Part shown: one piece after another, positions 1 to 64,000 of the stretch
Layout: every line of letters starts with the position of its first letter
How positions within the stretch are numbered: position 1 is the stretch's first letter
DNA from: Tolypothrix bouteillei VB521301
GTDB taxonomy: Bacteria; Cyanobacteriota; Cyanobacteriia; Cyanobacteriales; Nostocaceae
Assembly: GCF_000760695.4 (NCBI RefSeq)
Contig: NZ_JHEG04000001.1
Coordinates: 3,692,452 to 3,756,451 of the forward strand
DNA: 64,000 nt
Direction of reading: 5' to 3'
Notes under the pieces: model-generated
What the model was told of the DNA's origin: nothing
Seen by the model: the letters and a program-made list of their open reading frames with translations, nothing else
The model's database searches: none
Translations under genes and position numbers: made by a program

Positions 1-3000
1 GTATTCCCAAATCACACGCAAACCTTGCTTTGTCTCTTCTACTACTACAGTCATATCTAACTGAGATGTTAGCTTATCAACATCTATAGAAGCGATCGAT
101 AACCCTGGTAACTCCAACATTTGTTTTGGTGTATTTTGCAGGACAAACATGACTTGGAATAGAGGGTGAAATGAGAGCGATCGCTCTGGTTGGAGTTCTT
201 GTACTAGCTTTTCAAATGGCAAATCTTGATTGGCGTAAGCGGATATTGCTATTTCTCGTACTCTTTGCAGCAGTTTCTGAAAACTGGGATTGCCAGACAG
301 ATCGGTACGCATTACCAAAGTATTGACAAAAAATCCAATCAGGTTTTCAATTTCTGTTCGATTGCGACCTGCGATGGGAGAGCCAACCAGTATATCTTGT
401 TGTCCCGTGTAGCGGTATAGCAGAGTTTGAAATGCTGCCAGTAATGTCATGAACAGCGTTACGCTCTCTTTCCGTGATAGTGCGTTTAGTGCTTGTGATA
501 AACTCTGGGGTATTTCAAAATACTGCGTTGCACCTCGAAAATTCTGTACGGGTGGTCGTTGTCTATCCGCAGGCAACTCCAGTACATTTGTTGCATCTGC
601 TAAGTGCTGTTTCCAATAACTGAGTTGTTTGTTTAGCACGTCGCCTTCAAGCCATTGACGTTGCCAAACTGCGTAATCGGCAAATTGAATGGGCAACTTT
701 GGTAGAGGATTGGGCCAATTCTCGGTGTATGCTTTATACAAAGTTGTCAACTGCTCAAACAAAATGCTCATTGACCAACCATCAGTGGCAATGTGATGCA
801 TCGTCAACATGAGGATATGCTCTTGTGGGGATAGCTCAAACAAGCACGCACGCAACATTAAATCTGATGCTAGATTGAAAGGACGTTGCGCTTCATTTTG
901 TAGCTGCTTGTGTACGACAGTTGTGCGATCGCTCAGCGAGCAATCCTTGAGATCGACCACTTTTAGTTCTACTGACCGAGGTTCACCAATCACTTGTACT
1001 GGGGTTCCATTTTCTATAATAAAAGTAGTCCGCAGTACTTCATGATGGACAACAAGCGCATCTAACGACTTTTGCAATACGTCCACTTTCAGATCGCCTT
1101 GCAACTGCATCGCTTCAACTATGTTATATGCTGCACTGTCTGGCTTTAACTGCGCTAAGAACCAAAGTTGCTGCTGAACATAGGATAAAGGAACTGAGCG
1201 TCGGTTGACTTGTCGGGGAATAGGTAAATGTTCATTTTTACTCTGGTTTTGAAAAGTGGCGATTGCACTTGCTAAACCAGCAATCGTTGGTGTCTCAAAT
1301 AAACGCTGCATCGGCATTTCCACACCAAAGGTTTGGCGTAATCGAGAAATCACTTGCGTTGCTAGCAGTGAATGCCCGCCCAATTCAAAAAAGTTGCTGT
1401 GGATTCCTATGGGTTCTAAACCCAAAACTTGTGACCAAATCGCGGCTAATATCTCTTCAGTAGGAGTGCGAGGTGCGACAAAATTGCTGCTATCAAGCAG
1501 ATCGGATGCGTTTGGGGCAGGTAAAGCGCGGCGATCTACCTTTCCATTAGGGGTTAATGGTACAGTTTCTAAGAAGACAAAGGCTGATGGCAGCATATAA
1601 TCTGGTAACCGCTCTTCTGCAAAGCCGCGCAGTTGACTTGGGGTGACAGGGACTTGCTCTGGTTTCATCACCAAATACGCCACTATCCTCCTGTTACCAG
1701 GAACATCTTCACGAACAATGACTATAGTTTGGAGTACAGCTGGATGTTGGCTAACTACAGTCTCTATCTCTCCTAATTCAATGCGAAATCCTCGTATTTT
1801 TACTTGATTATCAATACGTCCAATATACTCAATCTCACCATTTGGCAAATAACGAGCTAAATCTCCAGTTTTGTACAGGCGTGCAGTTTCTTCTTGAATA
1901 AAGGGGTTGGAAATAAATTTTTCATTGGTCAGTTCAGGACGGTTAAAGTAACCTCTTGCCAATCCCACACCACCAATATGTAATTCCCCAGGTACACCTA
2001 CAGGAACTGGTTGCAAATGCTCATCAAGCAAATAAATTTGTGTATTGGCAATAGGACGTCCAATAGGTACAGTTCTTAACTGGCTTTGTCGCTGGCATTG
2101 CCAAAATGTAACATCAATCGCCGCTTCTGTAGGACCATACAAATTATGCAATTCGCATCTCAGACACTTGAAGAATTTTTCTTGGAGGTCAAGGGATAAA
2201 GCTTCACCACTGCAAAAAACCTTATGTAAGCTGTTGCATTGTTCTAACCCTTCGCTTTCCAGAAATACTTGCAGCATTGAAGGAACAAAATGCAGAGTTG
2301 TAATTTGCTCTTTGACAATAAGATTCACTAAGTAATTTGCATCTCGATGTCCACCTGGTTTGGCAATGACCAGACATGCGCCTGTTATCAGAGTCCAGAA
2401 GAATTCCCAAACAGAAACATCGAAACTGAAAGGAGTTTTTTGCAGGACTTTATCTACGGGTGTCAGTTGATATGCTTCTTGCATCCATAACAAACGATTG
2501 CAAACCCCTGAGTGAACGTTCATTGCACCTTTTGGCTTTCCAGTAGAGCCAGAAGTATAAATGACATATACTAAGTTGTCTGGTTGAACTCCACTGTTTA
2601 AATTAATCGTTTGTTCTCCAGAAATTTTTTCCCAATCAGTATCCAAACAAATAACGAGTGCCTGATGATTCAGCCTGGAGACGAGTTTTTCTTGAGTGAG
2701 CAGCACAGATACTTGGGAATCCGTTAGCATATATGCTAAACGCTCTTGAGGATACTCTGGGTCTAAAGGTACATAAGCTCCTCCTGCTTTGAGAATTCCC
2801 AACAAACCTACAACCATCTCCAGAGATCGTTCCATACAGATGCCAACCAAGACATCTGGTCTTACACCCAAACTTCTGAGATAGTGCGCTAGTTGGTTTG
2901 CACGGCTATTCAACGCTCGATAGGTTAATTGCTCACCTTCAAACACTAACGCAACTGCATCAGGAGTGCGCTTCACTTGTTCCTCAAACAACTCATGAAT

Positions 3001-3843
3001 AAACTGCTGCGGATAGTCTTTGCGAGTATTGTTCCACTCAACCAACAATTGTTGTTTCTCAGTTGCATTGAGTAATGGTAATTGAGAAATTGGGCAGTCA
3101 AGATGAGTAACAAGACTCTCTAATAATGTCTGGAAATGCCCCCTCAATCGGTCGATCGTTCCTGGATTAAACAGATTGGGGTTGTATTCCCACACTCCTC
3201 GCAATCCTTGTTCGATGACTTCAATTGACAGAGTTAAATCCAATTTAGATACCAGACTAGCCATTTCTATAGGAGTTACAGTCAGTTCGGGTAACTCTAG
3301 CGTTTGTCTGGATGTGTTTTGTAAGACAAACATCACTTGGAACAAAGGATGATACGAAGGCGATCGCTCTATTTGAAGTTCTTCTACAAGTTTGTCAAAT
3401 GGAACGTCTTGGTTAGCTCTTGCTTCTAAAACAACCAAACGAACTTTTTGTAACAAATCTCGAAAACTGGGATTGCCAGACATACAAGTACGCAAGACTA
3501 AAGCATTAGCTTTTGCCTCCATGAGTTGTCCTTCATCTGCCATTACGGGACATCCAACTAAAATGTCCTCTTGGCGACTGTAGCGAGACAGCAGAGTTTG
3601 GAAAGCTGCTAATAACGTGCAGAAAATAGTCACGCCCTCTTGTTGCGATAGTGCGTGCAGTTCTTGCGATAGATTTTGAGGAAGTGTAAAAGATAGCTTT
3701 TCTACCTCGCGTGTTTGCGCGACAGGTCGTGGTTTATCTGTCGGTAATTCCAGAACTAAGCTAGCATTTACTAGTTGTTGTTTCCAATAATTCAATTGTT
3801 TTTCTAACTGAAGAGTGGATGGATAGGATAAATTTGTGTTCAT
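1..3843 (-). CDS. Non-ribosomal peptide synthetase, partial (C-A-PCP-C)
   Basis: This is an assembly-line enzyme that activates and condenses amino acids in the cytoplasm. The frame stays open from the ATG at 3843 to the left edge, giving 1281 codons without a stop, so the 3' end lies outside the window. Domain order is: the C-terminal half of a condensation domain (residues 1 to about 240), an adenylation domain (about 265-760, with core YTSGSTGKPKG near 429-439), a carrier domain (LGGHSLL, phosphopantetheine Ser about 825), and a second condensation domain with an intact HHIATDG motif near 1015-1021. Aligning the A domain by eye to GrsA gives specificity residues D-V-W-H-F-S-L-I-D, close to the known serine code. 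The first C domain lacks its HHxxxDG half, and an in-frame TAA lies just upstream of the ATG. The family call is certain. The serine substrate is inferred, and the final product is unknown. Confidence 0.95.
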   Translation of the reverse strand, partial: MNTNLSYPSTLQLEKQLNYWKQQLVNASLVLELPTDKPRPVAQTREVEKLSFTLPQNLSQELHALSQQEGVTIFCTLLAAFQTLLSRYSRQEDILVGCPVMADEGQLMEAKANALVLRTCMSGNPSFRDLLQKVRLVVLEARANQDVPFDKLVEELQIERSPSYHPLFQVMFVLQNTSRQTLELPELTVTPIEMASLVSKLDLTLSIEVIEQGLRGVWEYNPNLFNPGTIDRLRGHFQTLLESLVTHLDCPISQLPLLNATEKQQLLVEWNNTRKDYPQQFIHELFEEQVKRTPDAVALVFEGEQLTYRALNSRANQLAHYLRSLGVRPDVLVGICMERSLEMVVGLLGILKAGGAYVPLDPEYPQERLAYMLTDSQVSVLLTQEKLVSRLNHQALVICLDTDWEKISGEQTINLNSGVQPDNLVYVIYTSGSTGKPKGAMNVHSGVCNRLLWMQEAYQLTPVDKVLQKTPFSFDVSVWEFFWTLITGACLVIAKPGGHRDANYLVNLIVKEQITTLHFVPSMLQVFLESEGLEQCNSLHKVFCSGEALSLDLQEKFFKCLRCELHNLYGPTEAAIDVTFWQCQRQSQLRTVPIGRPIANTQIYLLDEHLQPVPVGVPGELHIGGVGLARGYFNRPELTNEKFISNPFIQEETARLYKTGDLARYLPNGEIEYIGRIDNQVKIRGFRIELGEIETVVSQHPAVLQTIVIVREDVPGNRRIVAYLVMKPEQVPVTPSQLRGFAEERLPDYMLPSAFVFLETVPLTPNGKVDRRALPAPNASDLLDSSNFVAPRTPTEEILAAIWSQVLGLEPIGIHSNFFELGGHSLLATQVISRLRQTFGVEMPMQRLFETPTIAGLASAIATFQNQSKNEHLPIPRQVNRRSVPLSYVQQQLWFLAQLKPDSAAYNIVEAMQLQGDLKVDVLQKSLDALVVHHEVLRTTFIIENGTPVQVIGEPRSVELKVVDLKDCSLSDRTTVVHKQLQNEAQRPFNLASDLMLRACLFELSPQEHILMLTMHHIATDGWSMSILFEQLTTLYKAYTENWPNPLPKLPIQFADYAVWQRQWLEGDVLNKQLSYWKQHLADATNVLELPADRQRPPVQNFRGATQYFEIPQSLSQALNALSRKESVTLFMTLLAAFQTLLYRYTGQQDILVGSPIAGRNRTEIENLIGFFVNTLVMRTDLSGNPSFQKLLQRVREIAISAYANQDLPFEKLVQELQPERSLSFHPLFQVMFVLQNTPKQMLELPGLSIASIDVDKLTSQLDMTVVVEETKQGLRVIWEY

Positions 3844-4548
3844 GGGGATACTAATTTTAATGCCTTAGAAAGGATTATCGTAATTTTTAAAAACTTATTT
3901 TTCAGAATTTTCTTAGGACCTCGAGTTTTCTTTCGGTATAAGCGTTAAGAAAATTTCTTAAGACTAAGTTGCAATTATTTTCAGCTTTGAAAAATTTAGT
4001 ATTTCCCTGGTTTTTTAATGGTTGCAAAGAGCCATATTTAACAAATACCAAAAAAAATGTAAAGTTATCATTGCAATACTGGTTGTCATTATGAAATTAT
4101 TGTGTAGCAAGACAACGAACTAAAAAAAACGAAAAACTAACTATCACAAAAAAACATATACACATACCTGGATACACAATTCTTTGCATTTCCTCACTAA
4201 AGTCAATACTGACTCTTGAGTTTTTGCTGCTTGAGATAGAAGGAGAGGAGAAGAGTTTTTCCCCATGAATTTCTCAATGATTGCCAGTGCTGTTCTCCTC
4301 TTCCTCAGAGATGTATTCATAGGTCAGACATATCTAGAGCGTCGGTATTGTATTCCCAAAAACCCGTTTTCTTCAAGTTGAGCTTACGAGAAATCGAGCT
4401 TTTCGATCCAGAGAAACCAGGTTGTTTGTCTTCATATTGATTTCTGCACGAACGCTCTAGGAATTGGTTGTGCATCTTCATCTAACTGTTTGTAGAGACA
4501 CGGAAGAAACTCTGTTGGAAGCGTTGCTATATTTTTCTACGAGGAAAA
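3844..4548. other. AT-rich spacer upstream of the NRPS gene
   Basis: No convincing coding sequence is visible on either strand. The stretch holds a candidate promoter for the NRPS gene (4035-4063) and a small perfect inverted repeat at 3945-3961 (TTAAGAAA either side of one base). The missing N-terminal half of the first NRPS condensation domain is not recognisable here in any frame. Confidence 0.6.
4035..4063 (-). promoter_or_regulatory. Candidate sigma-70 promoter for the NRPS gene
   Basis: Read on the minus strand, TTTACA (4058-4063) is separated by exactly 17 bases from TAAATA (4035-4040). A start site here would give a 5' leader of roughly 185 nt before the ATG at 3843. Boxes like this occur by chance in AT-rich DNA, so the call rests on the spacing alone. 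Confidence 0.4.
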
Positions 4549-5247
4549 CTAATAAGTAAAATCTAAACTTTCTGCTTGCAATTGCTCTTGTGCTATCTGT
4601 ATCAATTGGCGAGCCTTCTCTAACTTAGTTTCATCTTTAATCTTCTGACCAAACCTCTGTGAATACACAGTTTCGAGGTAATTTAAATAGGCTTGGAGAT
4701 ACTGAATTCGTAAATATGGGTTTTTATCCTGAAGAAACAAAATATCGGATTCCACCATGTAACGAATAACAAACATGGGTATAGGGCTTTGAAATGGATG
4801 AAATTTTGGATTGTGTGCTCCTGTTCCTTGAGTATGTTTGTGAAATTCCCCAATCATCAGCCCTAATTTTACAAAAAAAGGCTTCAGTATTTGGTGGTTA
4901 CTATCAATGATTTGAGTTGCATCGTCAGGATCGACATCAGGTAGAACGATTAACAGCGATTTTTTTAAGGCGGCTACTCCCTCTCGTGGCTCTGTCTCAA
5001 GAAAAATATCTCGATAGCGTAAAATACTATCTATCAATTGCTGCTTTTCCAAGTTTTGAATTCTGAGAACTGCTAGAGACATACTGTTCGATCTAATTGA
5101 GTGAGGAACAAACGGGCACACAGGACCAGGTCTGCCCAAATCTGGATGAGAACGCCCTACAAAATTTTCAACCCACTCCATAGTTTTAATTAAGTAGGGA
5201 AGGTCTTGCTCAAGTTGGTTGAGATCGGTTGGTGTATAAAGTTGCAT
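4549..5247 (-). CDS. DUF6875-like protein next to the NRPS gene
   Basis: This is a soluble protein of 232 residues with no signal peptide or membrane segment from the chosen start. A conserved-looking block, GRPGPVCPFVPHSI, lies near residues 37-50, and the C-terminal half is helical and charged. I recall this Gly-Pro-Cys-Pro-Phe signature from the DUF6875 family, which is often found beside NRPS and PKS genes, but I cannot confirm that by search. The ATG at 5247 (MQLYTPTDL) is chosen because family-like sequence begins there. An in-frame ATG at 5340 would add 31 residues of hydrophobic and basic sequence with no good ribosome site. It reads in the same direction as the NRPS gene, 705 bp upstream. 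The biochemical role is unknown, and a link to peptide synthesis is inferred only from position. Confidence 0.7.
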   Translation of the reverse strand: MQLYTPTDLNQLEQDLPYLIKTMEWVENFVGRSHPDLGRPGPVCPFVPHSIRSNSMSLAVLRIQNLEKQQLIDSILRYRDIFLETEPREGVAALKKSLLIVLPDVDPDDATQIIDSNHQILKPFFVKLGLMIGEFHKHTQGTGAHNPKFHPFQSPIPMFVIRYMVESDILFLQDKNPYLRIQYLQAYLNYLETVYSQRFGQKIKDETKLEKARQLIQIAQEQLQAESLDFTY

Positions 5248-6244
5248 TGCGATTATTCCATGTATTTTTGTCAAAAAAAATTTGAAACGATGAAGAACGA
5301 AGTCACGAACAACCAAACATAATAAATAAGTGGCGTTCATTCCTCATAGGGAAGTGAATTTTGAGTATGTAGTGGTTAGCAGCTTGCTTGAATCTGCTTC
5401 TTCATAGAAACAGATATATGTATTCTCCACGTATTTGTGTACGTGCCTTTGTAAGAGCTTTGTAGGTTTGAGTCGTCAGATACTTTCTTCATGTAAATAT
5501 TCTTCCTTCATAGAATCTTTCACTGACTCCTTAATTTCCACTTAATATATACGTCTATCAAAAAAAATGTAAAATTGAAACTCATAATACCTAATAGAAT
5601 TGTAAAATTTTAGTGTAGAAGAGGGCATTACACTCTTTTGACACAATCCGATCGCTGTAGGTACATATTTTTGACACAATTATGCTTTTTATTGGGAGGA
5701 TAGGGAATTGGAAATCCTATAACTTGTTTGTTATTTCTTATATGAAAATTTAATGAAGTTTGGTGTAAAAAGTATCAAGAAATGTATAACAAAACTTTGT
5801 TTATACAGAAGGAATAATTTTTTGTTGTAATAAAATTAAATCTATTTTTCCTAAATCAATCTAAGAAGTTAGTATAAAAAAAGACTAGGGTGAGTGCTGC
5901 TCGTAAGGATAGGGAATCGGGAGCAGGGGGAACACAATTTTCACGCGATCGCATTCTTGACAGAGATTTAGTTTTATGCATTAGAGCTTTAAAGAAAAAC
6001 TTAATAAGAAAAAAATTTATTTAAAATAATGTCAATTAATTTGATGTAAAAAAGTTGTCAAAATCATCAGAAAAGAAGGATGATCTTGAGTAGCTCAAAA
6101 AATAACAACAGTCAAAATCTGCTCCCAAGCTTACTTGGATAGTTTCTAGAGGAAGACTTAAGCACAACAAACTAAGTAAGACTAATTGCTTGGCAGCAAG
6201 TGTGGACTGAAAGAGAGAACAACTAAGCAAAAAAGTTGAGATAT
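5248..6244. other. Long AT-rich spacer before glgP
   Basis: I see no supported gene. The only longer frame (6036-6230, minus) has leucine/serine-rich low-complexity composition and no recognisable motif. One GCGATCGC-like octamer lies near 5945. The 3' part presumably contains the leader of the phosphorylase gene, but no clear promoter boxes stand out. Confidence 0.5.
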
Positions 6245-8458
6245 ATGAATATCAGCAGTGGAATGACCGCAGCGCAGGTATTGGGTCAGAAATTACCATT
6301 CCCGCTCAAGCGTTTGGCAGATTTAGCTTATAACTATTGGTGGAGTTGGACGAGCGATCGCATTACGCTCTTCCAAACCATCGATCCCCAAGAGTGGGAA
6401 CGTTGCGGTCACAATCCAGTAGCAATTTTAGAAGCAGCATCATACGAGCGTCTTACCCAGTTAGCAGAAGATCCCTTTTACCTCAAGCAGATTGCAGCAC
6501 TCTCAAAAGAGTTTGATGAGTACATCACCAGACAAGATACTTGGGTGAGCCGGGTAGCACCGCAAATTTCCAGAGAAAATCCCATTGCCTACTTCTGCGC
6601 CGAATTTGGAATTCATGAATCCTTACCCGTCTATTCTGGTGGTTTAGGCATCCTGGCTGGGGATCACCTCAAATCAGCATCAGATTTAGGTGTTCCAATG
6701 GTCGGCGTTGGCTTGTTATATCGTCAAGGTTACTTCCGACAAAGATTGAATCGAAACGGATGGCAAGAAGACTATTATGTAGATAACCCCTTCCATCGCA
6801 TGCCATTGGAGTTAATTAGAAATCAGCAAGGGGAACCAATCGTTATAGATGTAGACATTCGCCATCGCCAGGTAAAACTGCAAATTTGGCGAGTGCAAGT
6901 GGGACGGGTGAATCTTTTCTTATTGGATAGCGATCGCCACGACAACGATCCCATAGATCGATGGCTCACCGGGCATTTATATGGTGGTAACCAAGAAACC
7001 CGTATTGCTCAAGAAGTGGTTTTGGGAATTGGAGGCGTCAAAGCCCTAACAGCGTTAGGCATTCAACCTTCCGTCCATCACCTCAACGAAGGACACGCCG
7101 CCTTCTGTACTTTAGAATTTGCCCGTCAGGAAATGGAACGCACGGGTAAATCCTTCTACGATGTAGAAGCCGATGTCCGTTCTCGGTGCGTATTCACAAC
7201 CCACACACCCGTTCCCGCCGGTCACGATGTTTTCTCACCTGACTTAATAGATTCCTTCTTTGCTCAATACTGGCCCAAGTTACGCCTTTCTCGCGAGCAA
7301 TTTTTGGCATTGGGCGCAAGAAGATTGGGCGATCCCTGGGAACCCTTTGGCATGACTGTACTGGCATTGAGAATGTGTCGAGCAGCCAACGGTGTGAGTG
7401 AATTGCACGGTCATGTTTCCCGGAAGATGTGGACGATTTTATATCCAGATCGATCCGAGGACAAAGTTCCCATTGGTTATATTACCAACGGAGTCCACGC
7501 TCCCACTTGGACTGCGCCCTTACTAGCAGAGTTGTACTCTCAATATTTAGGAGCAGATTGGAAGACACGCGTTATCGATCCCAAGACATGGGAGAAAATT
7601 GACGACATTCCCAATGAAGAACTGTGGTGGCGACATAGAGTTTTGAAAGAGCGGCTAATTGCCTACACGCGTTACAGAATTCAGAAAGCTCGCGAACAGC
7701 GTGGTGAAGATTACGACAAAATTCAAGCAGCTGCAACCTTACTCGATCCCAACGTACTGACAATTGGATTTGCCAGACGCTTCAGCCCTTACAAACGAGG
7801 TCACTTGCTGTTGCGTGATGCCCAACGGGCAATTCGGATATTTGGCAACGCCCAACGTCCGGTGCAAATTATTTTTGCAGGAAAAGCTCACCCAGCAGAT
7901 GAAGAAGGCAAACGCATTATTCAGCGTTTGATGGAATGGTGTCGAGATTCAGCAATTCAGCATCGAGTTGCTTTTATAGAAGATTACGACATCTACGTCG
8001 GTCAAAAACTAGTTCAAGGCGTTGATGTTTGGTTGAATAATCCCCGCCGCCCCCTAGAAGCATCAGGTACGAGCGGGCAAAAAGTTTGCTTTAACGGAGG
8101 CATTAATTGCAGCGTATTAGATGGTTGGTGGTGTGAAGGCTACATAGCAGATGCAAATGGTAAAGGGATAAATGGGTGGGCAATTGGTGAGGATGCTCAC
8201 ACCAGCGATCAAGATTTGCAAGATAGTATAGACTCAGAGTCGCTTTATAAGCTTCTGGAAGAGGAAATAGTACCTCTATACTATGACCAAGACAGCAATG
8301 GTATTCCTCACCGTTGGGTGCAAATGATGAAAGCGTCAATTAAGACCAACTCACCCCTCTTTAATACAGATAGGATGATTGCTGACTACGTATCTCAGGT
8401 GTACGTTCCAGAGATTGCGACAAGTTTCCAACCCATTTTGGCAAAAGTTTTGCTTTAA
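6245..8458 (+). CDS. glgP: Alpha-glucan (glycogen) phosphorylase
   Basis: This cytoplasmic GT35 enzyme removes glucose-1-phosphate from glycogen using pyridoxal phosphate. The 737-residue protein begins with the DUF3417-type N-terminal domain (about residues 10-110, LADLAYNYWWSW) typical of the bacterial alpha-glucan phosphorylase subfamily rather than the longer animal type. It also has the active-site stretches NEGHAAF, THTPVPAGHD and RFSPYKRG (about 509). The PLP-binding lysine lies in EASGTSGQK (about 612). The ATG at 6245 is preferred. A TTG three codons upstream is also in frame, and neither has a strong ribosome site. A terminator-like hairpin follows at 8488, and the gene seems to be a single unit. 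Confidence 0.96.
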   Translation: MNISSGMTAAQVLGQKLPFPLKRLADLAYNYWWSWTSDRITLFQTIDPQEWERCGHNPVAILEAASYERLTQLAEDPFYLKQIAALSKEFDEYITRQDTWVSRVAPQISRENPIAYFCAEFGIHESLPVYSGGLGILAGDHLKSASDLGVPMVGVGLLYRQGYFRQRLNRNGWQEDYYVDNPFHRMPLELIRNQQGEPIVIDVDIRHRQVKLQIWRVQVGRVNLFLLDSDRHDNDPIDRWLTGHLYGGNQETRIAQEVVLGIGGVKALTALGIQPSVHHLNEGHAAFCTLEFARQEMERTGKSFYDVEADVRSRCVFTTHTPVPAGHDVFSPDLIDSFFAQYWPKLRLSREQFLALGARRLGDPWEPFGMTVLALRMCRAANGVSELHGHVSRKMWTILYPDRSEDKVPIGYITNGVHAPTWTAPLLAELYSQYLGADWKTRVIDPKTWEKIDDIPNEELWWRHRVLKERLIAYTRYRIQKAREQRGEDYDKIQAAATLLDPNVLTIGFARRFSPYKRGHLLLRDAQRAIRIFGNAQRPVQIIFAGKAHPADEEGKRIIQRLMEWCRDSAIQHRVAFIEDYDIYVGQKLVQGVDVWLNNPRRPLEASGTSGQKVCFNGGINCSVLDGWWCEGYIADANGKGINGWAIGEDAHTSDQDLQDSIDSESLYKLLEEEIVPLYYDQDSNGIPHRWVQMMKASIKTNSPLFNTDRMIADYVSQVYVPEIATSFQPILAKVLL

Positions 8459-8487
8459 AAAATTCACAGTTTCCTGGTTCAGTATCA

Positions 8488-8514
8488 GGGCAGGTATCAT
8501 ACCTGCCCTTTTCT
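8488..8514 (+). terminator. Rho-independent terminator after glgP
   Basis: GGGCAGGT and ACCTGCCC form an 8-bp GC-rich stem with a 5-base loop, followed by TTTTCTT. It begins 30 bases after the glgP stop. Confidence 0.8.
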
Positions 8515-8793
8515 TACTGTATTGTGTTAGGCTAACTGTAGTCATTTTGGACAATTCACTTTTTAAAGAAGTCAGGTAAGCTAAAACACGTTTAACTGGC
8601 AAATTTTTGAGGTTTGAGAAAAAGCACCAGACTCTTCCCTCTCGGTCTGCGCCCTCAGCGTCTCTGCAAGTTAATATGCAAATTAGATGGAACAGCCGAT
8701 CTTGCCAATTCTCGAGATCGATAACCTCTCTATAACTGGGTAACAAAGCAGCAGTAAAGTTTGGTGTTGCAAAATAATAAGAAGTTATCAAAA

Positions 8794-10182
8794 ATGACAG
8801 TTTTTCAACTACCCGACGGTCCCAAGACCCATCCTTGGATTCAAACACTCCAGTGGCTGACGAACCCTCTGGAATATATGGAAGATTGTGCAAAGCGCTA
8901 CGGTGAGATTTTTACTCTCCGCATAGGACCCCGTTTTACGCCCCAAGTTTTTATTAGCAATCCTCAAGCAATTCAACAGATTTTTACCACCGATCCAAAA
9001 TACTTGGACTCTGGCGAATCAGCTGGCATCAGTTCTCCATTGTTAGGGAGACAATCCATGCTGGCTTTAGAAGGAAAACCCCACCAACGGCAAAGAAAGC
9101 TATTAACGCCTCCCTTTCATGGGGAACGAATGCAGGACTACACCCAGCTTATAAACAATATTACCAAGCAAGTGACTAGTCAATGGAAGGTTGGGGAATC
9201 TTTATCCATACGGCCTTCCATGCAAGCCATCTCCTTTCAAGTGATTTTAAAAGCTGTATTCGGATTACAGGAAGGGGAGCGTTACGAAGATTTAACAAAG
9301 CAGCTGAGTGCAACGCTCAATCCAAAATATCCTTTGTTGAATGCTTTTGTTTTTCTTTTTCCCATCCTGCAAAGAGATTTTGGTTCCTGGAGTCCAGGAG
9401 CAAGAATGATGCAGCGAATCCAGCGTATAGATGAACTTGTCTATGCTGAAATTCGAGAGCGTAAAGAGCAAGCAAATTCATCCCGCAATGATATTCTTTC
9501 TTTAATGATGTTGGCTCGTGACGAAAATGGTGAGCCAATGACTGATGTGGAATTGCGAGATGAGTTAATTACTTTATTAGTGGCTGGTCATGAAACCACT
9601 GCCACTGCTTTAGCCTGGGCTTTTTACTGGATTCATAAGTTGCCAGAAGTTCGCGAGAAATTGTTACAAGAAATTGATAGTTTGGGAGAAAACCCAGAGC
9701 CAAATGCTATCTTGCGATCGCCCTATTTAAGTGCTGTTTGTTCTGAGACATTACGTCTTTATCCAGTAGTAACACTGGCATTAAATCGATTGGTTAAATC
9801 TCCACTTGAAGTCATGGGTTATCAATTAGAACCAGGTACTTTGGTAGTGCCTAGTATTTATTTGACCCATCATCGAGAAGATTTATATCCTGATTCAAAG
9901 CATTTTAAGCCAGAGCGTTTTCTAGATCGTCAATTTACTCCCTATGAGTATTTACCATTTGGTGGTGGTAATCGTCGCTGTATTGGTCTGGCATTTGCTT
10001 TGATGGAGATGAAACTAGTTTTGGCAACAGTACTCTCCATGTGGCAAATGGAACTAGATGATAGTCAACGCGTGCAGCCAGTACGTCAAGGTGCTCTTAT
10101 GAGACCATCACTCGGAGTACCAATGGTGGTGAAAGGATTGCGGCAATCTCAAAAAGTCTTGGAAACTGTCACATCTGTCTAG
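8794..10182 (+). CDS. Cytochrome P450, CYP110-like
   Basis: A haem monooxygenase of 462 residues. It shows the I-helix oxygen-binding motif AGHETT (about 264), the K-helix ExxR in ETLR (about 318), and the haem-binding loop FGGGNRRCIG with the cysteine ligand near 396. The N-terminus (LPDGPKTHPWIQ...YMEDCAKRYGEIF) resembles the cyanobacterial CYP110 family, members of which oxidise fatty acids, alkanes or terpenes. There is no N-terminal membrane anchor, consistent with a soluble bacterial P450. The ATG at 8794 is chosen over in-frame TTG/GTG codons from 8761 because the conserved sequence begins there. No redox partner is adjacent. The substrate cannot be read from the sequence. A role in tailoring the product of the NRPS cluster 5 kb away is possible but unsupported. 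Confidence 0.95.
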   Translation: MTVFQLPDGPKTHPWIQTLQWLTNPLEYMEDCAKRYGEIFTLRIGPRFTPQVFISNPQAIQQIFTTDPKYLDSGESAGISSPLLGRQSMLALEGKPHQRQRKLLTPPFHGERMQDYTQLINNITKQVTSQWKVGESLSIRPSMQAISFQVILKAVFGLQEGERYEDLTKQLSATLNPKYPLLNAFVFLFPILQRDFGSWSPGARMMQRIQRIDELVYAEIRERKEQANSSRNDILSLMMLARDENGEPMTDVELRDELITLLVAGHETTATALAWAFYWIHKLPEVREKLLQEIDSLGENPEPNAILRSPYLSAVCSETLRLYPVVTLALNRLVKSPLEVMGYQLEPGTLVVPSIYLTHHREDLYPDSKHFKPERFLDRQFTPYEYLPFGGGNRRCIGLAFALMEMKLVLATVLSMWQMELDDSQRVQPVRQGALMRPSLGVPMVVKGLRQSQKVLETVTSV

Positions 10183-10190
10183 TTTGTTCG

Positions 10191-10226
10191 GCTCATCTAC
10201 TGTTTGCTTCGGTAGATGAGCGATCT
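10191..10226 (+). terminator. Terminator after the P450 gene
   Basis: A perfect 10-bp stem (GCTCATCTAC / GTAGATGAGC) with an 11-base loop starts 9 bases after the stop codon. A short T-run follows (GATCTTT). Confidence 0.75.
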
Positions 10227-10244
10227 TTAAAAAGTTATGGAACC

Positions 10245-10273
10245 GCAGATGAACGCAGACGAACGCGGATAAA
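10245..10273. repeat. Decamer tandem repeat (GCAGATGAAC type)
   Basis: Three diverging ten-base units follow one another: GCAGATGAAC, GCAGACGAAC and a partial GCGGATAAA. This resembles the interspersed 'gcagatgaacgc' repeats I know from cyanobacterial intergenic DNA. Confidence 0.55.
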
Positions 10274-10915
10274 TTTGTACTTTTTTCAGGTGAGAACCCT
10301 ATATTTTTAATCCAATTTGAATCCAAAACTCTTGAGTTAAAGGGTAGCCAAGCTTTTAATCATAATCTATGTAATTATTGCATTTCCAAAGAACTTTTTT
10401 ACAAAAGTTCTTTGCTATACACTCTAAATTTTTAAGTTATTCAAAACAACAAGAACCAATAGGAACTAGTACTAGGCGGGAGCATACACTTTTGCAAGAA
10501 ACATAATTATTTGATGCCAGAACCCTCAGTATATAGTTTGTCTAAAAAAGACTATCTGCCAAAACTGGATGCTCCCTACTAGGCATTATTACGATATTTT
10601 TCAGCTACCAAGAAAAAATGAAGTGAAGCAAATGTTAATAGTGAGAAATACAACGAAATTAGGCAAGATTGTCAGTGATTCTATCTGCATCCTAGCCTTT
10701 TTGTTGCCCCGTCAGCAAAACTTAGTAATTTGCCAGAAACCCTGGAGAGATTTTGCACGTAGATGCTGGAATAGTTATATAGATTTAACTCAAACCCTGA
10801 AATCCCTACCTATAAATGAGAATGTTGAAGAATATTTAACCTAATTTTAGCGCTCCAATTCCTCTTTGTTTATTCACAACCAACTGCATGATATTTAACC
10901 ACAGCGACCCCATCA
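10274..10915. other. Spacer without a supported gene
   Basis: An open frame at 10569-10844 (+) encodes 91 residues, but it has no motif, no ribosome site and ordinary non-coding composition, so I do not call it. No promoter or hairpin stands out. The stretch ends at the stop codon of the aspartic-protease-like gene. Confidence 0.5.
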
Positions 10916-11338
10916 TTAAGAAGCTCTTTTAGGACTAATCTCGAATGCCAACTCAGCGCGGTAAAAGCAAACATCAAACGCTAGAAAGAAATTCATATGT
11001 CCCAAAATCAAAGGAGCATTCCTGTCTCTTGTCCAAGCAAAAGCTAGCTCTACCGGAGGAAACTGCTCAACATTTGCTATCAACACCAATGCTCGCGCTT
11101 CAAACCTAGCTAAATTACCTCCTAATGGAACAGAGAGTTTTTGACGTTCCCAAACTGCTCCTAGCCTTAAACCCATTTCGTATGGTAATACATTGACGCT
11201 AGAACCCGTATCTAGCAAGCCCGATACATTTAGAGATTGGTTTTGATAAGTTAGGACTAGCGGAAGATAGGGCAGCGTACTTAATGCACCAAGTTGTGGA
11301 TTTACCTCAGTGAATACAAATCTAACTCGATCATCCAT
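10916..11338 (-). CDS. Retropepsin-like aspartic protease
   Basis: A small 140-residue protein with the aspartyl-protease signature LLDTGSSVNVLP (catalytic Asp about 43), followed by a hydrophobic ILGHMNF segment resembling the second conserved block of single-domain retropepsins. Such proteases usually work as homodimers, each chain giving one aspartate. There is no signal peptide, so it should be cytosolic. Its ATG overlaps the end of the upstream 77-residue gene by 8 bp, indicating translational coupling. The substrate is unknown. Sequence alone cannot distinguish an active protease from a binding-only fold. Confidence 0.8.
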   Translation of the reverse strand: MDDRVRFVFTEVNPQLGALSTLPYLPLVLTYQNQSLNVSGLLDTGSSVNVLPYEMGLRLGAVWERQKLSVPLGGNLARFEARALVLIANVEQFPPVELAFAWTRDRNAPLILGHMNFFLAFDVCFYRAELAFEISPKRAS

Positions 11339-11564
11339 GTGTCGTCGCTTTTTCCTCTACCAACGCCTTTGCTAAAACAGCAGCAGCCTCAAAAGAATCG
11401 TATAAGCCTTGACTAGCTACTCTGTCCTGAGTGTCCAATGAAGCTAAACCTGATTCCTTCAATAATTCAGTTACCAAGAAATGTAATAGAAGAAGCTTAT
11501 CAGAGTGAGATAATTCCTTCAGAAGAGGCATAAGTTCAGTGAGAGGCATAAAATGTTTAATCAA
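11331..11564 (-). CDS. Small partner protein of the aspartic protease
   Basis: A 77-residue, leucine-rich, probably all-helical protein with no known domain that I recognise. The N-terminal part (LTELMPLLKELSHSDKLLLLHFL) looks like an amphipathic helix pair, and the tail carries a LYDSFEAAAVL stretch. Its last codons overlap the start of the protease gene by 8 bp, so the two are almost certainly co-translated. The small-upstream/larger-downstream arrangement resembles toxin-antitoxin or substrate-adaptor pairs, but that is inference. The start is the ATG at 11564, with a second in-frame ATG five codons later. Confidence 0.7.
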   Translation of the reverse strand: MIKHFMPLTELMPLLKELSHSDKLLLLHFLVTELLKESGLASLDTQDRVASQGLYDSFEAAAVLAKALVEEKATTHG

Positions 11565-11599
11565 TTTGAACTACAGCTATTATATCGTTGCCAGTTAAT

Positions 11600-11767
11600 T
11601 GCGGAACAAAGTCTTCGATACGAAAGGAAGTTGGTAATGGAGGAAGAATATGCTGTTGTTTTTTTGGTAATAACCCACATTTCGCAGATGTGATTGATGT
11701 TACTAGTAATTTTGAAAAGTCAAGCCTAGAAGATTTCTATCAGTCTAATCTTTTAGGTTTAAATTAA
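11600..11767 (+). other. Possible gene remnant without a start codon
   Basis: Frame 11600-11767 (+) stays open for 55 codons and reads ...CCCFFGNNPHFADVIDVTSNFEKSSLEDFYQSNLLGLN to a TAA. The composition is protein-like, but there is no ATG. A second frame starting at ATG 11553 runs to TGA near 11692. This could be the 3' end of a frameshifted gene. I do not recognise the family. Confidence 0.2.
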
Positions 11768-11961
11768 CTTTATAAAACCAAAATTAGAGAATCTACCAGC
11801 AAATTAACTTTACAGATTCTCCTAATATATTCGCTTTCGCCATCAATCAACTAACTTATCTAAAATCAATCAATGTTAACTTAGCCAAGACTATTATAAT
11901 CTTCGCTCAAATTCTGATATATTTCAAAATGTCTCCAACTTTTTGAGTCAAATAACTTAGT

Positions 11962-12210
11962 TCAATTTATCAGATAGTATTGACGGCAACTTTCACCTAA
12001 ATAACTTAATATTTTTTGACGTTCCTCTGTTAAATTGCTCATTTGTTGCTGTCCATCTATCAGCAACAAATGTACAGATTGAAACATCTGAAATATCCAT
12101 CTCATTGTCGGTTTATTTGTGAATTTTGTTACCTGATTTCTGACGCTACCATCTGATAATAATAATGCTTGCCTCAACTTTCTTTGTGCTAGGTTATAGA
12201 ATAGATTCAA
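11962..12210 (-). pseudogene. Transposase C-terminal remnant (IS1634-like)
   Basis: The 82-residue frame opens with a TTG and reads NLAQRKLRQALLLSDG...NKPTMRWIFQMFQSVHLLLIDG...NLTEERQKILSYLGESCRQYYL. This closely resembles the C-terminus of cyanobacterial IS1634/DUF4277-type DDE transposases, recognised from memory of the 'PTLRWIFQ..I.L' block. The catalytic core is absent, and sequence upstream of the TTG does not continue the family convincingly beyond about ten codons. It is therefore a decayed fragment, not an active element. No flanking terminal inverted repeats can be assigned. Confidence 0.65.
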
Positions 12211-12242
12211 CCCGCGTTTTAGTAATATGAAAGTTAATTGGG

Positions 12243-12272
12243 AACTAACTGCACTCTCTAATGCAGTTAGTT
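12243..12272. repeat. Hairpin downstream of the FkbM gene
   Basis: AACTAACTGCA and TGCAGTTAGTT are perfect 11-base complements around an 8-base loop. The hairpin lies 52 bases past the stop of the minus-strand methyltransferase gene, so it could terminate that transcript. There is no clear U-run. It also abuts the transposase remnant and may mark its edge. Confidence 0.5.
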
Positions 12273-12323
12273 AACTCTAGGTTTAACGTTTAAGGAGTGG
12301 TAAGCTTTGCTACATCTACGTGA

Positions 12324-13076
12324 TTAAGGACGTACACCATATACATTAAAAGTATTTAGCGTATCGGGCACTAAAGAATTTTTTTCAACTACAACATTAA
12401 ATTCATTGTTAGTAAGGATTTCTTGAATTCTCTCTAATCTGCCTTCTCGGGCATGCACCTCAATAACTACTTGCTTTATTTTCTTCCAGTCACTCTGATT
12501 GATACCTTGTAAAACTTGATATTCTTCACCTTCTACATCTATTTTTAATAAGTCAATAGACCTAATATTTAAATCATTAACTATAGAAGATAAAGTTTTA
12601 ACTTCACCCTTAACTAGCTGACTTTGAAACAGATATTTTACTTTTTCCTCATTTAAGAGACTAGTCATAACTTTTCGTTGTTCTAATTTTTCTATTGGTT
12701 TTATTGTTGAATTACCAGCCATATTTGGATAAAATGTAAACAATACATCTGCTTTATTTTGTGAACTTAATCCATAATTAAATAATGATATATTGGCTAC
12801 AGAGTGCAACCGAATATTAGCTTGTAGTATCTCAAATATCTCCCTTACAGGTTCAAATGCGTAAATTTTTACTTTCTTTTGCAGTTTATTAATAAATAAA
12901 GAAAATAATCCTATATTAGCTCCAACATCAAAAATACAATTTCCTTCATTAATAGCAATACCATTTCTAATATATTGCTGTTCTGTAAAAATTTCGGAAT
13001 ATATATATTCAGTTTCTTCTTTACCAAGATAATAACATTCCAGATTATTGGGCAAAGTTAACTTTTTAAATTCCAT
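12324..13076 (-). CDS. FkbM family methyltransferase
   Basis: A 250-residue SAM-dependent methyltransferase. The SAM-binding glycine loop is FDVGANIGLFS (49-59), followed by an acidic AFEP strand end and the family-typical IDLLKIDVEGEE block near residue 175. FkbM-type enzymes O-methylate sugars and secondary metabolites and are common in cyanobacterial glycan and peptide loci. GGAGCG precedes the ATG at suitable distance. The gene reads in the same direction as the glycosyltransferase upstream, 330 bp apart. A shared glycoside or lipid substrate is plausible but not shown. AT content is high compared with neighbours, in keeping with an accessory gene. Confidence 0.9.
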   Translation of the reverse strand: MEFKKLTLPNNLECYYLGKEETEYIYSEIFTEQQYIRNGIAINEGNCIFDVGANIGLFSLFINKLQKKVKIYAFEPVREIFEILQANIRLHSVANISLFNYGLSSQNKADVLFTFYPNMAGNSTIKPIEKLEQRKVMTSLLNEEKVKYLFQSQLVKGEVKTLSSIVNDLNIRSIDLLKIDVEGEEYQVLQGINQSDWKKIKQVVIEVHAREGRLERIQEILTNNEFNVVVEKNSLVPDTLNTFNVYGVRP

Positions 13077-13405
13077 GCTTGACGCTCCTTATTGGATTTT
13101 TAAGAAGATGGTTGTAAAGGCTACCGTTGTATCAAGATTTCCCCTATCCTAACCTGCCTTAGAAGAGGGATTTAGGGGGGAAGCATCGCAATTTGGCAAA
13201 AACACTCTTGCGATGTTCGTAATCGCCGCTATACAAGCAAAGCCTGTGTAGGCAGACTTTGCTATGGCCCTAAAATTCGGTTCTTACAGGCTTTTTTTGC
13301 ACTCGTAGGTATGCTCCCTTCAGGGGGAGTTAATATTTTGGATATCTCAGTCACCAGTTTTAAAACATCTTCTAATAAATACGTAACTTTTAAAAGAAAA
13401 TGAGC
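13077..13405. other. Spacer with palindromic repeat debris
   Basis: No gene is visible. Two small inverted repeats occur. CATCGCAA/TTGCGATG spans about 13184-13215. AGCAAAG/CTTTGCT (13236-13263) encloses GCCTGTGTAGGCAGA, a string I know from widespread Nostocales intergenic repeats. A further pair (AGCCTGT ... ACAGGCT followed by T7) ends near 13297 and would terminate plus-strand transcripts. Confidence 0.5.
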
Positions 13406-14677
13406 TTACGCCAGTACTGGTTTTCTTGTGAATACAGCCTTTTCTATAATATCAGCAGCGCGAGTCACTCCTCCCGCTTTACGAATCGCTTCTTGTAATC
13501 TCAAAGCATTTTGCTTGTAAGAGTCTTGTGTCAAAACTCGCTCGATCGCACTTCGCAATCTAGGTACACTTAATTTTTGTAGCGGCACAACTTCACCTGT
13601 TCTGGTCCAAGCAATACGTGCTGCTACCCCTGGTCCATCATTAGCAATTGGAATTGCTACTATCGGTACACCATTACTTAGAGATTCTAGAGTTGTATTT
13701 AGACCAGCATGGGTAATAGTCAGAGAGCTTTTTTTTAACAACTCTAATTGCGGCGCATATTTAACAACCAAAGGAGATTCAGGTAAGTTAGGTAGGGCTT
13801 CTGGTTCCAATGCACCTCCCAAAGAAATTACTAACTGAATATTCAATCCTTTACATGCTTGAGCAATATATTGAAAAATTTGCTGGTTGTGACCTAGTAT
13901 GCTTCCTAAAGAAGCATAAACTAATGGTTTTTCATTTATTTTTTCAAAAGGGAAATCAATAGATTGTCGTCCTACAGCATCATGGTAAGGTCCTGTAAAA
14001 TGAAACCACTCGGGCAAATTCTGCCTTGGAAATTCAAATTCTGCTGGTTGTTGACTAATCTGAGCGAGTGGAGAAAAAGCATCATTAGAGCGAGAGGGTA
14101 TTGGCAAATTGTGATTTTGTCGATATTCAGCTATGACCTCTCCAATAGGCTTACTCACGCTTTTTAGTAATTTGTAACCTACGTGATTGCGTAGAAGCGC
14201 CCACCACGCAGGATTGTAACGCCAGTTTGTAAAATGAGGGGGAACGCCAGGTTCATAATTAAGAACTATCGCACTGCACACAGTTATGAAGGGCATACCC
14301 AGAGACTCTGCAACCACTGCTCCTCCTGGTGAAACTTGGTCTACTAATAATGCTTCTACACCTATCTCTTTGATGACTTTTGGAAGATCTCGTAGAATAA
14401 CAATTGCTGCCTGCTTCAGCAGGTTAACGGTGTATTTCGTTGCTGCCAATCCATTAAGTTTACCCAATTCTGTCAAACCTTGAGCCATCGCCCCACTAGG
14501 AAACTCAGATTCACCAATTGCTTGGAATTCCAATCCTGCTGCTACCGTTTTACATTTAGCATCGAGTACCCCAATTAAAGTGACGCGATGACCGCGATTT
14601 TGCAGTTCTTTCCCCAGGGGAAGCATGGTATTGAGGTGACCTGTTGATGCAGGACAGATTAATCCAAAATGAGTCAT
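13406..14677 (-). CDS. GT1-type glycosyltransferase (MGT/UGT-like)
   Basis: A 423-residue GT-B fold enzyme that transfers a sugar from a nucleotide donor to a small-molecule acceptor. The N-terminus (HFGLICPASTGHLNTMLPLGKELQNRGHRVT) is the classic acceptor-domain opening with the catalytic histidine. The C-terminal donor site is HAGLNTTLESLSNGVPIVAIP, as in macrolide, zeaxanthin and sterol glycosyltransferases. There is no signal peptide. The neighbour downstream on the same strand is an FkbM methyltransferase, suggesting a glycosylation-methylation pair, but no carotenoid gene lies nearby, so a CrtX-like role is only one option. Confidence 0.9.
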   Translation of the reverse strand: MTHFGLICPASTGHLNTMLPLGKELQNRGHRVTLIGVLDAKCKTVAAGLEFQAIGESEFPSGAMAQGLTELGKLNGLAATKYTVNLLKQAAIVILRDLPKVIKEIGVEALLVDQVSPGGAVVAESLGMPFITVCSAIVLNYEPGVPPHFTNWRYNPAWWALLRNHVGYKLLKSVSKPIGEVIAEYRQNHNLPIPSRSNDAFSPLAQISQQPAEFEFPRQNLPEWFHFTGPYHDAVGRQSIDFPFEKINEKPLVYASLGSILGHNQQIFQYIAQACKGLNIQLVISLGGALEPEALPNLPESPLVVKYAPQLELLKKSSLTITHAGLNTTLESLSNGVPIVAIPIANDGPGVAARIAWTRTGEVVPLQKLSVPRLRSAIERVLTQDSYKQNALRLQEAIRKAGGVTRAADIIEKAVFTRKPVLA

Positions 14678-14801
14678 GATAAATGATGTTACTTAAGGTG
14701 ACTTTAAAGATATGAAACCGTACCGGGTATAGCTACGCAATAGCAGCTCGTATCTTTATAGGTGTCAGTGACATCTGCTTATGCACTGACTACCCCACTT
14801 C

Positions 14802-15608
14802 TCACTTAAGTGTCAAAAACTTTTCCAACGCTGCAACTAAACTGGGAGGCCAACGACGGATATGGGCTACCCAATTAATATCTTTATAACGAGGATCTAG
14901 CCCGTATGCACTTACCCAGTTGCTTTCAGCTTCTCCTTTTTGTCCGCTAACCCAGTACGCAGCTGTCAGCGCAGCACGCACATCAGCAAACTTGGGATAT
15001 TTACGAGTAATATTTCGCATTTCGCGAATTGCTTGGTCTACTTTGCCAGTTTCATACAAAGCTAGGGCATAGTTGGCACGAGCAAAGGCAAAATTGGGGG
15101 CAATTTCCGTACATTTTTTATAGTCTGCGATCGCCTCTTCCCATTTTCCCAAACCCGATAGCGCGTTTCCCCGATTGTTATATGCCATTGCATCTTTGGG
15201 GTCAAGTTCCAGAACGTGGTTGTAATCTGCGATCGCATCATTCCATTTTCCCAACCCTTCCAATGCAGTACCGCGATTTAAGTAGGGGTCAGTCACATTT
15301 GGTGCAAGTTCCACAGCCTTATTATAGTCAGCCAGCGCCTCTTGCAATTTATTCTGGCTGACTCTAGAATTTCCCCGATTACTCCAAGCAGCTGCATTAC
15401 CGGGAAATTGCTCTATAATCTTTGTCCAGTAGGATTCGGCTGCGGCAAAATCACCCTTCTCTGTGGCAGCAAAAGCAAAGTTTGCTAACTCATCTTGCTG
15501 TTGTAACTGTTCTGGAGTGAGATTCAATGGTTGAGTTGCAGCTAAGGAAGGTTCAATCCAACCAAATATTAGCAATACACTTAGCAAAATCCCAATAAGT
15601 CTTAGCAT
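14802..15608 (-). CDS. Secreted tetratricopeptide-repeat protein
   Basis: 268 residues. A signal peptide (LRLIGILLSVLLIFGWIEPSLAA, cleavage near 24) precedes about five TPR units between residues 45 and 215, with the usual W/Y-x-N-R-G and ALADYNKAVELAP repeat positions. The tail (WPPSLVAALEKFLTLK) is not TPR. It is probably a periplasmic or thylakoid-lumen scaffold. The family is common and conserved in cyanobacteria, without an assigned function that I know. It lies between the glycosyltransferase and ruvB on the same strand, but a strong hairpin separates it from ruvB. Confidence 0.88.
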   Translation of the reverse strand: MLRLIGILLSVLLIFGWIEPSLAATQPLNLTPEQLQQQDELANFAFAATEKGDFAAAESYWTKIIEQFPGNAAAWSNRGNSRVSQNKLQEALADYNKAVELAPNVTDPYLNRGTALEGLGKWNDAIADYNHVLELDPKDAMAYNNRGNALSGLGKWEEAIADYKKCTEIAPNFAFARANYALALYETGKVDQAIREMRNITRKYPKFADVRAALTAAYWVSGQKGEAESNWVSAYGLDPRYKDINWVAHIRRWPPSLVAALEKFLTLK

Positions 15609-15642
15609 TGGTGTTTAACTCTTGGCGTTTTCAAATAAACAC

Positions 15643-15693
15643 CTCACGCAAAGCTGCAAAGGTGCTCAAAAATCCTTTACGGCTTTGCGTGAG
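15643..15693 (-). terminator. Hairpin after ruvB
   Basis: CTCACGCAAAGC and GCTTTGCGTGAG form a perfect 12-bp stem with a 27-base loop, 35 bases beyond the ruvB stop and 35 bases before the TPR gene start on the same strand. T-rich sequence follows on the minus strand, but there is no clean T-run. Confidence 0.6.
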
Positions 15694-15728
15694 ACTCCAA
15701 AAATAATTATCTAACGCCTTTCACCAAA

Positions 15729-16838
15729 TTACGGCAAAAGAGATAACTGTTGATTGGGAGGCTTGTAACCCAAATGTTTGTATGCTGATGCTGTCGCCAT
15801 TCTTCCACGGGGAGTCCGTTGCAAATAACTGATTTGCATGAGGTAAGGTTCGTACACTTCCTCAATAGTTTGCGTATCTTCTCCCGTTGCTGCAGCAATT
15901 GTTTCCAATCCTACCGGACCCCCATTGAATTGTTCTATGATAACGGTTAGCATTCGGCGGTCTGTCCAATCGAGCCCACATGGATCGACCTGAAACAGTT
16001 CCAATGCTTCCGCTGCTACGAGTTCGTTAACGACTCCGGAAGATTTGACTTGTGCGTAATCTCGCACTCGCTTCAGTAACCTGTTGGCGATACGCGGTGT
16101 TCCGCGAGCACGGCGGGCAATTTCTGCTGCTCCATCTTCAGCGATCGCGGTTTGGAGCAATTGGGCGCTTCGCATTACAATTTTGCTCAGTTCATCGACT
16201 TCGTAAAACCGCAATTTTTGAATTAAGCCAAAGCGATCGCGCAGTGGTGAAGTCAGTGCGCCTGCGCGAGTTGTGGCTCCAACTAAGGTAAATTTTGATA
16301 GTGGTATACTCCGTGTCCGGGCGCTAGAACCTTTACCGACTGTAATATCCAATCGATAATCTTCCATAGCCGGGTATAAAATTTCTTCTGTCATTCTTGA
16401 CAGTCGATGAATTTCATCGATAAACAGAACGTCCCCTGGTTTTAAATTCACCAACAACCCAACAATATCTCTGGGACGCTCTAAAGCAGGAGCACTCGTA
16501 ATTTTGCAATTTACCCCCATTTCCGACGCTAAAATCATCGCCATTGTTGTTTTGCCCAAACCCGGAGGACCGTATAGTAGGAGGTGATCCAGCACTTCAC
16601 CTCTTGACTTAGCAGCCTTTATGGCGATTTCCAATACCTCTTTTAAATCCTTTTGCCCAATATAGTCTGCAAAGCGTTGTGGTCGTATGCTTTCTTCTTG
16701 CTTACCTTCGTCAATAGCAGCTTCGGGTTGCAATAAATTATCTTTAGGGGCTTTAGGGGGTGATGCGCCTGACTCATGACGCTTCTTTGGGTTCTCATTT
16801 GGGTCTTGAGGCTGTTTTTTGGAGGAGATAATCGCCAT
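15729..16838 (-). CDS. ruvB: Holliday junction helicase RuvB
   Basis: AAA+ motor that drives branch migration at Holliday junctions with RuvA. 369 residues from the ATG at 16838. This start ([10 protein letters not shown]) is preferred over the ATG five codons upstream because cyanobacterial RuvB begins this way. Walker A is GPPGLGKTT (90-98), Walker B is LFIDEIHR, then come the sensor GATTRAG and the arginine finger in SPLRDRFG. The C-terminal winged helix ends in TPRGRMAT. A low-complexity charged N-terminal extension of about 50 residues precedes the [11 protein letters not shown] core. The gene stands alone, with no ruvA or ruvC nearby. Confidence 0.98.
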
Positions 16839-17033
16839 AGTTCGAGCTATCAACGTTTATAAAGAAGGGGACAAGGGGAATGGGCGGGAAAATACCGACT
16901 GCGGTCGTCTTCTCCCTTTTCTATTTTCCACCCATAACTTCCACCTTAGCGCTCTAAGAAAATTTTCATTTTGTAATAGTCTCGCCGTAAAATTTAAGTT
17001 CCGGATAATCACAACAGGAGTGCAAAAGTACTG

Positions 17034-17801
17034 ATGCTGTCTAAGAGAATCTTACCTTGCCTGGATGTGAAGGCGGGACGTGTTGTAAAAGGAGTGAACT
17101 TTGTTAATTTAAAGGACGCTGGCGATCCGGTAGAGATGGCTAAGGTTTACAACGATGCCGGTGCAGATGAGTTAGTGTTTCTTGATATTACAGCCACTCA
17201 TGAAGACCGGGATACCATTATTGACGTTGTTTACCGCACTGCAGAACAAGTTTTCATTCCTTTGACTGTCGGTGGTGGTATTCAATCCTTAGAAAATGTT
17301 AAAAATCTTTTACGAGCTGGTGCAGACAAGGTTAGTATTAATTCGTCGGCGGTACGAGATCCAGATTTTATCAATCGGGCTAGCGATCGCTTTGGCAATC
17401 AGTGCATAGTTGTTGCAATTGATGCCAGAAAACGACAAGACCCCAAGAACCCAGGTTGGGATGTGTACGTGCGAGGGGGACGAGAAAATACTGGCATAGA
17501 TGCCTTATTTTGGGCAAAAGAAGCTGAAAAGCGTGGAGCAGGAGAACTGTTAGTTACCAGTATGGATGCTGATGGTACTCAGGCAGGATATGATATAAAA
17601 TTGACACGTGCTATTGCTGAAGCCGTACAAATTCCAGTGGTTGCATCTGGTGGCGCAGGCAACTGCGAGCATATCTATACTGCTGTAACAGAAGGTAAAG
17701 CAGAAGCTGCTTTACTGGCATCGCTTTTACATTACGGACAATTAAGCGTAGCTGAGATAAAGTCTTATTTAAGCGAGCGCAAAATTCCCGTTAGAATGTA
17801 A
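17034..17801 (+). CDS. hisF: Imidazole glycerol phosphate synthase subunit HisF
   Basis: The cyclase subunit makes imidazole glycerol phosphate and AICAR from PRFAR, using ammonia from HisH, in histidine biosynthesis. 255 residues form a (beta/alpha)8 barrel. Catalytic Asp11 is in [10 protein letters not shown] and the second Asp in VVAIDARK (about 130). Phosphate-binding loops are VGGGI and ASGGAGN. Full length with no oddities. An ACAGGAG ribosome site lies 13 bases ahead of the ATG. Divergent from ruvB across about 195 bp. hisH is not in the window, as expected for scattered cyanobacterial his genes. Confidence 0.98.
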
Positions 17802-17903
17802 ACCCAAGCAGCAAACCCTTTTGTATCCACAGCTAGAGTAGTTCAACACAGTTCTTGGAAACGATGTTAATATAAGTTAACAAGAATTAATATAGTCATA
17901 GAT

Positions 17904-18101
17904 ATGTTGATACCTATTTTAGTATTTGATGTAGCACTGGTTGCCTGGTCGCTACACTTAATGGAAAAAGCATATGCGAATAAAGAATTTTCTTTAATGC
18001 TGGCTGGGACTCTGGTCGCTCTTGCAGCTGCCGCCATGTTAGTTGTTTACTTTCTTATGGGACACTGCATGAGTTACTTATTGCAAGCATCATACGGATA
18101 G
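17904..18101 (+). CDS. Small two-helix membrane protein
   Basis: 65 residues with two hydrophobic stretches (about 2-20 and 30-55) separated by a short charged loop KAYANKEF. This suggests a helical hairpin in the thylakoid or plasma membrane. The motif-free sequence looks like a small conserved cyanobacterial protein, but I cannot name a family. A hairpin follows the stop. Confidence 0.65.
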   Translation: MLIPILVFDVALVAWSLHLMEKAYANKEFSLMLAGTLVALAAAAMLVVYFLMGHCMSYLLQASYG

Positions 18102-18115
18102 TCGTTAATGGAAGA

Positions 18116-18146
18116 CAGCTAAATGCTAGCTTTTATCAATTAGCTG
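18116..18146 (+). terminator. Weak hairpin after the small membrane gene
   Basis: CAGCTAA and TTAGCTG pair across a 17-base loop 15 bases past the stop codon. AT-rich and without a T-run, so only a possible terminator. Confidence 0.35.
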
Positions 18147-18198
18147 TTAGCCCGACCTAGAGCAAGATAGTAAATAAAATCGATTTAGAGATAAATTT

Positions 18199-18666
18199 AT
18201 GACAGACTATGTTGCTTTATTAAACGACATTCTTAAAAATGTTGAAGGGGAACCGGGCTGGAAAGTCATGGGTATAGCTGCTGACAAAGGAAGTCCCGGC
18301 TTTGCCTACACTATAGGTTTGTATCACAACTACAAACATCCAGAAATTATTTTGTTTGGACTCTCTGTTGATATTGCTTTTACCTTACTCAACGATGTGG
18401 GCGCTCGGGTAAAAGGAGGGGAGGTCATTCAGCCCAATGTTACCTATACGAATTTAGTACAAAAGTATCCCATCATCTTCAAACCCATATCAAATAATGA
18501 CAGCGATACCATAGAGGAGTATCTGGGTATAGCTGTACGTTTCTACGGTCATGTGAATTTTCCAGTTCTTCAATTTATCTGGACTGACCCTCAAGGTAAA
18601 TTCCCTTGGGAAAAAGATTGCCAAATGAAAACCAAACTCTGTCAACCATTAGCATGGCAAGAATAG
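18199..18666 (+). CDS. DUF4262-like protein
   Basis: 155 residues. The opening GWKVMGIAADKGSPGFAYTIGLYHNYKHPEIILFGLS matches the pattern I know for DUF4262 (a Phe-x-Tyr-Thr-x-Gly-Leu motif followed by His-Pro-Glu). The family has no established biochemical function and occurs singly in many bacteria. Soluble, no signal peptide. The gene stands alone between a small membrane gene and the opposing 179-residue gene. Confidence 0.8.
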   Translation: MTDYVALLNDILKNVEGEPGWKVMGIAADKGSPGFAYTIGLYHNYKHPEIILFGLSVDIAFTLLNDVGARVKGGEVIQPNVTYTNLVQKYPIIFKPISNNDSDTIEEYLGIAVRFYGHVNFPVLQFIWTDPQGKFPWEKDCQMKTKLCQPLAWQE

Positions 18667-18794
18667 CTTTAAGACTTTTAGAAAAAATACAATGAATATG
18701 GATTTTTAATTGGAGAGATTGCAAACTTTAATTGATTCGCCTAAGAGATATCGATTGTTCAACCGCAATATCTTGAAAAAATGGCACATTTTCT

Positions 18795-19334
18795 CTACCA
18801 ATCGTCGAAAATACCGCCTTTGACTCCATTGAGCCAGGGACGGCGCATTTCGCCTACTATTTTAATCTCTACTTCGTTATTTTCTTTACGTTGAAAAATT
18901 GCGTAAGGTGCCCATGATTTCCAGCTAGTATCGCTATCGCACTCCTCACAATATGCTGCAAAACCCGCGATCGCAACTCCATTCTCAACCCAATTTAAAA
19001 AGAGATATTTGCCATATTTTTTCTCGTACTCATCAAGGATACGGAATGTAAAGTCATCGCTCTCGTCCAGAAATTTTTCCAACTTTGGATCTAAAGGCTC
19101 TGTAGATTCCAAATTTTCTAGCAAAGTTTCTAAATCTGGGGTGTCTGCGGAAAAATAAACAAGATAGCGGTGAACGGCATCTATTGCTTCGTCGCACCAG
19201 AATTGTGCTAGCAGCATCAACACTGAATCTATAGAAGGATAGTTTTCAAAAGCGAAATTTACAAGAGGTATAATTGTTTTATTAATGTGTTCCGTTCTTA
19301 TTTGTTCTGCCTCTTGGGGCGTGTAATCTGTCAT
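18795..19334 (-). CDS. Hypothetical acidic protein
   Basis: 179 residues, strongly acidic, with many Asp/Glu in the middle (LEKFLDESDDFTF). A Cys pair (YCEEC) and an aromatic, Trp-rich C-terminal half (TSWKSWAPYAIF) end in LNGVKGGIFDDW. No signal peptide or membrane segment. I do not recognise the family. The composition is reminiscent of immunity-type proteins, but no toxin lies beside it. Convergent with the DUF4262-like gene, and its start faces the tRNA-Ala promoter. Confidence 0.65.
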   Translation of the reverse strand: MTDYTPQEAEQIRTEHINKTIIPLVNFAFENYPSIDSVLMLLAQFWCDEAIDAVHRYLVYFSADTPDLETLLENLESTEPLDPKLEKFLDESDDFTFRILDEYEKKYGKYLFLNWVENGVAIAGFAAYCEECDSDTSWKSWAPYAIFQRKENNEVEIKIVGEMRRPWLNGVKGGIFDDW

Positions 19335-19429
19335 TTTTGCTCTCTGATTGTTGCAATATAAAAATTTGTTGATTTTTATAATACAAACTTACTATTTACT
19401 GTAAGCGCCCTATACCAAGCATCATTTGC

Positions 19430-19459
19430 TTGACAGATCGTGAAATTATTAGATATAAT
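19430..19459 (+). promoter_or_regulatory. Consensus promoter of tRNA-Ala
   Basis: TTGACA (19430-19435) and TATAAT (19454-19459), both perfect consensus boxes, are 18 bases apart. The mature tRNA begins 15 bases after the -10 box. Confidence 0.85.
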
Positions 19460-19474
19460 GAGAAAGGCTTTGAT

Positions 19475-19547
19475 GGGGTTATAGCTCAGTTGGTAGAGCA
19501 CTTCAATGGCATTGAAGGGGTCAGCGGTTCGAATCCGCTTAGCTCCA
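19475..19547 (+). tRNA. tRNA-Ala (GGC)
   Basis: The 73-nt cloverleaf is complete. The acceptor GGGGTTA pairs with TAGCTCC, the D arm is AGCTCAGTTGGTAGAGC, the anticodon stem CTTCA/TGAAG holds anticodon GGC at 19508-19510, and the T arm is GCGGTTCGAATCCGC, followed by discriminator A. CCA is not encoded. The anticodon reads GCC alanine codons. Confidence 0.97.
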
Positions 19548-19803
19548 CTTGTTCAATTTCCGCATAGGTAACAGTGGAAGGGATTTCTAACAGCTTCCCT
19601 CATCATTTTACACATTGCATTCTGTACAATTAACAGGCTTTTAATAACCTAGAACTTGTAGCAGATGTAACATAACTGCAAAGTTTTGCATCCCGCCCAT
19701 CGTCAAGTCAGTTAAACAATTCCGTATCGCTGTCTGGGGTATAGTAAGTCTCAGCTTTACCAATCCGCTCAACCTCAGTTGAGATTTTAGGCAATCTTAC
19801 TCC

Positions 19804-21342
19804 TTATTTATTTTGTTTTTTCCCCTTCGACAAAGTTTGCTGACTTCCGTTTGAGATGTGCGATCGGTGACGACTTCTGCGTGCAGCAATCGCTTGCAAC
19901 AAATAACTCAAACCCCAGCCTACAATTGCTCCCGCAACACCAAAAATCAGGCTTAACACTACCGACAAAACAAAAGGATGTGGTAGAAATGTAGTAAAAG
20001 GTAGCTGTATTGGTTTTGGTGGTTGTAGTTGAGGAATTATGTAAGGTGCTGTACTGACAGCTATTTGTGCTGCACCCAAACCAAAACCCAAGATTGCGAT
20101 CGCTGTTTGCAAGTTCTCATTGCGTCTTTTGTCTGCTTCCTCTTTTTGAGCGAGAATTTCTTGAGTTGTGCGATCGCTTTCGGCTTGTTGTGTTTCTACA
20201 ATCCCTCGGATAGTATCAACAAATTGCCCAAATAATTCTTTTCCTGGAGCAAGATAGTGAATGTCAGTTTGTATTTGTTCAAGCCATTTCTGACATTCTT
20301 TGTTCAAAAAATCTTGCCAGCATTGGGGACTGTTACCGTTACCAATAGTTTGAATTTTATCCAAGCAAATTCTGTAATTAGTAATATTGGTAGTCATTGC
20401 TGTATGTTGGATTTGTAAATCTTGCAAGCATCTGGTGTAATCAAAGCTAGCTTGAGGCATTTCTGCCAATAAGCTTTTTAAGTCAGATAATTGCATTTGA
20501 GGTGTAGATATCAAGCTGTTAAATTTTTTAATTTTGTCTTCTAAATTGCTGTAGATTTCTCTAGCTTCTCGATAGCGTTTGCGAGCCAAGTGATAAATGT
20601 AAAGTATTTTATGGTAGCTCAAAAATAATCTTAACAGCCAGTCATAAGCTCTTTCTGCAAGTGTTACCGTTGGTGATTGATTCTTATTGATGACTATTAA
20701 AATATGGCATTCTTTGGCAAAATTCTCTGATTCATTGGGGTCAATTGCTTGGTATTCAAATAAAAAACTACCAAACAGTTTACCCTGTTTTGTGAACACG
20801 GGATTTAAGTTTGTACCTGCTACTAAAGCTATGGCAAATTGTTTAGCGAGTGTATCGCAATCTTCACTGGGATGTACTTCTCCATAAATCCATAGTGTTT
20901 GACCTAAAGATGCTTGGATGCTAGCAGGTAGCAAACAACTTGGTTGAAAATGTTGTAATTGGGGAATATCTATCGAAATGGTTGACGATTCTGGAACTAA
21001 AGTGAAATCTACTGCATAAGTATCATTCAGCAAGAAAGGCTGAAGATTAGCATTAATTGTAAAACCTTCTGTTGTGGGGAGACTCCCCAAATCTAAATAT
21101 TGCCCGGAAAGACTTAACCATTCACTTTGTCTGCTTTCTTCTTGCTTGGGGTTATAGACAGTATTTTCATAGGAAACTAATTGCGATCGCAAATCTTTCA
21201 AACCAATAAAGGTAAGTGAGCTTTCACCCAATTTCACCAGATTTTCCCATAGGAGATTAGCATCTGTCATAACTTCACCGGGAAGGTCGGTGAGGGTGTG
21301 GCGGAGATGAAAAGCGTAGAGAGTGAGACTGAAATTCTTCAC
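19804..21342 (-). CDS. Uncharacterised membrane protein with C-terminal TM pair
   Basis: 512 residues, family not recognised. The first 230 residues look like a beta-rich soluble domain. A helical segment follows (about 235-275, LLRLFLSYHKILYIYHLARKRYREAREIY), then a long coiled-coil stretch to about 415. Two hydrophobic segments are near 418-440 and 460-485, and the tail is short and very basic. The layout (large cytosolic head, coiled coil, paired helices, basic end) recalls CorA-like or effector membrane proteins, but this is only a resemblance. Its ATG overlaps the stop of the 93-residue gene upstream (ATGA), so the two are coupled. Confidence 0.7.
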   Translation of the reverse strand: MKNFSLTLYAFHLRHTLTDLPGEVMTDANLLWENLVKLGESSLTFIGLKDLRSQLVSYENTVYNPKQEESRQSEWLSLSGQYLDLGSLPTTEGFTINANLQPFLLNDTYAVDFTLVPESSTISIDIPQLQHFQPSCLLPASIQASLGQTLWIYGEVHPSEDCDTLAKQFAIALVAGTNLNPVFTKQGKLFGSFLFEYQAIDPNESENFAKECHILIVINKNQSPTVTLAERAYDWLLRLFLSYHKILYIYHLARKRYREAREIYSNLEDKIKKFNSLISTPQMQLSDLKSLLAEMPQASFDYTRCLQDLQIQHTAMTTNITNYRICLDKIQTIGNGNSPQCWQDFLNKECQKWLEQIQTDIHYLAPGKELFGQFVDTIRGIVETQQAESDRTTQEILAQKEEADKRRNENLQTAIAILGFGLGAAQIAVSTAPYIIPQLQPPKPIQLPFTTFLPHPFVLSVVLSLIFGVAGAIVGWGLSYLLQAIAARRSRHRSHISNGSQQTLSKGKKQNK

Positions 21343-21620
21343 AGTGTTGACTGAGATTTTTGCTTATTAGATAAAGGAGAGTTATTTTTAATTGCGTTGT
21401 CTGATAATTCCTTTGATGGTGAGCTAGGTCGATTCGTTGAAGTCTGGGACTTACTATTACCTATGCCTGTGTTTACACTAACATCAATAGGAGATACAGC
21501 ACTGATGGATTTCAGGTTTTGCTTGTAAGCTGCTAAAAGTTGACTGTAAGACTCAGTTCGCAACCAATTTTCTAATATTTCCTCAATTTCTGCATCGTCT
21601 AAAGACTCCCAATTTTCCAA
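21339..21620 (-). CDS. Small acidic partner of the 512-residue membrane protein
   Basis: 93 residues. The acidic helical N-terminus (WESLDDAEIEEILENWL) is followed by a Ser/Asn-rich, probably disordered tail. The first usable start is a TTG at 21620. The frame stays open about 17 codons further upstream to a TAG but contains no other start, so the gene may have lost its 5' end. The ATGA overlap with the next gene indicates co-translation. The function is unknown. It could be an adaptor or regulatory subunit for the membrane protein. Confidence 0.55.
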   Translation of the reverse strand: MENWESLDDAEIEEILENWLRTESYSQLLAAYKQNLKSISAVSPIDVSVNTGIGNSKSQTSTNRPSSPSKELSDNAIKNNSPLSNKQKSQSTL

Positions 21621-21727
21621 ATGAGTTTGAGTTTGGCTGGATTCGTCCGCTGATTGACCGCCATAGCCCTAGAGAAAAAGCGTTCGGCGATTTATCATCA
21701 TGGCATGAACGAGTTGAGACTTAAGTA

Positions 21728-22720
21728 ATGACCTCCGAGCATTCCACCTCCGCCACGGTCAAACAGCGTGTCATCTTCCTAGTACTGGATGGTGTCGAAC
21801 TGTTGGATCTGGCTGGACCGGCACAGGTATACAGTATAGCTGAGTCATTGGGTGCGCCTTACTCCCTACACTTTTGTGCTAACACTTCTGGAGTGCGATC
21901 CTCACAGGGGTTGTTTTTAGGTCAGCTAGAGCCACTGCCACCTGTGTCTGCCCGTGATGTGGTAATGGTCGCTGGAGTGGCATTGGATCGGCTCAACCAA
22001 CCCCTGCTAGACGCTGAGACTTGTTGCTGGCTGATGAATGCTCATACAAACGGCACGCGCATTGCCTCTATTTGCACTGGGGCAACAGTCTTGGGAGAGG
22101 CTGGTTTGCTGGACGGTCGGCGTTGCACCACTCACTGGTTTGTTGTAAACGATCTTCAGCAACGTTATCCAATGGCTCATGTTGTGGAAAGTGTTTTGTA
22201 TGTCAGCGATCGCGGCATAATTACCAGTGCAGGTATTGCTTCTGGAATTGACATGGCGCTGTCACTTATCGAGCAACAGCAAGGACCCCGTTTTGTGGCT
22301 GAGGTGGCTCGCTACCTGGTTATCTATCTACGGCGTAACGGCACTCAACCTCAACGGAGTGTTTATTTAGAGTACCGCAATCATTTGCATCCAGGCGTAC
22401 ATAGCGTTCAGAATTGGTTGGCAGAAAACGCAATAAAATCTGTTTCCTTAACTGAACTTGCCCAAATCGCTTGCATGAGCGTGCGGAGCTTCAGCCGTGC
22501 TTTTAAGGAGGCGACGGGATTAACACCCGTGCAGTATCAGCAACGCTTGCGTTTGGAAGTCGCTACCACGCTGTTGCAGAACTCAGACTTATCGATCGAG
22601 GCGATTGCAACCCACTGTGGTTTCGATGATACCCGTCATTTTCGCCGTTTATGGCAACGGTATTTTGGAGTTTCTCCTTCAGCCACACGTAAAAAACAGA
22701 CGAAAACGCCTGCTGTTTAA
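21728..22720 (+). CDS. GlxA-type AraC regulator with DJ-1/PfpI domain
   Basis: 330 residues. The N-terminal class I glutamine-amidotransferase-like (DJ-1/PfpI) domain spans about 15-185, with its nucleophile-elbow cysteine in ASICTGATVLGEAG (Cys116). The C-terminal AraC double helix-turn-helix spans about 215-325 (LTELAQIACMSVRSFSRAFKEATGLTP, then IEAIATHCGFDDTRHFRRLW). Such regulators usually sense a small metabolite and activate adjacent catabolic genes. It is co-directional with the dehalogenase-like gene 70 bp downstream, a likely target. No RBS resembling AGGAG is present before the ATG. Base composition appears more GC-rich than in the flanking genes. Confidence 0.92.
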   Translation: MTSEHSTSATVKQRVIFLVLDGVELLDLAGPAQVYSIAESLGAPYSLHFCANTSGVRSSQGLFLGQLEPLPPVSARDVVMVAGVALDRLNQPLLDAETCCWLMNAHTNGTRIASICTGATVLGEAGLLDGRRCTTHWFVVNDLQQRYPMAHVVESVLYVSDRGIITSAGIASGIDMALSLIEQQQGPRFVAEVARYLVIYLRRNGTQPQRSVYLEYRNHLHPGVHSVQNWLAENAIKSVSLTELAQIACMSVRSFSRAFKEATGLTPVQYQQRLRLEVATTLLQNSDLSIEAIATHCGFDDTRHFRRLWQRYFGVSPSATRKKQTKTPAV

Positions 22721-22790
22721 ATATGTTGTTTAAATACGTTGTTGCAATCAATCTTTTCAGAGCTTTTAACTGAGACGATAGAAAAAATAT

Positions 22791-23711
22791 ATGATTCCAG
22801 CCAACGAAACATTCGAGGGCACATTTTCGTTCAAACCTCACTTTTCAACTGCAGCAGGCTTTCGGATGCATTATGTGGACGAAGGTGAAGGGGAGCCAAT
22901 CGTGTGTCTTCACGGTGAACCAACCTGGGGCTACTTGTACCGACGTTTCATTCCTCCTCTCTCAAAACGCTATCGCGTTATCGTTCCCGACCACATGGGT
23001 TTTGGTAAGAGCGAGACACCTGCAAATAAAGAGTATACGCTAGCAACGCACGTAGAAAATTTAGAAGCTTTGCTGCTTGAGCTTGACCTACGGGAAATCA
23101 CCCTTGTTTTGCATGACTGGGGCGGACCCATTGGTGGGGGCTTTGCTTTGCGCCATCTCGATCGCGTCAAGCGTTTGTTTCTGATGAACACCGTTGTTCC
23201 TCTTGGGCTTCCCATTGAAGCAGAACTTCTACCCAAAGCAACTGCTCAAAGCAAATGGTTTCAGTGGGCGGTCAAAGCCAACAAAAATGGAACATTGGAA
23301 CAAGTGCTCGGCAATGCAGAAGTTACCATCCTCCACTTGATGAAACAATTGCAAGGATTTGAGAATATGTCAGTTGTGGATCGCACTTGGATTAACGCTT
23401 ATTCAGCCCACTTTCAAACTAAAGAAGATTGTCGGGGGATTATTAACTTTCCACTTGACGTTATTACCAATCGGGAGACTCAGTTTCCACTAGAAGCAGC
23501 AGATGCGATCGCTGCACTTCGACAAAAACCAGCAATGATGGCTGAAGGTATGAAGGACTTTGCCCTTCCCCCCGAGCATTTTATCCGTATCTTTCGTGCT
23601 GGATTTCCTAATGCTTCAGTCATTGAATTAGAGAATGCGGGACATTTTTGTCAGGAAGATCGACCTGATACGTTAATTGCGCTCATCGAGCAATTCATTC
23701 AACTCACTTAG
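22791..23711 (+). CDS. Haloalkane dehalogenase-like alpha/beta hydrolase
   Basis: 306 residues with the alpha/beta hydrolase fold. The oxyanion region is HGEPTWGYLYR (41-51). The nucleophile elbow is LHDWGG, with Asp109 instead of the usual serine, as in haloalkane dehalogenases, and Trp110 as the halide-binding tryptophan. The catalytic histidine lies in NAGHFCQEDRPD (about 285). With an Asp nucleophile it should hydrolyse carbon-halogen or related esters through an alkyl-enzyme intermediate. The natural substrate is unknown. Follows the GlxA-type regulator and precedes an HD hydrolase gene. Confidence 0.88.
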   Translation: MIPANETFEGTFSFKPHFSTAAGFRMHYVDEGEGEPIVCLHGEPTWGYLYRRFIPPLSKRYRVIVPDHMGFGKSETPANKEYTLATHVENLEALLLELDLREITLVLHDWGGPIGGGFALRHLDRVKRLFLMNTVVPLGLPIEAELLPKATAQSKWFQWAVKANKNGTLEQVLGNAEVTILHLMKQLQGFENMSVVDRTWINAYSAHFQTKEDCRGIINFPLDVITNRETQFPLEAADAIAALRQKPAMMAEGMKDFALPPEHFIRIFRAGFPNASVIELENAGHFCQEDRPDTLIALIEQFIQLT

Positions 23712-23862
23712 TCGCTCGAATTGTTTCTCTGCAAAATATAATACCATTTTGAACTGTGCGATCGCACGAATTAGGCTTGTCGTTCGCTATTTGTCTTCTA
23801 TTCTTTGTAAGAGTTTTACCGTTTTTACAGAATTCTGTGTTTTTCACCTACTGAGTAAATAT

Positions 23863-24492
23863 ATGTTATCTATAGATCGTACAATTCCAGACAGCGAAAT
23901 TTGTAAAAAAGCAACGCAATTAGTTGCAGAAATCTCACCCACCTTTTTGTGCAATCATTGTATTCGGACATTTTTGTTTGGTGACTTGTTAGGAAAACGG
24001 GATGGACTCAAGTATGACCGCGAGTTACTGTATCTTGGTGCCGTAATGCACGATTTAGGATTGACAGAACGATTTGATGGCGAACAAAGATTTGAAGTTG
24101 ACGGTGCGGATGCTGCAAGAGCCTTTGTTCTGGCAAATGGATTGCCAAACGAGAAAGCAGAAGTTGTATGGGATGCGATCGCTCTCCATACTTCTTTAGG
24201 CATTGCCTCACGAAAACAGCCAGAAATTGCGCTGGTGCATTTGGGGGCGAGCGCAGATGTGCTGGGAATGCGAATTTCCGAAATTCTTTCGGAAACTGTA
24301 GAGCAAGCCCTTGACGCTTATCCTCGGCTTAGCTTCAATCAGGCAATGACTGAGTTATTAGTCTCACAAGTCAAACGAAAACCTCAAACAGTCGCATTCA
24401 CTTGGCTGGCAGAAGTTGGGCGTGGTTGCATTCATGGATTTATCTCACCCAATTGGAGAGATATGCTTAACAACAGCCCATTTGCTGAGTGA
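23863..24492 (+). CDS. HD-domain hydrolase, cyanamide-hydratase-like
   Basis: 209 residues from the ATG at 23863. Longer upstream reading would overlap the dehalogenase gene and is not conserved-looking. Metal-binding motifs of the HD superfamily are NHCIRTFLFG (His32), GAVMHDLGLTERF (His63-Asp64) and WDAIALHTS (His109). The order and spacing match the HD proteins related to fungal cyanamide hydratase, which is the closest group I recognise. The substrate is unproven. Co-directional with the dehalogenase-like gene across 150 bp, which suggests one small detoxification or catabolic unit. Confidence 0.85.
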   Translation: MLSIDRTIPDSEICKKATQLVAEISPTFLCNHCIRTFLFGDLLGKRDGLKYDRELLYLGAVMHDLGLTERFDGEQRFEVDGADAARAFVLANGLPNEKAEVVWDAIALHTSLGIASRKQPEIALVHLGASADVLGMRISEILSETVEQALDAYPRLSFNQAMTELLVSQVKRKPQTVAFTWLAEVGRGCIHGFISPNWRDMLNNSPFAE

Positions 24493-24690
24493 TGTAAATT
24501 CTGCGTGTACGTTGAGTTTATTTTTTCCCTAAATAGGAAGACATAAATAAATGTAAAAATGTGTTGCATCAGAAACCCGGTAATGCGTACAACATTGGGT
24601 TTCTTGAGTGTTATATTTACTTTGGTTGATTGACTGAATCCAATCTATATTCTCCACCCAGACCGACACACCGCTATACCCCTATTAACC

Positions 24691-25644
24691 ATGAAAGGAC
24701 TTTGGCTCGAAAACAACCAACTTCAACTCCGTACCAACATCCCTATTCCCGAACCGCCACAGGGAGAAGCGCTAGTACGTGTTTTGTGTGCTGGTATCTG
24801 TAACACGGACCTAGAACTCAAGAGAGGTTACTATCCCTACAACGGTATTATAGGGCACGAATTTGTTGGTGTTGTTGAACAAGGACCAGAATACCTGATG
24901 AATCAACGTGTCGTTGGAGAAATCAACGCTGTTTGCAGACAATGTAGGTTCTGTCGGAGCGGACAATCCACTCATTGCGAAAATCGTACTGTTCTTGGTA
25001 TTGTCAACCGCAATGGAGCCTTTGCCGATTATCTTACTTTACCCATAGAAAACCTGCATCCCATACCTGACAGTATTCCTACAGAAGTTGCAACTTTTAC
25101 TGAACCTTTAGCAGCAGCACTGGAAATTCAGCAGCAAGTGCGGATATGCCCTGACGATCGAGTACTCGTTGTGGGTGATGGTAAACTGGGGCAATTAGTA
25201 GCACAGACAATAGCTTTGACTGGATGTGAGCTTTTAGTCGTGGGGCGTCATCGAGACAAACTTGCTAATTTAGAGAATCGGGGTATTAAAACTGCTTTAG
25301 TTGATGCTGTTAAAAACAAAACTTTTGACATTTCAGTAGAATGTACTGGTAACTCTGAAGGATTTGCCATCGCCCTCCGCGCCTTGCGTGCGAGAGGAAC
25401 TCTGGTACTCAAAAGTACCTACGCAGGTAACCTCAGCTTTGATGCTTCCTCTTTAGTTGTGGATGAAATCACTTTAATCGGCTCCCGTTGCGGTTCCTTC
25501 GAGCCTGCACTTGAACTTTTAGCACAAGAAAGAGTAGATGTAAAACCGCTCATTCATGCACGTTATCCCCTGACTGAAGGGCTCGCTGCTTTTGAACGCG
25601 CCCAAGGTAAAGGTGTCTTAAAAGTTTTATTGGAAATTGGTTAG
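24691..25644 (+). CDS. Zinc-dependent MDR alcohol dehydrogenase
   Basis: 317 residues. The catalytic zinc site is built from VLCAGICNTDLEL and GHEFVGVV. The structural zinc lobe has four cysteines (CRQCRFCRSGQSTHC). The Rossmann domain carries VLVVGDGKLGQLVAQ near 158-172. Full length for the threonine/sorbitol-dehydrogenase branch of medium-chain dehydrogenases, though slightly short. NAD(P)-dependent oxidation of an alcohol is expected, and the substrate cannot be told. Transcribed away from the preceding HD gene's spacer with no obvious partner. The short heptamer repeat lies just after it. Confidence 0.92.
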   Translation: MKGLWLENNQLQLRTNIPIPEPPQGEALVRVLCAGICNTDLELKRGYYPYNGIIGHEFVGVVEQGPEYLMNQRVVGEINAVCRQCRFCRSGQSTHCENRTVLGIVNRNGAFADYLTLPIENLHPIPDSIPTEVATFTEPLAAALEIQQQVRICPDDRVLVVGDGKLGQLVAQTIALTGCELLVVGRHRDKLANLENRGIKTALVDAVKNKTFDISVECTGNSEGFAIALRALRARGTLVLKSTYAGNLSFDASSLVVDEITLIGSRCGSFEPALELLAQERVDVKPLIHARYPLTEGLAAFERAQGKGVLKVLLEIG

Positions 25645-25697
25645 TTGTTAGTTGTGAATTGTTAGTTTTTGTAGAGAGGCTGTGAACTACCTCTTTA

Positions 25698-25732
25698 CCA
25701 CTAACCACTAACTACTAACCACTAACCACTAA
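25698..25732. repeat. Heptamer tandem repeat (CCACTAA)5
   Basis: Five head-to-tail heptamers, CCACTAA with one CTACTAA variant in the middle, resemble the short tandemly repeated repetitive (STRR) sequences of heterocystous cyanobacteria. The last unit overlaps the stop codon of the beta-lactamase-like gene. A shorter copy occurs near 39718-39731. Confidence 0.75.
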
Positions 25733-26676
25733 TCCTTCGAGTTACTCTGAATCGCTTGCACAATTTGTTGGGATATAAAGGGTAAAATTTCCCGACTTTT
25801 TGCGTTAGCTTTTCCCTCAGTAAATACAACTAACAGGTAGGGACTCTGCTCTGGTATCTCAATATACGCAGCATCATGACGAACCTGACTCGTCCAACCA
25901 GCTTTTGACCAAATTTGCGCGTTTTGAGGAAGACCACTGCCTAAAAATCCCGCCACTTGGTCTTCTTCTGCATCTTTTGGTAAGTCCTTAAGATTGAGGC
26001 TGCGTTTCATCAAAGCCATCATAGCTTGCGATCGCGTACTGGATACTGCCACTCCCCCTACAATACTGTGTAACAACCTAGCAGTGGCATTTGTTGTCAG
26101 CATATTTCGGTTTTCCAGTAACTCACCTACAAATGCTCGTTCCCGTCCGTAAGGACCATCACACCAAGTTTTTTGGCAAACATTGATTGTTTCCATATCC
26201 GACCAACCAAAAGATTGGAAATACCGATTGACAATATTGCGCTGCTGCTTCCAAGTGTCAAACGGTCCCATGGGTAATTCCGGTCCCGATGTTGTTCCAC
26301 TTAATATATCTACAACTAAACTGGTAGCATCATTGCTAGAATCAACAATCATATCGCGCATGGCTCTTTCCAACTCCTTAGAGGTGGAAGTCATGCTTTT
26401 TTCCAACCATTCATTAATTGCGACTAGGTAGAACACTTTTACCACACTTGCAGGGTAAATACGCTCAACACCCCGATAGGTAAAACCGCGAACTGGATGA
26501 CTCCAAAAAGCGTCTGGAGTTAAAGCACCACCCGTGTTAACCAGTACGGGAGGATCGTAAACAATCCAAGTCAAAGCAATTTGGTTGCGAGCTAAACTCG
26601 GAAATGCTGACCAAGTTGCTTCTAAAATCCCATTTCCCAGGTTTTCCAGTTGTTCGTCTTTATTGAAAAAACTCAT
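25729..26676 (-). CDS. Beta-lactamase-fold serine hydrolase
   Basis: 315 residues with class A beta-lactamase/transpeptidase-like motifs. The SxxK motif is PASVVK (Ser77, Lys80), SSND lies at 113-116 where class A enzymes have SDN, and SKAGW near 255 replaces KTG. There is no signal peptide, which argues against a secreted antibiotic-resistance enzyme. It is more likely a cell-wall-related or esterase-like hydrolase. The ATG lies only 12 bp from the ATG of the divergent NlpC/P60 gene, so the two share a control region or one start is misplaced. Its stop overlaps the heptamer repeat. Confidence 0.82.
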   Translation of the reverse strand: MSFFNKDEQLENLGNGILEATWSAFPSLARNQIALTWIVYDPPVLVNTGGALTPDAFWSHPVRGFTYRGVERIYPASVVKVFYLVAINEWLEKSMTSTSKELERAMRDMIVDSSNDATSLVVDILSGTTSGPELPMGPFDTWKQQRNIVNRYFQSFGWSDMETINVCQKTWCDGPYGRERAFVGELLENRNMLTTNATARLLHSIVGGVAVSSTRSQAMMALMKRSLNLKDLPKDAEEDQVAGFLGSGLPQNAQIWSKAGWTSQVRHDAAYIEIPEQSPYLLVVFTEGKANAKSREILPFISQQIVQAIQSNSKD

Positions 26677-26688
26677 TGTTGTTTAAGA

Positions 26689-27411
26689 ATGTCCTCTAAT
26701 ATAGAATCCAAAATCCAAAATTTAGCACTCAGCGAGTATCAGTGTTTAGCCAATCTAAACATATATGATTCTCCGAATTGCGATCGCTTAGCAACCCAAG
26801 CTGCGGTAGGACGGCATTTATACTTAATCTCCGACAGTCAAAACGCCCCTATAGAGCACCCAAAGTCTGTACAAGTGAGTCTTTGCGAGGATGATTATCC
26901 AGGATGGCTGTTACTTTCGGATGTAGAATTGTTACAACCATGCACTGAACCCTACAGAAACTCACCGTTTTCTGAAGCCGAGATTGAAGATCTTTTACCA
27001 GATGTCATTACCTTTACTTACAAAGCTATGGAACAGCCGAACTATTATCTTTGGGGAGGTACTGTAGGACCAAATTATGATTGTTCGGGATTGATGCAAG
27101 CAGCATTTGCTTCTGTAGGAATTCGCATACCTAGAGATGCTTATCAACAGGAAGCTTTCACCCAACCCGTTTCCCTTAGAGAATTACAACCTGGTGATTT
27201 AATCTTCTTCGGAACTTCCCAAAAAGCAACTCATGTGGGACTCTATTTAGGGGATGAGAACTATATCCATAGCTCTGGAAAAAATCAAGGGCGCAATGGA
27301 ATTGCGATTGACCGTCTCTCGGAACAAGGTGATGAGGTTAGTCGGTCATATTACCAGCAACTGCGCGGTGCTGGAAGAGTGGTAAAGAGTTACGAACCAC
27401 AGAAACGCTAG
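26689..27411 (+). CDS. NlpC/P60 endopeptidase with bacterial SH3 domain
   Basis: 240 residues from the ATG at 26689. An N-terminal SH3-like domain (about 10-95) precedes a C40 peptidase domain with catalytic Cys132 in YDCSGLMQAAF, His182 in ATHVGLYLG and His194 in YIHSSG. This is the architecture of the cyanobacterial gamma-D-glutamyl-diamino-acid endopeptidases that recycle peptidoglycan stem peptides. There is no signal peptide, consistent with cytosolic recycling. It is followed 15 bp later by a GT2 glycosyltransferase gene, probably co-transcribed. A longer frame from 26650 would overlap the divergent gene and is rejected. Confidence 0.92.
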   Translation: MSSNIESKIQNLALSEYQCLANLNIYDSPNCDRLATQAAVGRHLYLISDSQNAPIEHPKSVQVSLCEDDYPGWLLLSDVELLQPCTEPYRNSPFSEAEIEDLLPDVITFTYKAMEQPNYYLWGGTVGPNYDCSGLMQAAFASVGIRIPRDAYQQEAFTQPVSLRELQPGDLIFFGTSQKATHVGLYLGDENYIHSSGKNQGRNGIAIDRLSEQGDEVSRSYYQQLRGAGRVVKSYEPQKR

Positions 27412-27426
27412 AAATACGGGAAAATT

Positions 27427-28437
27427 ATGAGGAGTGGACTGGTTAATGGGTTGGCTGGTTACAATGAAGCAACGGCGTCAATTGTTCCAGATGTTTCGGT
27501 TGTGGTGCCAGTGCATGATGAAGTAGAAAGCTTACCCTATTTGCTGGAGGCGATCGCATCTACTTTAAATGCCACTGAATTAAGTTATGAAATTATCTGC
27601 GTAGATGATGGTTCATCTGATGGCTCGGCGCAATATCTTAAAGAACAAGCGCAAATCCGTACCGATCTCAAAGCAGTTATTTTACGGCGCAATTACGGTC
27701 AAACAGCCGCAATGTCAGCAGGGTTTAATTACGCACTGGGAAAAGCGATTGTCACTTTAGATGCTGATTTGCAGAACGATCCTGCAGATATACCCATGTT
27801 GCTGGCAAAGTTAGACGAAGGCTACGACTTGGTGAGTGGCTGGCGGAAAAATCGGCAAGATGCAGCCCTGAAACGATTGCTTCCTTCCAAAATTGCTAAC
27901 TGGATCATTCGACGGGTCACAAGTGTCAACGTTCACGATTATGGTTGTTCGCTCAAAGCTTACCGTGCAGAACTTGTGGCGGATATGAACCTTTATGGAG
28001 AATTGCACAGATTTCTTCCAGCTTTGGCTTACATTGAAGGTGCAAGAATCACAGAATTACCAGTTCGCCACCACGCTCGTCGCTTTGGTCGCAGCAAGTA
28101 CGGTTTGTCGCGGACTTTCCGAGTGTTGATGGACTTGTTAACCATCTATTTTATGAAAAAGTTCCTAACCCGCCCAATGCACGTTTTTGGTCTGTTAGGG
28201 CTGATTTCAATGATTTTAGGTGGGGCGATCGGAATTTACTTGACTGTTATCAAAATTGCCCTTCATGTCGATATTGGAAATCGTCCTCTCTTAATTCTGG
28301 CAGTGCTATTGCTCGTTACGGGAGTACAGTTGTTTTGTTTCGGTCTTTTGGCAGAGTTGCTTATGCGTACTTACCATGAATCTCAAGGACGCCCTATTTA
28401 TCGTGTACGTGAGGTGGTTGCAAAAAGTATAAAATAA
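27427..28437 (+). CDS. Membrane GT2 glycosyltransferase (DPM1/GtrB-like)
   Basis: 336 residues. The GT-A domain (about 22-240) shows VVVPVHDE, VDDGSSDGS, the metal-binding TLDADLQNDP, and RRNYGQTAAMSAGF. Two transmembrane helices follow (about 255-280 and 295-320), as in polyprenyl-phosphate glucose/mannose synthases that load a lipid carrier for wall or O-antigen modification. The ATG lies 15 bp after the NlpC/P60 stop. The large-loop hairpin at 28491 probably ends the transcript. The sugar and the acceptor are not determinable. Confidence 0.92.
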   Translation: MRSGLVNGLAGYNEATASIVPDVSVVVPVHDEVESLPYLLEAIASTLNATELSYEIICVDDGSSDGSAQYLKEQAQIRTDLKAVILRRNYGQTAAMSAGFNYALGKAIVTLDADLQNDPADIPMLLAKLDEGYDLVSGWRKNRQDAALKRLLPSKIANWIIRRVTSVNVHDYGCSLKAYRAELVADMNLYGELHRFLPALAYIEGARITELPVRHHARRFGRSKYGLSRTFRVLMDLLTIYFMKKFLTRPMHVFGLLGLISMILGGAIGIYLTVIKIALHVDIGNRPLLILAVLLLVTGVQLFCFGLLAELLMRTYHESQGRPIYRVREVVAKSIK

Positions 28438-28490
28438 TTTAAATACGTAATTTCACCCACGACCTCAAAAAAAAATTAAGTTACAACAGA

Positions 28491-28541
28491 AGCCATCTAA
28501 AACAGGTAAAAAATATACAACTGCCTGCCTTAGATGGCTTT
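28491..28541 (+). terminator. Large-loop hairpin after the GT2 gene
   Basis: AGCCATCTAA and TTAGATGGCT are perfect 10-base complements separated by 29 bases, ending in CTTT. It starts 53 bases past the stop. Confidence 0.6.
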
Positions 28542-28627
28542 AACTATAAGCCAAGAACCACGTTTCTTGGTGTGAGGATGATTTTATTAATTAGTATAAA
28601 CGCGCATCTACCTTGAAAAACTTATAC

Positions 28628-29842
28628 ATGACTGACGCCCAAATGCGGCGCAACCTGCTGTTTTCATTTGCGGCAGGTTTATTATTCTGGTCCGGGTCGG
28701 GTTCCTTACTGCCAACCGTACCACTTTATCTAGAACAATGTGGAGCGACTAACCAAGAAATTGGGTTTGTTATGGGCAGTTTTGCTATAGGATTACTGCT
28801 GTTCCGTTCTTGGTTCGGAAAGCTTGCAGATGAACGAGGTCGTAAAATTGTGCTGCTTATCGGTACGTTTGTAGGTGCAATCGCACCTCTTGGCTATTTA
28901 TTCATCAAATCCTTCCCTTTATTGATGGTACTGCGTGTTTTTCACGGTTTAAGTGTTGCAGCTTTTGCTCCTGGTTTTAATGCATTAATTGCGGACATTG
29001 CACCGCCTCAAAAGCGCGGTGAAATCATGGGTTATATGAGTTTAGTCAGCCCTATTGGTGTTGCTTTAGGACCGGCTTTAGGAGCTTATGTACAAGTGTT
29101 TGGCGGCAATACCTATATATTTTTACTAGCAGGGGGATTGGCTTTAGGATCGTTCTTATGCGTTATGCAAATTGCTAACCCACCGATGGAACAACAGCTC
29201 GAAGAGATTAAAAACAGTAAATTTTGGCAAGTGTTACTCAGCCCAAGAGTGAGAGTCCCTGCGGAAATTCTGTTGTTAGTTGGTTTGGCTGTCGGGACAC
29301 TGAACACTTTTGTACCGTTATTTATCAAATCAAGCAAAGTAGACCTTAACACCGGATTGTTCTATACAGCAGCAGCGTTTGCTAGTTTTAGCGTCAGGTT
29401 GTTAACTAGCAAAGCTAGCGATCGCTTTGGTCGTGGTTTATTTATTACCATCAGCCTCCTGTGTTACTGTGTGGCAATGTTCATTTTATGGGAAGCACAC
29501 AGCGCTCAAGCTTTTTTGGTAGCTGCAAGTTTTGAAGGAGCAGGTGGAGGTATGTTATTTGCTATACTTGCAACTCTCATGGCAGACCGTTCGCTACCAC
29601 AAGAAAGAGGACGAGTTTTTGCCCTGTGTATTGTGGGATGGGATGTTGGACTAGTCACAGCAGGTCCGGTTTTTGGTGCGATCGCCGAACGCATTGGTTA
29701 CCGAAGTATGTTTGGTTTTGATGCTTTTTTAACTTTTCTGGCACTTCTTCTGTTCCTAACTAAATCTAGCAAAGATTTACCCAATTCCCTTCGCTTCGCT
29801 CTAGGACGCGGTACAGATATTTATGCTTTGAAAAAAGTTTAA
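28628..29842 (+). CDS. MFS transporter (copy 1)
   Basis: 404 residues, about 12 transmembrane helices. The motif-A loop between TM2 and TM3 reads GKLADERGRKIVLLIG, and a second such loop, SKASDRFGRG, follows TM8, as in drug:proton antiporters of the major facilitator superfamily. The ATG at 28628 is chosen; an in-frame TTG at 28613 is possible. It shares long identical stretches with the transporter at 31393 (for example QEIG.VMGSFAIGLLLFR), so the two are recent paralogues. The substrate is unknown. An efflux role is a reasonable guess. Confidence 0.93.
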   Translation: MTDAQMRRNLLFSFAAGLLFWSGSGSLLPTVPLYLEQCGATNQEIGFVMGSFAIGLLLFRSWFGKLADERGRKIVLLIGTFVGAIAPLGYLFIKSFPLLMVLRVFHGLSVAAFAPGFNALIADIAPPQKRGEIMGYMSLVSPIGVALGPALGAYVQVFGGNTYIFLLAGGLALGSFLCVMQIANPPMEQQLEEIKNSKFWQVLLSPRVRVPAEILLLVGLAVGTLNTFVPLFIKSSKVDLNTGLFYTAAAFASFSVRLLTSKASDRFGRGLFITISLLCYCVAMFILWEAHSAQAFLVAASFEGAGGGMLFAILATLMADRSLPQERGRVFALCIVGWDVGLVTAGPVFGAIAERIGYRSMFGFDAFLTFLALLLFLTKSSKDLPNSLRFALGRGTDIYALKKV

Positions 29843-30182
29843 TACCATTTTGAATTTCTGATTTTGGATTGAGAAAGTCTTTTTTGACGTCATTGTACTT
29901 AACAATTCGTTTCTTTCTTTTGTCCAATTGGTTTTCAATTTGGAGCGAGGACTTCCAATACAAATTTTTCCAAAATTTCTATCTTAGAATACGGACTGAC
30001 AAGCCCACCTGGTATAAAAAATTGCCCATTGTTATACAAACTTGGGCAAGCAATGACTAATAACCAAAAAGGTATTAAGGATAAATGTAATGAGAAATAT
30101 ACTGCTAACTTACCCAGAGCAACTTTTGCAGACTGAGGTTTCCGAGTGGCTGGGTTTTACAAGCAGTATGCAATAAGAGTTG
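29843..30182. other. Spacer between MFS copy 1 and the pentapeptide gene
   Basis: Convergent spacer without a supported gene. Short frames on both strands have no motif or ribosome site. No perfect hairpin is obvious. AT-rich stretches near 29880-29960 look non-coding. Confidence 0.5.
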
Positions 30183-30788
30183 TTACAATTTACCATAGTT
30201 TAAATTGGCATTTCTTAAATTTGTATCACGAATACGAGCCTTTCTCAAATTGCTACAACTTAAGTCAGCATGAGTTAAATTAGCCTCATTTAAGTTAGCA
30301 TCACGGAAGTTAGCACTGAAAAGGCAGGCATTGGTTAAGTTAGCTTTATTAAGGTTAGTGTGGATTAAGTCAGCACAACTAAGATTGGCATTCCTCAAAT
30401 CAGTATGACTGAGATTTGCATAGCTGAGGTCTGTATAGTTGAGCAAAGCACCTAAAAGTTTAGCACCTTTGAGATTGGCATAGCTGAGGTTTGCACCCCG
30501 AAGATCGGCATTTTGTAGGTTTGCACCTCGAAGATCGGCATGGCTTAGATCGGTACCGTTAAGGTATACTCCCATCAAGTTAGCCTCACTTAAGTCAGTT
30601 CCACTGAGATTGGCACCGCTGTAGTTAGGAATACTTGTTTCAACCTCACTTAAACGCCCGACTGTAGATTCTGAAACAAGATTTAAATCAGTATTTCTCT
30701 TTTTTAAGGAAACCTTTTTTACTTCTTTCTCTACAAAGACTTGGTTGTGGTTTTGAAATTCATGTTCAAATTCAGATTTAGACATCAT
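30183..30788 (-). CDS. Pentapeptide-repeat protein
   Basis: 201 residues. From about residue 55 to the end the sequence is built of A(D/N)Lxx pentapeptides (ANLSGTDLSEANLMG and so on), roughly 28 in register, giving a right-handed square beta helix. The first 50 residues are charged and non-repetitive. There is no signal peptide. Members of this fold include DNA-gyrase-protecting proteins, but most cyanobacterial ones have no known role. The start at 30788 (MMSKSEFEHEF) is preferred over 30842 because the extra residues are not typical. It lies between the two MFS paralogues on the opposite strand. Confidence 0.9.
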   Translation of the reverse strand: MMSKSEFEHEFQNHNQVFVEKEVKKVSLKKRNTDLNLVSESTVGRLSEVETSIPNYSGANLSGTDLSEANLMGVYLNGTDLSHADLRGANLQNADLRGANLSYANLKGAKLLGALLNYTDLSYANLSHTDLRNANLSCADLIHTNLNKANLTNACLFSANFRDANLNEANLTHADLSCSNLRKARIRDTNLRNANLNYGKL

Positions 30789-31392
30789 TCTATATCTCGA
30801 TTTAACTGAAATTCTCGTTCTACTTAAATACAGCAGTGACAATCGTTATTACGTGAAATTCTGCCAAGACTGCTTAATTATTTATGTACTAAGCTAAGAA
30901 GATCCCGTGAAAAAGGGAGGTGAGGGAGATCGAGTGTATCCCTCCAAGTATTAAGAGTGGTAGATATTGAATTTGATGACAGTGGTCTACAAGTTCCAGT
31001 TCCATCAATTCCTATTAATTTTTAAGGATTTTGCGACTGAATTTTATATCATAAGTAACAAATACTTACATTTCTTATCCTTTAAGAATCAACAGACACA
31101 AGTTAAGTTGATTGGTTAGAAAAAATTAATGTAAAGAAAAGTAAAATTTTTGTCATTTTCTTGCAGTTGCGCTATTTTAGCTATTTAATTACGAGAGCAT
31201 TAACTGTAGCGCAACTGCAAATTAATGATAATTATTTGCGCTGACTTCACTACAATTAGAATTTCTGAAAAATCCCCATACACAATCAAATATCTACGTA
31301 GCAGAAAAGACAGTGTAGAATAATTTGGCAGCAATATCACTCTTAGTTGCTGGTATTGACTGAAACACAGTTTAAATTAACTAGCGTTTGCC
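30789..31392. other. AT-rich spacer before MFS copy 2
   Basis: No gene is supported. The stretch presumably holds promoters for the divergent pentapeptide and MFS genes. A loosely inverted pair, CAGTTGCGCTA (around 31164) and TAGCGCAACTG (around 31208), forms a perfect 11-base complement with about 33 bases between, a candidate regulator site or stem. Confidence 0.5.
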
Positions 31393-32625
31393 GTGACAGT
31401 ACTTCGCACGTCTGATACTCAATTGCGATACAACCTGCTGGTTCTGTTTGCAGCAGGTTTATTATTCTGGTCTAGCATAGCTTCATTACTACCAACATTG
31501 CCGATTTATCTCAGGCAACTGGGTACAAACAGGCAGGAAATTGGAATTGTAATGGGCAGTTTTGCTATTGGATTGTTATTGTTTCGCCCTTGGTTGGGTC
31601 GTTTGGCAGATAGGCGGGGTCGTAAAATAGTTTTACTGATCGGTACTCTTGTAGCTGCGATCGCGCCTCTGGGCTATTTAACAATCAAGTCTATTCCTTT
31701 ATTAATGTTAGTCCGTGCTTTTCATGGCATCAGTATCGCAGCTTTTGCTACTGGCTTTAATGCTTTGGTTGCGGATATTGCTCCTCCAGAAAAAAGGGGT
31801 GAAATTATAGGTTACATGAGTTTGGTCAATCCCATTGGCTTTGCTATCGGACCGGCTTTGGGTGGTTATTTGCAGTCTGGGGCTAGTAACAAGGTTTTAT
31901 TTCTTATAACTGCAGAATTGGCACTGGTTGCTGTACTGGGTGTTCTCCCCATCGCTAATCCACCTCTTCCAAAACTCAAAAGAACGGACGATCGGGACAA
32001 TCAATTTTGGAAAATTTTATGGAGCCCAAGAGTAAGAACTCCTGCTGTCATCATGTTACTCATCGGTTTGGCTGGGAGTTCCATACACATTTTTATCCCG
32101 TTGTTTATTAAAGAAGCCAAAATTGAGCTAAATCCTGGTTTGTTTTTCAGTGCTGCAGCTATCTCGGGCTTTGGCATACGGTTATTTACAGGCAAAGCCA
32201 GCGATCGCTTGGGACGTGGCTTGTTTATTACTATCAGCTTAGTTTTCTATACTGTGTCAATGTTAATTTTATGGCTGGCATACAGTCCGCCAATTGTCTT
32301 GTTGGCAGCAGTTGTAGAAGGGGCTGCTTCTGGAACCTTAATTCCTGCAATTACAGCTATGATGGCAGACCGAGCCAAACCTCAAGAACGAGGTAAGATT
32401 TTTGCCTTGTGTTTGTTGGGATTGGATGTAGGGATTGCGATCGCGGGTTTGCTGTTCGGGTTGTTTACCCATCATTTCGGTTATCGAAAAATGTTTCTTG
32501 TTTCTGCCTTTTTAACTTTCTTGGGAATTGCCTTCTTCCTAACCCTGTCCAGTAAAAACTTGGCAAGTTCCTTGCGGTTTGCCCTAGGTCGTGAATCGGA
32601 TAACTACGCCATCAAAAAAATTTAA
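31393..32625 (+). CDS. MFS transporter (copy 2)
   Basis: 410 residues with a GTG start (MTVLRTSDTQLRYNLL). No ATG occurs near the expected N-terminus. Topology and motifs match copy 1: GRLADRRGRKIVLLIG after TM2 and GKASDRLGRG after TM8, about 12 helices. C-terminal tails are also alike (SLRFALGR.SD.YAIKKI versus SLRFALGRGTD.YALKKV). Probably arose by tandem duplication. It is terminated by the palindrome at 32662. The substrate is unknown. Confidence 0.93.
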   Translation: MTVLRTSDTQLRYNLLVLFAAGLLFWSSIASLLPTLPIYLRQLGTNRQEIGIVMGSFAIGLLLFRPWLGRLADRRGRKIVLLIGTLVAAIAPLGYLTIKSIPLLMLVRAFHGISIAAFATGFNALVADIAPPEKRGEIIGYMSLVNPIGFAIGPALGGYLQSGASNKVLFLITAELALVAVLGVLPIANPPLPKLKRTDDRDNQFWKILWSPRVRTPAVIMLLIGLAGSSIHIFIPLFIKEAKIELNPGLFFSAAAISGFGIRLFTGKASDRLGRGLFITISLVFYTVSMLILWLAYSPPIVLLAAVVEGAASGTLIPAITAMMADRAKPQERGKIFALCLLGLDVGIAIAGLLFGLFTHHFGYRKMFLVSAFLTFLGIAFFLTLSSKNLASSLRFALGRESDNYAIKKI

Positions 32626-32661
32626 AGACGCTCTATCATGGCAAACAAGAGCCTTAATAAC

Positions 32662-32685
32662 AAAGACGCGCCATGGCGCGTCTTT
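32662..32685. terminator. Bidirectional palindromic terminator
   Basis: A perfect 24-base palindrome, AAAGACGCGCCA and its complement, forms a 10-11 bp stem flanked by A-run and T-run. It lies 37 bases after the MFS stop on the plus strand and 15 bases past the 3' end of the minus-strand tRNA-Arg, so it can stop both. Confidence 0.8.
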
Positions 32686-32699
32686 ACATACGTAATTAA

Positions 32700-32773
32700 C
32701 GGGCGAGGAGGGATTCGAACCCCCGACACCGTGGTCCGTAGCCACGTGCTCTAGTCCACTGAGCTACACGCCC
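32700..32773 (-). tRNA. tRNA-Arg (ACG)
   Basis: On the minus strand a 74-nt cloverleaf starts GGGCGTGTAGCTCAGTGG. The anticodon stem CGTGG/CCACG encloses CTACGGA with anticodon ACG, and the T arm is GGGGGTTCGAATCCC. The acceptor stem has six pairs plus one T-T mismatch, and the discriminator is G. CCA is not encoded. A34 would be edited to inosine to read CGN codons. Confidence 0.96.
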
Positions 32774-32807
32774 TTACAAGAATTTTATAGTAACACACCT
32801 TTTTCCA

Positions 32808-33320
32808 ATGACGCAAGAAAATCCTGAAAATTTGTTGACCGGACTGAATCATTTAGACGATCGAGGACAAGCCCAGATGGTAGATGTGTCTGGTAAAGCG
32901 CCCACAATTCGGGAAGCCGTAGCTGTTGCCAGAGTCAAGATGCTAGCAGAAACCTTCAATGCCATTCAAGCAGGAAATGCTCCCAAAGGAGACGTGTTGG
33001 GTACGGCAAGGCTAGCAGGAATTATGGCAGCCAAACAAACAGCTTCATTGATCCCCCTATGTCACCCTCTCCCCTTACACAAAGTGGAAGTGCAAGTCAC
33101 GCCCGATCCCCAACTTCCCGGTTACCAACTTCAAGCGATCGTTAAAACCAAAGCAGAAACGGGCGTAGAAATGGAAGCTTTAACAGCTGTTTCTGTTGCT
33201 GCTCTGACTCTTTATGACATGGCGAAAGCCCTAGAAAAATCAATTCAAATTGAAGCCATTCAGCTAGTGAGCAAAACCGGAGGAAAATCAGGCAACTATC
33301 ATCTTGAAAAAGGGAGGTAG
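32808..33320 (+). CDS. moaC: Cyclic pyranopterin monophosphate synthase MoaC
   Basis: Second step of molybdenum-cofactor biosynthesis: rearranges the MoaA product to cyclic pyranopterin monophosphate. 170 residues, full length. Signature blocks are [40 protein letters not shown] and [20 protein letters not shown], which carry the catalytic lysine/aspartate pocket of the hexamer (KTGGKSG near the end). The ATG lies 34 bp beyond the start of the divergent tRNA-Arg, so the promoter must sit within or beside the tRNA gene. No other moa genes are adjacent. Confidence 0.97.
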
Positions 33321-33374
33321 GAGCAGCAATGCTCGCTCTCCTCCTCTTTTCTCTATAGTTCTATTCCAAAAAAC

Positions 33375-33406
33375 AAAAAGCGCCCCTCTTACGAAGGACG
33401 CTTTTT
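33375..33406. terminator. Terminator between moaC and psbA
   Basis: AAAAAGCG and CGCTTTTT pair, extended by two more G-C pairs, around a 10-base loop. A-run on one side and T-run on the other make it bidirectional for the two convergent genes. Confidence 0.85.
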
Positions 33407-33447
33407 CTGCTGTCAAGATAGGGTGTATCCCGCCTTGACTCTATTGA

Positions 33448-34530
33448 TTAACCGTTGATAGCAGGAGCACTGATAGCAACAGGAGCAACTTCAGCAGATG
33501 CCAAGTCGAGAGGGAAGTTGTGAGCGTTGCGCTCGTGCATGACTTCCATACCGAGGTTAGCGCGGTTGAGGATGTCTGCCCAAGTTCCGATAGCGCGACC
33601 TTGGGAGTCAATTACCGATTGGTTGAAGTTGAAGCCGTTGAGGTTGAATGCCATGGTGCTGATGCCGAGTGCGGTGAACCAGATGCCTACCACTGGCCAT
33701 GCTGCCAAGAAGAAGTGCAAACTGCGGCTGTTGTTGAATGATGCGTATTGGAAGATAAGCCTTCCGAAGTAGCCGTGTGCTGCAACGATGTTGTAGGTCT
33801 CTTCTTCTTGTCCGAACTTGTAACCGTAGTTCTGTGATTCGGTTTCGGTTGTTTCACGTACCAAGGAAGAAGTTACCAAGGAACCGTGCATTGCACTGAA
33901 TAAGGAGCCACCGAATACACCTGCTACACCCAACTGGTGGAAGGGGTGCATGAGGATGTTGTGCTCTGCTTGGAACACCAACATGAAGTTGAAGGTTCCA
34001 GAGATTCCTAAAGGCATACCGTCAGAGAAGGAACCTTGACCGATGGGGTAGATCAAGAACACTGCGGTAGCTGCTGCTACAGGTGCGCTGAACGCTACGC
34101 AGATCCAAGGACGCATACCCAAGCGGTAGGACAATTCCCACTCACGACCCAAGTAGCAGAATACGCCAATCAGGAAGTGGAAAATCACCAACTGGTATGG
34201 ACCACCGTTGTACAACCACTCATCTAAGGAAGCCGCTTCCCAGATGGGGTAGAAGTGAAGACCGATGGCGTTAGAAGAAGGAACAACTGCACCAGAGATG
34301 ATGTTGTTGCCGTAGAGCAAGGAACCTGCAACAGGTTCGCGGATACCATCGATGTCTACAGGGGGAGCAGCGATGAATGCGATGATAAAGCAGATTGCCG
34401 CCGAGAGCAGTGTAGGGATCATCAGTACGCCGAACCAGCCAACATAAAGGCGGTTTTCGGTGGAGGTGATCCAGTTACAGAATTGCTCCCATACGCTTGC
34501 GCTTTCGCGACGTTGTAAGGTTGCTGTCAT
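33448..34530 (-). CDS. psbA: Photosystem II D1 protein, D1:2-type (Glu130)
   Basis: Reaction-centre subunit binding P680, pheophytin, QB and the Mn4Ca cluster in the thylakoid membrane. 360 residues from the ATG at 34530 ([10 protein letters not shown]); a longer frame to 34572 lacks family support. All key residues are present: Tyr161, Asp170, Glu189, His190, His198, His215, Ser264, His272, His332, Glu333, Asp342 and Ala344, followed by the usual 16-residue C-terminal extension cleaved by CtpA. Residue 130 is Glu, the variant of high-light D1:2 copies (Gln in D1:1). The sequence is otherwise canonical, with no far-red or 'rogue' changes. Single gene with its own promoter. Confidence 0.99.
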
Positions 34531-34577
34531 GACTGGTATAAGTGCTGTAAGTGTGTGATATGTATGTTTCAAAAGTT

Positions 34578-34597
34578 CAGGTAAGTTTTCTTACCTG
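34578..34597 (-). promoter_or_regulatory. psbA 5'-UTR hairpin
   Basis: CAGGTAAG and CTTACCTG form a perfect 8-bp stem with a TTTT loop. Given the promoter at 34606-34634, this hairpin would sit at the extreme 5' end of the mRNA, 47 bases before the start codon, a position suited to mRNA stabilisation. Confidence 0.6.
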
Positions 34598-34605
34598 CTA
34601 TTACA

Positions 34606-34634
34606 ATATTAAACAGAGTATTACGGTTTGTAAA
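34606..34634 (-). promoter_or_regulatory. psbA promoter
   Basis: Minus strand TTTACA (34629-34634) and TAATAT (34606-34611) are separated by exactly 17 bases. The start site should fall near 34599, giving a leader of about 70 nt. Confidence 0.75.
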
Positions 34635-34726
34635 GAGTTTTAAGAAAATTTTTTTTCAGCTTGTGAAGAAGAGACAGAGAAGGGATTTCAGTCATCACCA
34701 GAAAAGGGGACACTCGAGCTGTGACC

Positions 34727-35767
34727 TCAGTCAAACTTTAAAGGTGATAGCGATCGCTCTAAATTCAGAGCTAAATATTTATCAACAGGGGCGTACATCC
34801 ACCAAGAGGAGGAAAATTGCGAACTGTAGCTGTTTTTTTGGAATCCCAAAGCCGAACCTAGTTGTTCATCTCTAGGAAGAACTGCGATCGTGTACATATC
34901 GCAAAGGTTGGGAAACTCCACTTGCATCCCAATTAACGTTTTTTGTAAATCCTCTAATAACAGGCAAATATTCTCTTGCTGCTTGTAGGGAGAATCAATT
35001 AACCAGATTCTTATACATACACATATACAACTTCGATCTCCCAAGGAAGCAATTTTGAGGGGGTCAGTTTCTTTAGAACCGTCCAGTAGGAAAAGACTGT
35101 TGCGAGGAGGGAGAAAGAAATTTTTCTCAGATTCCTTGGCAATTGGGTGTAAAGCGTAAAACCCAACCGGATGTTGGTTATCGCAACGGCGCAGTACTCG
35201 CATTCCTGTAGGATACTCCTCTGCCCAGGCTCTCAGAATTTTAACGATTCTATGGGGGTCAACATTTGTCTTTTTATTAAGAAAGTTAAAGTCCCGAGCC
35301 AAAAAACTGGCAACAGGAATGGTATCTGTTCGAGGATTGTAAATATCTGTGAAAAGTTGTGTAGATTTAGCAGCGCGGGTAGCTTGCAGGTTGGATGGTA
35401 AAGACTTAACCCGAATGCAGGTACTGTTACCATCAAAATCTTTTTCAATCAGTCCTAAAGCCACAAGTTGGTCGATCATCATACCCGCTGCACGTTCGCT
35501 TCCCCGCCCGCTGTTTTGTTGACCGTAGAAAATTTCATAAGCTTCGCGGTGCGTACAGGAAACGAATCCGTCTGGTATTTCTAATTGAGACAATGGCGAT
35601 TGTATCCGTTTCCCAAGTTCTTGTTTTTGCTTGAGTAAGAGATACGCCCACAATTTAACGAAATACTCTGCTCGTCGGCGTGTGACACCAACTCTCCCTT
35701 TAAGAAGAGAAATGTACTTGTGCTGTTGCTCAGCAGGAAACCATCGATCGATGCTTGCTAGATTCAT
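34727..35767 (-). CDS. Hypothetical protein, replication/regulator-like N-terminus
   Basis: 346 residues, family not named. The N-terminal half is basic and helical (LKGRVGVTRRRAEYFVKLWAYLLLKQKQ), then VSCTHREAYEIFYGQQNSGRGSERAAGMMIDQLVALGLIEKDFDG, which reads like a winged-helix segment ending at the 'wing'. The C-terminal half is mixed alpha/beta, with a Cys-rich strand (RSCICVCIRIWLI). No signal or membrane segment. Located between psbA and the PAS-LuxR gene, reading toward psbA. A DNA-binding role is a guess from the N-terminal pattern. Confidence 0.7.
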   Translation of the reverse strand: MNLASIDRWFPAEQQHKYISLLKGRVGVTRRRAEYFVKLWAYLLLKQKQELGKRIQSPLSQLEIPDGFVSCTHREAYEIFYGQQNSGRGSERAAGMMIDQLVALGLIEKDFDGNSTCIRVKSLPSNLQATRAAKSTQLFTDIYNPRTDTIPVASFLARDFNFLNKKTNVDPHRIVKILRAWAEEYPTGMRVLRRCDNQHPVGFYALHPIAKESEKNFFLPPRNSLFLLDGSKETDPLKIASLGDRSCICVCIRIWLIDSPYKQQENICLLLEDLQKTLIGMQVEFPNLCDMYTIAVLPRDEQLGSALGFQKNSYSSQFSSSWWMYAPVDKYLALNLERSLSPLKFD

Positions 35768-36007
35768 AGGTCATTTGTCCCTGGTCACTGGTGAATCAAT
35801 CTGAAGGGTCACTGAAAAAAACTTCACCCTGCTTCAGTTCCTTTCGGGATATTTCCAGTAGAAAACACTGACTTCAGGTTTATGACTTGAGCTACGGGTT
35901 AGGGTATGGACACTGCAGAACCAAAAAAATGACAATCGGTTTATACAGCTGGTTGCTCAATACTGGTGTTTTTTATTCCGCATACTTACCCGTAGAGGAG
36001 ATTTATC

Positions 36008-36634
36008 ATGTGCTTTGCAGAAGAACACAAATATATCACTTCTAACCAAAAAGAAAAATTCAAGAAACAGAATTGTCATGGTAAACAATTACAACTTGAG
36101 TCAAGAATTTACTTATTAAAGGCTGTCATTGAAAGCTTTGTGGACGGTATTTTAATACTGACCACTCAAGGCGAATTGCTTCAAGCTAATGAATGCGCCC
36201 GTCAGATTTGCCAACAAACAATGCGCGGTAAAGGTCTTGATGATACAATTCCAAAAGAGATTTGGCGTGTTTGTGAGTCTTTGATAGATAGCCGCGAACT
36301 TTTTCCAGAAGAACGTGTTGTTATTGAGTCTGAGATAGAAACCGATAAAGGTGTAAAACTGAGGATTCGAGCTAGATGGCTGGCATTAGACACGAGCGAA
36401 CAAAACGCTATGGTGGTAATTTTAGAAGACCGCAACCAAACACATCAAAGTATGGCTTTCTTTGATGTTAAAAAATACGGTTTGACTGACCGAGAAGCAG
36501 AGGTTTGGTTGCTGCGTCAAGCAAATCTTTCCTACAGGGAGATTGCAGAGAGACTTTATATCACCATTAACACGGTTAAGAAGCATCTAAAAAATATTTA
36601 TGCCAAGCAACAAGAGACTTTGTGGATGTCATAA
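36008..36634 (+). CDS. PAS-LuxR transcriptional regulator
   Basis: 208 residues. A PAS-like sensor domain (about 32-148: LLKAVIESFVDGILILTTQGELLQANECARQI) is joined to a LuxR/GerE helix-turn-helix (about 155-203: YGLTDREAEVWLLRQANLSYREIAERLYITINTVKKHLKNIY). No receiver domain, so the signal probably acts through the PAS pocket. GAGGAG lies 8 bases before the ATG. Its stop is 29 bp before the cofG start, and the pair is probably one transcript. A link to redox or light control of deazaflavin synthesis is inference. Confidence 0.9.
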   Translation: MCFAEEHKYITSNQKEKFKKQNCHGKQLQLESRIYLLKAVIESFVDGILILTTQGELLQANECARQICQQTMRGKGLDDTIPKEIWRVCESLIDSRELFPEERVVIESEIETDKGVKLRIRARWLALDTSEQNAMVVILEDRNQTHQSMAFFDVKKYGLTDREAEVWLLRQANLSYREIAERLYITINTVKKHLKNIYAKQQETLWMS

Positions 36635-36663
36635 AGGACAATGAAGGGAAGAGGAGGATATTT

Positions 36664-37629
36664 ATGTCTACTTCCCGAACTGTTACTTACAGTCCTGCTT
36701 ATACAATTGTGCCGACCTATGAGTGTTTTAATCGCTGTACGTATTGCAATTTTCGCACCGATCCAGGTAAAGGTTCCTGGATGACTATTTCGGATGCAGA
36801 AAAGCTTTTAAAACAACTTCAGAATCAAAATGTTTGTGAAATATTAATTTTGAGTGGGGAAGTGCATCCCCATTCTTCACAACGTCAAGCTTGGTTTCAG
36901 AGAATTTATGACTTATGCGAATTAGCATTGTCTGTGGGTTTTTTACCTCATACTAATGCAGGACCGCTTAGTTTTGAAGAAATGCAAAGACTTAAGAAAG
37001 TTAACGTTTCTATGGGGTTAATGTTGGAACAGTTAACTTCTATATTGTTGGAAACCGTTCACAAATACGCGCCAAGTAAATTGCCAGAAGTGAGATTACA
37101 ACAATTACGTTGGGCGGGAGAATTAAAGATACCGTTTACAACTGGGCTGCTTTTAGGAATTGGCGAAACAGAAAAAGATTGGTGGGAAACTTTAGAAGCT
37201 ATATCTTCCCTTCAACAAAGATATGGCAATATACAGGAAGTTATTTTGCAACCTCACAGCCCTGGAAGTCAGCAAATTTTAGATGCTCCACCTTTTAATC
37301 CACGTCAGCTTCCACAAGTTATTTCTAGAGCCCGTCAAATCTTACCAGAAGATATTACTATCCAAATTCCACCAAATTTAGTTCCAGACTCACAATGGTT
37401 ATTGGAATGTGTAGAAGCTGGTGCTAGGGATTTAGGTGGTATTGGACCAAAAGATGAAGTAAATCCTGATTATCCTCACATTCAGTATCAAAGATTGCAA
37501 GAAATATTAGAACCTCGTGGTTGGAAGTTGGTTCCGCGTTTGCCTGTTTATCCACAGTTTGATACTTGGTTGTCAGTAGAGTTGCAAGTGGGGGTGAAGA
37601 GGTGGCGGGATGTCATTAAAAATAAATAA
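36664..37629 (+). CDS. cofG: F0 synthase subunit CofG (radical SAM)
   Basis: Radical-SAM half of 7,8-didemethyl-8-hydroxy-5-deazariboflavin synthase, which with CofH makes the F0 deazaflavin used as antenna of some photolyases. 321 residues from the ATG at 36664, with AGGAGGA ideally placed upstream; an upstream in-frame ATG at 36622 overlaps the regulator gene and is rejected. The [4Fe-4S] cluster motif is CFNRCTYCNF (Cys21, 25, 28). Other CofG-like blocks are LSGEVHPHS, LPHTNAGPLS, GLLLGIGET and GGIGPKDEVNPDYP. cofH is not in the window. Confidence 0.93.
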   Translation: MSTSRTVTYSPAYTIVPTYECFNRCTYCNFRTDPGKGSWMTISDAEKLLKQLQNQNVCEILILSGEVHPHSSQRQAWFQRIYDLCELALSVGFLPHTNAGPLSFEEMQRLKKVNVSMGLMLEQLTSILLETVHKYAPSKLPEVRLQQLRWAGELKIPFTTGLLLGIGETEKDWWETLEAISSLQQRYGNIQEVILQPHSPGSQQILDAPPFNPRQLPQVISRARQILPEDITIQIPPNLVPDSQWLLECVEAGARDLGGIGPKDEVNPDYPHIQYQRLQEILEPRGWKLVPRLPVYPQFDTWLSVELQVGVKRWRDVIKNK

Positions 37630-37775
37630 CCTACAAGAAAATATACAAGAAGTTTTTCCCTGTATCTATCGGATACCCGTACCTGAACTCTTATTGCAAA
37701 CAGTTGGCAACCTAAAACCATGATGTAAAATGGTAAGAGTAGGATTCGGGGGACCATTACTGGTCAGAGGCGCTT

Positions 37776-39575
37776 ATCGAGACTATTTTCGGTAATCTCC
37801 AAGGTTTAAAATCGAGCCAGCTGAAACAACTACAGCGGCTGTATCACCAGCGCATACCGGGCGATCGCATCACTACGCCTGAGTTTTCCCAGCGACTGGC
37901 TGCTATTAGTACCGAGCTCAATCAGCCCGTGTGTACTTACCTCAACCGTCGCGGACAAGTGATCCGCGTAGGGGTCGGGACACCACGGCAAACGCAAATT
38001 CCACCTTTGGAATTACCGCGTTACGGTGCTGAACGACTGAGCGGTATCCGTTGCATTGCAACTCATTTGAGGTCAGAACCGCCTAATGAAGCGGCACTAA
38101 CTTCTATGGCATTGCAAAGATTGGATGCCCTTGTCATGCTGAATGTGACTGGAACGGGATTTCAACGGCGAGGTGGTGGTGCGACTGGGTACGTTAAGGA
38201 AGCTTATCTAGCTCACTTAGCACCCCAAGACGCTCGTGCGTTCATCACAAGTCCGGCTATGAGAACGGCTGCTCCATATCTTTCGTCTGAGGGAGGCAAT
38301 GAGGAACCCAAAGGACAACAGAGCAATCCCACACCTGCCAATTGGAGTGCTAGTTGGAGCATATCACCTGCTTTAAGCTTGGATATGCTAACAAAACAGG
38401 ACTTCATTGAGTTAGTGGAAGGACTCGAAGAAGAGTTCCGGCGGGAGTACGTCGCTCAAGATGTAGACACCAATCACGATCGCGTTCTAATTGTTGGGGT
38501 AATGACAGATGAGCTAACGTTGCAGCAATTCCACGATACCTTGGAAGAACTGGGACGATTGGTAGAGACTGCAGGCGGAGAAGTCCTGCAAAACATGAGA
38601 CAAAAGCGATCGCGGACTCATCCTCAAACAGTAGTTGGCGAAGGTAAGGTACAAGAAATTGCCTTAACCGCTCAAACTCTGGGAGCAAATCTCATCGTCT
38701 TCGATCGCGATCTCTCACCGGCTCAGATTCGCAATTTGGAATCTCAAATTGGAGTGCGAGTGGTCGATCGCACTGAAGTTATCTTAGATATTTTTGCTCA
38801 ACGCGCTCAATCACGTGCTGGTAAATTACAAGTTGAGCTAGCGCAATTAGAGTATATGCTGCCGCGTTTGACTGGTAGAGGTCAAGCCATGTCCCGTCAA
38901 GGGGGCGGTATTGGTACTCGCGGTCCCGGTGAAACGAAGCTGGAAACGGAACGCCGTGCCATTCAACGACGCATTGCCCGATTGCAGCAAGAAGTCAACC
39001 AACTTCAAGCACACCGAGAACGATTGCGTCAAAGACGACAGCATCAGGAAGTTCCGTCAATCGCTATTGTTGGATATACCAACGCTGGTAAATCTACTTT
39101 ATTAAACGCTTTAACTAACGCTGAAGTTTACACGGCTGACCAATTGTTTGCCACTCTCGATCCCACTACGCGCCGTCTGGTTGTTCCTGATGGGATGAAC
39201 GGTGACACTCAAGAGATTCTGGTAACCGATACTGTAGGATTTATACACGAATTGCCTGCATCACTGATGGATGCCTTCCGTGCCACTTTAGAGGAAGTCA
39301 CAGAAGCGGATGCTTTATTGCACTTGGTGGATTTATCCCATCCTGCATGGTTAAGCCATATACGCTCGGTTCGAGATATTTTGGCACAGATGCCAGTAAC
39401 TCCCGGTCCAGCCCTGGTTGTTTTTAATAAGATTGACCAAGCTGATAGTGAAACCCTAGCGCTTGCAAGAGAAGAATTTCCCTTAGCGGTCTTTATTTCT
39501 GCAAGTAACCGTTTGGGATTGGAAACTTTGCGTCAGCGCTTGGGCCAGCTGGTGCAATACGCTACTTCCTGCTGA
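37776..39575 (+). CDS. hflX: GTPase HflX, probable ATC start
   Basis: Ribosome-associated GTPase that splits stalled or heat-damaged 70S ribosomes. Domains: N-terminal subdomain (about 1-210) with a Pro/Ser-rich linker, the HflX nucleotide-binding domain (VVGEGKVQEIALTAQTLGANLIVFD), the glycine-rich RQGGGIGTRGPGETKLE segment, a coiled coil, and a G domain with GYTNAGKST (about 433-441), DTVGFI and NKID. The first conventional start is GTG at 37929, but family-like sequence (ETIFGNLQGLKSSQ) extends 50 codons upstream to ATC at 37776, which has AGAGG five bases ahead. A stop (TAG near 37739) bounds the frame. I give the ATC start; the safe minimum gene is 37929-39575. Confidence 0.9.
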   Translation: METIFGNLQGLKSSQLKQLQRLYHQRIPGDRITTPEFSQRLAAISTELNQPVCTYLNRRGQVIRVGVGTPRQTQIPPLELPRYGAERLSGIRCIATHLRSEPPNEAALTSMALQRLDALVMLNVTGTGFQRRGGGATGYVKEAYLAHLAPQDARAFITSPAMRTAAPYLSSEGGNEEPKGQQSNPTPANWSASWSISPALSLDMLTKQDFIELVEGLEEEFRREYVAQDVDTNHDRVLIVGVMTDELTLQQFHDTLEELGRLVETAGGEVLQNMRQKRSRTHPQTVVGEGKVQEIALTAQTLGANLIVFDRDLSPAQIRNLESQIGVRVVDRTEVILDIFAQRAQSRAGKLQVELAQLEYMLPRLTGRGQAMSRQGGGIGTRGPGETKLETERRAIQRRIARLQQEVNQLQAHRERLRQRRQHQEVPSIAIVGYTNAGKSTLLNALTNAEVYTADQLFATLDPTTRRLVVPDGMNGDTQEILVTDTVGFIHELPASLMDAFRATLEEVTEADALLHLVDLSHPAWLSHIRSVRDILAQMPVTPGPALVVFNKIDQADSETLALAREEFPLAVFISASNRLGLETLRQRLGQLVQYATSC

Positions 39576-39600
39576 GTCGCCAAATAATTATTTCTATTAA

Positions 39601-39628
39601 GTGGGATGTGGCTCCTAGCTCATCCCAC
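39601..39628 (+). terminator. Hairpin after hflX
   Basis: GTGGGATG and CATCCCAC pair perfectly around a 12-base loop 26 bases past the stop. There is no T-run, so termination is uncertain. Confidence 0.45.
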
Positions 39629-39778
39629 TCCATTCGGTGGGTACAACTCCCGCCCTACTAGAACCGATCGCTAACCATTTATTGTCATTTCGTACCTCTA
39701 AGTGCAAACGAAAGCAACAACTAACCACTAACTATTACAATCTAAAATTAAGAAATATTAATGAAAGTTGAGAATATT

Positions 39779-40039
39779 ATGGCTGCAAAAGTAGAAATTT
39801 ACACTTGGAGAACTTGCCCGTTTTGTATCCGTGCCAAACAATTACTGACAAAAAAGGGAGTACACTACACCGAATACAGCATTGATGGAGATGAAGCAGC
39901 ACGAAATAAAATGGCTCAACGCTCAAATGGAAGGCGATCGCTACCGCAAATTTTCATTAACGACCGTCATGTTGGTGGTTGTGACGATCTTCACGCCCTA
40001 GACTCTCAAGGAAAGTTAGACCAGCTACTAGCCTCATAA
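39779..40039 (+). CDS. grxC: Glutaredoxin 3
   Basis: Small dithiol oxidoreductase that uses glutathione to reduce disulfides. 86 residues from the ATG at 39779 (MAAKVEIYTW), the usual cyanobacterial start; an ATG six codons upstream is also in frame. Active site TCPFC (Cys13, Cys16), cis-proline in RSLPQIFI and the glutathione-binding GGCDDL. It precedes the glutathione synthetase gene by 76 bp in the same direction, a pairing that makes functional sense, though a hairpin lies between them. Confidence 0.96.
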   Translation: MAAKVEIYTWRTCPFCIRAKQLLTKKGVHYTEYSIDGDEAARNKMAQRSNGRRSLPQIFINDRHVGGCDDLHALDSQGKLDQLLAS

Positions 40040-40040
40040 A

Positions 40041-40085
40041 AAATTATGAATTCTTATAGCTCGAACCTTTCATAATTCATAATTT
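40041..40085. repeat. AT-rich inverted repeat between grxC and gshB
   Basis: AAATTATGAATT and AATTCATAATTT are perfect 12-base complements with 21 bases between. It starts directly after the grxC stop, and further TCATAATTC copies follow. It may attenuate read-through into gshB or be an interspersed repeat. Confidence 0.55.
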
Positions 40086-40115
40086 ATCATTCATAATTCA
40101 CTTGAGGCAGAAAGC

Positions 40116-41099
40116 GTGAAACTAGCTTTTATTATCGACCCCATCCACCAGCTAGATCCCTGTCACGATACCAGTATTGCTTTAATGGAAGCAGCGCAAA
40201 TTTTGGGACATGAGGTTTGGATTACTCAAGCTAACTTACTCGCTGTAGTACAAGGAAAAGCTTGGGCTGTTCTGGAACGGGTAGAACTTGTACCAGTGCA
40301 ATTGGTAGAGGGACGATATCAAAAAACGGACTCTTGGTACAAATTGAGCGATACCTCTAGCACCGCCATTTGCTTGGAAACGATGGACGCCGTGTTCATG
40401 CGAACCGATCCACCCGTCAATACCTCATACCTTTATGCGACTTATATTCTGGATTACATCGACCCAAACAAAACTTTGACGATCAACAGTCCAAGAGGTA
40501 TTCGGGCGGCGAACGAAAAAATGTATGCGCTTCAGTTCACTCAAGCAATTCCAGAAACCATTGTCACTTCTGACAAACAGTTGATTCGTCAGTTTCTAGA
40601 AGCTAAAGGAGCAGCTATCCTCAAACCTTTGGGGAACAAAGCGGGTGAGGGAATTTTATTCTTAGAACCAAGCGATCGCAATTTCAACTCTATAGTCGAA
40701 CTGAGTACTCTCCAAGGTCGAGTTCCGGTGATGGTACAAACCTTTTTAAGTGAGGCAAAAGATGGGGATAAGCGCATCATCTTGCTAAATGGTGAGCCCA
40801 TTGGTGCTGTTAACCGCCTTTCTGCCCGTGGTGAATTTCGGAATAATATGGCTGCAGGTGGCACCGTGGCAAAAACCGAAATCAGCCCAAGGGAGCATGA
40901 CATTTGCGTTCAACTAGCAGATACCTTACGGCAAGACGGTTTAATTTTTGTGGGTATTGACGTTATTGGTGGTTATCTGACCGAAGTTAACGTCACCAGT
41001 CCCACTGGTGTCAGAGAAATAGACCGATTGGACGGAGTTCGTCTTGGAGAACAAGTAATTCAATGGGTCGAGCGAGCGGTTAGCAAAAATAAAAAATAG
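40116..41099 (+). CDS. gshB: Glutathione synthetase
   Basis: ATP-grasp ligase joining gamma-glutamylcysteine and glycine. 327 residues with a GTG start (KLAFIIDPI) preceded by GAGG. The N-terminal domain has the HDTSIALMEAAQ segment. The ATP-grasp body contains NSPRGIRAANEK, ILKPLGNKAGEGI, KDGDKRIILLNGEPIGAVNR and FVGIDVIGGYLTEVNVTSPTG, carrying the metal and ATP ligands. Full length. Follows grxC. A clear terminator lies 20 bases downstream. Confidence 0.98.
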   Translation: MKLAFIIDPIHQLDPCHDTSIALMEAAQILGHEVWITQANLLAVVQGKAWAVLERVELVPVQLVEGRYQKTDSWYKLSDTSSTAICLETMDAVFMRTDPPVNTSYLYATYILDYIDPNKTLTINSPRGIRAANEKMYALQFTQAIPETIVTSDKQLIRQFLEAKGAAILKPLGNKAGEGILFLEPSDRNFNSIVELSTLQGRVPVMVQTFLSEAKDGDKRIILLNGEPIGAVNRLSARGEFRNNMAAGGTVAKTEISPREHDICVQLADTLRQDGLIFVGIDVIGGYLTEVNVTSPTGVREIDRLDGVRLGEQVIQWVERAVSKNKK

Positions 41100-41119
41100 T
41101 TTACGAGCATTTTGGTAGT

Positions 41120-41157
41120 AACTTCTCCTTCCGTAAAACTGGTAGCGAGAAGTTTTT
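41120..41157 (+). terminator. Terminator after gshB
   Basis: AACTTCTC and GAGAAGTT pair around a 19-base loop, followed by TTT, starting 20 bases past the stop. Confidence 0.7.
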
Positions 41158-41492
41158 AATTATCTGGGTGTAATTTCCCAGGCACCCTGGCAAACCTATA
41201 CGGTAGCAAACAAATTGGAAATTACAGTAAGCAGTACCGGGTGCCAAAACAGTCTAGGTAAGAAGAAAGTGGTTGGGTGTAGAAAAACTCTCACAATCTC
41301 AAGAACTGCAATTGGCAAAACCTATAACTAATGAAATATAGTACCAATTTGAAACAAAAATGTTACAGATAGTTGGGTGAGATTCAATCCACAGAAAGGC
41401 TTTTTCAATCCAAAGTCTAAAATCCACTTTTGGTATGACTTGAGACCCTTAATATCTTTTAACTGAATTGCATTCATCAATTGATACCTTAT
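41158..41492. other. Convergent spacer gshB/ftsZ
   Basis: No gene, RNA or strong hairpin is recognised. CCAGGCACCCTGG near 41178 is a tiny palindrome. The rest is unstructured AT-rich sequence. Confidence 0.5.
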
Positions 41493-42800
41493 TTAATTGT
41501 TACGAGGTGGGCGTCGCGCCTTTAAGAAATCTGGTATATCCAATCCTCCTTGTTTTTCTTTTGGTTCGGGAAGAGGAGATGGTGGATTGATAGGTTGTGG
41601 TGGCATTTGCCTTCTGCCCGCAGGTGGAGGATTGACTACCCCTCTAGGTTGATTGAGTTGATTGACATTTTGAGATGGTGCAGACTGGGCTTCACCCGTA
41701 AAACCGGTAGCAATGACGGTCAGTCTTACCTCTCCTTGCAGCCTGTCATCAATTACGGCTCCAAAAATAATGTTGGCGTTGGGATCGACTACTTCGTATA
41801 TGGTTTCAGCAGCAGCATTCACTTCGTGCAGGGTTAAGTCGCTACCACCAGTGATGTTAAAAACAACACCCCTGGCCCCTTCTATGGAACTTTCTAGTAA
41901 AGGTGAAGAAATGGCTGCGATCGCAGCTTCTCTTGCTCGTGATTTTCCCGAACCGATACCGATCCCCATTAATGCTGAGCCAGCATCTGCCATCACAGCC
42001 CTAACGTCAGCAAAGTCAACGTTTATCAAGCCGGGGATCGTAATAATATCAGATATACCTTGAACGCCTTGACGCAGCACATCATCTGCATAACGAAAAG
42101 CATCTTGCATTGGCGTTTGCTCGGGGATCACTTCCAGCAGCTTGTTATTGGGAATGATGATAAGCGTGTCTACTCTACTTTTTAAACCTTCAATGCCTTG
42201 CTCTGCTTGCTGAATGCGTCGGCGTCCTTCAAAGATAAATGGACGAGTGACAACTCCCACGGTGAGAGCGCCCATTTCCTTGGCAACTTCTGCAACAATT
42301 GGAGCCGCACCAGTACCTGTTCCACCTCCCATTCCCGCAGTGATAAATACCAAGTCCGAACCTTCTAAAGCTCTAGCAATTTCATCCCGCGATTCCTCTG
42401 CAGCCTTCTGACCGATAGCCGGATTGCCACCTGCACCCAAACCTCGAGTCAATTTCTGCCCGATTTGCAAGCGACTTGGAGCTGAAGTTAAAGTCAGAGC
42501 TTGAGCATCGGTATTAATTGACCAAAACTCGACTCCTATTACGTCTGATGCAATCATGCGGTTCACAGCATTACTCCCACCACCACCAACACCAATTACT
42601 TTGATATTGGCAACTCGACCCGGAACAATGTCTCCCATACGGGTATCTTCGCGCTCAACTTTCTTGCTGTCATTATTTTGACTGAAGTTGATTGCGGAAT
42701 GACTGAAGGGATTGGTTGAGTTAGTGGACAGTGAGTACCCCGATTGTCCGGGTGACTGTGAGTTTTTATAGGTAAGCCCTTGGTTATTATCAAGTGTCAT
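41493..42800 (-). CDS. ftsZ: Cell division GTPase FtsZ
   Basis: Tubulin-like GTPase that polymerises into the Z-ring. 435 residues. A cyanobacterial N-terminal extension of about 60 residues rich in Ser/Asn precedes the core ([17 protein letters not shown]). The tubulin signature GGGTGTG lies at 158-164, and the T7-loop catalytic [11 protein letters not shown] follows. The C-terminal linker is Pro/Gln-rich ([18 protein letters not shown]), and the tail ends in [16 protein letters not shown], the conserved peptide that binds partner proteins. Same strand as ftsQ upstream, but separated by an unusually long 900-bp leader. Confidence 0.98.
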
Positions 42801-43699
42801 TGGATTTGCGGTCTTGTAGATAAACGACTTTTTCAGGTGTTATTCACCTAGTAGTCAACTATTAAGTCTGACGCTCGCTGCCACTGTATGTGGCATTGTT
42901 GGCTTTTTCTTTCTACTTCCAATCCAACAAGTGAATTGGAGGCACGAAAGCTAGCTATTAGGTGTACCATTATGGCATCTCGCTCACAGCGCTCTTAAAA
43001 GTGAAGTATACCTATGTTTACCTAAAATGGACTGAAATTGCTTCCACTCTTACATCGGTAGCTTCACTGCAATGAAAGCTGATTTTGATTAGTATACCTT
43101 TGGTATCTCCAATAATTTCTCCGTATTTTTGCTAGTGATTGACACTAGAAAGTAACTCTGTTGCAGGAGAAGCATTATTTTCTTCCGCTCCGCATATCGT
43201 ACACTAGGTGTTTTTTGGGATAAATTTAAATTATTAAAAATCCTTACTCCACTAGTGTTTCAAAACCTTTCTAGCTTCAAGATTGCCTCCTCGAAGTAAT
43301 TTTAAATGATTGCGTAACGTACAAACCTGAAATAGCTGCATAATTTGTAAAGACCTGCCGTGGCAGGTCTGTGGATTTGTCATAAAGGTTTGCACTTGCG
43401 GATTTCCCATTATGGATTCTTGCAACTGAAGACGAATACCAGGTAGGCTCTAGGCGTTTTCCAGACTCAACGCTAAGAGCGAACTGTCTAACATCATGCA
43501 CCCCGTCTTAAGATGTTAGGGTAAAAACAACGTACCGTTTTCTCCCGAAATGGAAGGTTTTACGATGTTTCTTCCATTTTAATGAGATATCTACGCTGAT
43601 TTTTACATAAGTGACTGGAATAACAAAAATTCTATACTTATCAGCATAGAACTTCTTTAATAATTAATTGTGTTTTATACATCAAAGACAGTAATTTTT
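42801..43699. other. Long ftsQ-ftsZ intergenic region
   Basis: About 900 bp without a convincing gene. A 74-codon frame at 43277-43501 (minus) has no family resemblance. The region should contain the ftsZ promoters and leader. Its main structure is a perfect 20-base palindrome at 43351-43370. Confidence 0.55.
43351..43370. repeat. Perfect 20-base palindrome upstream of ftsZ
   Basis: AGACCTGCC-GT-GGCAGGTCT is GC-rich inside AT-rich DNA, followed by GTGGATTTGT on the plus strand and TTTACAAATT on the minus. It could terminate ftsQ transcription (minus strand) or bind a dimeric regulator. Confidence 0.6.
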
Positions 43700-44650
43700 T
43701 TAAGGTTTGGGTGCGTTTAGCAACTGCTTTCTTTGGTTCATTTGTACTATTGGTTGGTCGGGATTTTTTAGATCGATGTACTCTATTTGACTGAGATTCA
43801 GTTGTGCAGGTAGATGACGCATCTGTGCCAATACCTTGATTTTTTCAAGGAGTTGAACGTTAGGTGCTCCAAAATGCACGTTTCCCAATTCTGTTTTCAA
43901 AATTAAATTTGTTGGATCTTGAAAATCAATTTCTAGAACCTTAACAGAACCTTGCATAATAGCTTGATAGAGAGAACCCCAATAGGAGCGGTATTGCTCT
44001 GGGGAACCAATAACCTTAAGATTGGGTAACTGTACATTTGGATTGAGTGGTTTCCCCTTATCTAGGGGTATCCAAACACCATCGGCATCGAGCAACCCTA
44101 CAGAGACTTTTTTATTGATAGAACCCTTATTTCCCTGCTCTGTACGAGGCGCTGTTGCTCGTACTGCTTCTGTTGGACAATCAGTTGGGTGGCTCTCCCC
44201 GTGAGTTGGAGCCACGGGGCAATCCTGCAAAGCAGAATTTGAGCGTATTACGCGCTCCGCGATCGCTACAGGTTTTCGTTCGTCAATCTGGACAATTAAC
44301 CCTGGAGGAAACAAACGACGACTCACTGTCGCTTGTGCAATAGTCGGTTCCTGTTTTAGCGATTCAGCTAGCCTGTGAGGCTCTATACGCCATAGAGACT
44401 GGGGGTAAGAGAGTACCAACAATGACTGAATAGCTTCGTCAGGTAGTAGATGGTTACCTAATATAACTATATCTTTAGAAGTCTTTAATACCCAGATTGG
44501 TTGAATTGCTATCCATAGCAATCCACTTGCTAGCGAACTCACGGCAAACGTTTGCCAAGCAGCCTGAATAAATTTCATTTGCCGTTGTTGACGTAACTTT
44601 TTACGCCGTCCTTCCAAATCTGCGCGGGAAACTGATACTATACCAGCCAT
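43700..44650 (-). CDS. ftsQ: Cell division protein FtsQ with an inserted segment
   Basis: Bitopic divisome protein linking early and late division factors. 316 residues: cytosolic N-terminus, one transmembrane helix (about 33-54), a POTRA domain (about 57-127, VILGNHLLPDEAIQSLL) and the FtsQ/DivIB beta domain (LLDADGVWIPLD to the end). Between them, residues about 140-178 form a Pro/Thr/Glu-rich segment (CPVAPTHGESHPTDCP...) that does not look like FtsQ and is encoded by a palindromic repeat (44189-44219). It falls in a loop, so function may be kept. Upstream of ftsZ on the same strand, the usual cyanobacterial order. Confidence 0.93.
   Translation of the reverse strand: MAGIVSVSRADLEGRRKKLRQQRQMKFIQAAWQTFAVSSLASGLLWIAIQPIWVLKTSKDIVILGNHLLPDEAIQSLLVLSYPQSLWRIEPHRLAESLKQEPTIAQATVSRRLFPPGLIVQIDERKPVAIAERVIRSNSALQDCPVAPTHGESHPTDCPTEAVRATAPRTEQGNKGSINKKVSVGLLDADGVWIPLDKGKPLNPNVQLPNLKVIGSPEQYRSYWGSLYQAIMQGSVKVLEIDFQDPTNLILKTELGNVHFGAPNVQLLEKIKVLAQMRHLPAQLNLSQIEYIDLKNPDQPIVQMNQRKQLLNAPKP
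44189..44219. repeat. Palindromic element inside ftsQ
   Basis: Two overlapping perfect 7-bp stems share this stretch: GTGGCTC (44189-44195) with GAGCCAC (44209-44215), and CCCCGTG (44197-44203) with CACGGGG (44213-44219). They cannot form together. The GC-rich block stands out from the surrounding gene. Confidence 0.7.
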
Positions 44651-45509
44651 TCAAACTCTTCCACCCTTTCATACCAAGTCGTTGTTGCGCTTGTATCATT
44701 ACTTAAGTTTAATAAACGCTATTAGCTAAGTAGATCTAATGTTATTCATTTTAAAACTTTATTACAGTACTTATATCAGGATTGTAGCTAAGAGTAACTT
44801 TTTAATCATGGAGGTTTGTAGTAAGGAATGTTTATGAATGTAGCCTTTCTATTCCATGATGGCAACTATTTCTTTATTAAAAAGCTACAATCACACTATT
44901 GACAAAATAACTATTATTTGCATAGAAATTTTAGCAACGAGCATTGGGCACAGAGCATTGGGCAAAAGCCATCGGGCCGTGAAAATAAGAATTAAAAAGA
45001 GGAATTAAATGACTTTTCATAATGCTCATTCCCATCCTCTATTTCCTCTGCCCAATTCGATCGATTTGCCTTATTCAACCTTCTCCAAAATCTGTAGCCT
45101 TTTTTTAAAACCTAAGTAACATTTAGAACATATCAGGTAATGTTGTTCTTTGTTAACTTATGTCATAATAAGGTATTATCTACCATAAGGGGGTTGACAA
45201 AAATATTATGTATAAATAAGTTATGGTGAGCTTCCTAAAGTTGCACATTATAGTTTGTCAAAACTGTAACAATGGTTGTAAAAATAATAGATAGGTTTAA
45301 TACATCAGGGGTAACAAAATCTCTGCTCTAGTATGAGTGATTTGACAAAAAGCGGTCAACCTCTTACAAAGAGCTAATCTTCAAAAAGCTGAATTTTACT
45401 ATCAAAACAGTTATTCCGTTTTGTTTAAAGTATAAATTCTTTGCAATACAATGCAACTCTACTTAAGTAAAAATTAGATTTCTAAGTATAGAAATACATC
45501 TGCATCTAC
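44651..45509. other. Long spacer between ftsQ and the ATPase gene
   Basis: No gene is supported in this 859-bp divergent spacer. GAGCATTGGGCA occurs twice close together (near 44940 and 44955). A TTGACA box at 45194-45199 followed 17 bases later by TAAGTT (45217-45222) is a weak candidate promoter for the ATPase gene, with a leader of about 285 nt. The last 200 bp are very AT-rich. Confidence 0.45.
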
Positions 45510-46847
45510 ATGAAAACAACACTAAATTTGTCGCGCTTTTTCAAAGCCTGTAACCCCAGTAAGACGTTAATCATGGGCGACGCATCTGACAGGCAATACT
45601 ACATCGACTTCTCTACAGTACGCGGCTGTAAAATAGTTGAGGAATTGCAAAGGACAATTATCCGTATTTCCCCGGATGAGCCGACTTGCCAATTATTTAC
45701 AGGTCACATCGGTTGCGGTAAGTCAACAGAGTTGCAAAGACTGAAGACAGAACTAGAACTAGCTGGATTTCACGTGGTGTATTTTGAATCCAGTCAAGAT
45801 TTAGATATGGCGGATATCGATGTTAGTGATATTTTGCTGAGTGTAGCTCGTCAGGTAAGTTCCAGCTTAGAAACAATCAACATCAAAGTTAGACCCAGTT
45901 ACTTTGCCAACCTGTTCAAAGAAATTGGGGATTTTTTACAAACCCCTATAGAATTGTCAGCACAGGCGGAACTGTCTTTAGGGATCGCCAAAATAAGCGC
46001 TAAAACAAAAGATAGCCCTCAATTGCGAACCCAATTGAGACATTACTTAGAACCACGTACTAACAGTATTTTGCAAGCAATTAACGAAGAAGTCTTGGAT
46101 AAGGCTGTTGAACAACTGAAGTTACGGGGTCAAAAAGGGTTAGTCGTAATTATCGACAATTTAGATAGAGTTGATATGCGTCCGGTAGCATCTGGGCGAT
46201 CGCAACCAGAGTATCTCTTCATCGATCGCGGCGAACAGCTCAGACGGCTCAAATGTCACGTTGTTTATACAATTCCCCTGTCATTAATATTTTCTAATGA
46301 GTACCAAACACTTAAAAATCGCCTTGGCGGTGGTGTTGCGCCCAAAGTTCTACCAATGGTACTTGTTCGCCAACGAGATGGTAGCGATTACGAAGCAGGA
46401 ATGTCTCTATTAAGACAACTTGTGTTAGCAAGGGCTTTTCCCGAAATCCCACCATCACAGAGATTGGAATTCATTACAGAGTTATTTGATAAACCCGAAA
46501 CCCTCAATCGTCTGTGTCGAGTCAGTGGCGGTCACATTCGTAACTTATTGGGATTGCTTTATAGCTGCTTGCAAAGAGAAGATCCACCTTTTTCAGAGGA
46601 TTGTTTGGAAGCTGTTATTAAAGACTATCGGGACGATCTCTTGCTTGCTATTGATGATGAAGAATGGCAACTACTGTACGAAGTTATACAACAACAAAGC
46701 TTAAGTGGTGAATCAGATTACCAAAGATTGCTTCGGAGTATGTTTGTTTTTGAATACCGAGATCCCCAAGGACGTTGGTTTGGTATTAGCCCTGCATTGG
46801 CAGAAACAGACAAAGTTTTGACTTGGCAAAAAAACCGTACTCAGTAA
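45510..46847 (+). CDS. P-loop ATPase paired with the STAND-WD40 gene
   Basis: 445 residues. Walker A is GHIGCGKST (about 66-73) and Walker B is LVVIIDNLDR (about 211-220), with a helical C-terminal region from about 300 (sensor-like GGHIRNLLGLL). The overall pattern is that of AAA/STAND-class NTPases without attached sensor repeats. The N-terminus (FFKACNPSKTLIMGDASDRQYYIDFSTVRG) is the hallmark of a family I have seen repeatedly in cyanobacteria, usually next to large STAND or TPR proteins. No membrane segment. The next gene downstream, 363 bp away in the same direction, is the 1667-residue STAND-WD40 protein, so a two-component NTPase system is likely. The function is unknown. Confidence 0.85.
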   Translation: MKTTLNLSRFFKACNPSKTLIMGDASDRQYYIDFSTVRGCKIVEELQRTIIRISPDEPTCQLFTGHIGCGKSTELQRLKTELELAGFHVVYFESSQDLDMADIDVSDILLSVARQVSSSLETINIKVRPSYFANLFKEIGDFLQTPIELSAQAELSLGIAKISAKTKDSPQLRTQLRHYLEPRTNSILQAINEEVLDKAVEQLKLRGQKGLVVIIDNLDRVDMRPVASGRSQPEYLFIDRGEQLRRLKCHVVYTIPLSLIFSNEYQTLKNRLGGGVAPKVLPMVLVRQRDGSDYEAGMSLLRQLVLARAFPEIPPSQRLEFITELFDKPETLNRLCRVSGGHIRNLLGLLYSCLQREDPPFSEDCLEAVIKDYRDDLLLAIDDEEWQLLYEVIQQQSLSGESDYQRLLRSMFVFEYRDPQGRWFGISPALAETDKVLTWQKNRTQ

Positions 46848-47210
46848 CTAGTGACCCAATACTTGTCGGTTAAGCCGTTTTTTCCTCCCCTGCACCCCCT
46901 GCAACCCCTGCACAAAGGTGCTTGTCTGTAGCGACAATTTTCTTAACCGAGCAGTATTGACTAGTGACCCCAATTCCTATTGAAAATGCTAGGTGCTAAG
47001 TATGCGTACATATAAATTTGTATCATAAGTTATAATTTGCCGAGCATTATAAGTATAGGGCTGGGTTTGCCAAATACCGGGAAACTCGTTTGTAGTTCTG
47101 GGCTCACCAAAAACCAAGTCGTTGGGTGAGTGAACGCGAGTTCTTCCGTTCCAATCTTCCTTGTTTTCCTTGTCTCCAATCCCAATATCCCAATTCCCAA
47201 TCTCTAACAT
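46848..47210. other. Spacer between the ATPase and STAND-WD40 genes
   Basis: 363 bp without a supported gene. It contains a C-rich run of CCCCTGCA-like units (about 46887-46913), two CTAGTGACCC copies (46849 and 46961) and, near the end, overlapping CCCAATTCCCAAT-like strings. No clear terminator or promoter. Confidence 0.45.
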
Positions 47211-50200
47211 ATGAAGGAGTGCCATTTTGAGCTAGAGAATCAAAGCGAAAATCAAGGTTCTCTACAAAGATTAATCAGAGCGATCGCGCTTTCACAAGGT
47301 CAATTTGCTCTAATTTTAGTACGTTGCAATTATCGACAACTACAAGAGCAAATTATGATAGCTTTCCGCGCTCTTAATAAAGACAAGTATGTCCGAGAAG
47401 TTGTTCTTTCTCCGTCAACAACAACTTTACATAATGCTTTATTCCAAGTACTTTATCCAGAGAATTCTGACCTCGCTATCGACTCTTTTCCATCAGGTCT
47501 AATGGTTTTTGGACTTGAGTCAGTAATTTCGATTGAAGACCTTCTCACTGGCTTTAACCAAGCACGGGATATTTACGCCCACAATTTTCCTTTTCCATTA
47601 GTTTTATGGCTGACAGATGAAGTTGCAATGCTGCTGTCAAGATTAGCTCCTGACTTTAAGAGTTGGGCTGCAACAACTATAAAATTTGAAATGGCACAAC
47701 AAGAGTTAATGGCTTTAGTAAGAAAAGAAACAGAGTCATTATTTACCAAAGTTGTAGAAGCTGGAGTCAAAAAATTTTTACCCAATACCGCCCTTGATTT
47801 AGACCCAAAATCACAGCATCGTAAAGAAATTGAATCTGCTCGTCAGGATTTGCTTCGCGTTTATAATGTTACCTTAGAGATAGATTTAGAAGCGGGGCTA
47901 GAATTTGTTTTAGGTCGCGATTATTATGCTAGAGATGAAATAGATAATGCTTTATCCCATTATCAACAGAGTTTAACTCTTTGGGAACAGCAGTTAAGAG
48001 GGGAGCAAATTTCATCTTCTCCGTCTCCTTATTTTCTAAGATATGCAATAGTACTATTTCACTTAGGATTGTGCTATCTTCGCATGGCAGATTTACATCC
48101 TTCTGTCAGCAAAAGGTATTGGCAAGATGCTCTGGTCTTGTTTCAAAAATGTTTAGATATTTTAGAGTCTATACAAAGACAAGATTTAATTGCCAAATTT
48201 ATTTTGCTAACTTGTGAAATTTTGAAAAACTTGCAAGATTGGGAAAACTTGGAAAAACTTGCTTGCAAATCTCTAGAATTACACGAAATTTACGGGACTA
48301 AAGCACAAGTTGCACAAGATTATGGCTTTTTATCTGTTGTAAATGCTTCTAAAGCTAATTGGTTAAAAGCTTATGAATTAGCAAATCAAGCATTAAATAT
48401 TGCGGAAGGTGCTTCAGATATTTCACGACAGCAGGAGAGTTGGTATCTTCTGTTACTTGGATGCGCTCAAAGACATTTAGGTGAGTGGGAGGAAGCAGTC
48501 AATAATTTGGAATGGGCAAAAATTGTTTGTGAGTTGCAGTACGATCCTTCACTTTACTTGGAAATAGTTAAAGAATTACACTCACTCTATTTTTTTGAAA
48601 GTCATGACTATTTGGAAGCTTTTAAGCTCAAAAGAGAAAAAATTCAAATAGAACATCAATATGGTTTTCGTGCTTTTATCGGGGCGAGTCAATTACAACC
48701 ACAACGGTATAGAATTAATCCCATACATACTTCTCAGGAAATCCCCTCTTTTCGTGAAGAAGTGGCTCGGGAAATAGCAACTTCTGGAAGGCAACAAGAT
48801 ATCAACCGTTTAATTGAAAGGATGACTCGTGCTGATTGTAAACTCACAGTTATTCATGGCTCAAGCGGTGTTGGAAAAAGTTCAATTATTAAAGCGGGTT
48901 TGTTACCAGCTTTAAAACGAAAAGTGATTGGCGATCGCCTGCCCATAACAGTTTTTTTGTCAGCATACAATGATTGGAAGGCAACGATTTTTCATAATAT
49001 CAATTTAACAATTGCTGGGGATGAAACATTAAATTCTCTAGAAAGCTCTATTTTGAGTATTATCCAAAAGATAAAATTGGCTACAAACCGAAATTATACA
49101 ATAATTTTAATTTTCGATCAATTTGAAGAATTCTTCTTTGTTAATACAGAATCGCAATTTAGAAAAGAATTTTTTGATTTTTTATTTGAGTGTTTAAACA
49201 TACCCTTTGTAAAAGTCATTCTCTCTATGAGAGAAGATTATTTACATTATTTATTAGAGTTGGAGCGTTACAGCCAGTATCAAAAAAACGAGTGCGATTT
49301 AGGAATTATTAATGGAGATATTCTTGATAAAGATATTAGGTACTATCTTAGCAAATTTTCCAGTCAAGATGCAATTAATATTATCAAAAGCTTGACTCAG
49401 CATTCTTATTATGAAGCTCAAGATGAGTTAATTACTAAATTAGTTCAAGATTTAGCAGGTGAAGTCGGTGAGGTTCATCCCATTGAGTTGCAAATTGTAG
49501 GTGCTCAATTACAAGCGGAAAACATTACAACTCTTGAAGAATATCTGATATGTGGTGGTTCAGAAAAACTGGTACAGCGTTGGCTAGAAGAAGTTATTAA
49601 AGATTGCGGAGAAGAAAATGAATGTATAAGCTGGCAATTACTGTTTGAGCTAACGCATGAAAAAGGTATCCGACCTCTTAAGACCAAAGCTGAGTTACTC
49701 TCTGCTCTCTCCCAAAAAGAAGGGGGAAATGGTAGCTCCGGAGTATGGGAAAATTGCGCTCCTTCTCCCCTCATCCCTCTTTCCGCTAGTTTGGAACTCA
49801 TTTTGGAAATCCTTACAGGAAGTGGATTAGTGCTGAGAATGCGTGAAGAATCAGGCGATCGCTATCAGTTAGTTCATGACTATTTAGTAGAACCTATACG
49901 CCAAAAAAATAACTATGAAATCACTGCTGAATTAAAAAAAATTCGTTTTGAAAAGAACAAAGCAGAAGTAGCTCAAAAAATCTCTCAAGAGCAACTAAAC
50001 TCTGTTTTAAAACGAAGACTGCGAGAAGCTCGTATAGTCGGTTTTTTATTAACTGTATTGCTAGCAGTTATAGGAGGATTGTGGTGGAATGCTTATTTAC
50101 AAAAAAGAGCAGCCGTGAGTCAAACTTTACGTGCAGAACGTAGCGAAACTAATTTAAAAATTAGTGCTTTGACAGCAGCAAGTGAAGCTTTATTTGCCTC

Positions 50201-52214
50201 TAATAAAGAGTTTGATGCTTTACTGGAAAGTTTACGAGCGTTTCGCAAAATGAAACAAGCAAAAGATATACTTCCAGATACACAAATGCGAGTTGTGACA
50301 GCCCTACAGCAGGCGGTTTATGGAGTTACAGAGGTAAACCGTTTGGAAGGACATCACGATATTGTTTGGTCTGTCATTTTTAGTCCTGATGGTCGGTTAT
50401 TAGCATCAGGGAGTACAGATCGAACAATAAAACTGTGGCGTCGTGATGGATATTTACTCCAAACTCTTAAAGGTCACCGTGATGCTATAACTAGCTTATC
50501 TTTTAGTCCTGATGGACAAACTTTAGTCTCTAGCAGTCTTGATAAAACTATAAAACTTTGGCGAAAAAATTCAATCACAGGTGCTTTTGACCCGTTACCA
50601 TACAAAACTCTAAAAGGTCATAAAGATTGGGTTTATAGCGTGAGTTTTAGCCCTGATGGTAAAATGTTGGCTTCTACTAGCAAGGATAGAAGTATATACC
50701 TTTGGCATACTGATGGTCGCCTAGCAAAAAAACTTTACGGACACCAAGGCTGGGTGAATTGGGTATGCTTTAGCCCTGATGGTAAATTTCTTGCTTCAGC
50801 TAGTGACGACAAAACTGTAAAAATTTGGCGGCGAGATGGTCGTTTGATGAAGACTTTATTGGGACATCAAAAGGGGGTAACTTCTGTTGCTTTTAGTCCT
50901 AACGGTCAGATGCTAGCATCAGCAGGACGAGATAAAACCGTTAAACTTTGGCGCTGGTCGGATAGTCAGGATGGCTTAATATTCCATCTTGACAAAACTT
51001 TACAGCACCATAGCGCTACCATTTGGAGTGTTAGCTTTAGTCCTAACAGCCAGCAATTGGCATCGGCTGGCGATGATAATACTATCAATCTCTGGAGTGC
51101 TAGCGGTACTTTCGTTAAGAGTTTTAAGGGTCACAGCGATGCTATTGCTAGTGTGGCTTTTAGCCCGGATAACAAGCTTTTGGTGTCGGCTAGTTATGAC
51201 AAAACCATCAAACAGTGGAGTTTAGAACCTCCGAGGCTTCCAATTTTAAAAGGTCATAGTGATAGGGTCTTGAGCGTTGCGTGGAGACCGGATGGCAGAA
51301 TGTTGGCTTCAGGTAGTCGCGATCGCACGGTGAAACTGTGGCTGCGCGACCGTTATGGCATGAAAACTAGTCTTTACAAAACTTTAATGGGACACAAAGA
51401 CAGAGTCCCTAGCGTCAGTTTTGACTCATCCGGTCAAATCTTGGCTTCTGGAAGTTATGACAAAACTGTTAAACTTTGGCGCAGTGACGGTTACCTGCTG
51501 AAAACCCTCAAAGGGCATACTGATAGCGTTATGAGTGTCAATTTTAGCCCTGATGGCACGTTATTGGCTTCGGGTAGTAAAGATAAAACCGTTAAGCTTT
51601 GGAATCGCGAAGGTAAATTGCTTGCTACTTTAAAAGGTCATCACGGCTGGGTCAACAGCGTAAGTTTTAGTCCTGATAGTCAGGTGTTAGCTTCAGCCAG
51701 TGATGACCAAACAGTCAAACTGTGGAGGCGAGATGGGACTTTACTCAAGACTTTTTCTCCTCATGAAGGTTGGGTTATGGGTGTAGGGTTCAGTCCCACC
51801 GATCATTTGCTAGCATCTGCAAGTTGGGACAACACCGTAAGATTGTGGCGTTGGGATGGCAAATTATTAAAAACTTTACTGAAGGGATATAGTGACAGTG
51901 TCAATGCTGTGACTTTTAGTCCTAATGGCGAGATTATTGCTGCGGCTAGTTGGGACAGCACTGTAAAACTGTGGAGTCGTGATGGTAAGTTAATTAAAAT
52001 TCTCAACGGTCATCAAGCACCCGTACTGGGTACTAGCTTTAGCCCTGATGGTGAGACTTTGGCATCAGCTAGTGATGACAACACAATTATTCTGTGGAAT
52101 TTAGATCTGCACGACTTGCTGGATCGGGGATGCTATTGGGTGGGTAATTATCTCAAGTACAATCGCAATATTGACCAGCGCGATCGCAATTTATGCTACA
52201 ACCGTGACCGTTAA
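47211..52214 (+). CDS. Giant STAND-type NTPase with TPR-like and 14 WD40 repeats
   Basis: 1667 residues. (1) About 1-210: a domain shaped like a P-loop NTPase but without Walker A (GQFALILVRCNY, LMVFGLESV, FPLVLWLTDEV, APDFKSWAATTIKFE). (2) About 225-500: TPR-like helices. (3) About 530-900: an active-looking STAND NTPase with Walker A GSSGVGKSS (about 550-558) and IILIFDQFEEFFF (about 631-643). (4) One transmembrane helix near 944-965. (5) A coiled coil. (6) About 1043-1640: fourteen WD40 repeats (LKGH...FSPDG...LASASDDKTVKLW), enough for two seven-bladed propellers. The architecture is that of a signalling or immunity sensor: repeats detect, NTPase oligomerises. It lacks an obvious enzymatic effector. 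The partner is the ATPase gene upstream. Confidence 0.92.
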   Translation: MKECHFELENQSENQGSLQRLIRAIALSQGQFALILVRCNYRQLQEQIMIAFRALNKDKYVREVVLSPSTTTLHNALFQVLYPENSDLAIDSFPSGLMVFGLESVISIEDLLTGFNQARDIYAHNFPFPLVLWLTDEVAMLLSRLAPDFKSWAATTIKFEMAQQELMALVRKETESLFTKVVEAGVKKFLPNTALDLDPKSQHRKEIESARQDLLRVYNVTLEIDLEAGLEFVLGRDYYARDEIDNALSHYQQSLTLWEQQLRGEQISSSPSPYFLRYAIVLFHLGLCYLRMADLHPSVSKRYWQDALVLFQKCLDILESIQRQDLIAKFILLTCEILKNLQDWENLEKLACKSLELHEIYGTKAQVAQDYGFLSVVNASKANWLKAYELANQALNIAEGASDISRQQESWYLLLLGCAQRHLGEWEEAVNNLEWAKIVCELQYDPSLYLEIVKELHSLYFFESHDYLEAFKLKREKIQIEHQYGFRAFIGASQLQPQRYRINPIHTSQEIPSFREEVAREIATSGRQQDINRLIERMTRADCKLTVIHGSSGVGKSSIIKAGLLPALKRKVIGDRLPITVFLSAYNDWKATIFHNINLTIAGDETLNSLESSILSIIQKIKLATNRNYTIILIFDQFEEFFFVNTESQFRKEFFDFLFECLNIPFVKVILSMREDYLHYLLELERYSQYQKNECDLGIINGDILDKDIRYYLSKFSSQDAINIIKSLTQHSYYEAQDELITKLVQDLAGEVGEVHPIELQIVGAQLQAENITTLEEYLICGGSEKLVQRWLEEVIKDCGEENECISWQLLFELTHEKGIRPLKTKAELLSALSQKEGGNGSSGVWENCAPSPLIPLSASLELILEILTGSGLVLRMREESGDRYQLVHDYLVEPIRQKNNYEITAELKKIRFEKNKAEVAQKISQEQLNSVLKRRLREARIVGFLLTVLLAVIGGLWWNAYLQKRAAVSQTLRAERSETNLKISALTAASEALFASNKEFDALLESLRAFRKMKQAKDILPDTQMRVVTALQQAVYGVTEVNRLEGHHDIVWSVIFSPDGRLLASGSTDRTIKLWRRDGYLLQTLKGHRDAITSLSFSPDGQTLVSSSLDKTIKLWRKNSITGAFDPLPYKTLKGHKDWVYSVSFSPDGKMLASTSKDRSIYLWHTDGRLAKKLYGHQGWVNWVCFSPDGKFLASASDDKTVKIWRRDGRLMKTLLGHQKGVTSVAFSPNGQMLASAGRDKTVKLWRWSDSQDGLIFHLDKTLQHHSATIWSVSFSPNSQQLASAGDDNTINLWSASGTFVKSFKGHSDAIASVAFSPDNKLLVSASYDKTIKQWSLEPPRLPILKGHSDRVLSVAWRPDGRMLASGSRDRTVKLWLRDRYGMKTSLYKTLMGHKDRVPSVSFDSSGQILASGSYDKTVKLWRSDGYLLKTLKGHTDSVMSVNFSPDGTLLASGSKDKTVKLWNREGKLLATLKGHHGWVNSVSFSPDSQVLASASDDQTVKLWRRDGTLLKTFSPHEGWVMGVGFSPTDHLLASASWDNTVRLWRWDGKLLKTLLKGYSDSVNAVTFSPNGEIIAAASWDSTVKLWSRDGKLIKILNGHQAPVLGTSFSPDGETLASASDDNTIILWNLDLHDLLDRGCYWVGNYLKYNRNIDQRDRNLCYNRDR

Positions 52215-52237
52215 ACAGTGACTTTTTTAAAATTACT

Positions 52238-52609
52238 TTACATACCTAATGAGGGTTCGCTTTCTACGACAAGTCCGTCATTACCATTGCCAACAGTTAG
52301 TTCCTGTTCTAAATATTTGAGGAAAGTTTGCAACTTCATGCGCTCTATGTAAGGCCAACCCCCCTCAGCTTCGATATTACGCAGCAGGGAATAGAGTGCT
52401 TGACGGTTATCAGGTAGACTTTGCTGAAAAGCCCCCTCTCGAATTTCTTGGTGTAACTGCTCGAGCTGGCGCAGTAAGGCTAAAAGGGAAATCGTGTCGC
52501 CTTGAGAATCCTGCACTGCATTGTTAACAGCAGTTGCGATCGCTTGCAGTTGGGAAGACAAGTTTGTTGACAAATTGACTGACTCCGTTGCTTTGCCGTT
52601 GTGACTCAT
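52238..52609 (-). CDS. Small conserved cyanobacterial hypothetical protein
   Basis: 123 residues from ATG 52609 (MSHNGKATES). Mostly helical with heptad-like leucines (SLLALLRQLEQLHQEIREGAFQQSLPDNRQALYSLLRNIEAEGGWPYIERMKL), suggesting a coiled-coil or helical bundle. An acidic C-terminal tail follows. No domain recognised. The in-frame ATG at 52654 would add 15 unconvincing residues. Convergent with the STAND-WD40 gene, 23 bp between stops. Confidence 0.7.
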   Translation of the reverse strand: MSHNGKATESVNLSTNLSSQLQAIATAVNNAVQDSQGDTISLLALLRQLEQLHQEIREGAFQQSLPDNRQALYSLLRNIEAEGGWPYIERMKLQTFLKYLEQELTVGNGNDGLVVESEPSLGM

Positions 52610-53273
52610 TGAAACCTCTGTTAGAAACCCTGTCAATCTTTGATTTAAAATCAATTTATCGCAGGTCGTTGAGTTGGACTATAAATCTACAGAGCGAGAA
52701 TTGCTTTCACTTTTTCGCTCCCCTTTTATAGTACCGTTCTATGCGAAAGAAACTTGACACATTTTACACACATATGTTGCAAGTGGGTGTTAACGACGTA
52801 TTAAAAATAGGTTACAAAATCCACAACTAACCCCTGCCCTCTTCTAACTTGAAAAAGGCAGAAGGTAAAGACACCTTAAAAGACTTGCGCGTACACCGTA
52901 GCTCCTTTAAGGAGAGGGAGGGTGGAAGGGTGACATTTGCCGAACTCGTGTTACTTTATAGCCTTCTAGCTTCTCAGTAAAGATTTCAGAAAAGTACTCC
53001 AGCGATCCCAGCTTGTAGTTCAATATTAAAACGCTTTGATTTTGAGTTAAAAAAAATCGTATGATCTGGCTGATGATTTGCTAATTACCCATAAGACAGT
53101 GGGCTGTATGTAAAACTGTGGATTTTTCTGGTATCCTACAACCACACATCTTGTCAAGATGTTGTGCGCGGGCTATTTGGGATTTTTCCCCAGATAAAAG
53201 AAGGCTAAACGTTAAGCACATTTAGCGGTCAGTTTTACTACATAATTAATAATTTTTTACATTGAGGTTAACC
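52610..53273. other. psbO upstream region
   Basis: No gene. It presumably contains the psbO promoter and leader. ACATCTTG-T-CAAGATGT (53146-53162) is a perfect palindrome about 110 bases before the psbO start, a candidate operator or hairpin. A G/A-rich patch GGAGAGGGAGGGTGG sits near 52911. Confidence 0.5.
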
Positions 53274-54101
53274 ATGAGGTTTCGCGCTTTAATTGTGGCA
53301 ATCTTGGCTTTGTGCATGGGGTTTTTAACTGCTTGTAGTGAACCGTCTAGTTCTGCTACAGACTACTTAACCTATGACCAAATTAGAGGAACTGGTTTGG
53401 CTAACAAATGCCCTCAACTAGCAGAAACAAGTCGCGGTTCGATTCCTATCGATCCTAAAGGGGCTTATGCTATAAAAGAACTTTGCCTGGAACCAACCCA
53501 ATTCTTCATCAAAGAAGAGCCAATCAATAAACGGCAAAAGGCAGAATATGTTGCTGGCAAATTGTTAACTCGCCGCACTTACTCTCTCGACCAAATTATG
53601 GGAGATCTAGACGTCAATTCCGATGGTAGCCTCACCTTTGTAGAAAAAGATGGTTTTGACTTCCAAGCTGCCACTGTTAAACTTCCTGGCGGTGAAAGCA
53701 TACCCTTCTTATTCACTGTTAAAGGTTTGGTTGCTCAATCACAACCGGGCTTAAGCAGCATCAATACCTCCACGGATTTTGAAGGGACTTTTAAAGTTCC
53801 GTCTTATCGTGGTGCGACTTTCCTCGACCCCAAAGGTCGCGGTGTTGCTAGCGGTTATGATAACGCCGTAGCTCTTCCCGCTCAAGCAGACGATCGAGAA
53901 CTGGTAAATGCTAACGTCAAGAGAACTGATGTTTTAAAAGGTAAAATCTCTTTGCAGGTAGCAAAAGTAGATAATGTTACCGGTGAAATTGGCGGTACTT
54001 TTGAGAGCGAACAACCTTCAGATACAGATTTGGGTGCGAAAGAACCTGAAGAGGTTAAAATTCGCGGTTTGTTCTATGCTCGGCTTGAGCCTCGTGCCTA
54101 G
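53274..54101 (+). CDS. psbO: Photosystem II manganese-stabilising protein PsbO
   Basis: Lumenal extrinsic subunit that shields and stabilises the Mn4CaO5 cluster. 275 residues from the ATG at 53274 (GAGG upstream); an in-frame TTG at 53262 is ignored. The signal sequence (RALIVAILALCMGFLTAC) is followed by the mature start LTYDQIRGTGLANKCPQL. The conserved disulfide pair is NKCPQ and KELCLEP, and the typical GDLDVN, RGAS-like and beta-barrel segments are present. The sequence around Cys21 (LTACSE) looks like a lipobox, as in other cyanobacterial PsbO. Single gene. Confidence 0.98.
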   Translation: MRFRALIVAILALCMGFLTACSEPSSSATDYLTYDQIRGTGLANKCPQLAETSRGSIPIDPKGAYAIKELCLEPTQFFIKEEPINKRQKAEYVAGKLLTRRTYSLDQIMGDLDVNSDGSLTFVEKDGFDFQAATVKLPGGESIPFLFTVKGLVAQSQPGLSSINTSTDFEGTFKVPSYRGATFLDPKGRGVASGYDNAVALPAQADDRELVNANVKRTDVLKGKISLQVAKVDNVTGEIGGTFESEQPSDTDLGAKEPEEVKIRGLFYARLEPRA

Positions 54102-54807
54102 TTCCCTGTAAAAATAGGGACTGAGGACTAGGGATTGGGAATTAGGGAGACTGACGATTGGAGTCTGGGGAAAACTCTAGATTTCGATCGCCACTGTCTA
54201 GTTTCCAATCCCTTGCTGTTTTAAGCTATCGTGTATGCAATTTGCACCCTTCTGACTTGGGAAAAATGAGCTAAACCTCCCCCGCTCTCCCTTTCCCCCT
54301 CTCCCTCTGTGTCAAATCAGAAAATGAAAAGCAGCACAGGTTATACTCATGGGGACAATTCCGATTCCCAGTCTGACTGTGCTTTCTTGGAAAAACATTT
54401 TAGTGTTAATTATAGTAATTCAGTATAATTTCGGTTGGTATTTTTGTAGCAAATTTTCTATTTTATTTCTATGTAGTTTTTCAAAAACTACCAATCATAC
54501 CAAAGTTAACTAAAAAACCAAGAATCCATCGTATTTAAATTAAGCCGCATTGTTCGGTCGCCTTTGGTGCGCGTGCTGTTACAAAAGCCCAAACCTATTG
54601 GAGAACAATGTGCAGACAATACCATGTCTGGCGACAAGCTGCTATCTTGACCGGAAGCCGCCCCTTGTCGTCTGCTTGTTAGTGGCTATAAGAGTCTCTG
54701 ACTTAAGAGACTCCAAGTAGGCTACAAAGGCTGAGTTTCCAGACACAATTGCAGCTTAGTTTAACAACGAGTACCCAACTTTTTATTAAACAAATTAATG
54801 CGGTGCT
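54102..54807. other. Spacer psbO-sigF
   Basis: No gene supported; a 94-codon minus frame overlapping sigF is a shadow. A weak hairpin (CCCT...AGGG around GTAAAAAT, about 54104-54120) follows psbO. GGGATTGGGAATTAGGG-type purine strings and pyrimidine-rich CCCTTTCCCCCTCTCCCTC (near 54290) are low complexity. CGACAAG (about 54633) and CTTGTCG (about 54664) could pair. Confidence 0.45.
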
Positions 54808-55584
54808 ATGCCAACTACAGTCACCAATGAACTGAAGCATGAGATTTGGCAGTTGTTGCGAGAATACCAACTGTCTGGAAGCGCTAGTGTTCGCAACCAG
54901 CTGGTACAACTGAATTTTGGACTTGTGAGAAAAGAAGCTCATTACTGGATGAATCAGTGTCATGAAAGTTATGAGGATTTGCTCCAAGTAGGATGTTTGG
55001 GCTTAATTCGGGCTATTGAAAGATTTGAAATTTCCAAAGGACACGCTTTTAGTTCCTTTGCAATTCCCTATATTCGTGGTGAAATTCAACACTACCTTCG
55101 CGATAAAGGTGTGACTGTACGAATTCCCCGGCGATGGTTGGCTCTACAACAGCAAGCCATAGGAGTTTCGCGTTCTTGGCGAGAAAAATACAATCGCCAA
55201 CCAACTGATTCTGAGTTAGCAGTAGCATTAGAAATTTCTTTAGACGAATGGCAGGAAATCAAACTAGCTTGGGCTAATCGCGCTCCACTTAGCTTGGATG
55301 TACCCGTGCAGGATGGAGATGAAGGAGCTACTTGTTTGGGAGAATTAGTTCCAGATAATCGCTACCGCAGCTTTCAATTAGCACAAGAAGACCAAATTCG
55401 CTTGCAACAAGCTCTCGTACAGTTAGAAAACCGGACTCGGGAGGTGTTGGAATTTGTGTTTTTACAAGATTTAACGCAGAAACAAGTGGCAGAACGTCTC
55501 GGTATCAGTGTAGTCACTGTTTCTCGAAGGGTGAAAAAAGGGCTGGATGTACTGAAAAACCTAATGACAGTGGCAGAAGACTAA
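54808..55584 (+). CDS. sigF: Sigma factor SigF (group 3)
   Basis: Alternative RNA polymerase sigma factor. 258 residues with region 2 (LVRKEAHYWM, DLLQVGCLGLIRAIERFE, FSSFAIPYIRGEIQHYLRDKG), region 3 (RIPRRWLALQQQ) and the region 4 helix-turn-helix (LTQKQVAERLGISVVTVSRRVKKGL). The length and the VTVRIPRRW block fit cyanobacterial SigF, which in Synechocystis is needed for type IV pili and motility. The gene downstream encodes a lipoprotein that could belong to that envelope programme. No anti-sigma gene is adjacent. Confidence 0.93.
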   Translation: MPTTVTNELKHEIWQLLREYQLSGSASVRNQLVQLNFGLVRKEAHYWMNQCHESYEDLLQVGCLGLIRAIERFEISKGHAFSSFAIPYIRGEIQHYLRDKGVTVRIPRRWLALQQQAIGVSRSWREKYNRQPTDSELAVALEISLDEWQEIKLAWANRAPLSLDVPVQDGDEGATCLGELVPDNRYRSFQLAQEDQIRLQQALVQLENRTREVLEFVFLQDLTQKQVAERLGISVVTVSRRVKKGLDVLKNLMTVAED

Positions 55585-55737
55585 GATCCTACCTGTGGTC
55601 TTTGAAGAACACTCAAGTATTTAAAGAAACTCTTGCATTGCGGAAAGTTAGGTTATAACGGTATCACACTTTGCCTTGAATCTAAACGTCAAGCATGTTG
55701 ATTTCGAGAAATAGCAAATAACTTTTGAGAACGACTC

Positions 55738-56649
55738 ATGGTCAGAAAATTAACAATCGCAATAGCAGCTATTCTAGCTCTAGCGATCGCCTCCTGTTCT
55801 TCAGAGGGCACACAGGAATCTACCAATCCCTCCACGACGCCTGAAGCGACAGCGACAAACAATCCTGCAAATCAAGCAGCTACCTCACCTGTACCGTCTA
55901 AACCAACAGGCAAACCAGCCTTTTCCAACCCAGTTGTTGCGGCAAATCCTGCTTCACAAAATTTTCCAACATCTGCTAATTTAATTCAACCTACTAATGG
56001 TTTACAACGGCAAAGTTTAGTCGAGAAAGGACGTAACGATCCGTTTGAACAAATTACAAGTTCGTACCCTACAGTAGGCTCTAGTGGAAGAGTTGGAGGA
56101 GGAGTAAGAGTGGTGCCTACATTGCCTCCTCTGCATTCTGGGAAAAGCTTTCGAGGTAAAGCACTCGGAAAATCAGGAACGCTATTGATTCGACCCAAAA
56201 TTAATACCTTGAAGAATCAGCCCAAAAAGAAACTCAATACCACTGCGATCGCAAATGGTACAATTCCAAAAGCCAAGCAGAAACCACCTACTGCTAGAGT
56301 GCTGCCGAAAGTACTACCCCAGGTTGTACCCAACCCTGGTTTAACAGCTATGGCACCACCTCCACCACAACCAGAATTAGCCAGAGCAGTTGTTGTTACA
56401 GGTGTAGTTCTCATTGGCAGAGAACCTCAAGCAATTATTAAAGTCCCAAGCGAGCCAACAAGCCGATACGTACAAGCAGGACAGAGATTGGCAAACGGAG
56501 TGTTAATTAAACGGATTGAGATGAACGAAGGCTCGGAGCCAATCGTAATTTTGGAACAATATGGTATAGAAGTTGCCAGAATGGTAGGAGAAGGAGCTGA
56601 GAAGGACAAGCAGGCACCCACAGCATCCATTGGAAGCCCTATGTCCTAG
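55738..56649 (+). CDS. Proline-rich lipoprotein downstream of sigF
   Basis: 303 residues. A lipoprotein signal with lipobox AIASC (Cys20) is followed by about 190 residues of Pro/Thr/Asn/Lys-rich disordered linker. A folded C-terminal domain of about 80 residues (VVVTGVVLIGREPQAIIKVPSEPTSRYVQAGQRLANGVLIKRIE...VILEQYGIEVARMVGEG) has the strand pattern of PilP/GspC-type secretion-pilus domains. That match is by eye and tentative. Anchored in the membrane, reaching across the periplasm. Position after sigF makes a pilus or envelope role plausible. Confidence 0.75.
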   Translation: MVRKLTIAIAAILALAIASCSSEGTQESTNPSTTPEATATNNPANQAATSPVPSKPTGKPAFSNPVVAANPASQNFPTSANLIQPTNGLQRQSLVEKGRNDPFEQITSSYPTVGSSGRVGGGVRVVPTLPPLHSGKSFRGKALGKSGTLLIRPKINTLKNQPKKKLNTTAIANGTIPKAKQKPPTARVLPKVLPQVVPNPGLTAMAPPPPQPELARAVVVTGVVLIGREPQAIIKVPSEPTSRYVQAGQRLANGVLIKRIEMNEGSEPIVILEQYGIEVARMVGEGAEKDKQAPTASIGSPMS

Positions 56650-56691
56650 CAGTCTCATCTCTAAACTTGTTCCAATTAAAGCTCAGTGAAG

Positions 56692-56943
56692 ATGGAGACA
56701 AAAGAAAAAGTTGAATTTGCTGGTTTACCTTTAGCCGTTTATCGAGAGGTAGCAGCGCATTTGCGTCAAGTGGAAGGGATAGAAATCGGTTTAATTCCCC
56801 AAACATCGCAAGAGTTTGATTACAATCAAAGCCAAATTGGTGGCTTGTGGATTGAATATACTTCAAGCTCTAATTTGCAAACCAGGCAAAGAGTTCAGCA
56901 AATTTTGACCTACTATCAGAACCAACACGGGGATGAAATATGA
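56692..56943 (+). CDS. Small conserved cyanobacterial protein
   Basis: 83 residues from ATG 56692 (a GTG two codons upstream is also possible). Compact alpha/beta pattern: LAVYREVAAHLRQVEGIEIGLIPQ, then SQIGGLWIEY, then RQRVQQILTYYQNQHG. No signal peptide. Family not recognised, but the sequence looks well formed and coding. Lies 42 bp after the lipoprotein gene in the same direction, probably co-transcribed. Confidence 0.7.
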   Translation: METKEKVEFAGLPLAVYREVAAHLRQVEGIEIGLIPQTSQEFDYNQSQIGGLWIEYTSSSNLQTRQRVQQILTYYQNQHGDEI

Positions 56944-56944
56944 A

Positions 56945-57103
56945 GAATGAAGGATGAAGGATGAAGTAAATCCCATAAATCCATTAAGGGGCACCAGTCA
57001 AGGACGATTCGCCTTGATTGTTCTCCAATCATAAATTTTTTGGAGTAAAAATGGGATATATTTCTCTCTCAATAATTATTTTTTCATCCTTTATCCTTTA
57101 TTC
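56945..57103. mobile_element. MITE-like foldback element
   Basis: The two 21-base ends (56945-56965 and 57083-57103) are complementary with two mismatches: GAATGAAGGATGAAGG... against CCTTTATCCTTTATTC. Nested inside are TCCCAT/ATGGGA and TCAAGG/CCTTGA inverted pairs, so the whole 159-bp unit can fold into one long hairpin. No coding capacity. The arms also contain direct GAAGGAT repeats. Confidence 0.55.
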
Positions 57104-57119
57104 ATAATTCTTATTGGCT

Positions 57120-57959
57120 ATGTTTAATAAACAATTTGTCAAAAAACTTGTTGTTGGCGATTTTACGTGGCAGCGATTCGTGCGATCGCTCATATTTATA
57201 TATGCTTTCGTTAATGTTTATGTTTTCTTACGTGCTGACAGCATGATATTTCTTCCTCAATCCTCTAGCTATCAGGATACAAAAGAAATTATCAAGCTAA
57301 CCAGTACAAATAAAACAAAACTTTCAGCGATTTATTTATTTAATCCATCTGCTAAATATACAATTCTTTACACTCATGGGAATGCAGAAGATTTAGGAGA
57401 TATTCGCTCGATACTGGAGAGATTGCAAAGCCTTAATTTTAGTGTGTTTGCCTATGATTACCGTGGCTATGGGACAAGTGAGGGAAAGCCTACAGAACAA
57501 TATGCATATGAAGATATTGATACAGCTTACAATTATTTAACTCAACAGCTAAAGATATCACCGAGTCAGATTGTTGTTTTTGGACGGTCTGTTGGAGGTG
57601 GTTCAGCAGTCGATTTGGCAGCACGAAAATCTGTTGCAGGTTTAATTGTAGAAAGCACTTTTATTTCAGCATTTCGAGTCGTTGTACCTTTTCCAATTTT
57701 GCCCTTTGATAAGTTTGCTAATCTTGAAAAAATCAAAAGGGTCAATTGTCCAATTTTGGTTATGCATGGAAGAGCAGATGAGACAATTCCTTTTTCTCAT
57801 GGAGAAAAACTCTTTGCGGCTGCCCCTTCACCAAAACTTTCTTTATGGATCGACGAAGCAACTCACAATGATTTTATATGGGTAGCTGGGGAAAAGTATG
57901 ACAAGACTTTAGGAGCTTTCATCAAATTAGTAGCAGAAAATCAACAGAGAAAAAAGTAA
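57120..57959 (+). CDS. Alpha/beta hydrolase, BEM46/ABHD13-like
   Basis: 279 residues from the ATG at 57120 (an in-frame TTG two codons earlier is possible). An N-terminal hydrophobic helix (about 22-40, FVRSLIFIYAFVNVYVFL) anchors the protein. The hydrolase domain has HGNAEDLGD (oxyanion), nucleophile elbow GRSVGGGS (Ser), acid in HGRADETIPF and catalytic His in THNDF. This pattern is that of the BEM46/ABHD13 serine hydrolases; substrates are not established. A strong terminator shared with the opposing oxygenase gene follows. Confidence 0.9.
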   Translation: MFNKQFVKKLVVGDFTWQRFVRSLIFIYAFVNVYVFLRADSMIFLPQSSSYQDTKEIIKLTSTNKTKLSAIYLFNPSAKYTILYTHGNAEDLGDIRSILERLQSLNFSVFAYDYRGYGTSEGKPTEQYAYEDIDTAYNYLTQQLKISPSQIVVFGRSVGGGSAVDLAARKSVAGLIVESTFISAFRVVVPFPILPFDKFANLEKIKRVNCPILVMHGRADETIPFSHGEKLFAAAPSPKLSLWIDEATHNDFIWVAGEKYDKTLGAFIKLVAENQQRKK

Positions 57960-57966
57960 AGCACAG

Positions 57967-58009
57967 GGTGGGGAGTGCCAACCCTTTTAATATTGGTTCA
58001 CTCCCCACC
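57967..58009. terminator. Strong hairpin between convergent genes
   Basis: GGTGGGGAGTG and CACTCCCCACC form a perfect 11-bp GC-rich stem, with an inner AACC/GGTT pair in the 21-base loop. It lies 8 bases after the hydrolase stop and 37 bases from the carotenoid oxygenase stop. No T-run. Confidence 0.65.
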
Positions 58010-58045
58010 TGAGAGGATGAGTTGAATTTTAGAGTCGAAAGGGAG

Positions 58046-59443
58046 TTACAAAGAACTTCTCAAATGTTCCTCAGAAATCCATGCTCCATGAAACCCATAA
58101 GGAACTCGCTGGGGAAGTAACACTCGTGCTACAGGCTTACCTGTCATATCTTGGGCATCAACAATCACTAGTTCCGAAGCATCTTCACTAGTATCATAAA
58201 CAAAGGTGACAAGCCAGCCATCATCTTCAGCAGTCGCGCCAGGACGGGGTGCAAATACAGCTTCACCACCATAACGCCCTTCTCCAAATTTATGGGTTTC
58301 AGACTTACCGGTGTTAAAATCGTACTTGATGATACCCTCAAATAAAGGAAGAGGATCTTTGGCAGTTTTGTTAGTGTAGCCGTATCGCGTTTTGTGTCCC
58401 AACAAATTCTCATTGATGCGCGGAAACTCTGATGCTACATCATCAAGCATTTCTTCACTAACCGTACCAGTACTGAGATTAAATCGCCATTTGTACAAGC
58501 GTGGAATATCTGCTTCTGGATCGAATTGTGAGTCATCTGAACCCAAAACTGTAGAAGAACTCATGCGACAAGCAATGAGTACAACTTCATCTCCATCTTC
58601 GTAAGCGTTTAGGGTATGGAAAACATAACAAGCAGGGCTTTCAAACCACCGTATGTTCCTGTTATCTCCAAATCGGGGAACGATACCAAAACGGCTTGGT
58701 TTATCTGGCTCAAACATTATCCAAGGTTTTCCCTTTTGCATCCTTTCCCCACTAAAAGTCATGGGTAAATCCATGAAAATTGTGTAGTGCTGGGTAATAG
58801 CAAAATCGTGCATCATCACTGGCTGCGGGATGTCAATCGGGACTGTCCGCAGTAACTCACCTTCTGCTGAAACTACCCCGTATTGCAGGTAAGGTGATAT
58901 AAAGGAGTAGCCAAAAAACATCATTTCGCCTGTTTTTGGATCGACTTTGGGATGTGCGGTAAAAGAAGAAACGAGTTTACCCTTGTAAGTATATTCCTCA
59001 ATAGTTTCTAAATTGGGAACTTGAATGGCATGAGGAGCCCCACCTTCCCAGAGTGCCAGTAATTGACCGTTATGCCAGATAAGAGCCGTGTTAGCAGTAT
59101 TTCTAAATAAGTTCTCGGAAGAATTTTTTGCCCGTTTTTCTAACAAACCACTGCTATTGGCTTTACCCGCTTCATGCTCTACTTGCCACTTCTTGGTTCG
59201 TATGTAGCGATTGCAGTAAGTTGCTTTGCCATTGCTAATCCTGACTCCATGCAGCATTCCATCACCATCAAACCAGTGATACTGCCCGATGGGTTCCCAT
59301 TGAGGGTTAGGACCGTTGCGTACAAATATTCCTGACAAATGAGATGGTAGTTTCCCCTTGACTTGTAAAGTACTCGAAGTAATTTCTGTTTGTACTGGAG
59401 CAAAGTTACCGCTCAGAAAAGGGTTAACTCTTGTTGTTACCAT
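58046..59443 (-). CDS. Carotenoid cleavage oxygenase
   Basis: Non-haem iron(II) dioxygenase that splits carotenoids or apocarotenoids. 465 residues with the seven-bladed-propeller pattern of the RPE65/CCD family. Opening block is GIFVRNGPNP, then HWFDGDGMLHG. The four iron-binding histidines are expected in TAHPKVDP, MMHDFAIT, VFHTLNAY and PYGFHGAW. No signal peptide. The start faces the histidine-phosphatase gene 35 bp away. Which carotenoid and which bond are cleaved cannot be read. Confidence 0.95.
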   Translation of the reverse strand: MVTTRVNPFLSGNFAPVQTEITSSTLQVKGKLPSHLSGIFVRNGPNPQWEPIGQYHWFDGDGMLHGVRISNGKATYCNRYIRTKKWQVEHEAGKANSSGLLEKRAKNSSENLFRNTANTALIWHNGQLLALWEGGAPHAIQVPNLETIEEYTYKGKLVSSFTAHPKVDPKTGEMMFFGYSFISPYLQYGVVSAEGELLRTVPIDIPQPVMMHDFAITQHYTIFMDLPMTFSGERMQKGKPWIMFEPDKPSRFGIVPRFGDNRNIRWFESPACYVFHTLNAYEDGDEVVLIACRMSSSTVLGSDDSQFDPEADIPRLYKWRFNLSTGTVSEEMLDDVASEFPRINENLLGHKTRYGYTNKTAKDPLPLFEGIIKYDFNTGKSETHKFGEGRYGGEAVFAPRPGATAEDDGWLVTFVYDTSEDASELVIVDAQDMTGKPVARVLLPQRVPYGFHGAWISEEHLRSSL

Positions 59444-59478
59444 TAGACTTGTCCCAAGTCGAAGTGAATTTGTTTACT

Positions 59479-60117
59479 ATGAGCCTAACTCTTTATTTCC
59501 TCCGTCACGGGCAGACTGAGTGCAGTCGTAATAATATGTTTTGTGGTTCGATTGACCCAGAACTAACTACGGATGGCTTGTCTATGGCAAAGTCTTTTGC
59601 CGATGCGTACAAATCTACTCCTTGGACGGCAATTTTTTGCAGCCCAATGGGGCGCACTGTGGCAACTGCAAAACCTTTGTGTGATGCTATAGGGATGGAA
59701 CCAGAACTGCGTTCGGGGTTAAAGGAAATTCATTACGGCAAGTGGGAAGGTAAATCTCCAGAAACTGTCAGTTCGGAATTTCACGATGATTATATCCGTT
59801 GGTTGGCAGATCCAGCATGGTATGCCCCAACTGGTGGGGAAATGGCTGTCGCGATCGCATCTCGTTCTACGCAGGTTATTGAGGAAATCAAACAGCGATA
59901 CAGTGAGGGGAACGTTTTAATTGTTTCCCATAAGGCTACTATCAGAATTATATTGTGCAGTCTTTTGGGAATTGATGTAGGGCGCTTTCGCTACCGTTTG
60001 GGATGTCCGGTTGGGTCAGTGAGTATTGTAGAATTTGGCTCCCACGGACCTTTATTAAAGGCGCTAGCCGATAGGACTCATTTGGATGAGCGATTGCGCC
60101 ATTTACCGGGGACTTAA
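59479..60117 (+). CDS. Histidine phosphatase family protein
   Basis: 212 residues from ATG 59479 (MSLTLYFLRHGQTE). An upstream in-frame start at 59431 would overlap the oxygenase gene. Phosphohistidine motif LRHGQT (His10), GLKEIHYGKWEGK with the acid residue, and second catalytic histidine in VLIVSHKATIRI. This is the phosphoglycerate-mutase/acid-phosphatase fold. The subgroup resembles broad-specificity or phosphosugar phosphatases. The substrate is unknown. Divergent from the carotenoid oxygenase. Confidence 0.93.
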   Translation: MSLTLYFLRHGQTECSRNNMFCGSIDPELTTDGLSMAKSFADAYKSTPWTAIFCSPMGRTVATAKPLCDAIGMEPELRSGLKEIHYGKWEGKSPETVSSEFHDDYIRWLADPAWYAPTGGEMAVAIASRSTQVIEEIKQRYSEGNVLIVSHKATIRIILCSLLGIDVGRFRYRLGCPVGSVSIVEFGSHGPLLKALADRTHLDERLRHLPGT

Positions 60118-60192
60118 GATTGGAGTAAAAATGCAATTATGTATTTGAGTTGAGGAACGAAACCCAACATCCACCAACATATCCATACCGTT

Positions 60193-60273
60193 GTTCCCTG
60201 GTTAAACCAGGGAACGCAATTTTTCTCAGGAGGCGGAGCCTCCCGTAAGGCATTCCCAGGCGGAGCCTGGGAA
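60193..60273. repeat. Cluster of three palindromes (GGCGGAGCC type)
   Basis: Three perfect hairpins lie in a row: GTTCCCTGGTT-A-AACCAGGGAAC (60193-60215), GGAGGC-GGA-GCCTCC (60229-60243) and TTCCCAGGC-GGA-GCCTGGGAA (60253-60273). The last two share the GGC-GGA-GCC core. This is an interspersed repeat known to me from several filamentous cyanobacteria. It separates the two convergent genes and could act as a terminator. Confidence 0.75.
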
Positions 60274-60289
60274 CGAGAGTGATGAGGTT

Positions 60290-62338
60290 TTATTCTGCTG
60301 ATTGTGGCAGATTTTTCAAGTACTCGGAGAGGGCTTCATTGACCAAATGAGTCATGGGCTTGCCTTGACGTTGAGAAACTGCCTTCAATTGGGTATAAAC
60401 CTCTTCATTAAGGGTAATGCGACGGCGTGTTTTGCTTGCTGCTGTCGTTGTATTAGCTATGGCTACGACTTGACGCTCGCTCTCTTCTGTAATTGGTGCG
60501 GTTGTAGAATCTGCCATTGCTTCAACTAAACCATCGCTATCGTCTGTAATGTCATCTGACTTCACAGCCGTTTCTGATTCGTATAAAGCAGCAAACTCTC
60601 GTATGGCATCAAATCCAACGCGATCGCAAAAATCCCCAAACTTCTCTTCAGCTTTACGCTGCTGTTTGAAGTAAACAAAAATTGGTTCGAGTTGGGTTTC
60701 TAAATTGTTAATATGCATCCGTTCCATATAAGGAACTGCTAGCCTTGTTTGATTTGGTGAACCTCCCAACCAAACTTGATAGGATTCTGGGGCGCTACCC
60801 ACAAAACCAAGTTCTGCCATGTAAGGACGAGCACAACCATTGGGGCATCCTGTCATCCTTACTACAAAATGCTCGTTTTGTAAACCAACTTTATTTAAAA
60901 GAGTGCGAATCCGATCCAATATTTCTGGAATGACTCGTTCTGACTCTGTTACAGCCAAGCCGCAAGTAGGCAAAGCCGGACAAGCCATTGAATAACGCAC
61001 AATCGGGTCGATTTTACTGAGGTCAGCAACAACACCATAACGGCTGAGAATGTCTTGAATTGCTTGTTTGTTTTCCGGTTCTATATCATAAAATATGACG
61101 TTTTGATGGGGTGTTAAGCGGATTGGCAACTTATAGTGCTCTACTATTTCTCGCAACGCCGTTTTCAGTTGAAAATTCCCTTCATCTTTAACCCGACCGT
61201 TGTCGATGGAAATACCTAAGAACAACTTGCCATCACCCTGTTCGTTCCATCCCAAAAAGTCATAGTACTGAAACTCTGGCAACGGTTTAAAAGCTTGTAA
61301 AGATTTGCCAAAGTATTTCTCAACCATGGAGCGAAACTTATCCACACCCCAATCATGAATTAAGTACTTGAGCCTAGCATGACGGCGGTCAGTGCGATCG
61401 CCATAATCTCTTTGAGTGGCAACGATCGCCTTCACAATATCGTAGGCATCTTCCTTGTCTACATAACAAATTGGATCTGCCAGTCTTGCAAAAGTTTCTT
61501 CTTTATTATGAGTCCGTCCCAAGCCACCACCTGCAAAGATATTAAATCCTTCTAACTCTCCTGCTGTATCGGTGATGACAACCAAGGTCAGATCTTGGCT
61601 GTACAAATCAATTGAATTATCTCCTGGAACTGTGACACAAACTTTAAACTTGCGCGGCATATAGTACGTGCCGTAGATGGGTTCTTCTTTATCATGGAAG
61701 ATTGTTCCCGTGCCATTTTTTTGTCGCGCTGTTTTCACCTCTGGGTTTTCTTCAGCACTGAGAGCCATTTCACCATCGAGCCAAATCTCATAGTAAGCAC
61801 CGGTTTGAGGTGCTAGCAAATGAGCAATGCGATCGGCGTACTCCCAAGCATATTCGTACTCAGGTTTATTCTTAAAAGGTGCTGGAGGTGCCATCACGTT
61901 GCGATTGAGGTCACCACAGGCTCCGAGGGTAGAACCCATGCTGTTGATAATGGAGGCGATCGCAGCTTTGAGGTTTTTCTTTAAAATGCCGTGCAACTGA
62001 AAACCTTGACGAGTGGTAGCTCGCAACGTGTGATTTCCGTATTCATCAGCTAGCTTATCTAAAGCTAAATAAAGCTCTGGCGGAACGAACCCACCCGGAT
62101 TTCTTGTCCGCAGCATGAACTGGTAGTCTTTTTCCTGCCCCTTGACTCGATTATCACGATTATCCTGTTGATAAGAGCCATGAAACTTGAGAATTTGTAC
62201 TGCATCTTCACTAAAGTGAGTTGTATCCTGAAGTATTTCAGTTGCCACAGGTTCGCGCAAAAAGTTACTGCGTTCCTTAAGGGCTTCTACTTTGGAAGGC
62301 TTGCGGCTTGTGGTCGGGGAAGGAGCAGATTTAACCAT
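60290..62338 (-). CDS. sir: Ferredoxin-sulfite reductase with RHH-like tail
   Basis: Assimilatory enzyme reducing sulfite to sulfide with six electrons from ferredoxin, using siroheme and a [4Fe-4S] cluster. 682 residues. Cluster cysteines lie in CPALPTCG (about 451-457) and GCPNGC (about 496-501). Sulfite-binding arginine/lysine blocks are TRQGFQLHG and [12 protein letters not shown]. The catalytic core ends near residue 585. An acidic/Thr-rich linker then leads to a C-terminal segment (about 637-675: [36 protein letters not shown]) with the beta-helix-helix pattern of ribbon-helix-helix DNA-binding proteins. Plant SiR binds chloroplast DNA, which makes this fusion notable. No sulfur-assimilation neighbours. 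Confidence 0.96.
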
Positions 62339-62602
62339 TGGAGTAATAGAAAATTACCTATATGCGTCACAATATGCCGAAGCGGGAACTAATATGCACC
62401 CTTACGGCTATTTATATCCACAAAATCCGAGCGAGATTTAGAGGATTAGTACGATTTTAACACGGCAAAAAGCTGAGTTTATGAGTGGTGCAACACATCA
62501 ATAAACCCAGCAACATTACTTATACTATGTTTATGTTCCAATTTTTTAGGAATATTTAGAGGCGCTAACTTTTACCCCCTCACTCCTCTAACCCCCAGCC
62601 CT

Positions 62603-63145
62603 TTATTTGAAGCGATAGCCCAAACCACCGTTGATGCTAACAGCAGAAGCAGGGCTATTTTCGTAAGCATTAACACCTACAGTAGCATTGCTATAGATCA
62701 GAAAGTTTTTACCAACCTCAGATTCAACGCCAGCGACTAAAGCCACTCCGTCGTCATTACCACTTGGAGTTGGTTTACCGTTAGCTTCTACAAATTGGTA
62801 ACCTACACCTACATAAGCATTAGTGCCTTTAGCAATTCCCAAGTCTGCAGAAACATTGGGAATAATAGCACTCGTCTCGCTACTAAAGTTAACTTGACCG
62901 CGTGCAGAAAAAGGAGTATCACCTAACTTCAAACGACCAGTAACGTTACCTCCAAAAGTGGCAGCATCACCATTTTGTCCGCCGTTTGTTAGACCAGCAG
63001 ACACACCAGCACCAACATAACTAGCATCGGTTCCTTTTTGTTTCTGAGGTTGAGCAGAAGCCTCACCAGCCGAGAGTATAACAGGTGCAATTACTATAGA
63101 GGACAGTGCAGAAATTGTCACAAAAGACTTGAGTAACCGTTTCAT
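62603..63145 (-). CDS. Secreted glycine-rich, barrel-like protein
   Basis: 180 residues from ATG 63145. The signal peptide (KRLLKSFVTISALSSIVIAPVILSAGEASA) has a cleavage site near 31. The mature part is Gly/Asn/Ser-rich with alternating hydrophobic strands (VGAGVSAGLTNGG, FGGNVTGRLKLG, ARGQVNFSSE, YVGVGYQFVE, VALVAGVESEVG), ending in SINGGLGYRFK with a terminal aromatic-basic pair, as in small outer-membrane beta-barrels. Periplasmic or outer-membrane location is inferred. An in-frame ATG at 63181 is less likely to be used. Confidence 0.78.
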   Translation of the reverse strand: MKRLLKSFVTISALSSIVIAPVILSAGEASAQPQKQKGTDASYVGAGVSAGLTNGGQNGDAATFGGNVTGRLKLGDTPFSARGQVNFSSETSAIIPNVSADLGIAKGTNAYVGVGYQFVEANGKPTPSGNDDGVALVAGVESEVGKNFLIYSNATVGVNAYENSPASAVSINGGLGYRFK

Positions 63146-63737
63146 AAAACCTACCAATTTGTCTAGGTATTGCTTTTGCATTTAAGGTCGAAAAAGAAAC
63201 AGAAAGGTTCCAAGAAATTTCTAAAATCTTTTAAGTAAGTCATAGTACTGCTATAGATTAATAGGACTAATTTTTTAGAAATTAATTTTATAAATAAAGC
63301 ATTCTAATTACAAAAAAAGTTTTTAGCATCCGGAATGAAAAATCTACAGTAGACAGTTATTTTAGTGTCACATAATTTAGAGAAAATTAATCCATGAATT
63401 AGGACTGGTAATGCTTATTCCAATTGATTAGAAACGATTTCCAAAAGCAGTTTCCTCTTTGGGAGGCACCTTTTTCATGCTTAGCAGTGAATTTTTTATT
63501 AGATCTGCTTTGTAGATCTGCCTTGCAACGAAATTTCTCCGGGCTGCTGTCCTATGTTTTCACAAGAGGAGCAGCTCGCAGATTTGCAGACTTAAACAGA
63601 GCCACCGGAGCGAGTCGCAGGAAATTGAGTTTGGTTTTAAGGTAATATGTTCATATGGGTATAAATTGCACTTTTAAAATCAAGCGCACGGCTGCAAGGC
63701 ATTAGGCTCTTGCAAAGACTCCTACTGCTGATGGATC
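63146..63737. other. Spacer with no recognised feature
   Basis: About 590 bp. A 73-codon plus frame at 63424-63645 has random-looking composition and no homology that I recognise, so it is not called. No strong hairpin is seen. Confidence 0.45.
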
Positions 63738-64000
63738 TTAGGGATTGCAGTAATGACATAAAGAAGGATCTGCTTGTTGTATTCCATCTGGAAACATCAC
63801 ATCTTTCAAAAATCCACATTTTTGACATTTATAAGTAACAGCAAGAGTGATTTCCGTGGGTGAGTGACAGTATGCACAAGGTAACCCTATTTTCCTAGAA
63901 AAGACATCAAACCCAGGAAAGTCGCAATTAGGGCAAGTATTCTGAATTTTGTTAATTAAGTCACGTGTTGCTCTGACAATATTTGTCATCCTTGTAGGGT
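63738..64000 (-). CDS. DUF6671-like protein, C-terminal part
   Basis: The gene enters from the right edge; only the last 87 codons are in the window. In-frame codons before the ATG at 63989 (PTR) show that the Met is internal. The end contains three paired-cysteine knuckles (CPNC, CAYC, CQKC) plus a final CHYC, typical of a treble-clef/rubredoxin-like zinc-binding tail. The order PTRM...LINKIQ..CPNCDFPGF matches what I remember of DUF6671. The function of the family is unknown to me. Confidence 0.7.
   Translation of the reverse strand, partial: PTRMTNIVRATRDLINKIQNTCPNCDFPGFDVFSRKIGLPCAYCHSPTEITLAVTYKCQKCGFLKDVMFPDGIQQADPSLCHYCNP

Follow-up and report, generated by a model that had tools for sequence, protein, structure and literature searches.

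STAND proteins usually act through N-terminal enzymes, such as TIR or nuclease domains, or through death-fold adaptors such as CARD; in Apaf-1, the STAND switch is followed by two WD40 propellers, and KAP NTPases are typified by membrane helices that interrupt the P-loop domain. An arrangement with paired active and inactive modules is the two-gene operon outlined by Kaur et al. 2021 (eLife 70394), in which an active STAND NTPase and an inactive partner are predicted to form a mixed ring; in that outline, the inactive module is fused mostly to GT4 or HEPN domains and the operon is termed mobile. An inactive STAND component (iSTAND) is also part of the systems outlined by Kaur et al. 2020 (eLife 52696), and both papers predict that NTP-dependent systems of multicellular bacteria, those with STAND modules among them, serve in conflict.

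The window, which is the whole stretch of 64,000 nucleotides of Tolypothrix bouteillei VB521301 that was analysed, contains two adjacent genes (A and B) whose features are listed in Table 1. The first-pass annotation had described these as a P-loop ATPase and a 1,667-residue protein with a pseudo-NTPase, TPR-like helices, an intact STAND NTPase, a membrane helix, and 14 WD40 repeats; both open reading frames, the four domain types other than the helix, and the absence of a nuclease or protease effector (in residues 1 to 1040 of gene B) all hold up, and its Walker motif positions are correct to within one residue.

Table 1. Coordinates of the gene A-gene B locus, as positions in the window.
Feature	Positions	Strand	Basis
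Divergent intergenic region, ftsQ-gene A	44651..45509	.	Conserved best at about 45252-45322 and 45490-45509 (window + 17 loci)
Gene A, AAA+ ATPase of ORC/Cdc6/STAND/TnsC kind, 445 aa	45510..46847	+	ORF, motifs, AF2 fold
Gene A Walker A, GHIGCGKS, residues 65-72	45702..45725	+	GxxxxGK[ST] motif
Gene A Walker B region, residues 211-220	46140..46169	+	Conserved alignment columns
Gene B, N-domain-TPR-nSTAND1-(probable membrane helix)-WD40x14, 1667 aa	47211..52214	+	ORF, Pfam
N-domain, residues 1-185, pseudo-AAA+, without Walker A	47211..47765	+	Alignment, AF2 fold
TPR region, residues about 186-500	47766..48710	+	PF13424 E 7.6e-12
nSTAND1 NTPase, residues about 526-859	48786..49787	+	PF20703 E 4e-29
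nSTAND1 Walker A, GSSGVGKS, residues 550-557	48858-48881	+	Motif
Probable membrane helix, residues 940-958	50028..50084	+	KD19 2.09; K/R 4 before, 2 after
14 WD40 repeats	50346..52130	+	WD40 profile, 14 stretches

Gene A codes for a free-standing ATPase, and the GxxxxGK[ST] Walker A motif is present in all 143 ATPases compared, including that of the window. Its AF2 model (pLDDT 91.2, pTM 0.90) gives long matches to Cdc6/Orc1 and TnsC and also matches CED-4 and Apaf-1, and because the Foldseek and VIA lists have many AAA+ families tied, we do not single out one relative; a C-terminal beta hairpin in the model could belong to a winged helix. By sequence, gene A has no match in the PDB and one weak match to PHROGs; the NCBIfam profiles give none above cut-off.

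The N-domain of gene B lacks a Walker A motif in all 136 examples compared, and its model (pLDDT 90.8, pTM 0.84) folds like the AAA+ domains of TnsC and ORC, which together identify it as a pseudo-ATPase. It matches no database family above cut-off and nothing in PHROGs; residues N116, P129, and W133 are invariant in 44 of 44 aligned rows, and R119 is absent from two of these. No sequence similarity between the N-domain and gene A is detectable, so a common origin of the two finds no signal in this comparison, and the idea of a mixed ring is guesswork based on the folds. A four-piece Pfam scan of gene B residues 1 to 1040 gives matches above cut-off to TPR families and nSTAND1 only, with no TIR, nuclease, protease, or CARD-like effector domain and no GT4 or HEPN match; the best 25 Pfam rows of the whole protein are WD40 and propeller families. 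Gene B has two features of STAND proteins with repeat sensors, an intact Walker A and C-terminal repeats, and in residues 1 to 1040 lacks a recognisable effector.

The STAND Walker A is intact in 123 of 123 proteins compared, and a PDB sequence search with the STAND part gives weak matches only. The 14 WD40 repeats, which likely form two seven-bladed propellers, are present in all 69 full-length close orthologues (window included), with their number and order fixed (895/952 in the repeat comparison), and the WD40 part is better conserved (72%) than the STAND part (63%). Among the more distant partner proteins, 14 of 57 have no WD40 repeat, and the C terminus varies among paralogues. The helix first annotated as a membrane helix has a KD19 of 2.09 in the window copy; a value of at least 1.6 is reached in 36 of 70 close orthologues, counting that of the window, and in 44 of 50 more distant proteins, so that a membrane helix is probable rather than universal. 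Three loci (L028, L049, and L088) have an intact ATPase but a split or shortened gene B, possibly through sequencing error.

The pair resembles the operon outlined by Kaur et al. 2021 (eLife 70394) in that active and eroded AAA+/STAND modules, recognised here by motif and predicted fold, are encoded by adjacent genes with the eroded one in the larger fusion; compared by description, it differs in that the fusion is TPR-nSTAND1-WD40 and the window copy is chromosomal and syntenic. Like the iSTAND/VMAP ternary systems as outlined by Kaur et al. 2020 (eLife 52696), it points to NTP-driven signalling, but there is no adjacent MoxR or vWA gene, none being found among the 10 window neighbours scanned (37.9 to 59.4 kb). 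The order of STAND switch and WD40 repeats in gene B is that of Apaf-1, and the gene A model matches CED-4, although there is no CARD or caspase match and the N-terminal pseudo-AAA+ domain and separate ATPase gene set the pair apart. Gene A scores above the cut-off of the KAP profile (PF07693, 26.7 bits; cut-off 20) and a plasmid homologue is annotated as KAP; unlike KAP NTPases, gene A has no inserted membrane helices, with no 19-mer reaching a KD19 of 1.6 (the highest in the window copy is 0.87), a value reached in three of the 143 ATPases. The window's genome codes for many WD40 proteins, and gene B is like other cyanobacterial STAND-WD40 proteins in joining nSTAND1 to a long WD40 array, but is distinguished by its pseudo-AAA+ N-domain and dedicated ATPase partner.

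Genes A and B are a conserved, real unit, as the first-pass annotation had proposed. Of 62 diverged ATPases (61 loci, comprising 58 from elsewhere and 3 paralogues of the window's own genome, chosen for diversity rather than at random), 57 have an N-domain gene at most 3 kb downstream, with the other five having no N-domain neighbour, and such a gene follows gene A in all 78 testable close orthologues. Nostoc punctiforme NIES-2108 is among the carriers of the pair (L030). Among the matches listed for 386 cyanobacterial genomes, scored for at most four candidates per genome, 83 have both, one has the ATPase only, and three have the N-domain only (Fisher p about 1e-79, a figure that ignores shared ancestry). 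Distances of the ATPase and N-domain are correlated at 0.84, compared with 0.78 for the N-domain and STAND parts of one protein (53 pairs, shared phylogeny ignored), and the same seven plasmids hold a close ATPase and N-domain. The partner is an N-domain alone in L135, L142, L143, and L158 (L142 is nearly a copy of L143, and L135 belongs to their family), showing that the N-domain is the part that accompanies the ATPase. On an Acidobacteriota plasmid, the gene for a distant ATPase (27%) overlaps an open reading frame with TPRs, in which the N-domain match is weak (E 6e-5, with some 41 positions in the best stretch).

The window copy lies in a conserved setting next to ftsQ and psbO, with neighbours that include gshB, ftsZ, a sigma factor, and what we read from the Pfam rows as a GTPase with HflX-type domains. 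Among the matches listed (150 copies; ftsQ also listed in 64 of 69 genomes), one copy adjoins ftsQ divergently in 34 of the 64 testable genomes, representing eight families, and each of these 34 copies has the divergent orientation, at a distance of 164 to 1986 bp from ftsQ. Both genes are absent from the ftsQ site in 12 related genomes, chosen by hand, so the pair is not essential and division can do without it; in G191, the pair is still with psbO and no longer with ftsQ. Promoter- and terminator-like sites in the 44.6- to 47.3-kb region occur at chance level only, and an Rfam search of 40 to 56 kb gives no match.

We give an even chance to the reading that genes A and B make up a single signalling device, in which a STAND receptor responds to a fixed ligand and its pseudo-AAA+ head engages a dedicated ATPase. 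Gene B would be a probably membrane-bound receptor with WD40 propellers for a single, fixed ligand and with nSTAND1 as an ATP-driven assembly switch; the dead AAA+ N-domain, carried on the TPR arm, would hold the place of the effector. Once receptors cluster, their N-domains would either draw the gene A ATPase into an AAA+ assembly of active and inactive subunits or supply what its active site lacks, and the assembled ATPase would be the output. That the N-domain touches gene A is inferred, as are the sequence of steps, the membrane side on which they would occur, and the output, for which stress or developmental signalling may be likelier than defence. Speaking for this device are the co-occurrence and correlated distances of ATPase and N-domain, the partners that are an N-domain alone, the AAA+ folds of both models, and the joint absence of both genes from the 12 ftsQ sites. 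Counting against it are the five lone ATPases, the weak membrane helix in half of the close orthologues, the broken gene B copies next to intact ATPases, the more distant partners without WD40 repeats, the two N-domain rows without R119, and the lack of sequence similarity between N-domain and ATPase. A bolder version, which we consider unlikely, is that the dead AAA+ subunit of the receptor activates the free ATPase in trans in the fashion of ORC, the ATPase and pseudo-ATPase forming an ancient core, perhaps spanning two phyla and occurring with or without the STAND-WD40 part; in cyanobacteria this core would be kept by ftsQ because it reports the state of the envelope or septum. We know of no described signalling principle in which a dead AAA+ subunit takes the effector place of a STAND protein and activates a free ATPase in trans.

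The first-pass annotation favoured anti-phage defence or programmed death. In a system of this kind the WD40 repeats would sense an invader, the STAND module would oligomerise, and the ATPase or membrane helix would kill or stall the cell. This is a possible but doubtful reading of the family, and for the window copy the evidence does not favour defence. The conflict systems predicted for multicellular bacteria in the outlines of eLife 52696 and eLife 70394 are consistent with it, as are the variable C termini of paralogues, the 12 ftsQ sites without the pair, and the plasmid-borne paralogues, one of which sits between recombinase genes near HicAB and NACHT genes; but the conserved ftsQ and psbO setting, the fixed repeats, and the WD40 part being more conserved than the STAND part argue otherwise. 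A defence island at the window locus is rejected, as the neighbours are housekeeping genes, and in a small test the neighbours of unlinked copies are not enriched over arbitrary loci in PADLOC matches, with 104 families matched in 80 neighbours (of 353) versus 130 in 80 control proteins (of 160, from loci placed at round coordinates), both sets taken in shuffled order, after removal by hand of three neighbour and one control proteins that were short or at an edge. The PADLOC rows shown are mostly of one family, PD-T4-6, which we take to be a kinase. Gene A (PDC-S20, E 5.9e-6; mad8, E 1.3e-4) and gene B (HEAT-ARM_XIII with its WD40 part, E 2.4e-54; LmuC, mad8, and LmuB weakly) match PADLOC through generic domains, which we do not count as system membership. 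A search of 50,697 phage records gives no relative, and neither does a single pattern-based scan over viral contigs. The annotation had also held that universally single-copy core genes would speak against defence; the ftsQ-linked copy is indeed widespread with one per genome (among the matches listed), but it is missing at those 12 sites, and genomes have several paralogues, some on plasmids.

The constant divergence from ftsQ could instead reflect shared control, with the pair sensing the state of the envelope or septum, and the spread over eight families, the conserved intergenic blocks, the probable membrane helix, and the presence of ftsQ and ftsZ near L142 and L143 are in keeping with this. 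We think it quite improbable, given that ftsQ occurs without the pair in 12 related genomes, paralogues are located elsewhere, the G191 pair kept psbO and left ftsQ, and the synteny may be passive. The long matches of the gene A model to Cdc6/Orc1 and TnsC, together with the C-terminal hairpin, suggest an ORC-like DNA-binding regulator of transcription or replication whose ATP state is controlled by gene B, but CED-4 and Apaf-1, which act without DNA, match the model too, and we regard such a regulator as very unlikely.

For the family as a whole, the N-domain, which has no Pfam model, could serve to annotate many cyanobacterial proteins. The window copy is an NLR-like receptor that has not diversified but holds its chromosomal place and a fixed sensor, and because of this constancy of place and sensor it is unsafe to infer 'immune' from 'STAND-WD40'. 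With a pseudo-AAA+ domain at the N terminus of a STAND protein, and with this domain co-occurring with its separate ATPase in 83 of the 386 cyanobacterial genomes sampled (among the matches listed), the pair offers a testable case of signalling between an ATPase and a pseudo-ATPase.

The two-gene ATPase/STAND-WD40 pair described in the first-pass annotation is confirmed in this cyanobacterium, which has a 9.95-Mb genome. Gene A codes for a free AAA+ ATPase whose closest named matches are in the Nostocales, and gene B, 363 bp away, codes for a pseudo-AAA+ domain (N-domain) followed by TPRs, an nSTAND1 domain, a probable membrane helix, and 14 WD40 repeats. Upstream of gene A is the divergent ftsQ, with ftsZ and gshB beyond, and 3' of gene B are orf138, psbO, and a sigma gene; orf138 has no Pfam match and is conserved between the pair and psbO, being retained also at sites without the pair.

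Coordinates of the pair, its surroundings, and features at fetched loci (L numbers) holding relatives
Feature	Location	Strand	Description
Gene A	window 45510-46847	same as gene B	445-aa ATPase
Gene B	window 47211-52214	same as gene A	1667 aa
orf138	window 52238-52654	-	138-aa ORF between pair and psbO
Conserved DNA blocks	window 45252-45322		within divergent ftsQ/ATPase intergenic region 44651-45509 (window and 17 loci)
Lone N-domain protein	L102:8006-8536 (own genome, G000:C1:957011-957463)	-	176 aa
Hybrid protein	L142:1805-8041	-	3' of N-only partner; 2078-aa protein kinase-AAA-GAF-PAS-histidine kinase
ATPase without N-domain neighbor	L153:4278-6302	+	extra 240-residue N-terminal region, or longest-ORF artefact
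ATPase without N-domain partner	L160:4998-8834	+	then AbiEii-like AAA_21 gene and DUF4276
Tandem pairs	L167:2272-13955	+	two pairs; WD40 part short in second
MoxR ATPase and SAV_2336-type protein	L201:5259-9131	+	Nostoc plasmid; C-terminal part of the SAV_2336-type protein distantly related to gene A; formylglycine-enzyme-like and HEAT genes nearby

Among the best 80 of 283 relatives (ATPase identity 84 to 89%), an N-domain gene lies 3' of the ATPase in 78, the exceptions (L066 and L069) being contig ends, and gene B is split or shortened in three (L028, L049, and L088). The own genome has four ATPase genes (one showing as two matches), each followed by an N-TPR-STAND-WD40 gene. An N-domain gene also follows within 3 kb for 57 of 62 hand-picked diverged ATPases, and is absent from that interval for L153, L160, L177, L179, and L180. 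These 57 partners comprise 38 with STAND and at least 9 WD40 repeats, 12 in which STAND comes with no more than four, two with N-domain and TPRs, and five with the N-domain alone, one of which (L152) is a full gene that is split. Among matches listed for 386 cyanobacterial genomes, 84 have the ATPase, 86 the N-domain, and 83 both (raw counts from genomes sharing ancestry). Nine plasmid records have an ATPase relative, and the seven with a close ATPase are the same seven with an N-domain (best places adjacent in four, confirmed in two); of the other two, a Nostoc plasmid carries its distant ATPase within a SAV_2336-type protein, and on an Acidobacteriota plasmid, near a CHAT-domain gene, a 27% ATPase overlaps a longest-ORF call that has TPRs and matches the N-domain weakly. 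The N-domain is thus the part that accompanies the ATPase, whether or not the STAND-WD40 part is present. The lone N-domain protein of L102, whose fetched 16-kb surroundings contain no ATPase, could rival gene B for the ATPase; many genomes of that family carry similar short proteins.

A count of 14 WD40 repeats is shared by all 69 close orthologues of full length, the window among them, and the same-index repeat is the best match of the window repeat in 895 of 952 comparisons (68 loci). Mean identity to the window is 85% for gene A, 72% for WD40, 64% for TPR and N-domain, and 63% for STAND. Such conservation argues against a diversifying invader sensor. More diverged partners vary, with 14 repeats in 25/57 and none in 14/57 (N-only and cut copies counted). 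The WD40 set of the own genome is strongly expanded, with at least 150 repeat matches (150 scored of 641 first-look candidates), many within long open frames.

The gene ftsQ is present in 77/80 close loci, the remainder (L041, L058, and L074) being cut at or before it, and the diverged loci L142 and L143 likewise hold ftsQ and ftsZ. Among the 150 ATPase copies listed, from 69 genomes of which 64 also had ftsQ listed, 34 lie 164 to 1986 bp from ftsQ, one per genome in eight families and all divergent from it; listed unlinked copies with at least 69% identity are in three genomes, G191, where the pair is with orf138 and psbO apart from ftsQ, G197, and G354 (at a contig start). At 12 ftsQ sites chosen within the same family, both genes are absent from the 14 to 15 kb fetched; there orf138 adjoins ftsQ and psbO is present in 11, and 11 of these genomes have an ATPase elsewhere. 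In a midpoint-rooted ATPase tree (67 rows, 15 linked), the ftsQ label changes 3 times versus 13.8 in shuffles, and paralogue groups fall among the ftsQ-linked rows. The ftsQ-linked copy is therefore old, syntenic, and not essential, with both genes missing together.

The anti-phage role proposed in the first-pass annotation is not borne out for this copy, given the conserved synteny, the fixed WD40 repeats, and no match in phage records. None of 69 pattern-fitting viral-contig stretches is a relative, and defense-island enrichment is not seen, with 104 PADLOC families in 80 neighbor proteins of unlinked copies versus 130 in 80 at arbitrary loci. Some paralogues may nevertheless serve in defense, as one plasmid copy is flanked by recombinases and has HicAB and NACHT genes next to it, and an AbiEii-like ATPase is beside L160.

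The observed parts, motifs, co-inheritance, synteny, and fixed repeats suggest a model in which ligand binding by the propellers would open nSTAND1, and receptor clustering would present N-domains that engage gene A as inactive partners within an AAA+ assembly, which would itself be the output. K/R residues flanking the helix (four before and two after in the window; more before than after in 24/36 close orthologues and 38/44 more distant proteins with a strong helix) would place STAND in the cytoplasm and WD40 outside it, although the helix is weak in half of the close orthologues. Kaur et al. 2021 (eLife 70394) provide a precedent for active and inactive STAND pairs in adjacent genes, although the modules fused there differ. 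With a defense role only putative, the pair is a conserved two-gene ATPase/pseudo-ATPase receptor and a new form of STAND signaling.
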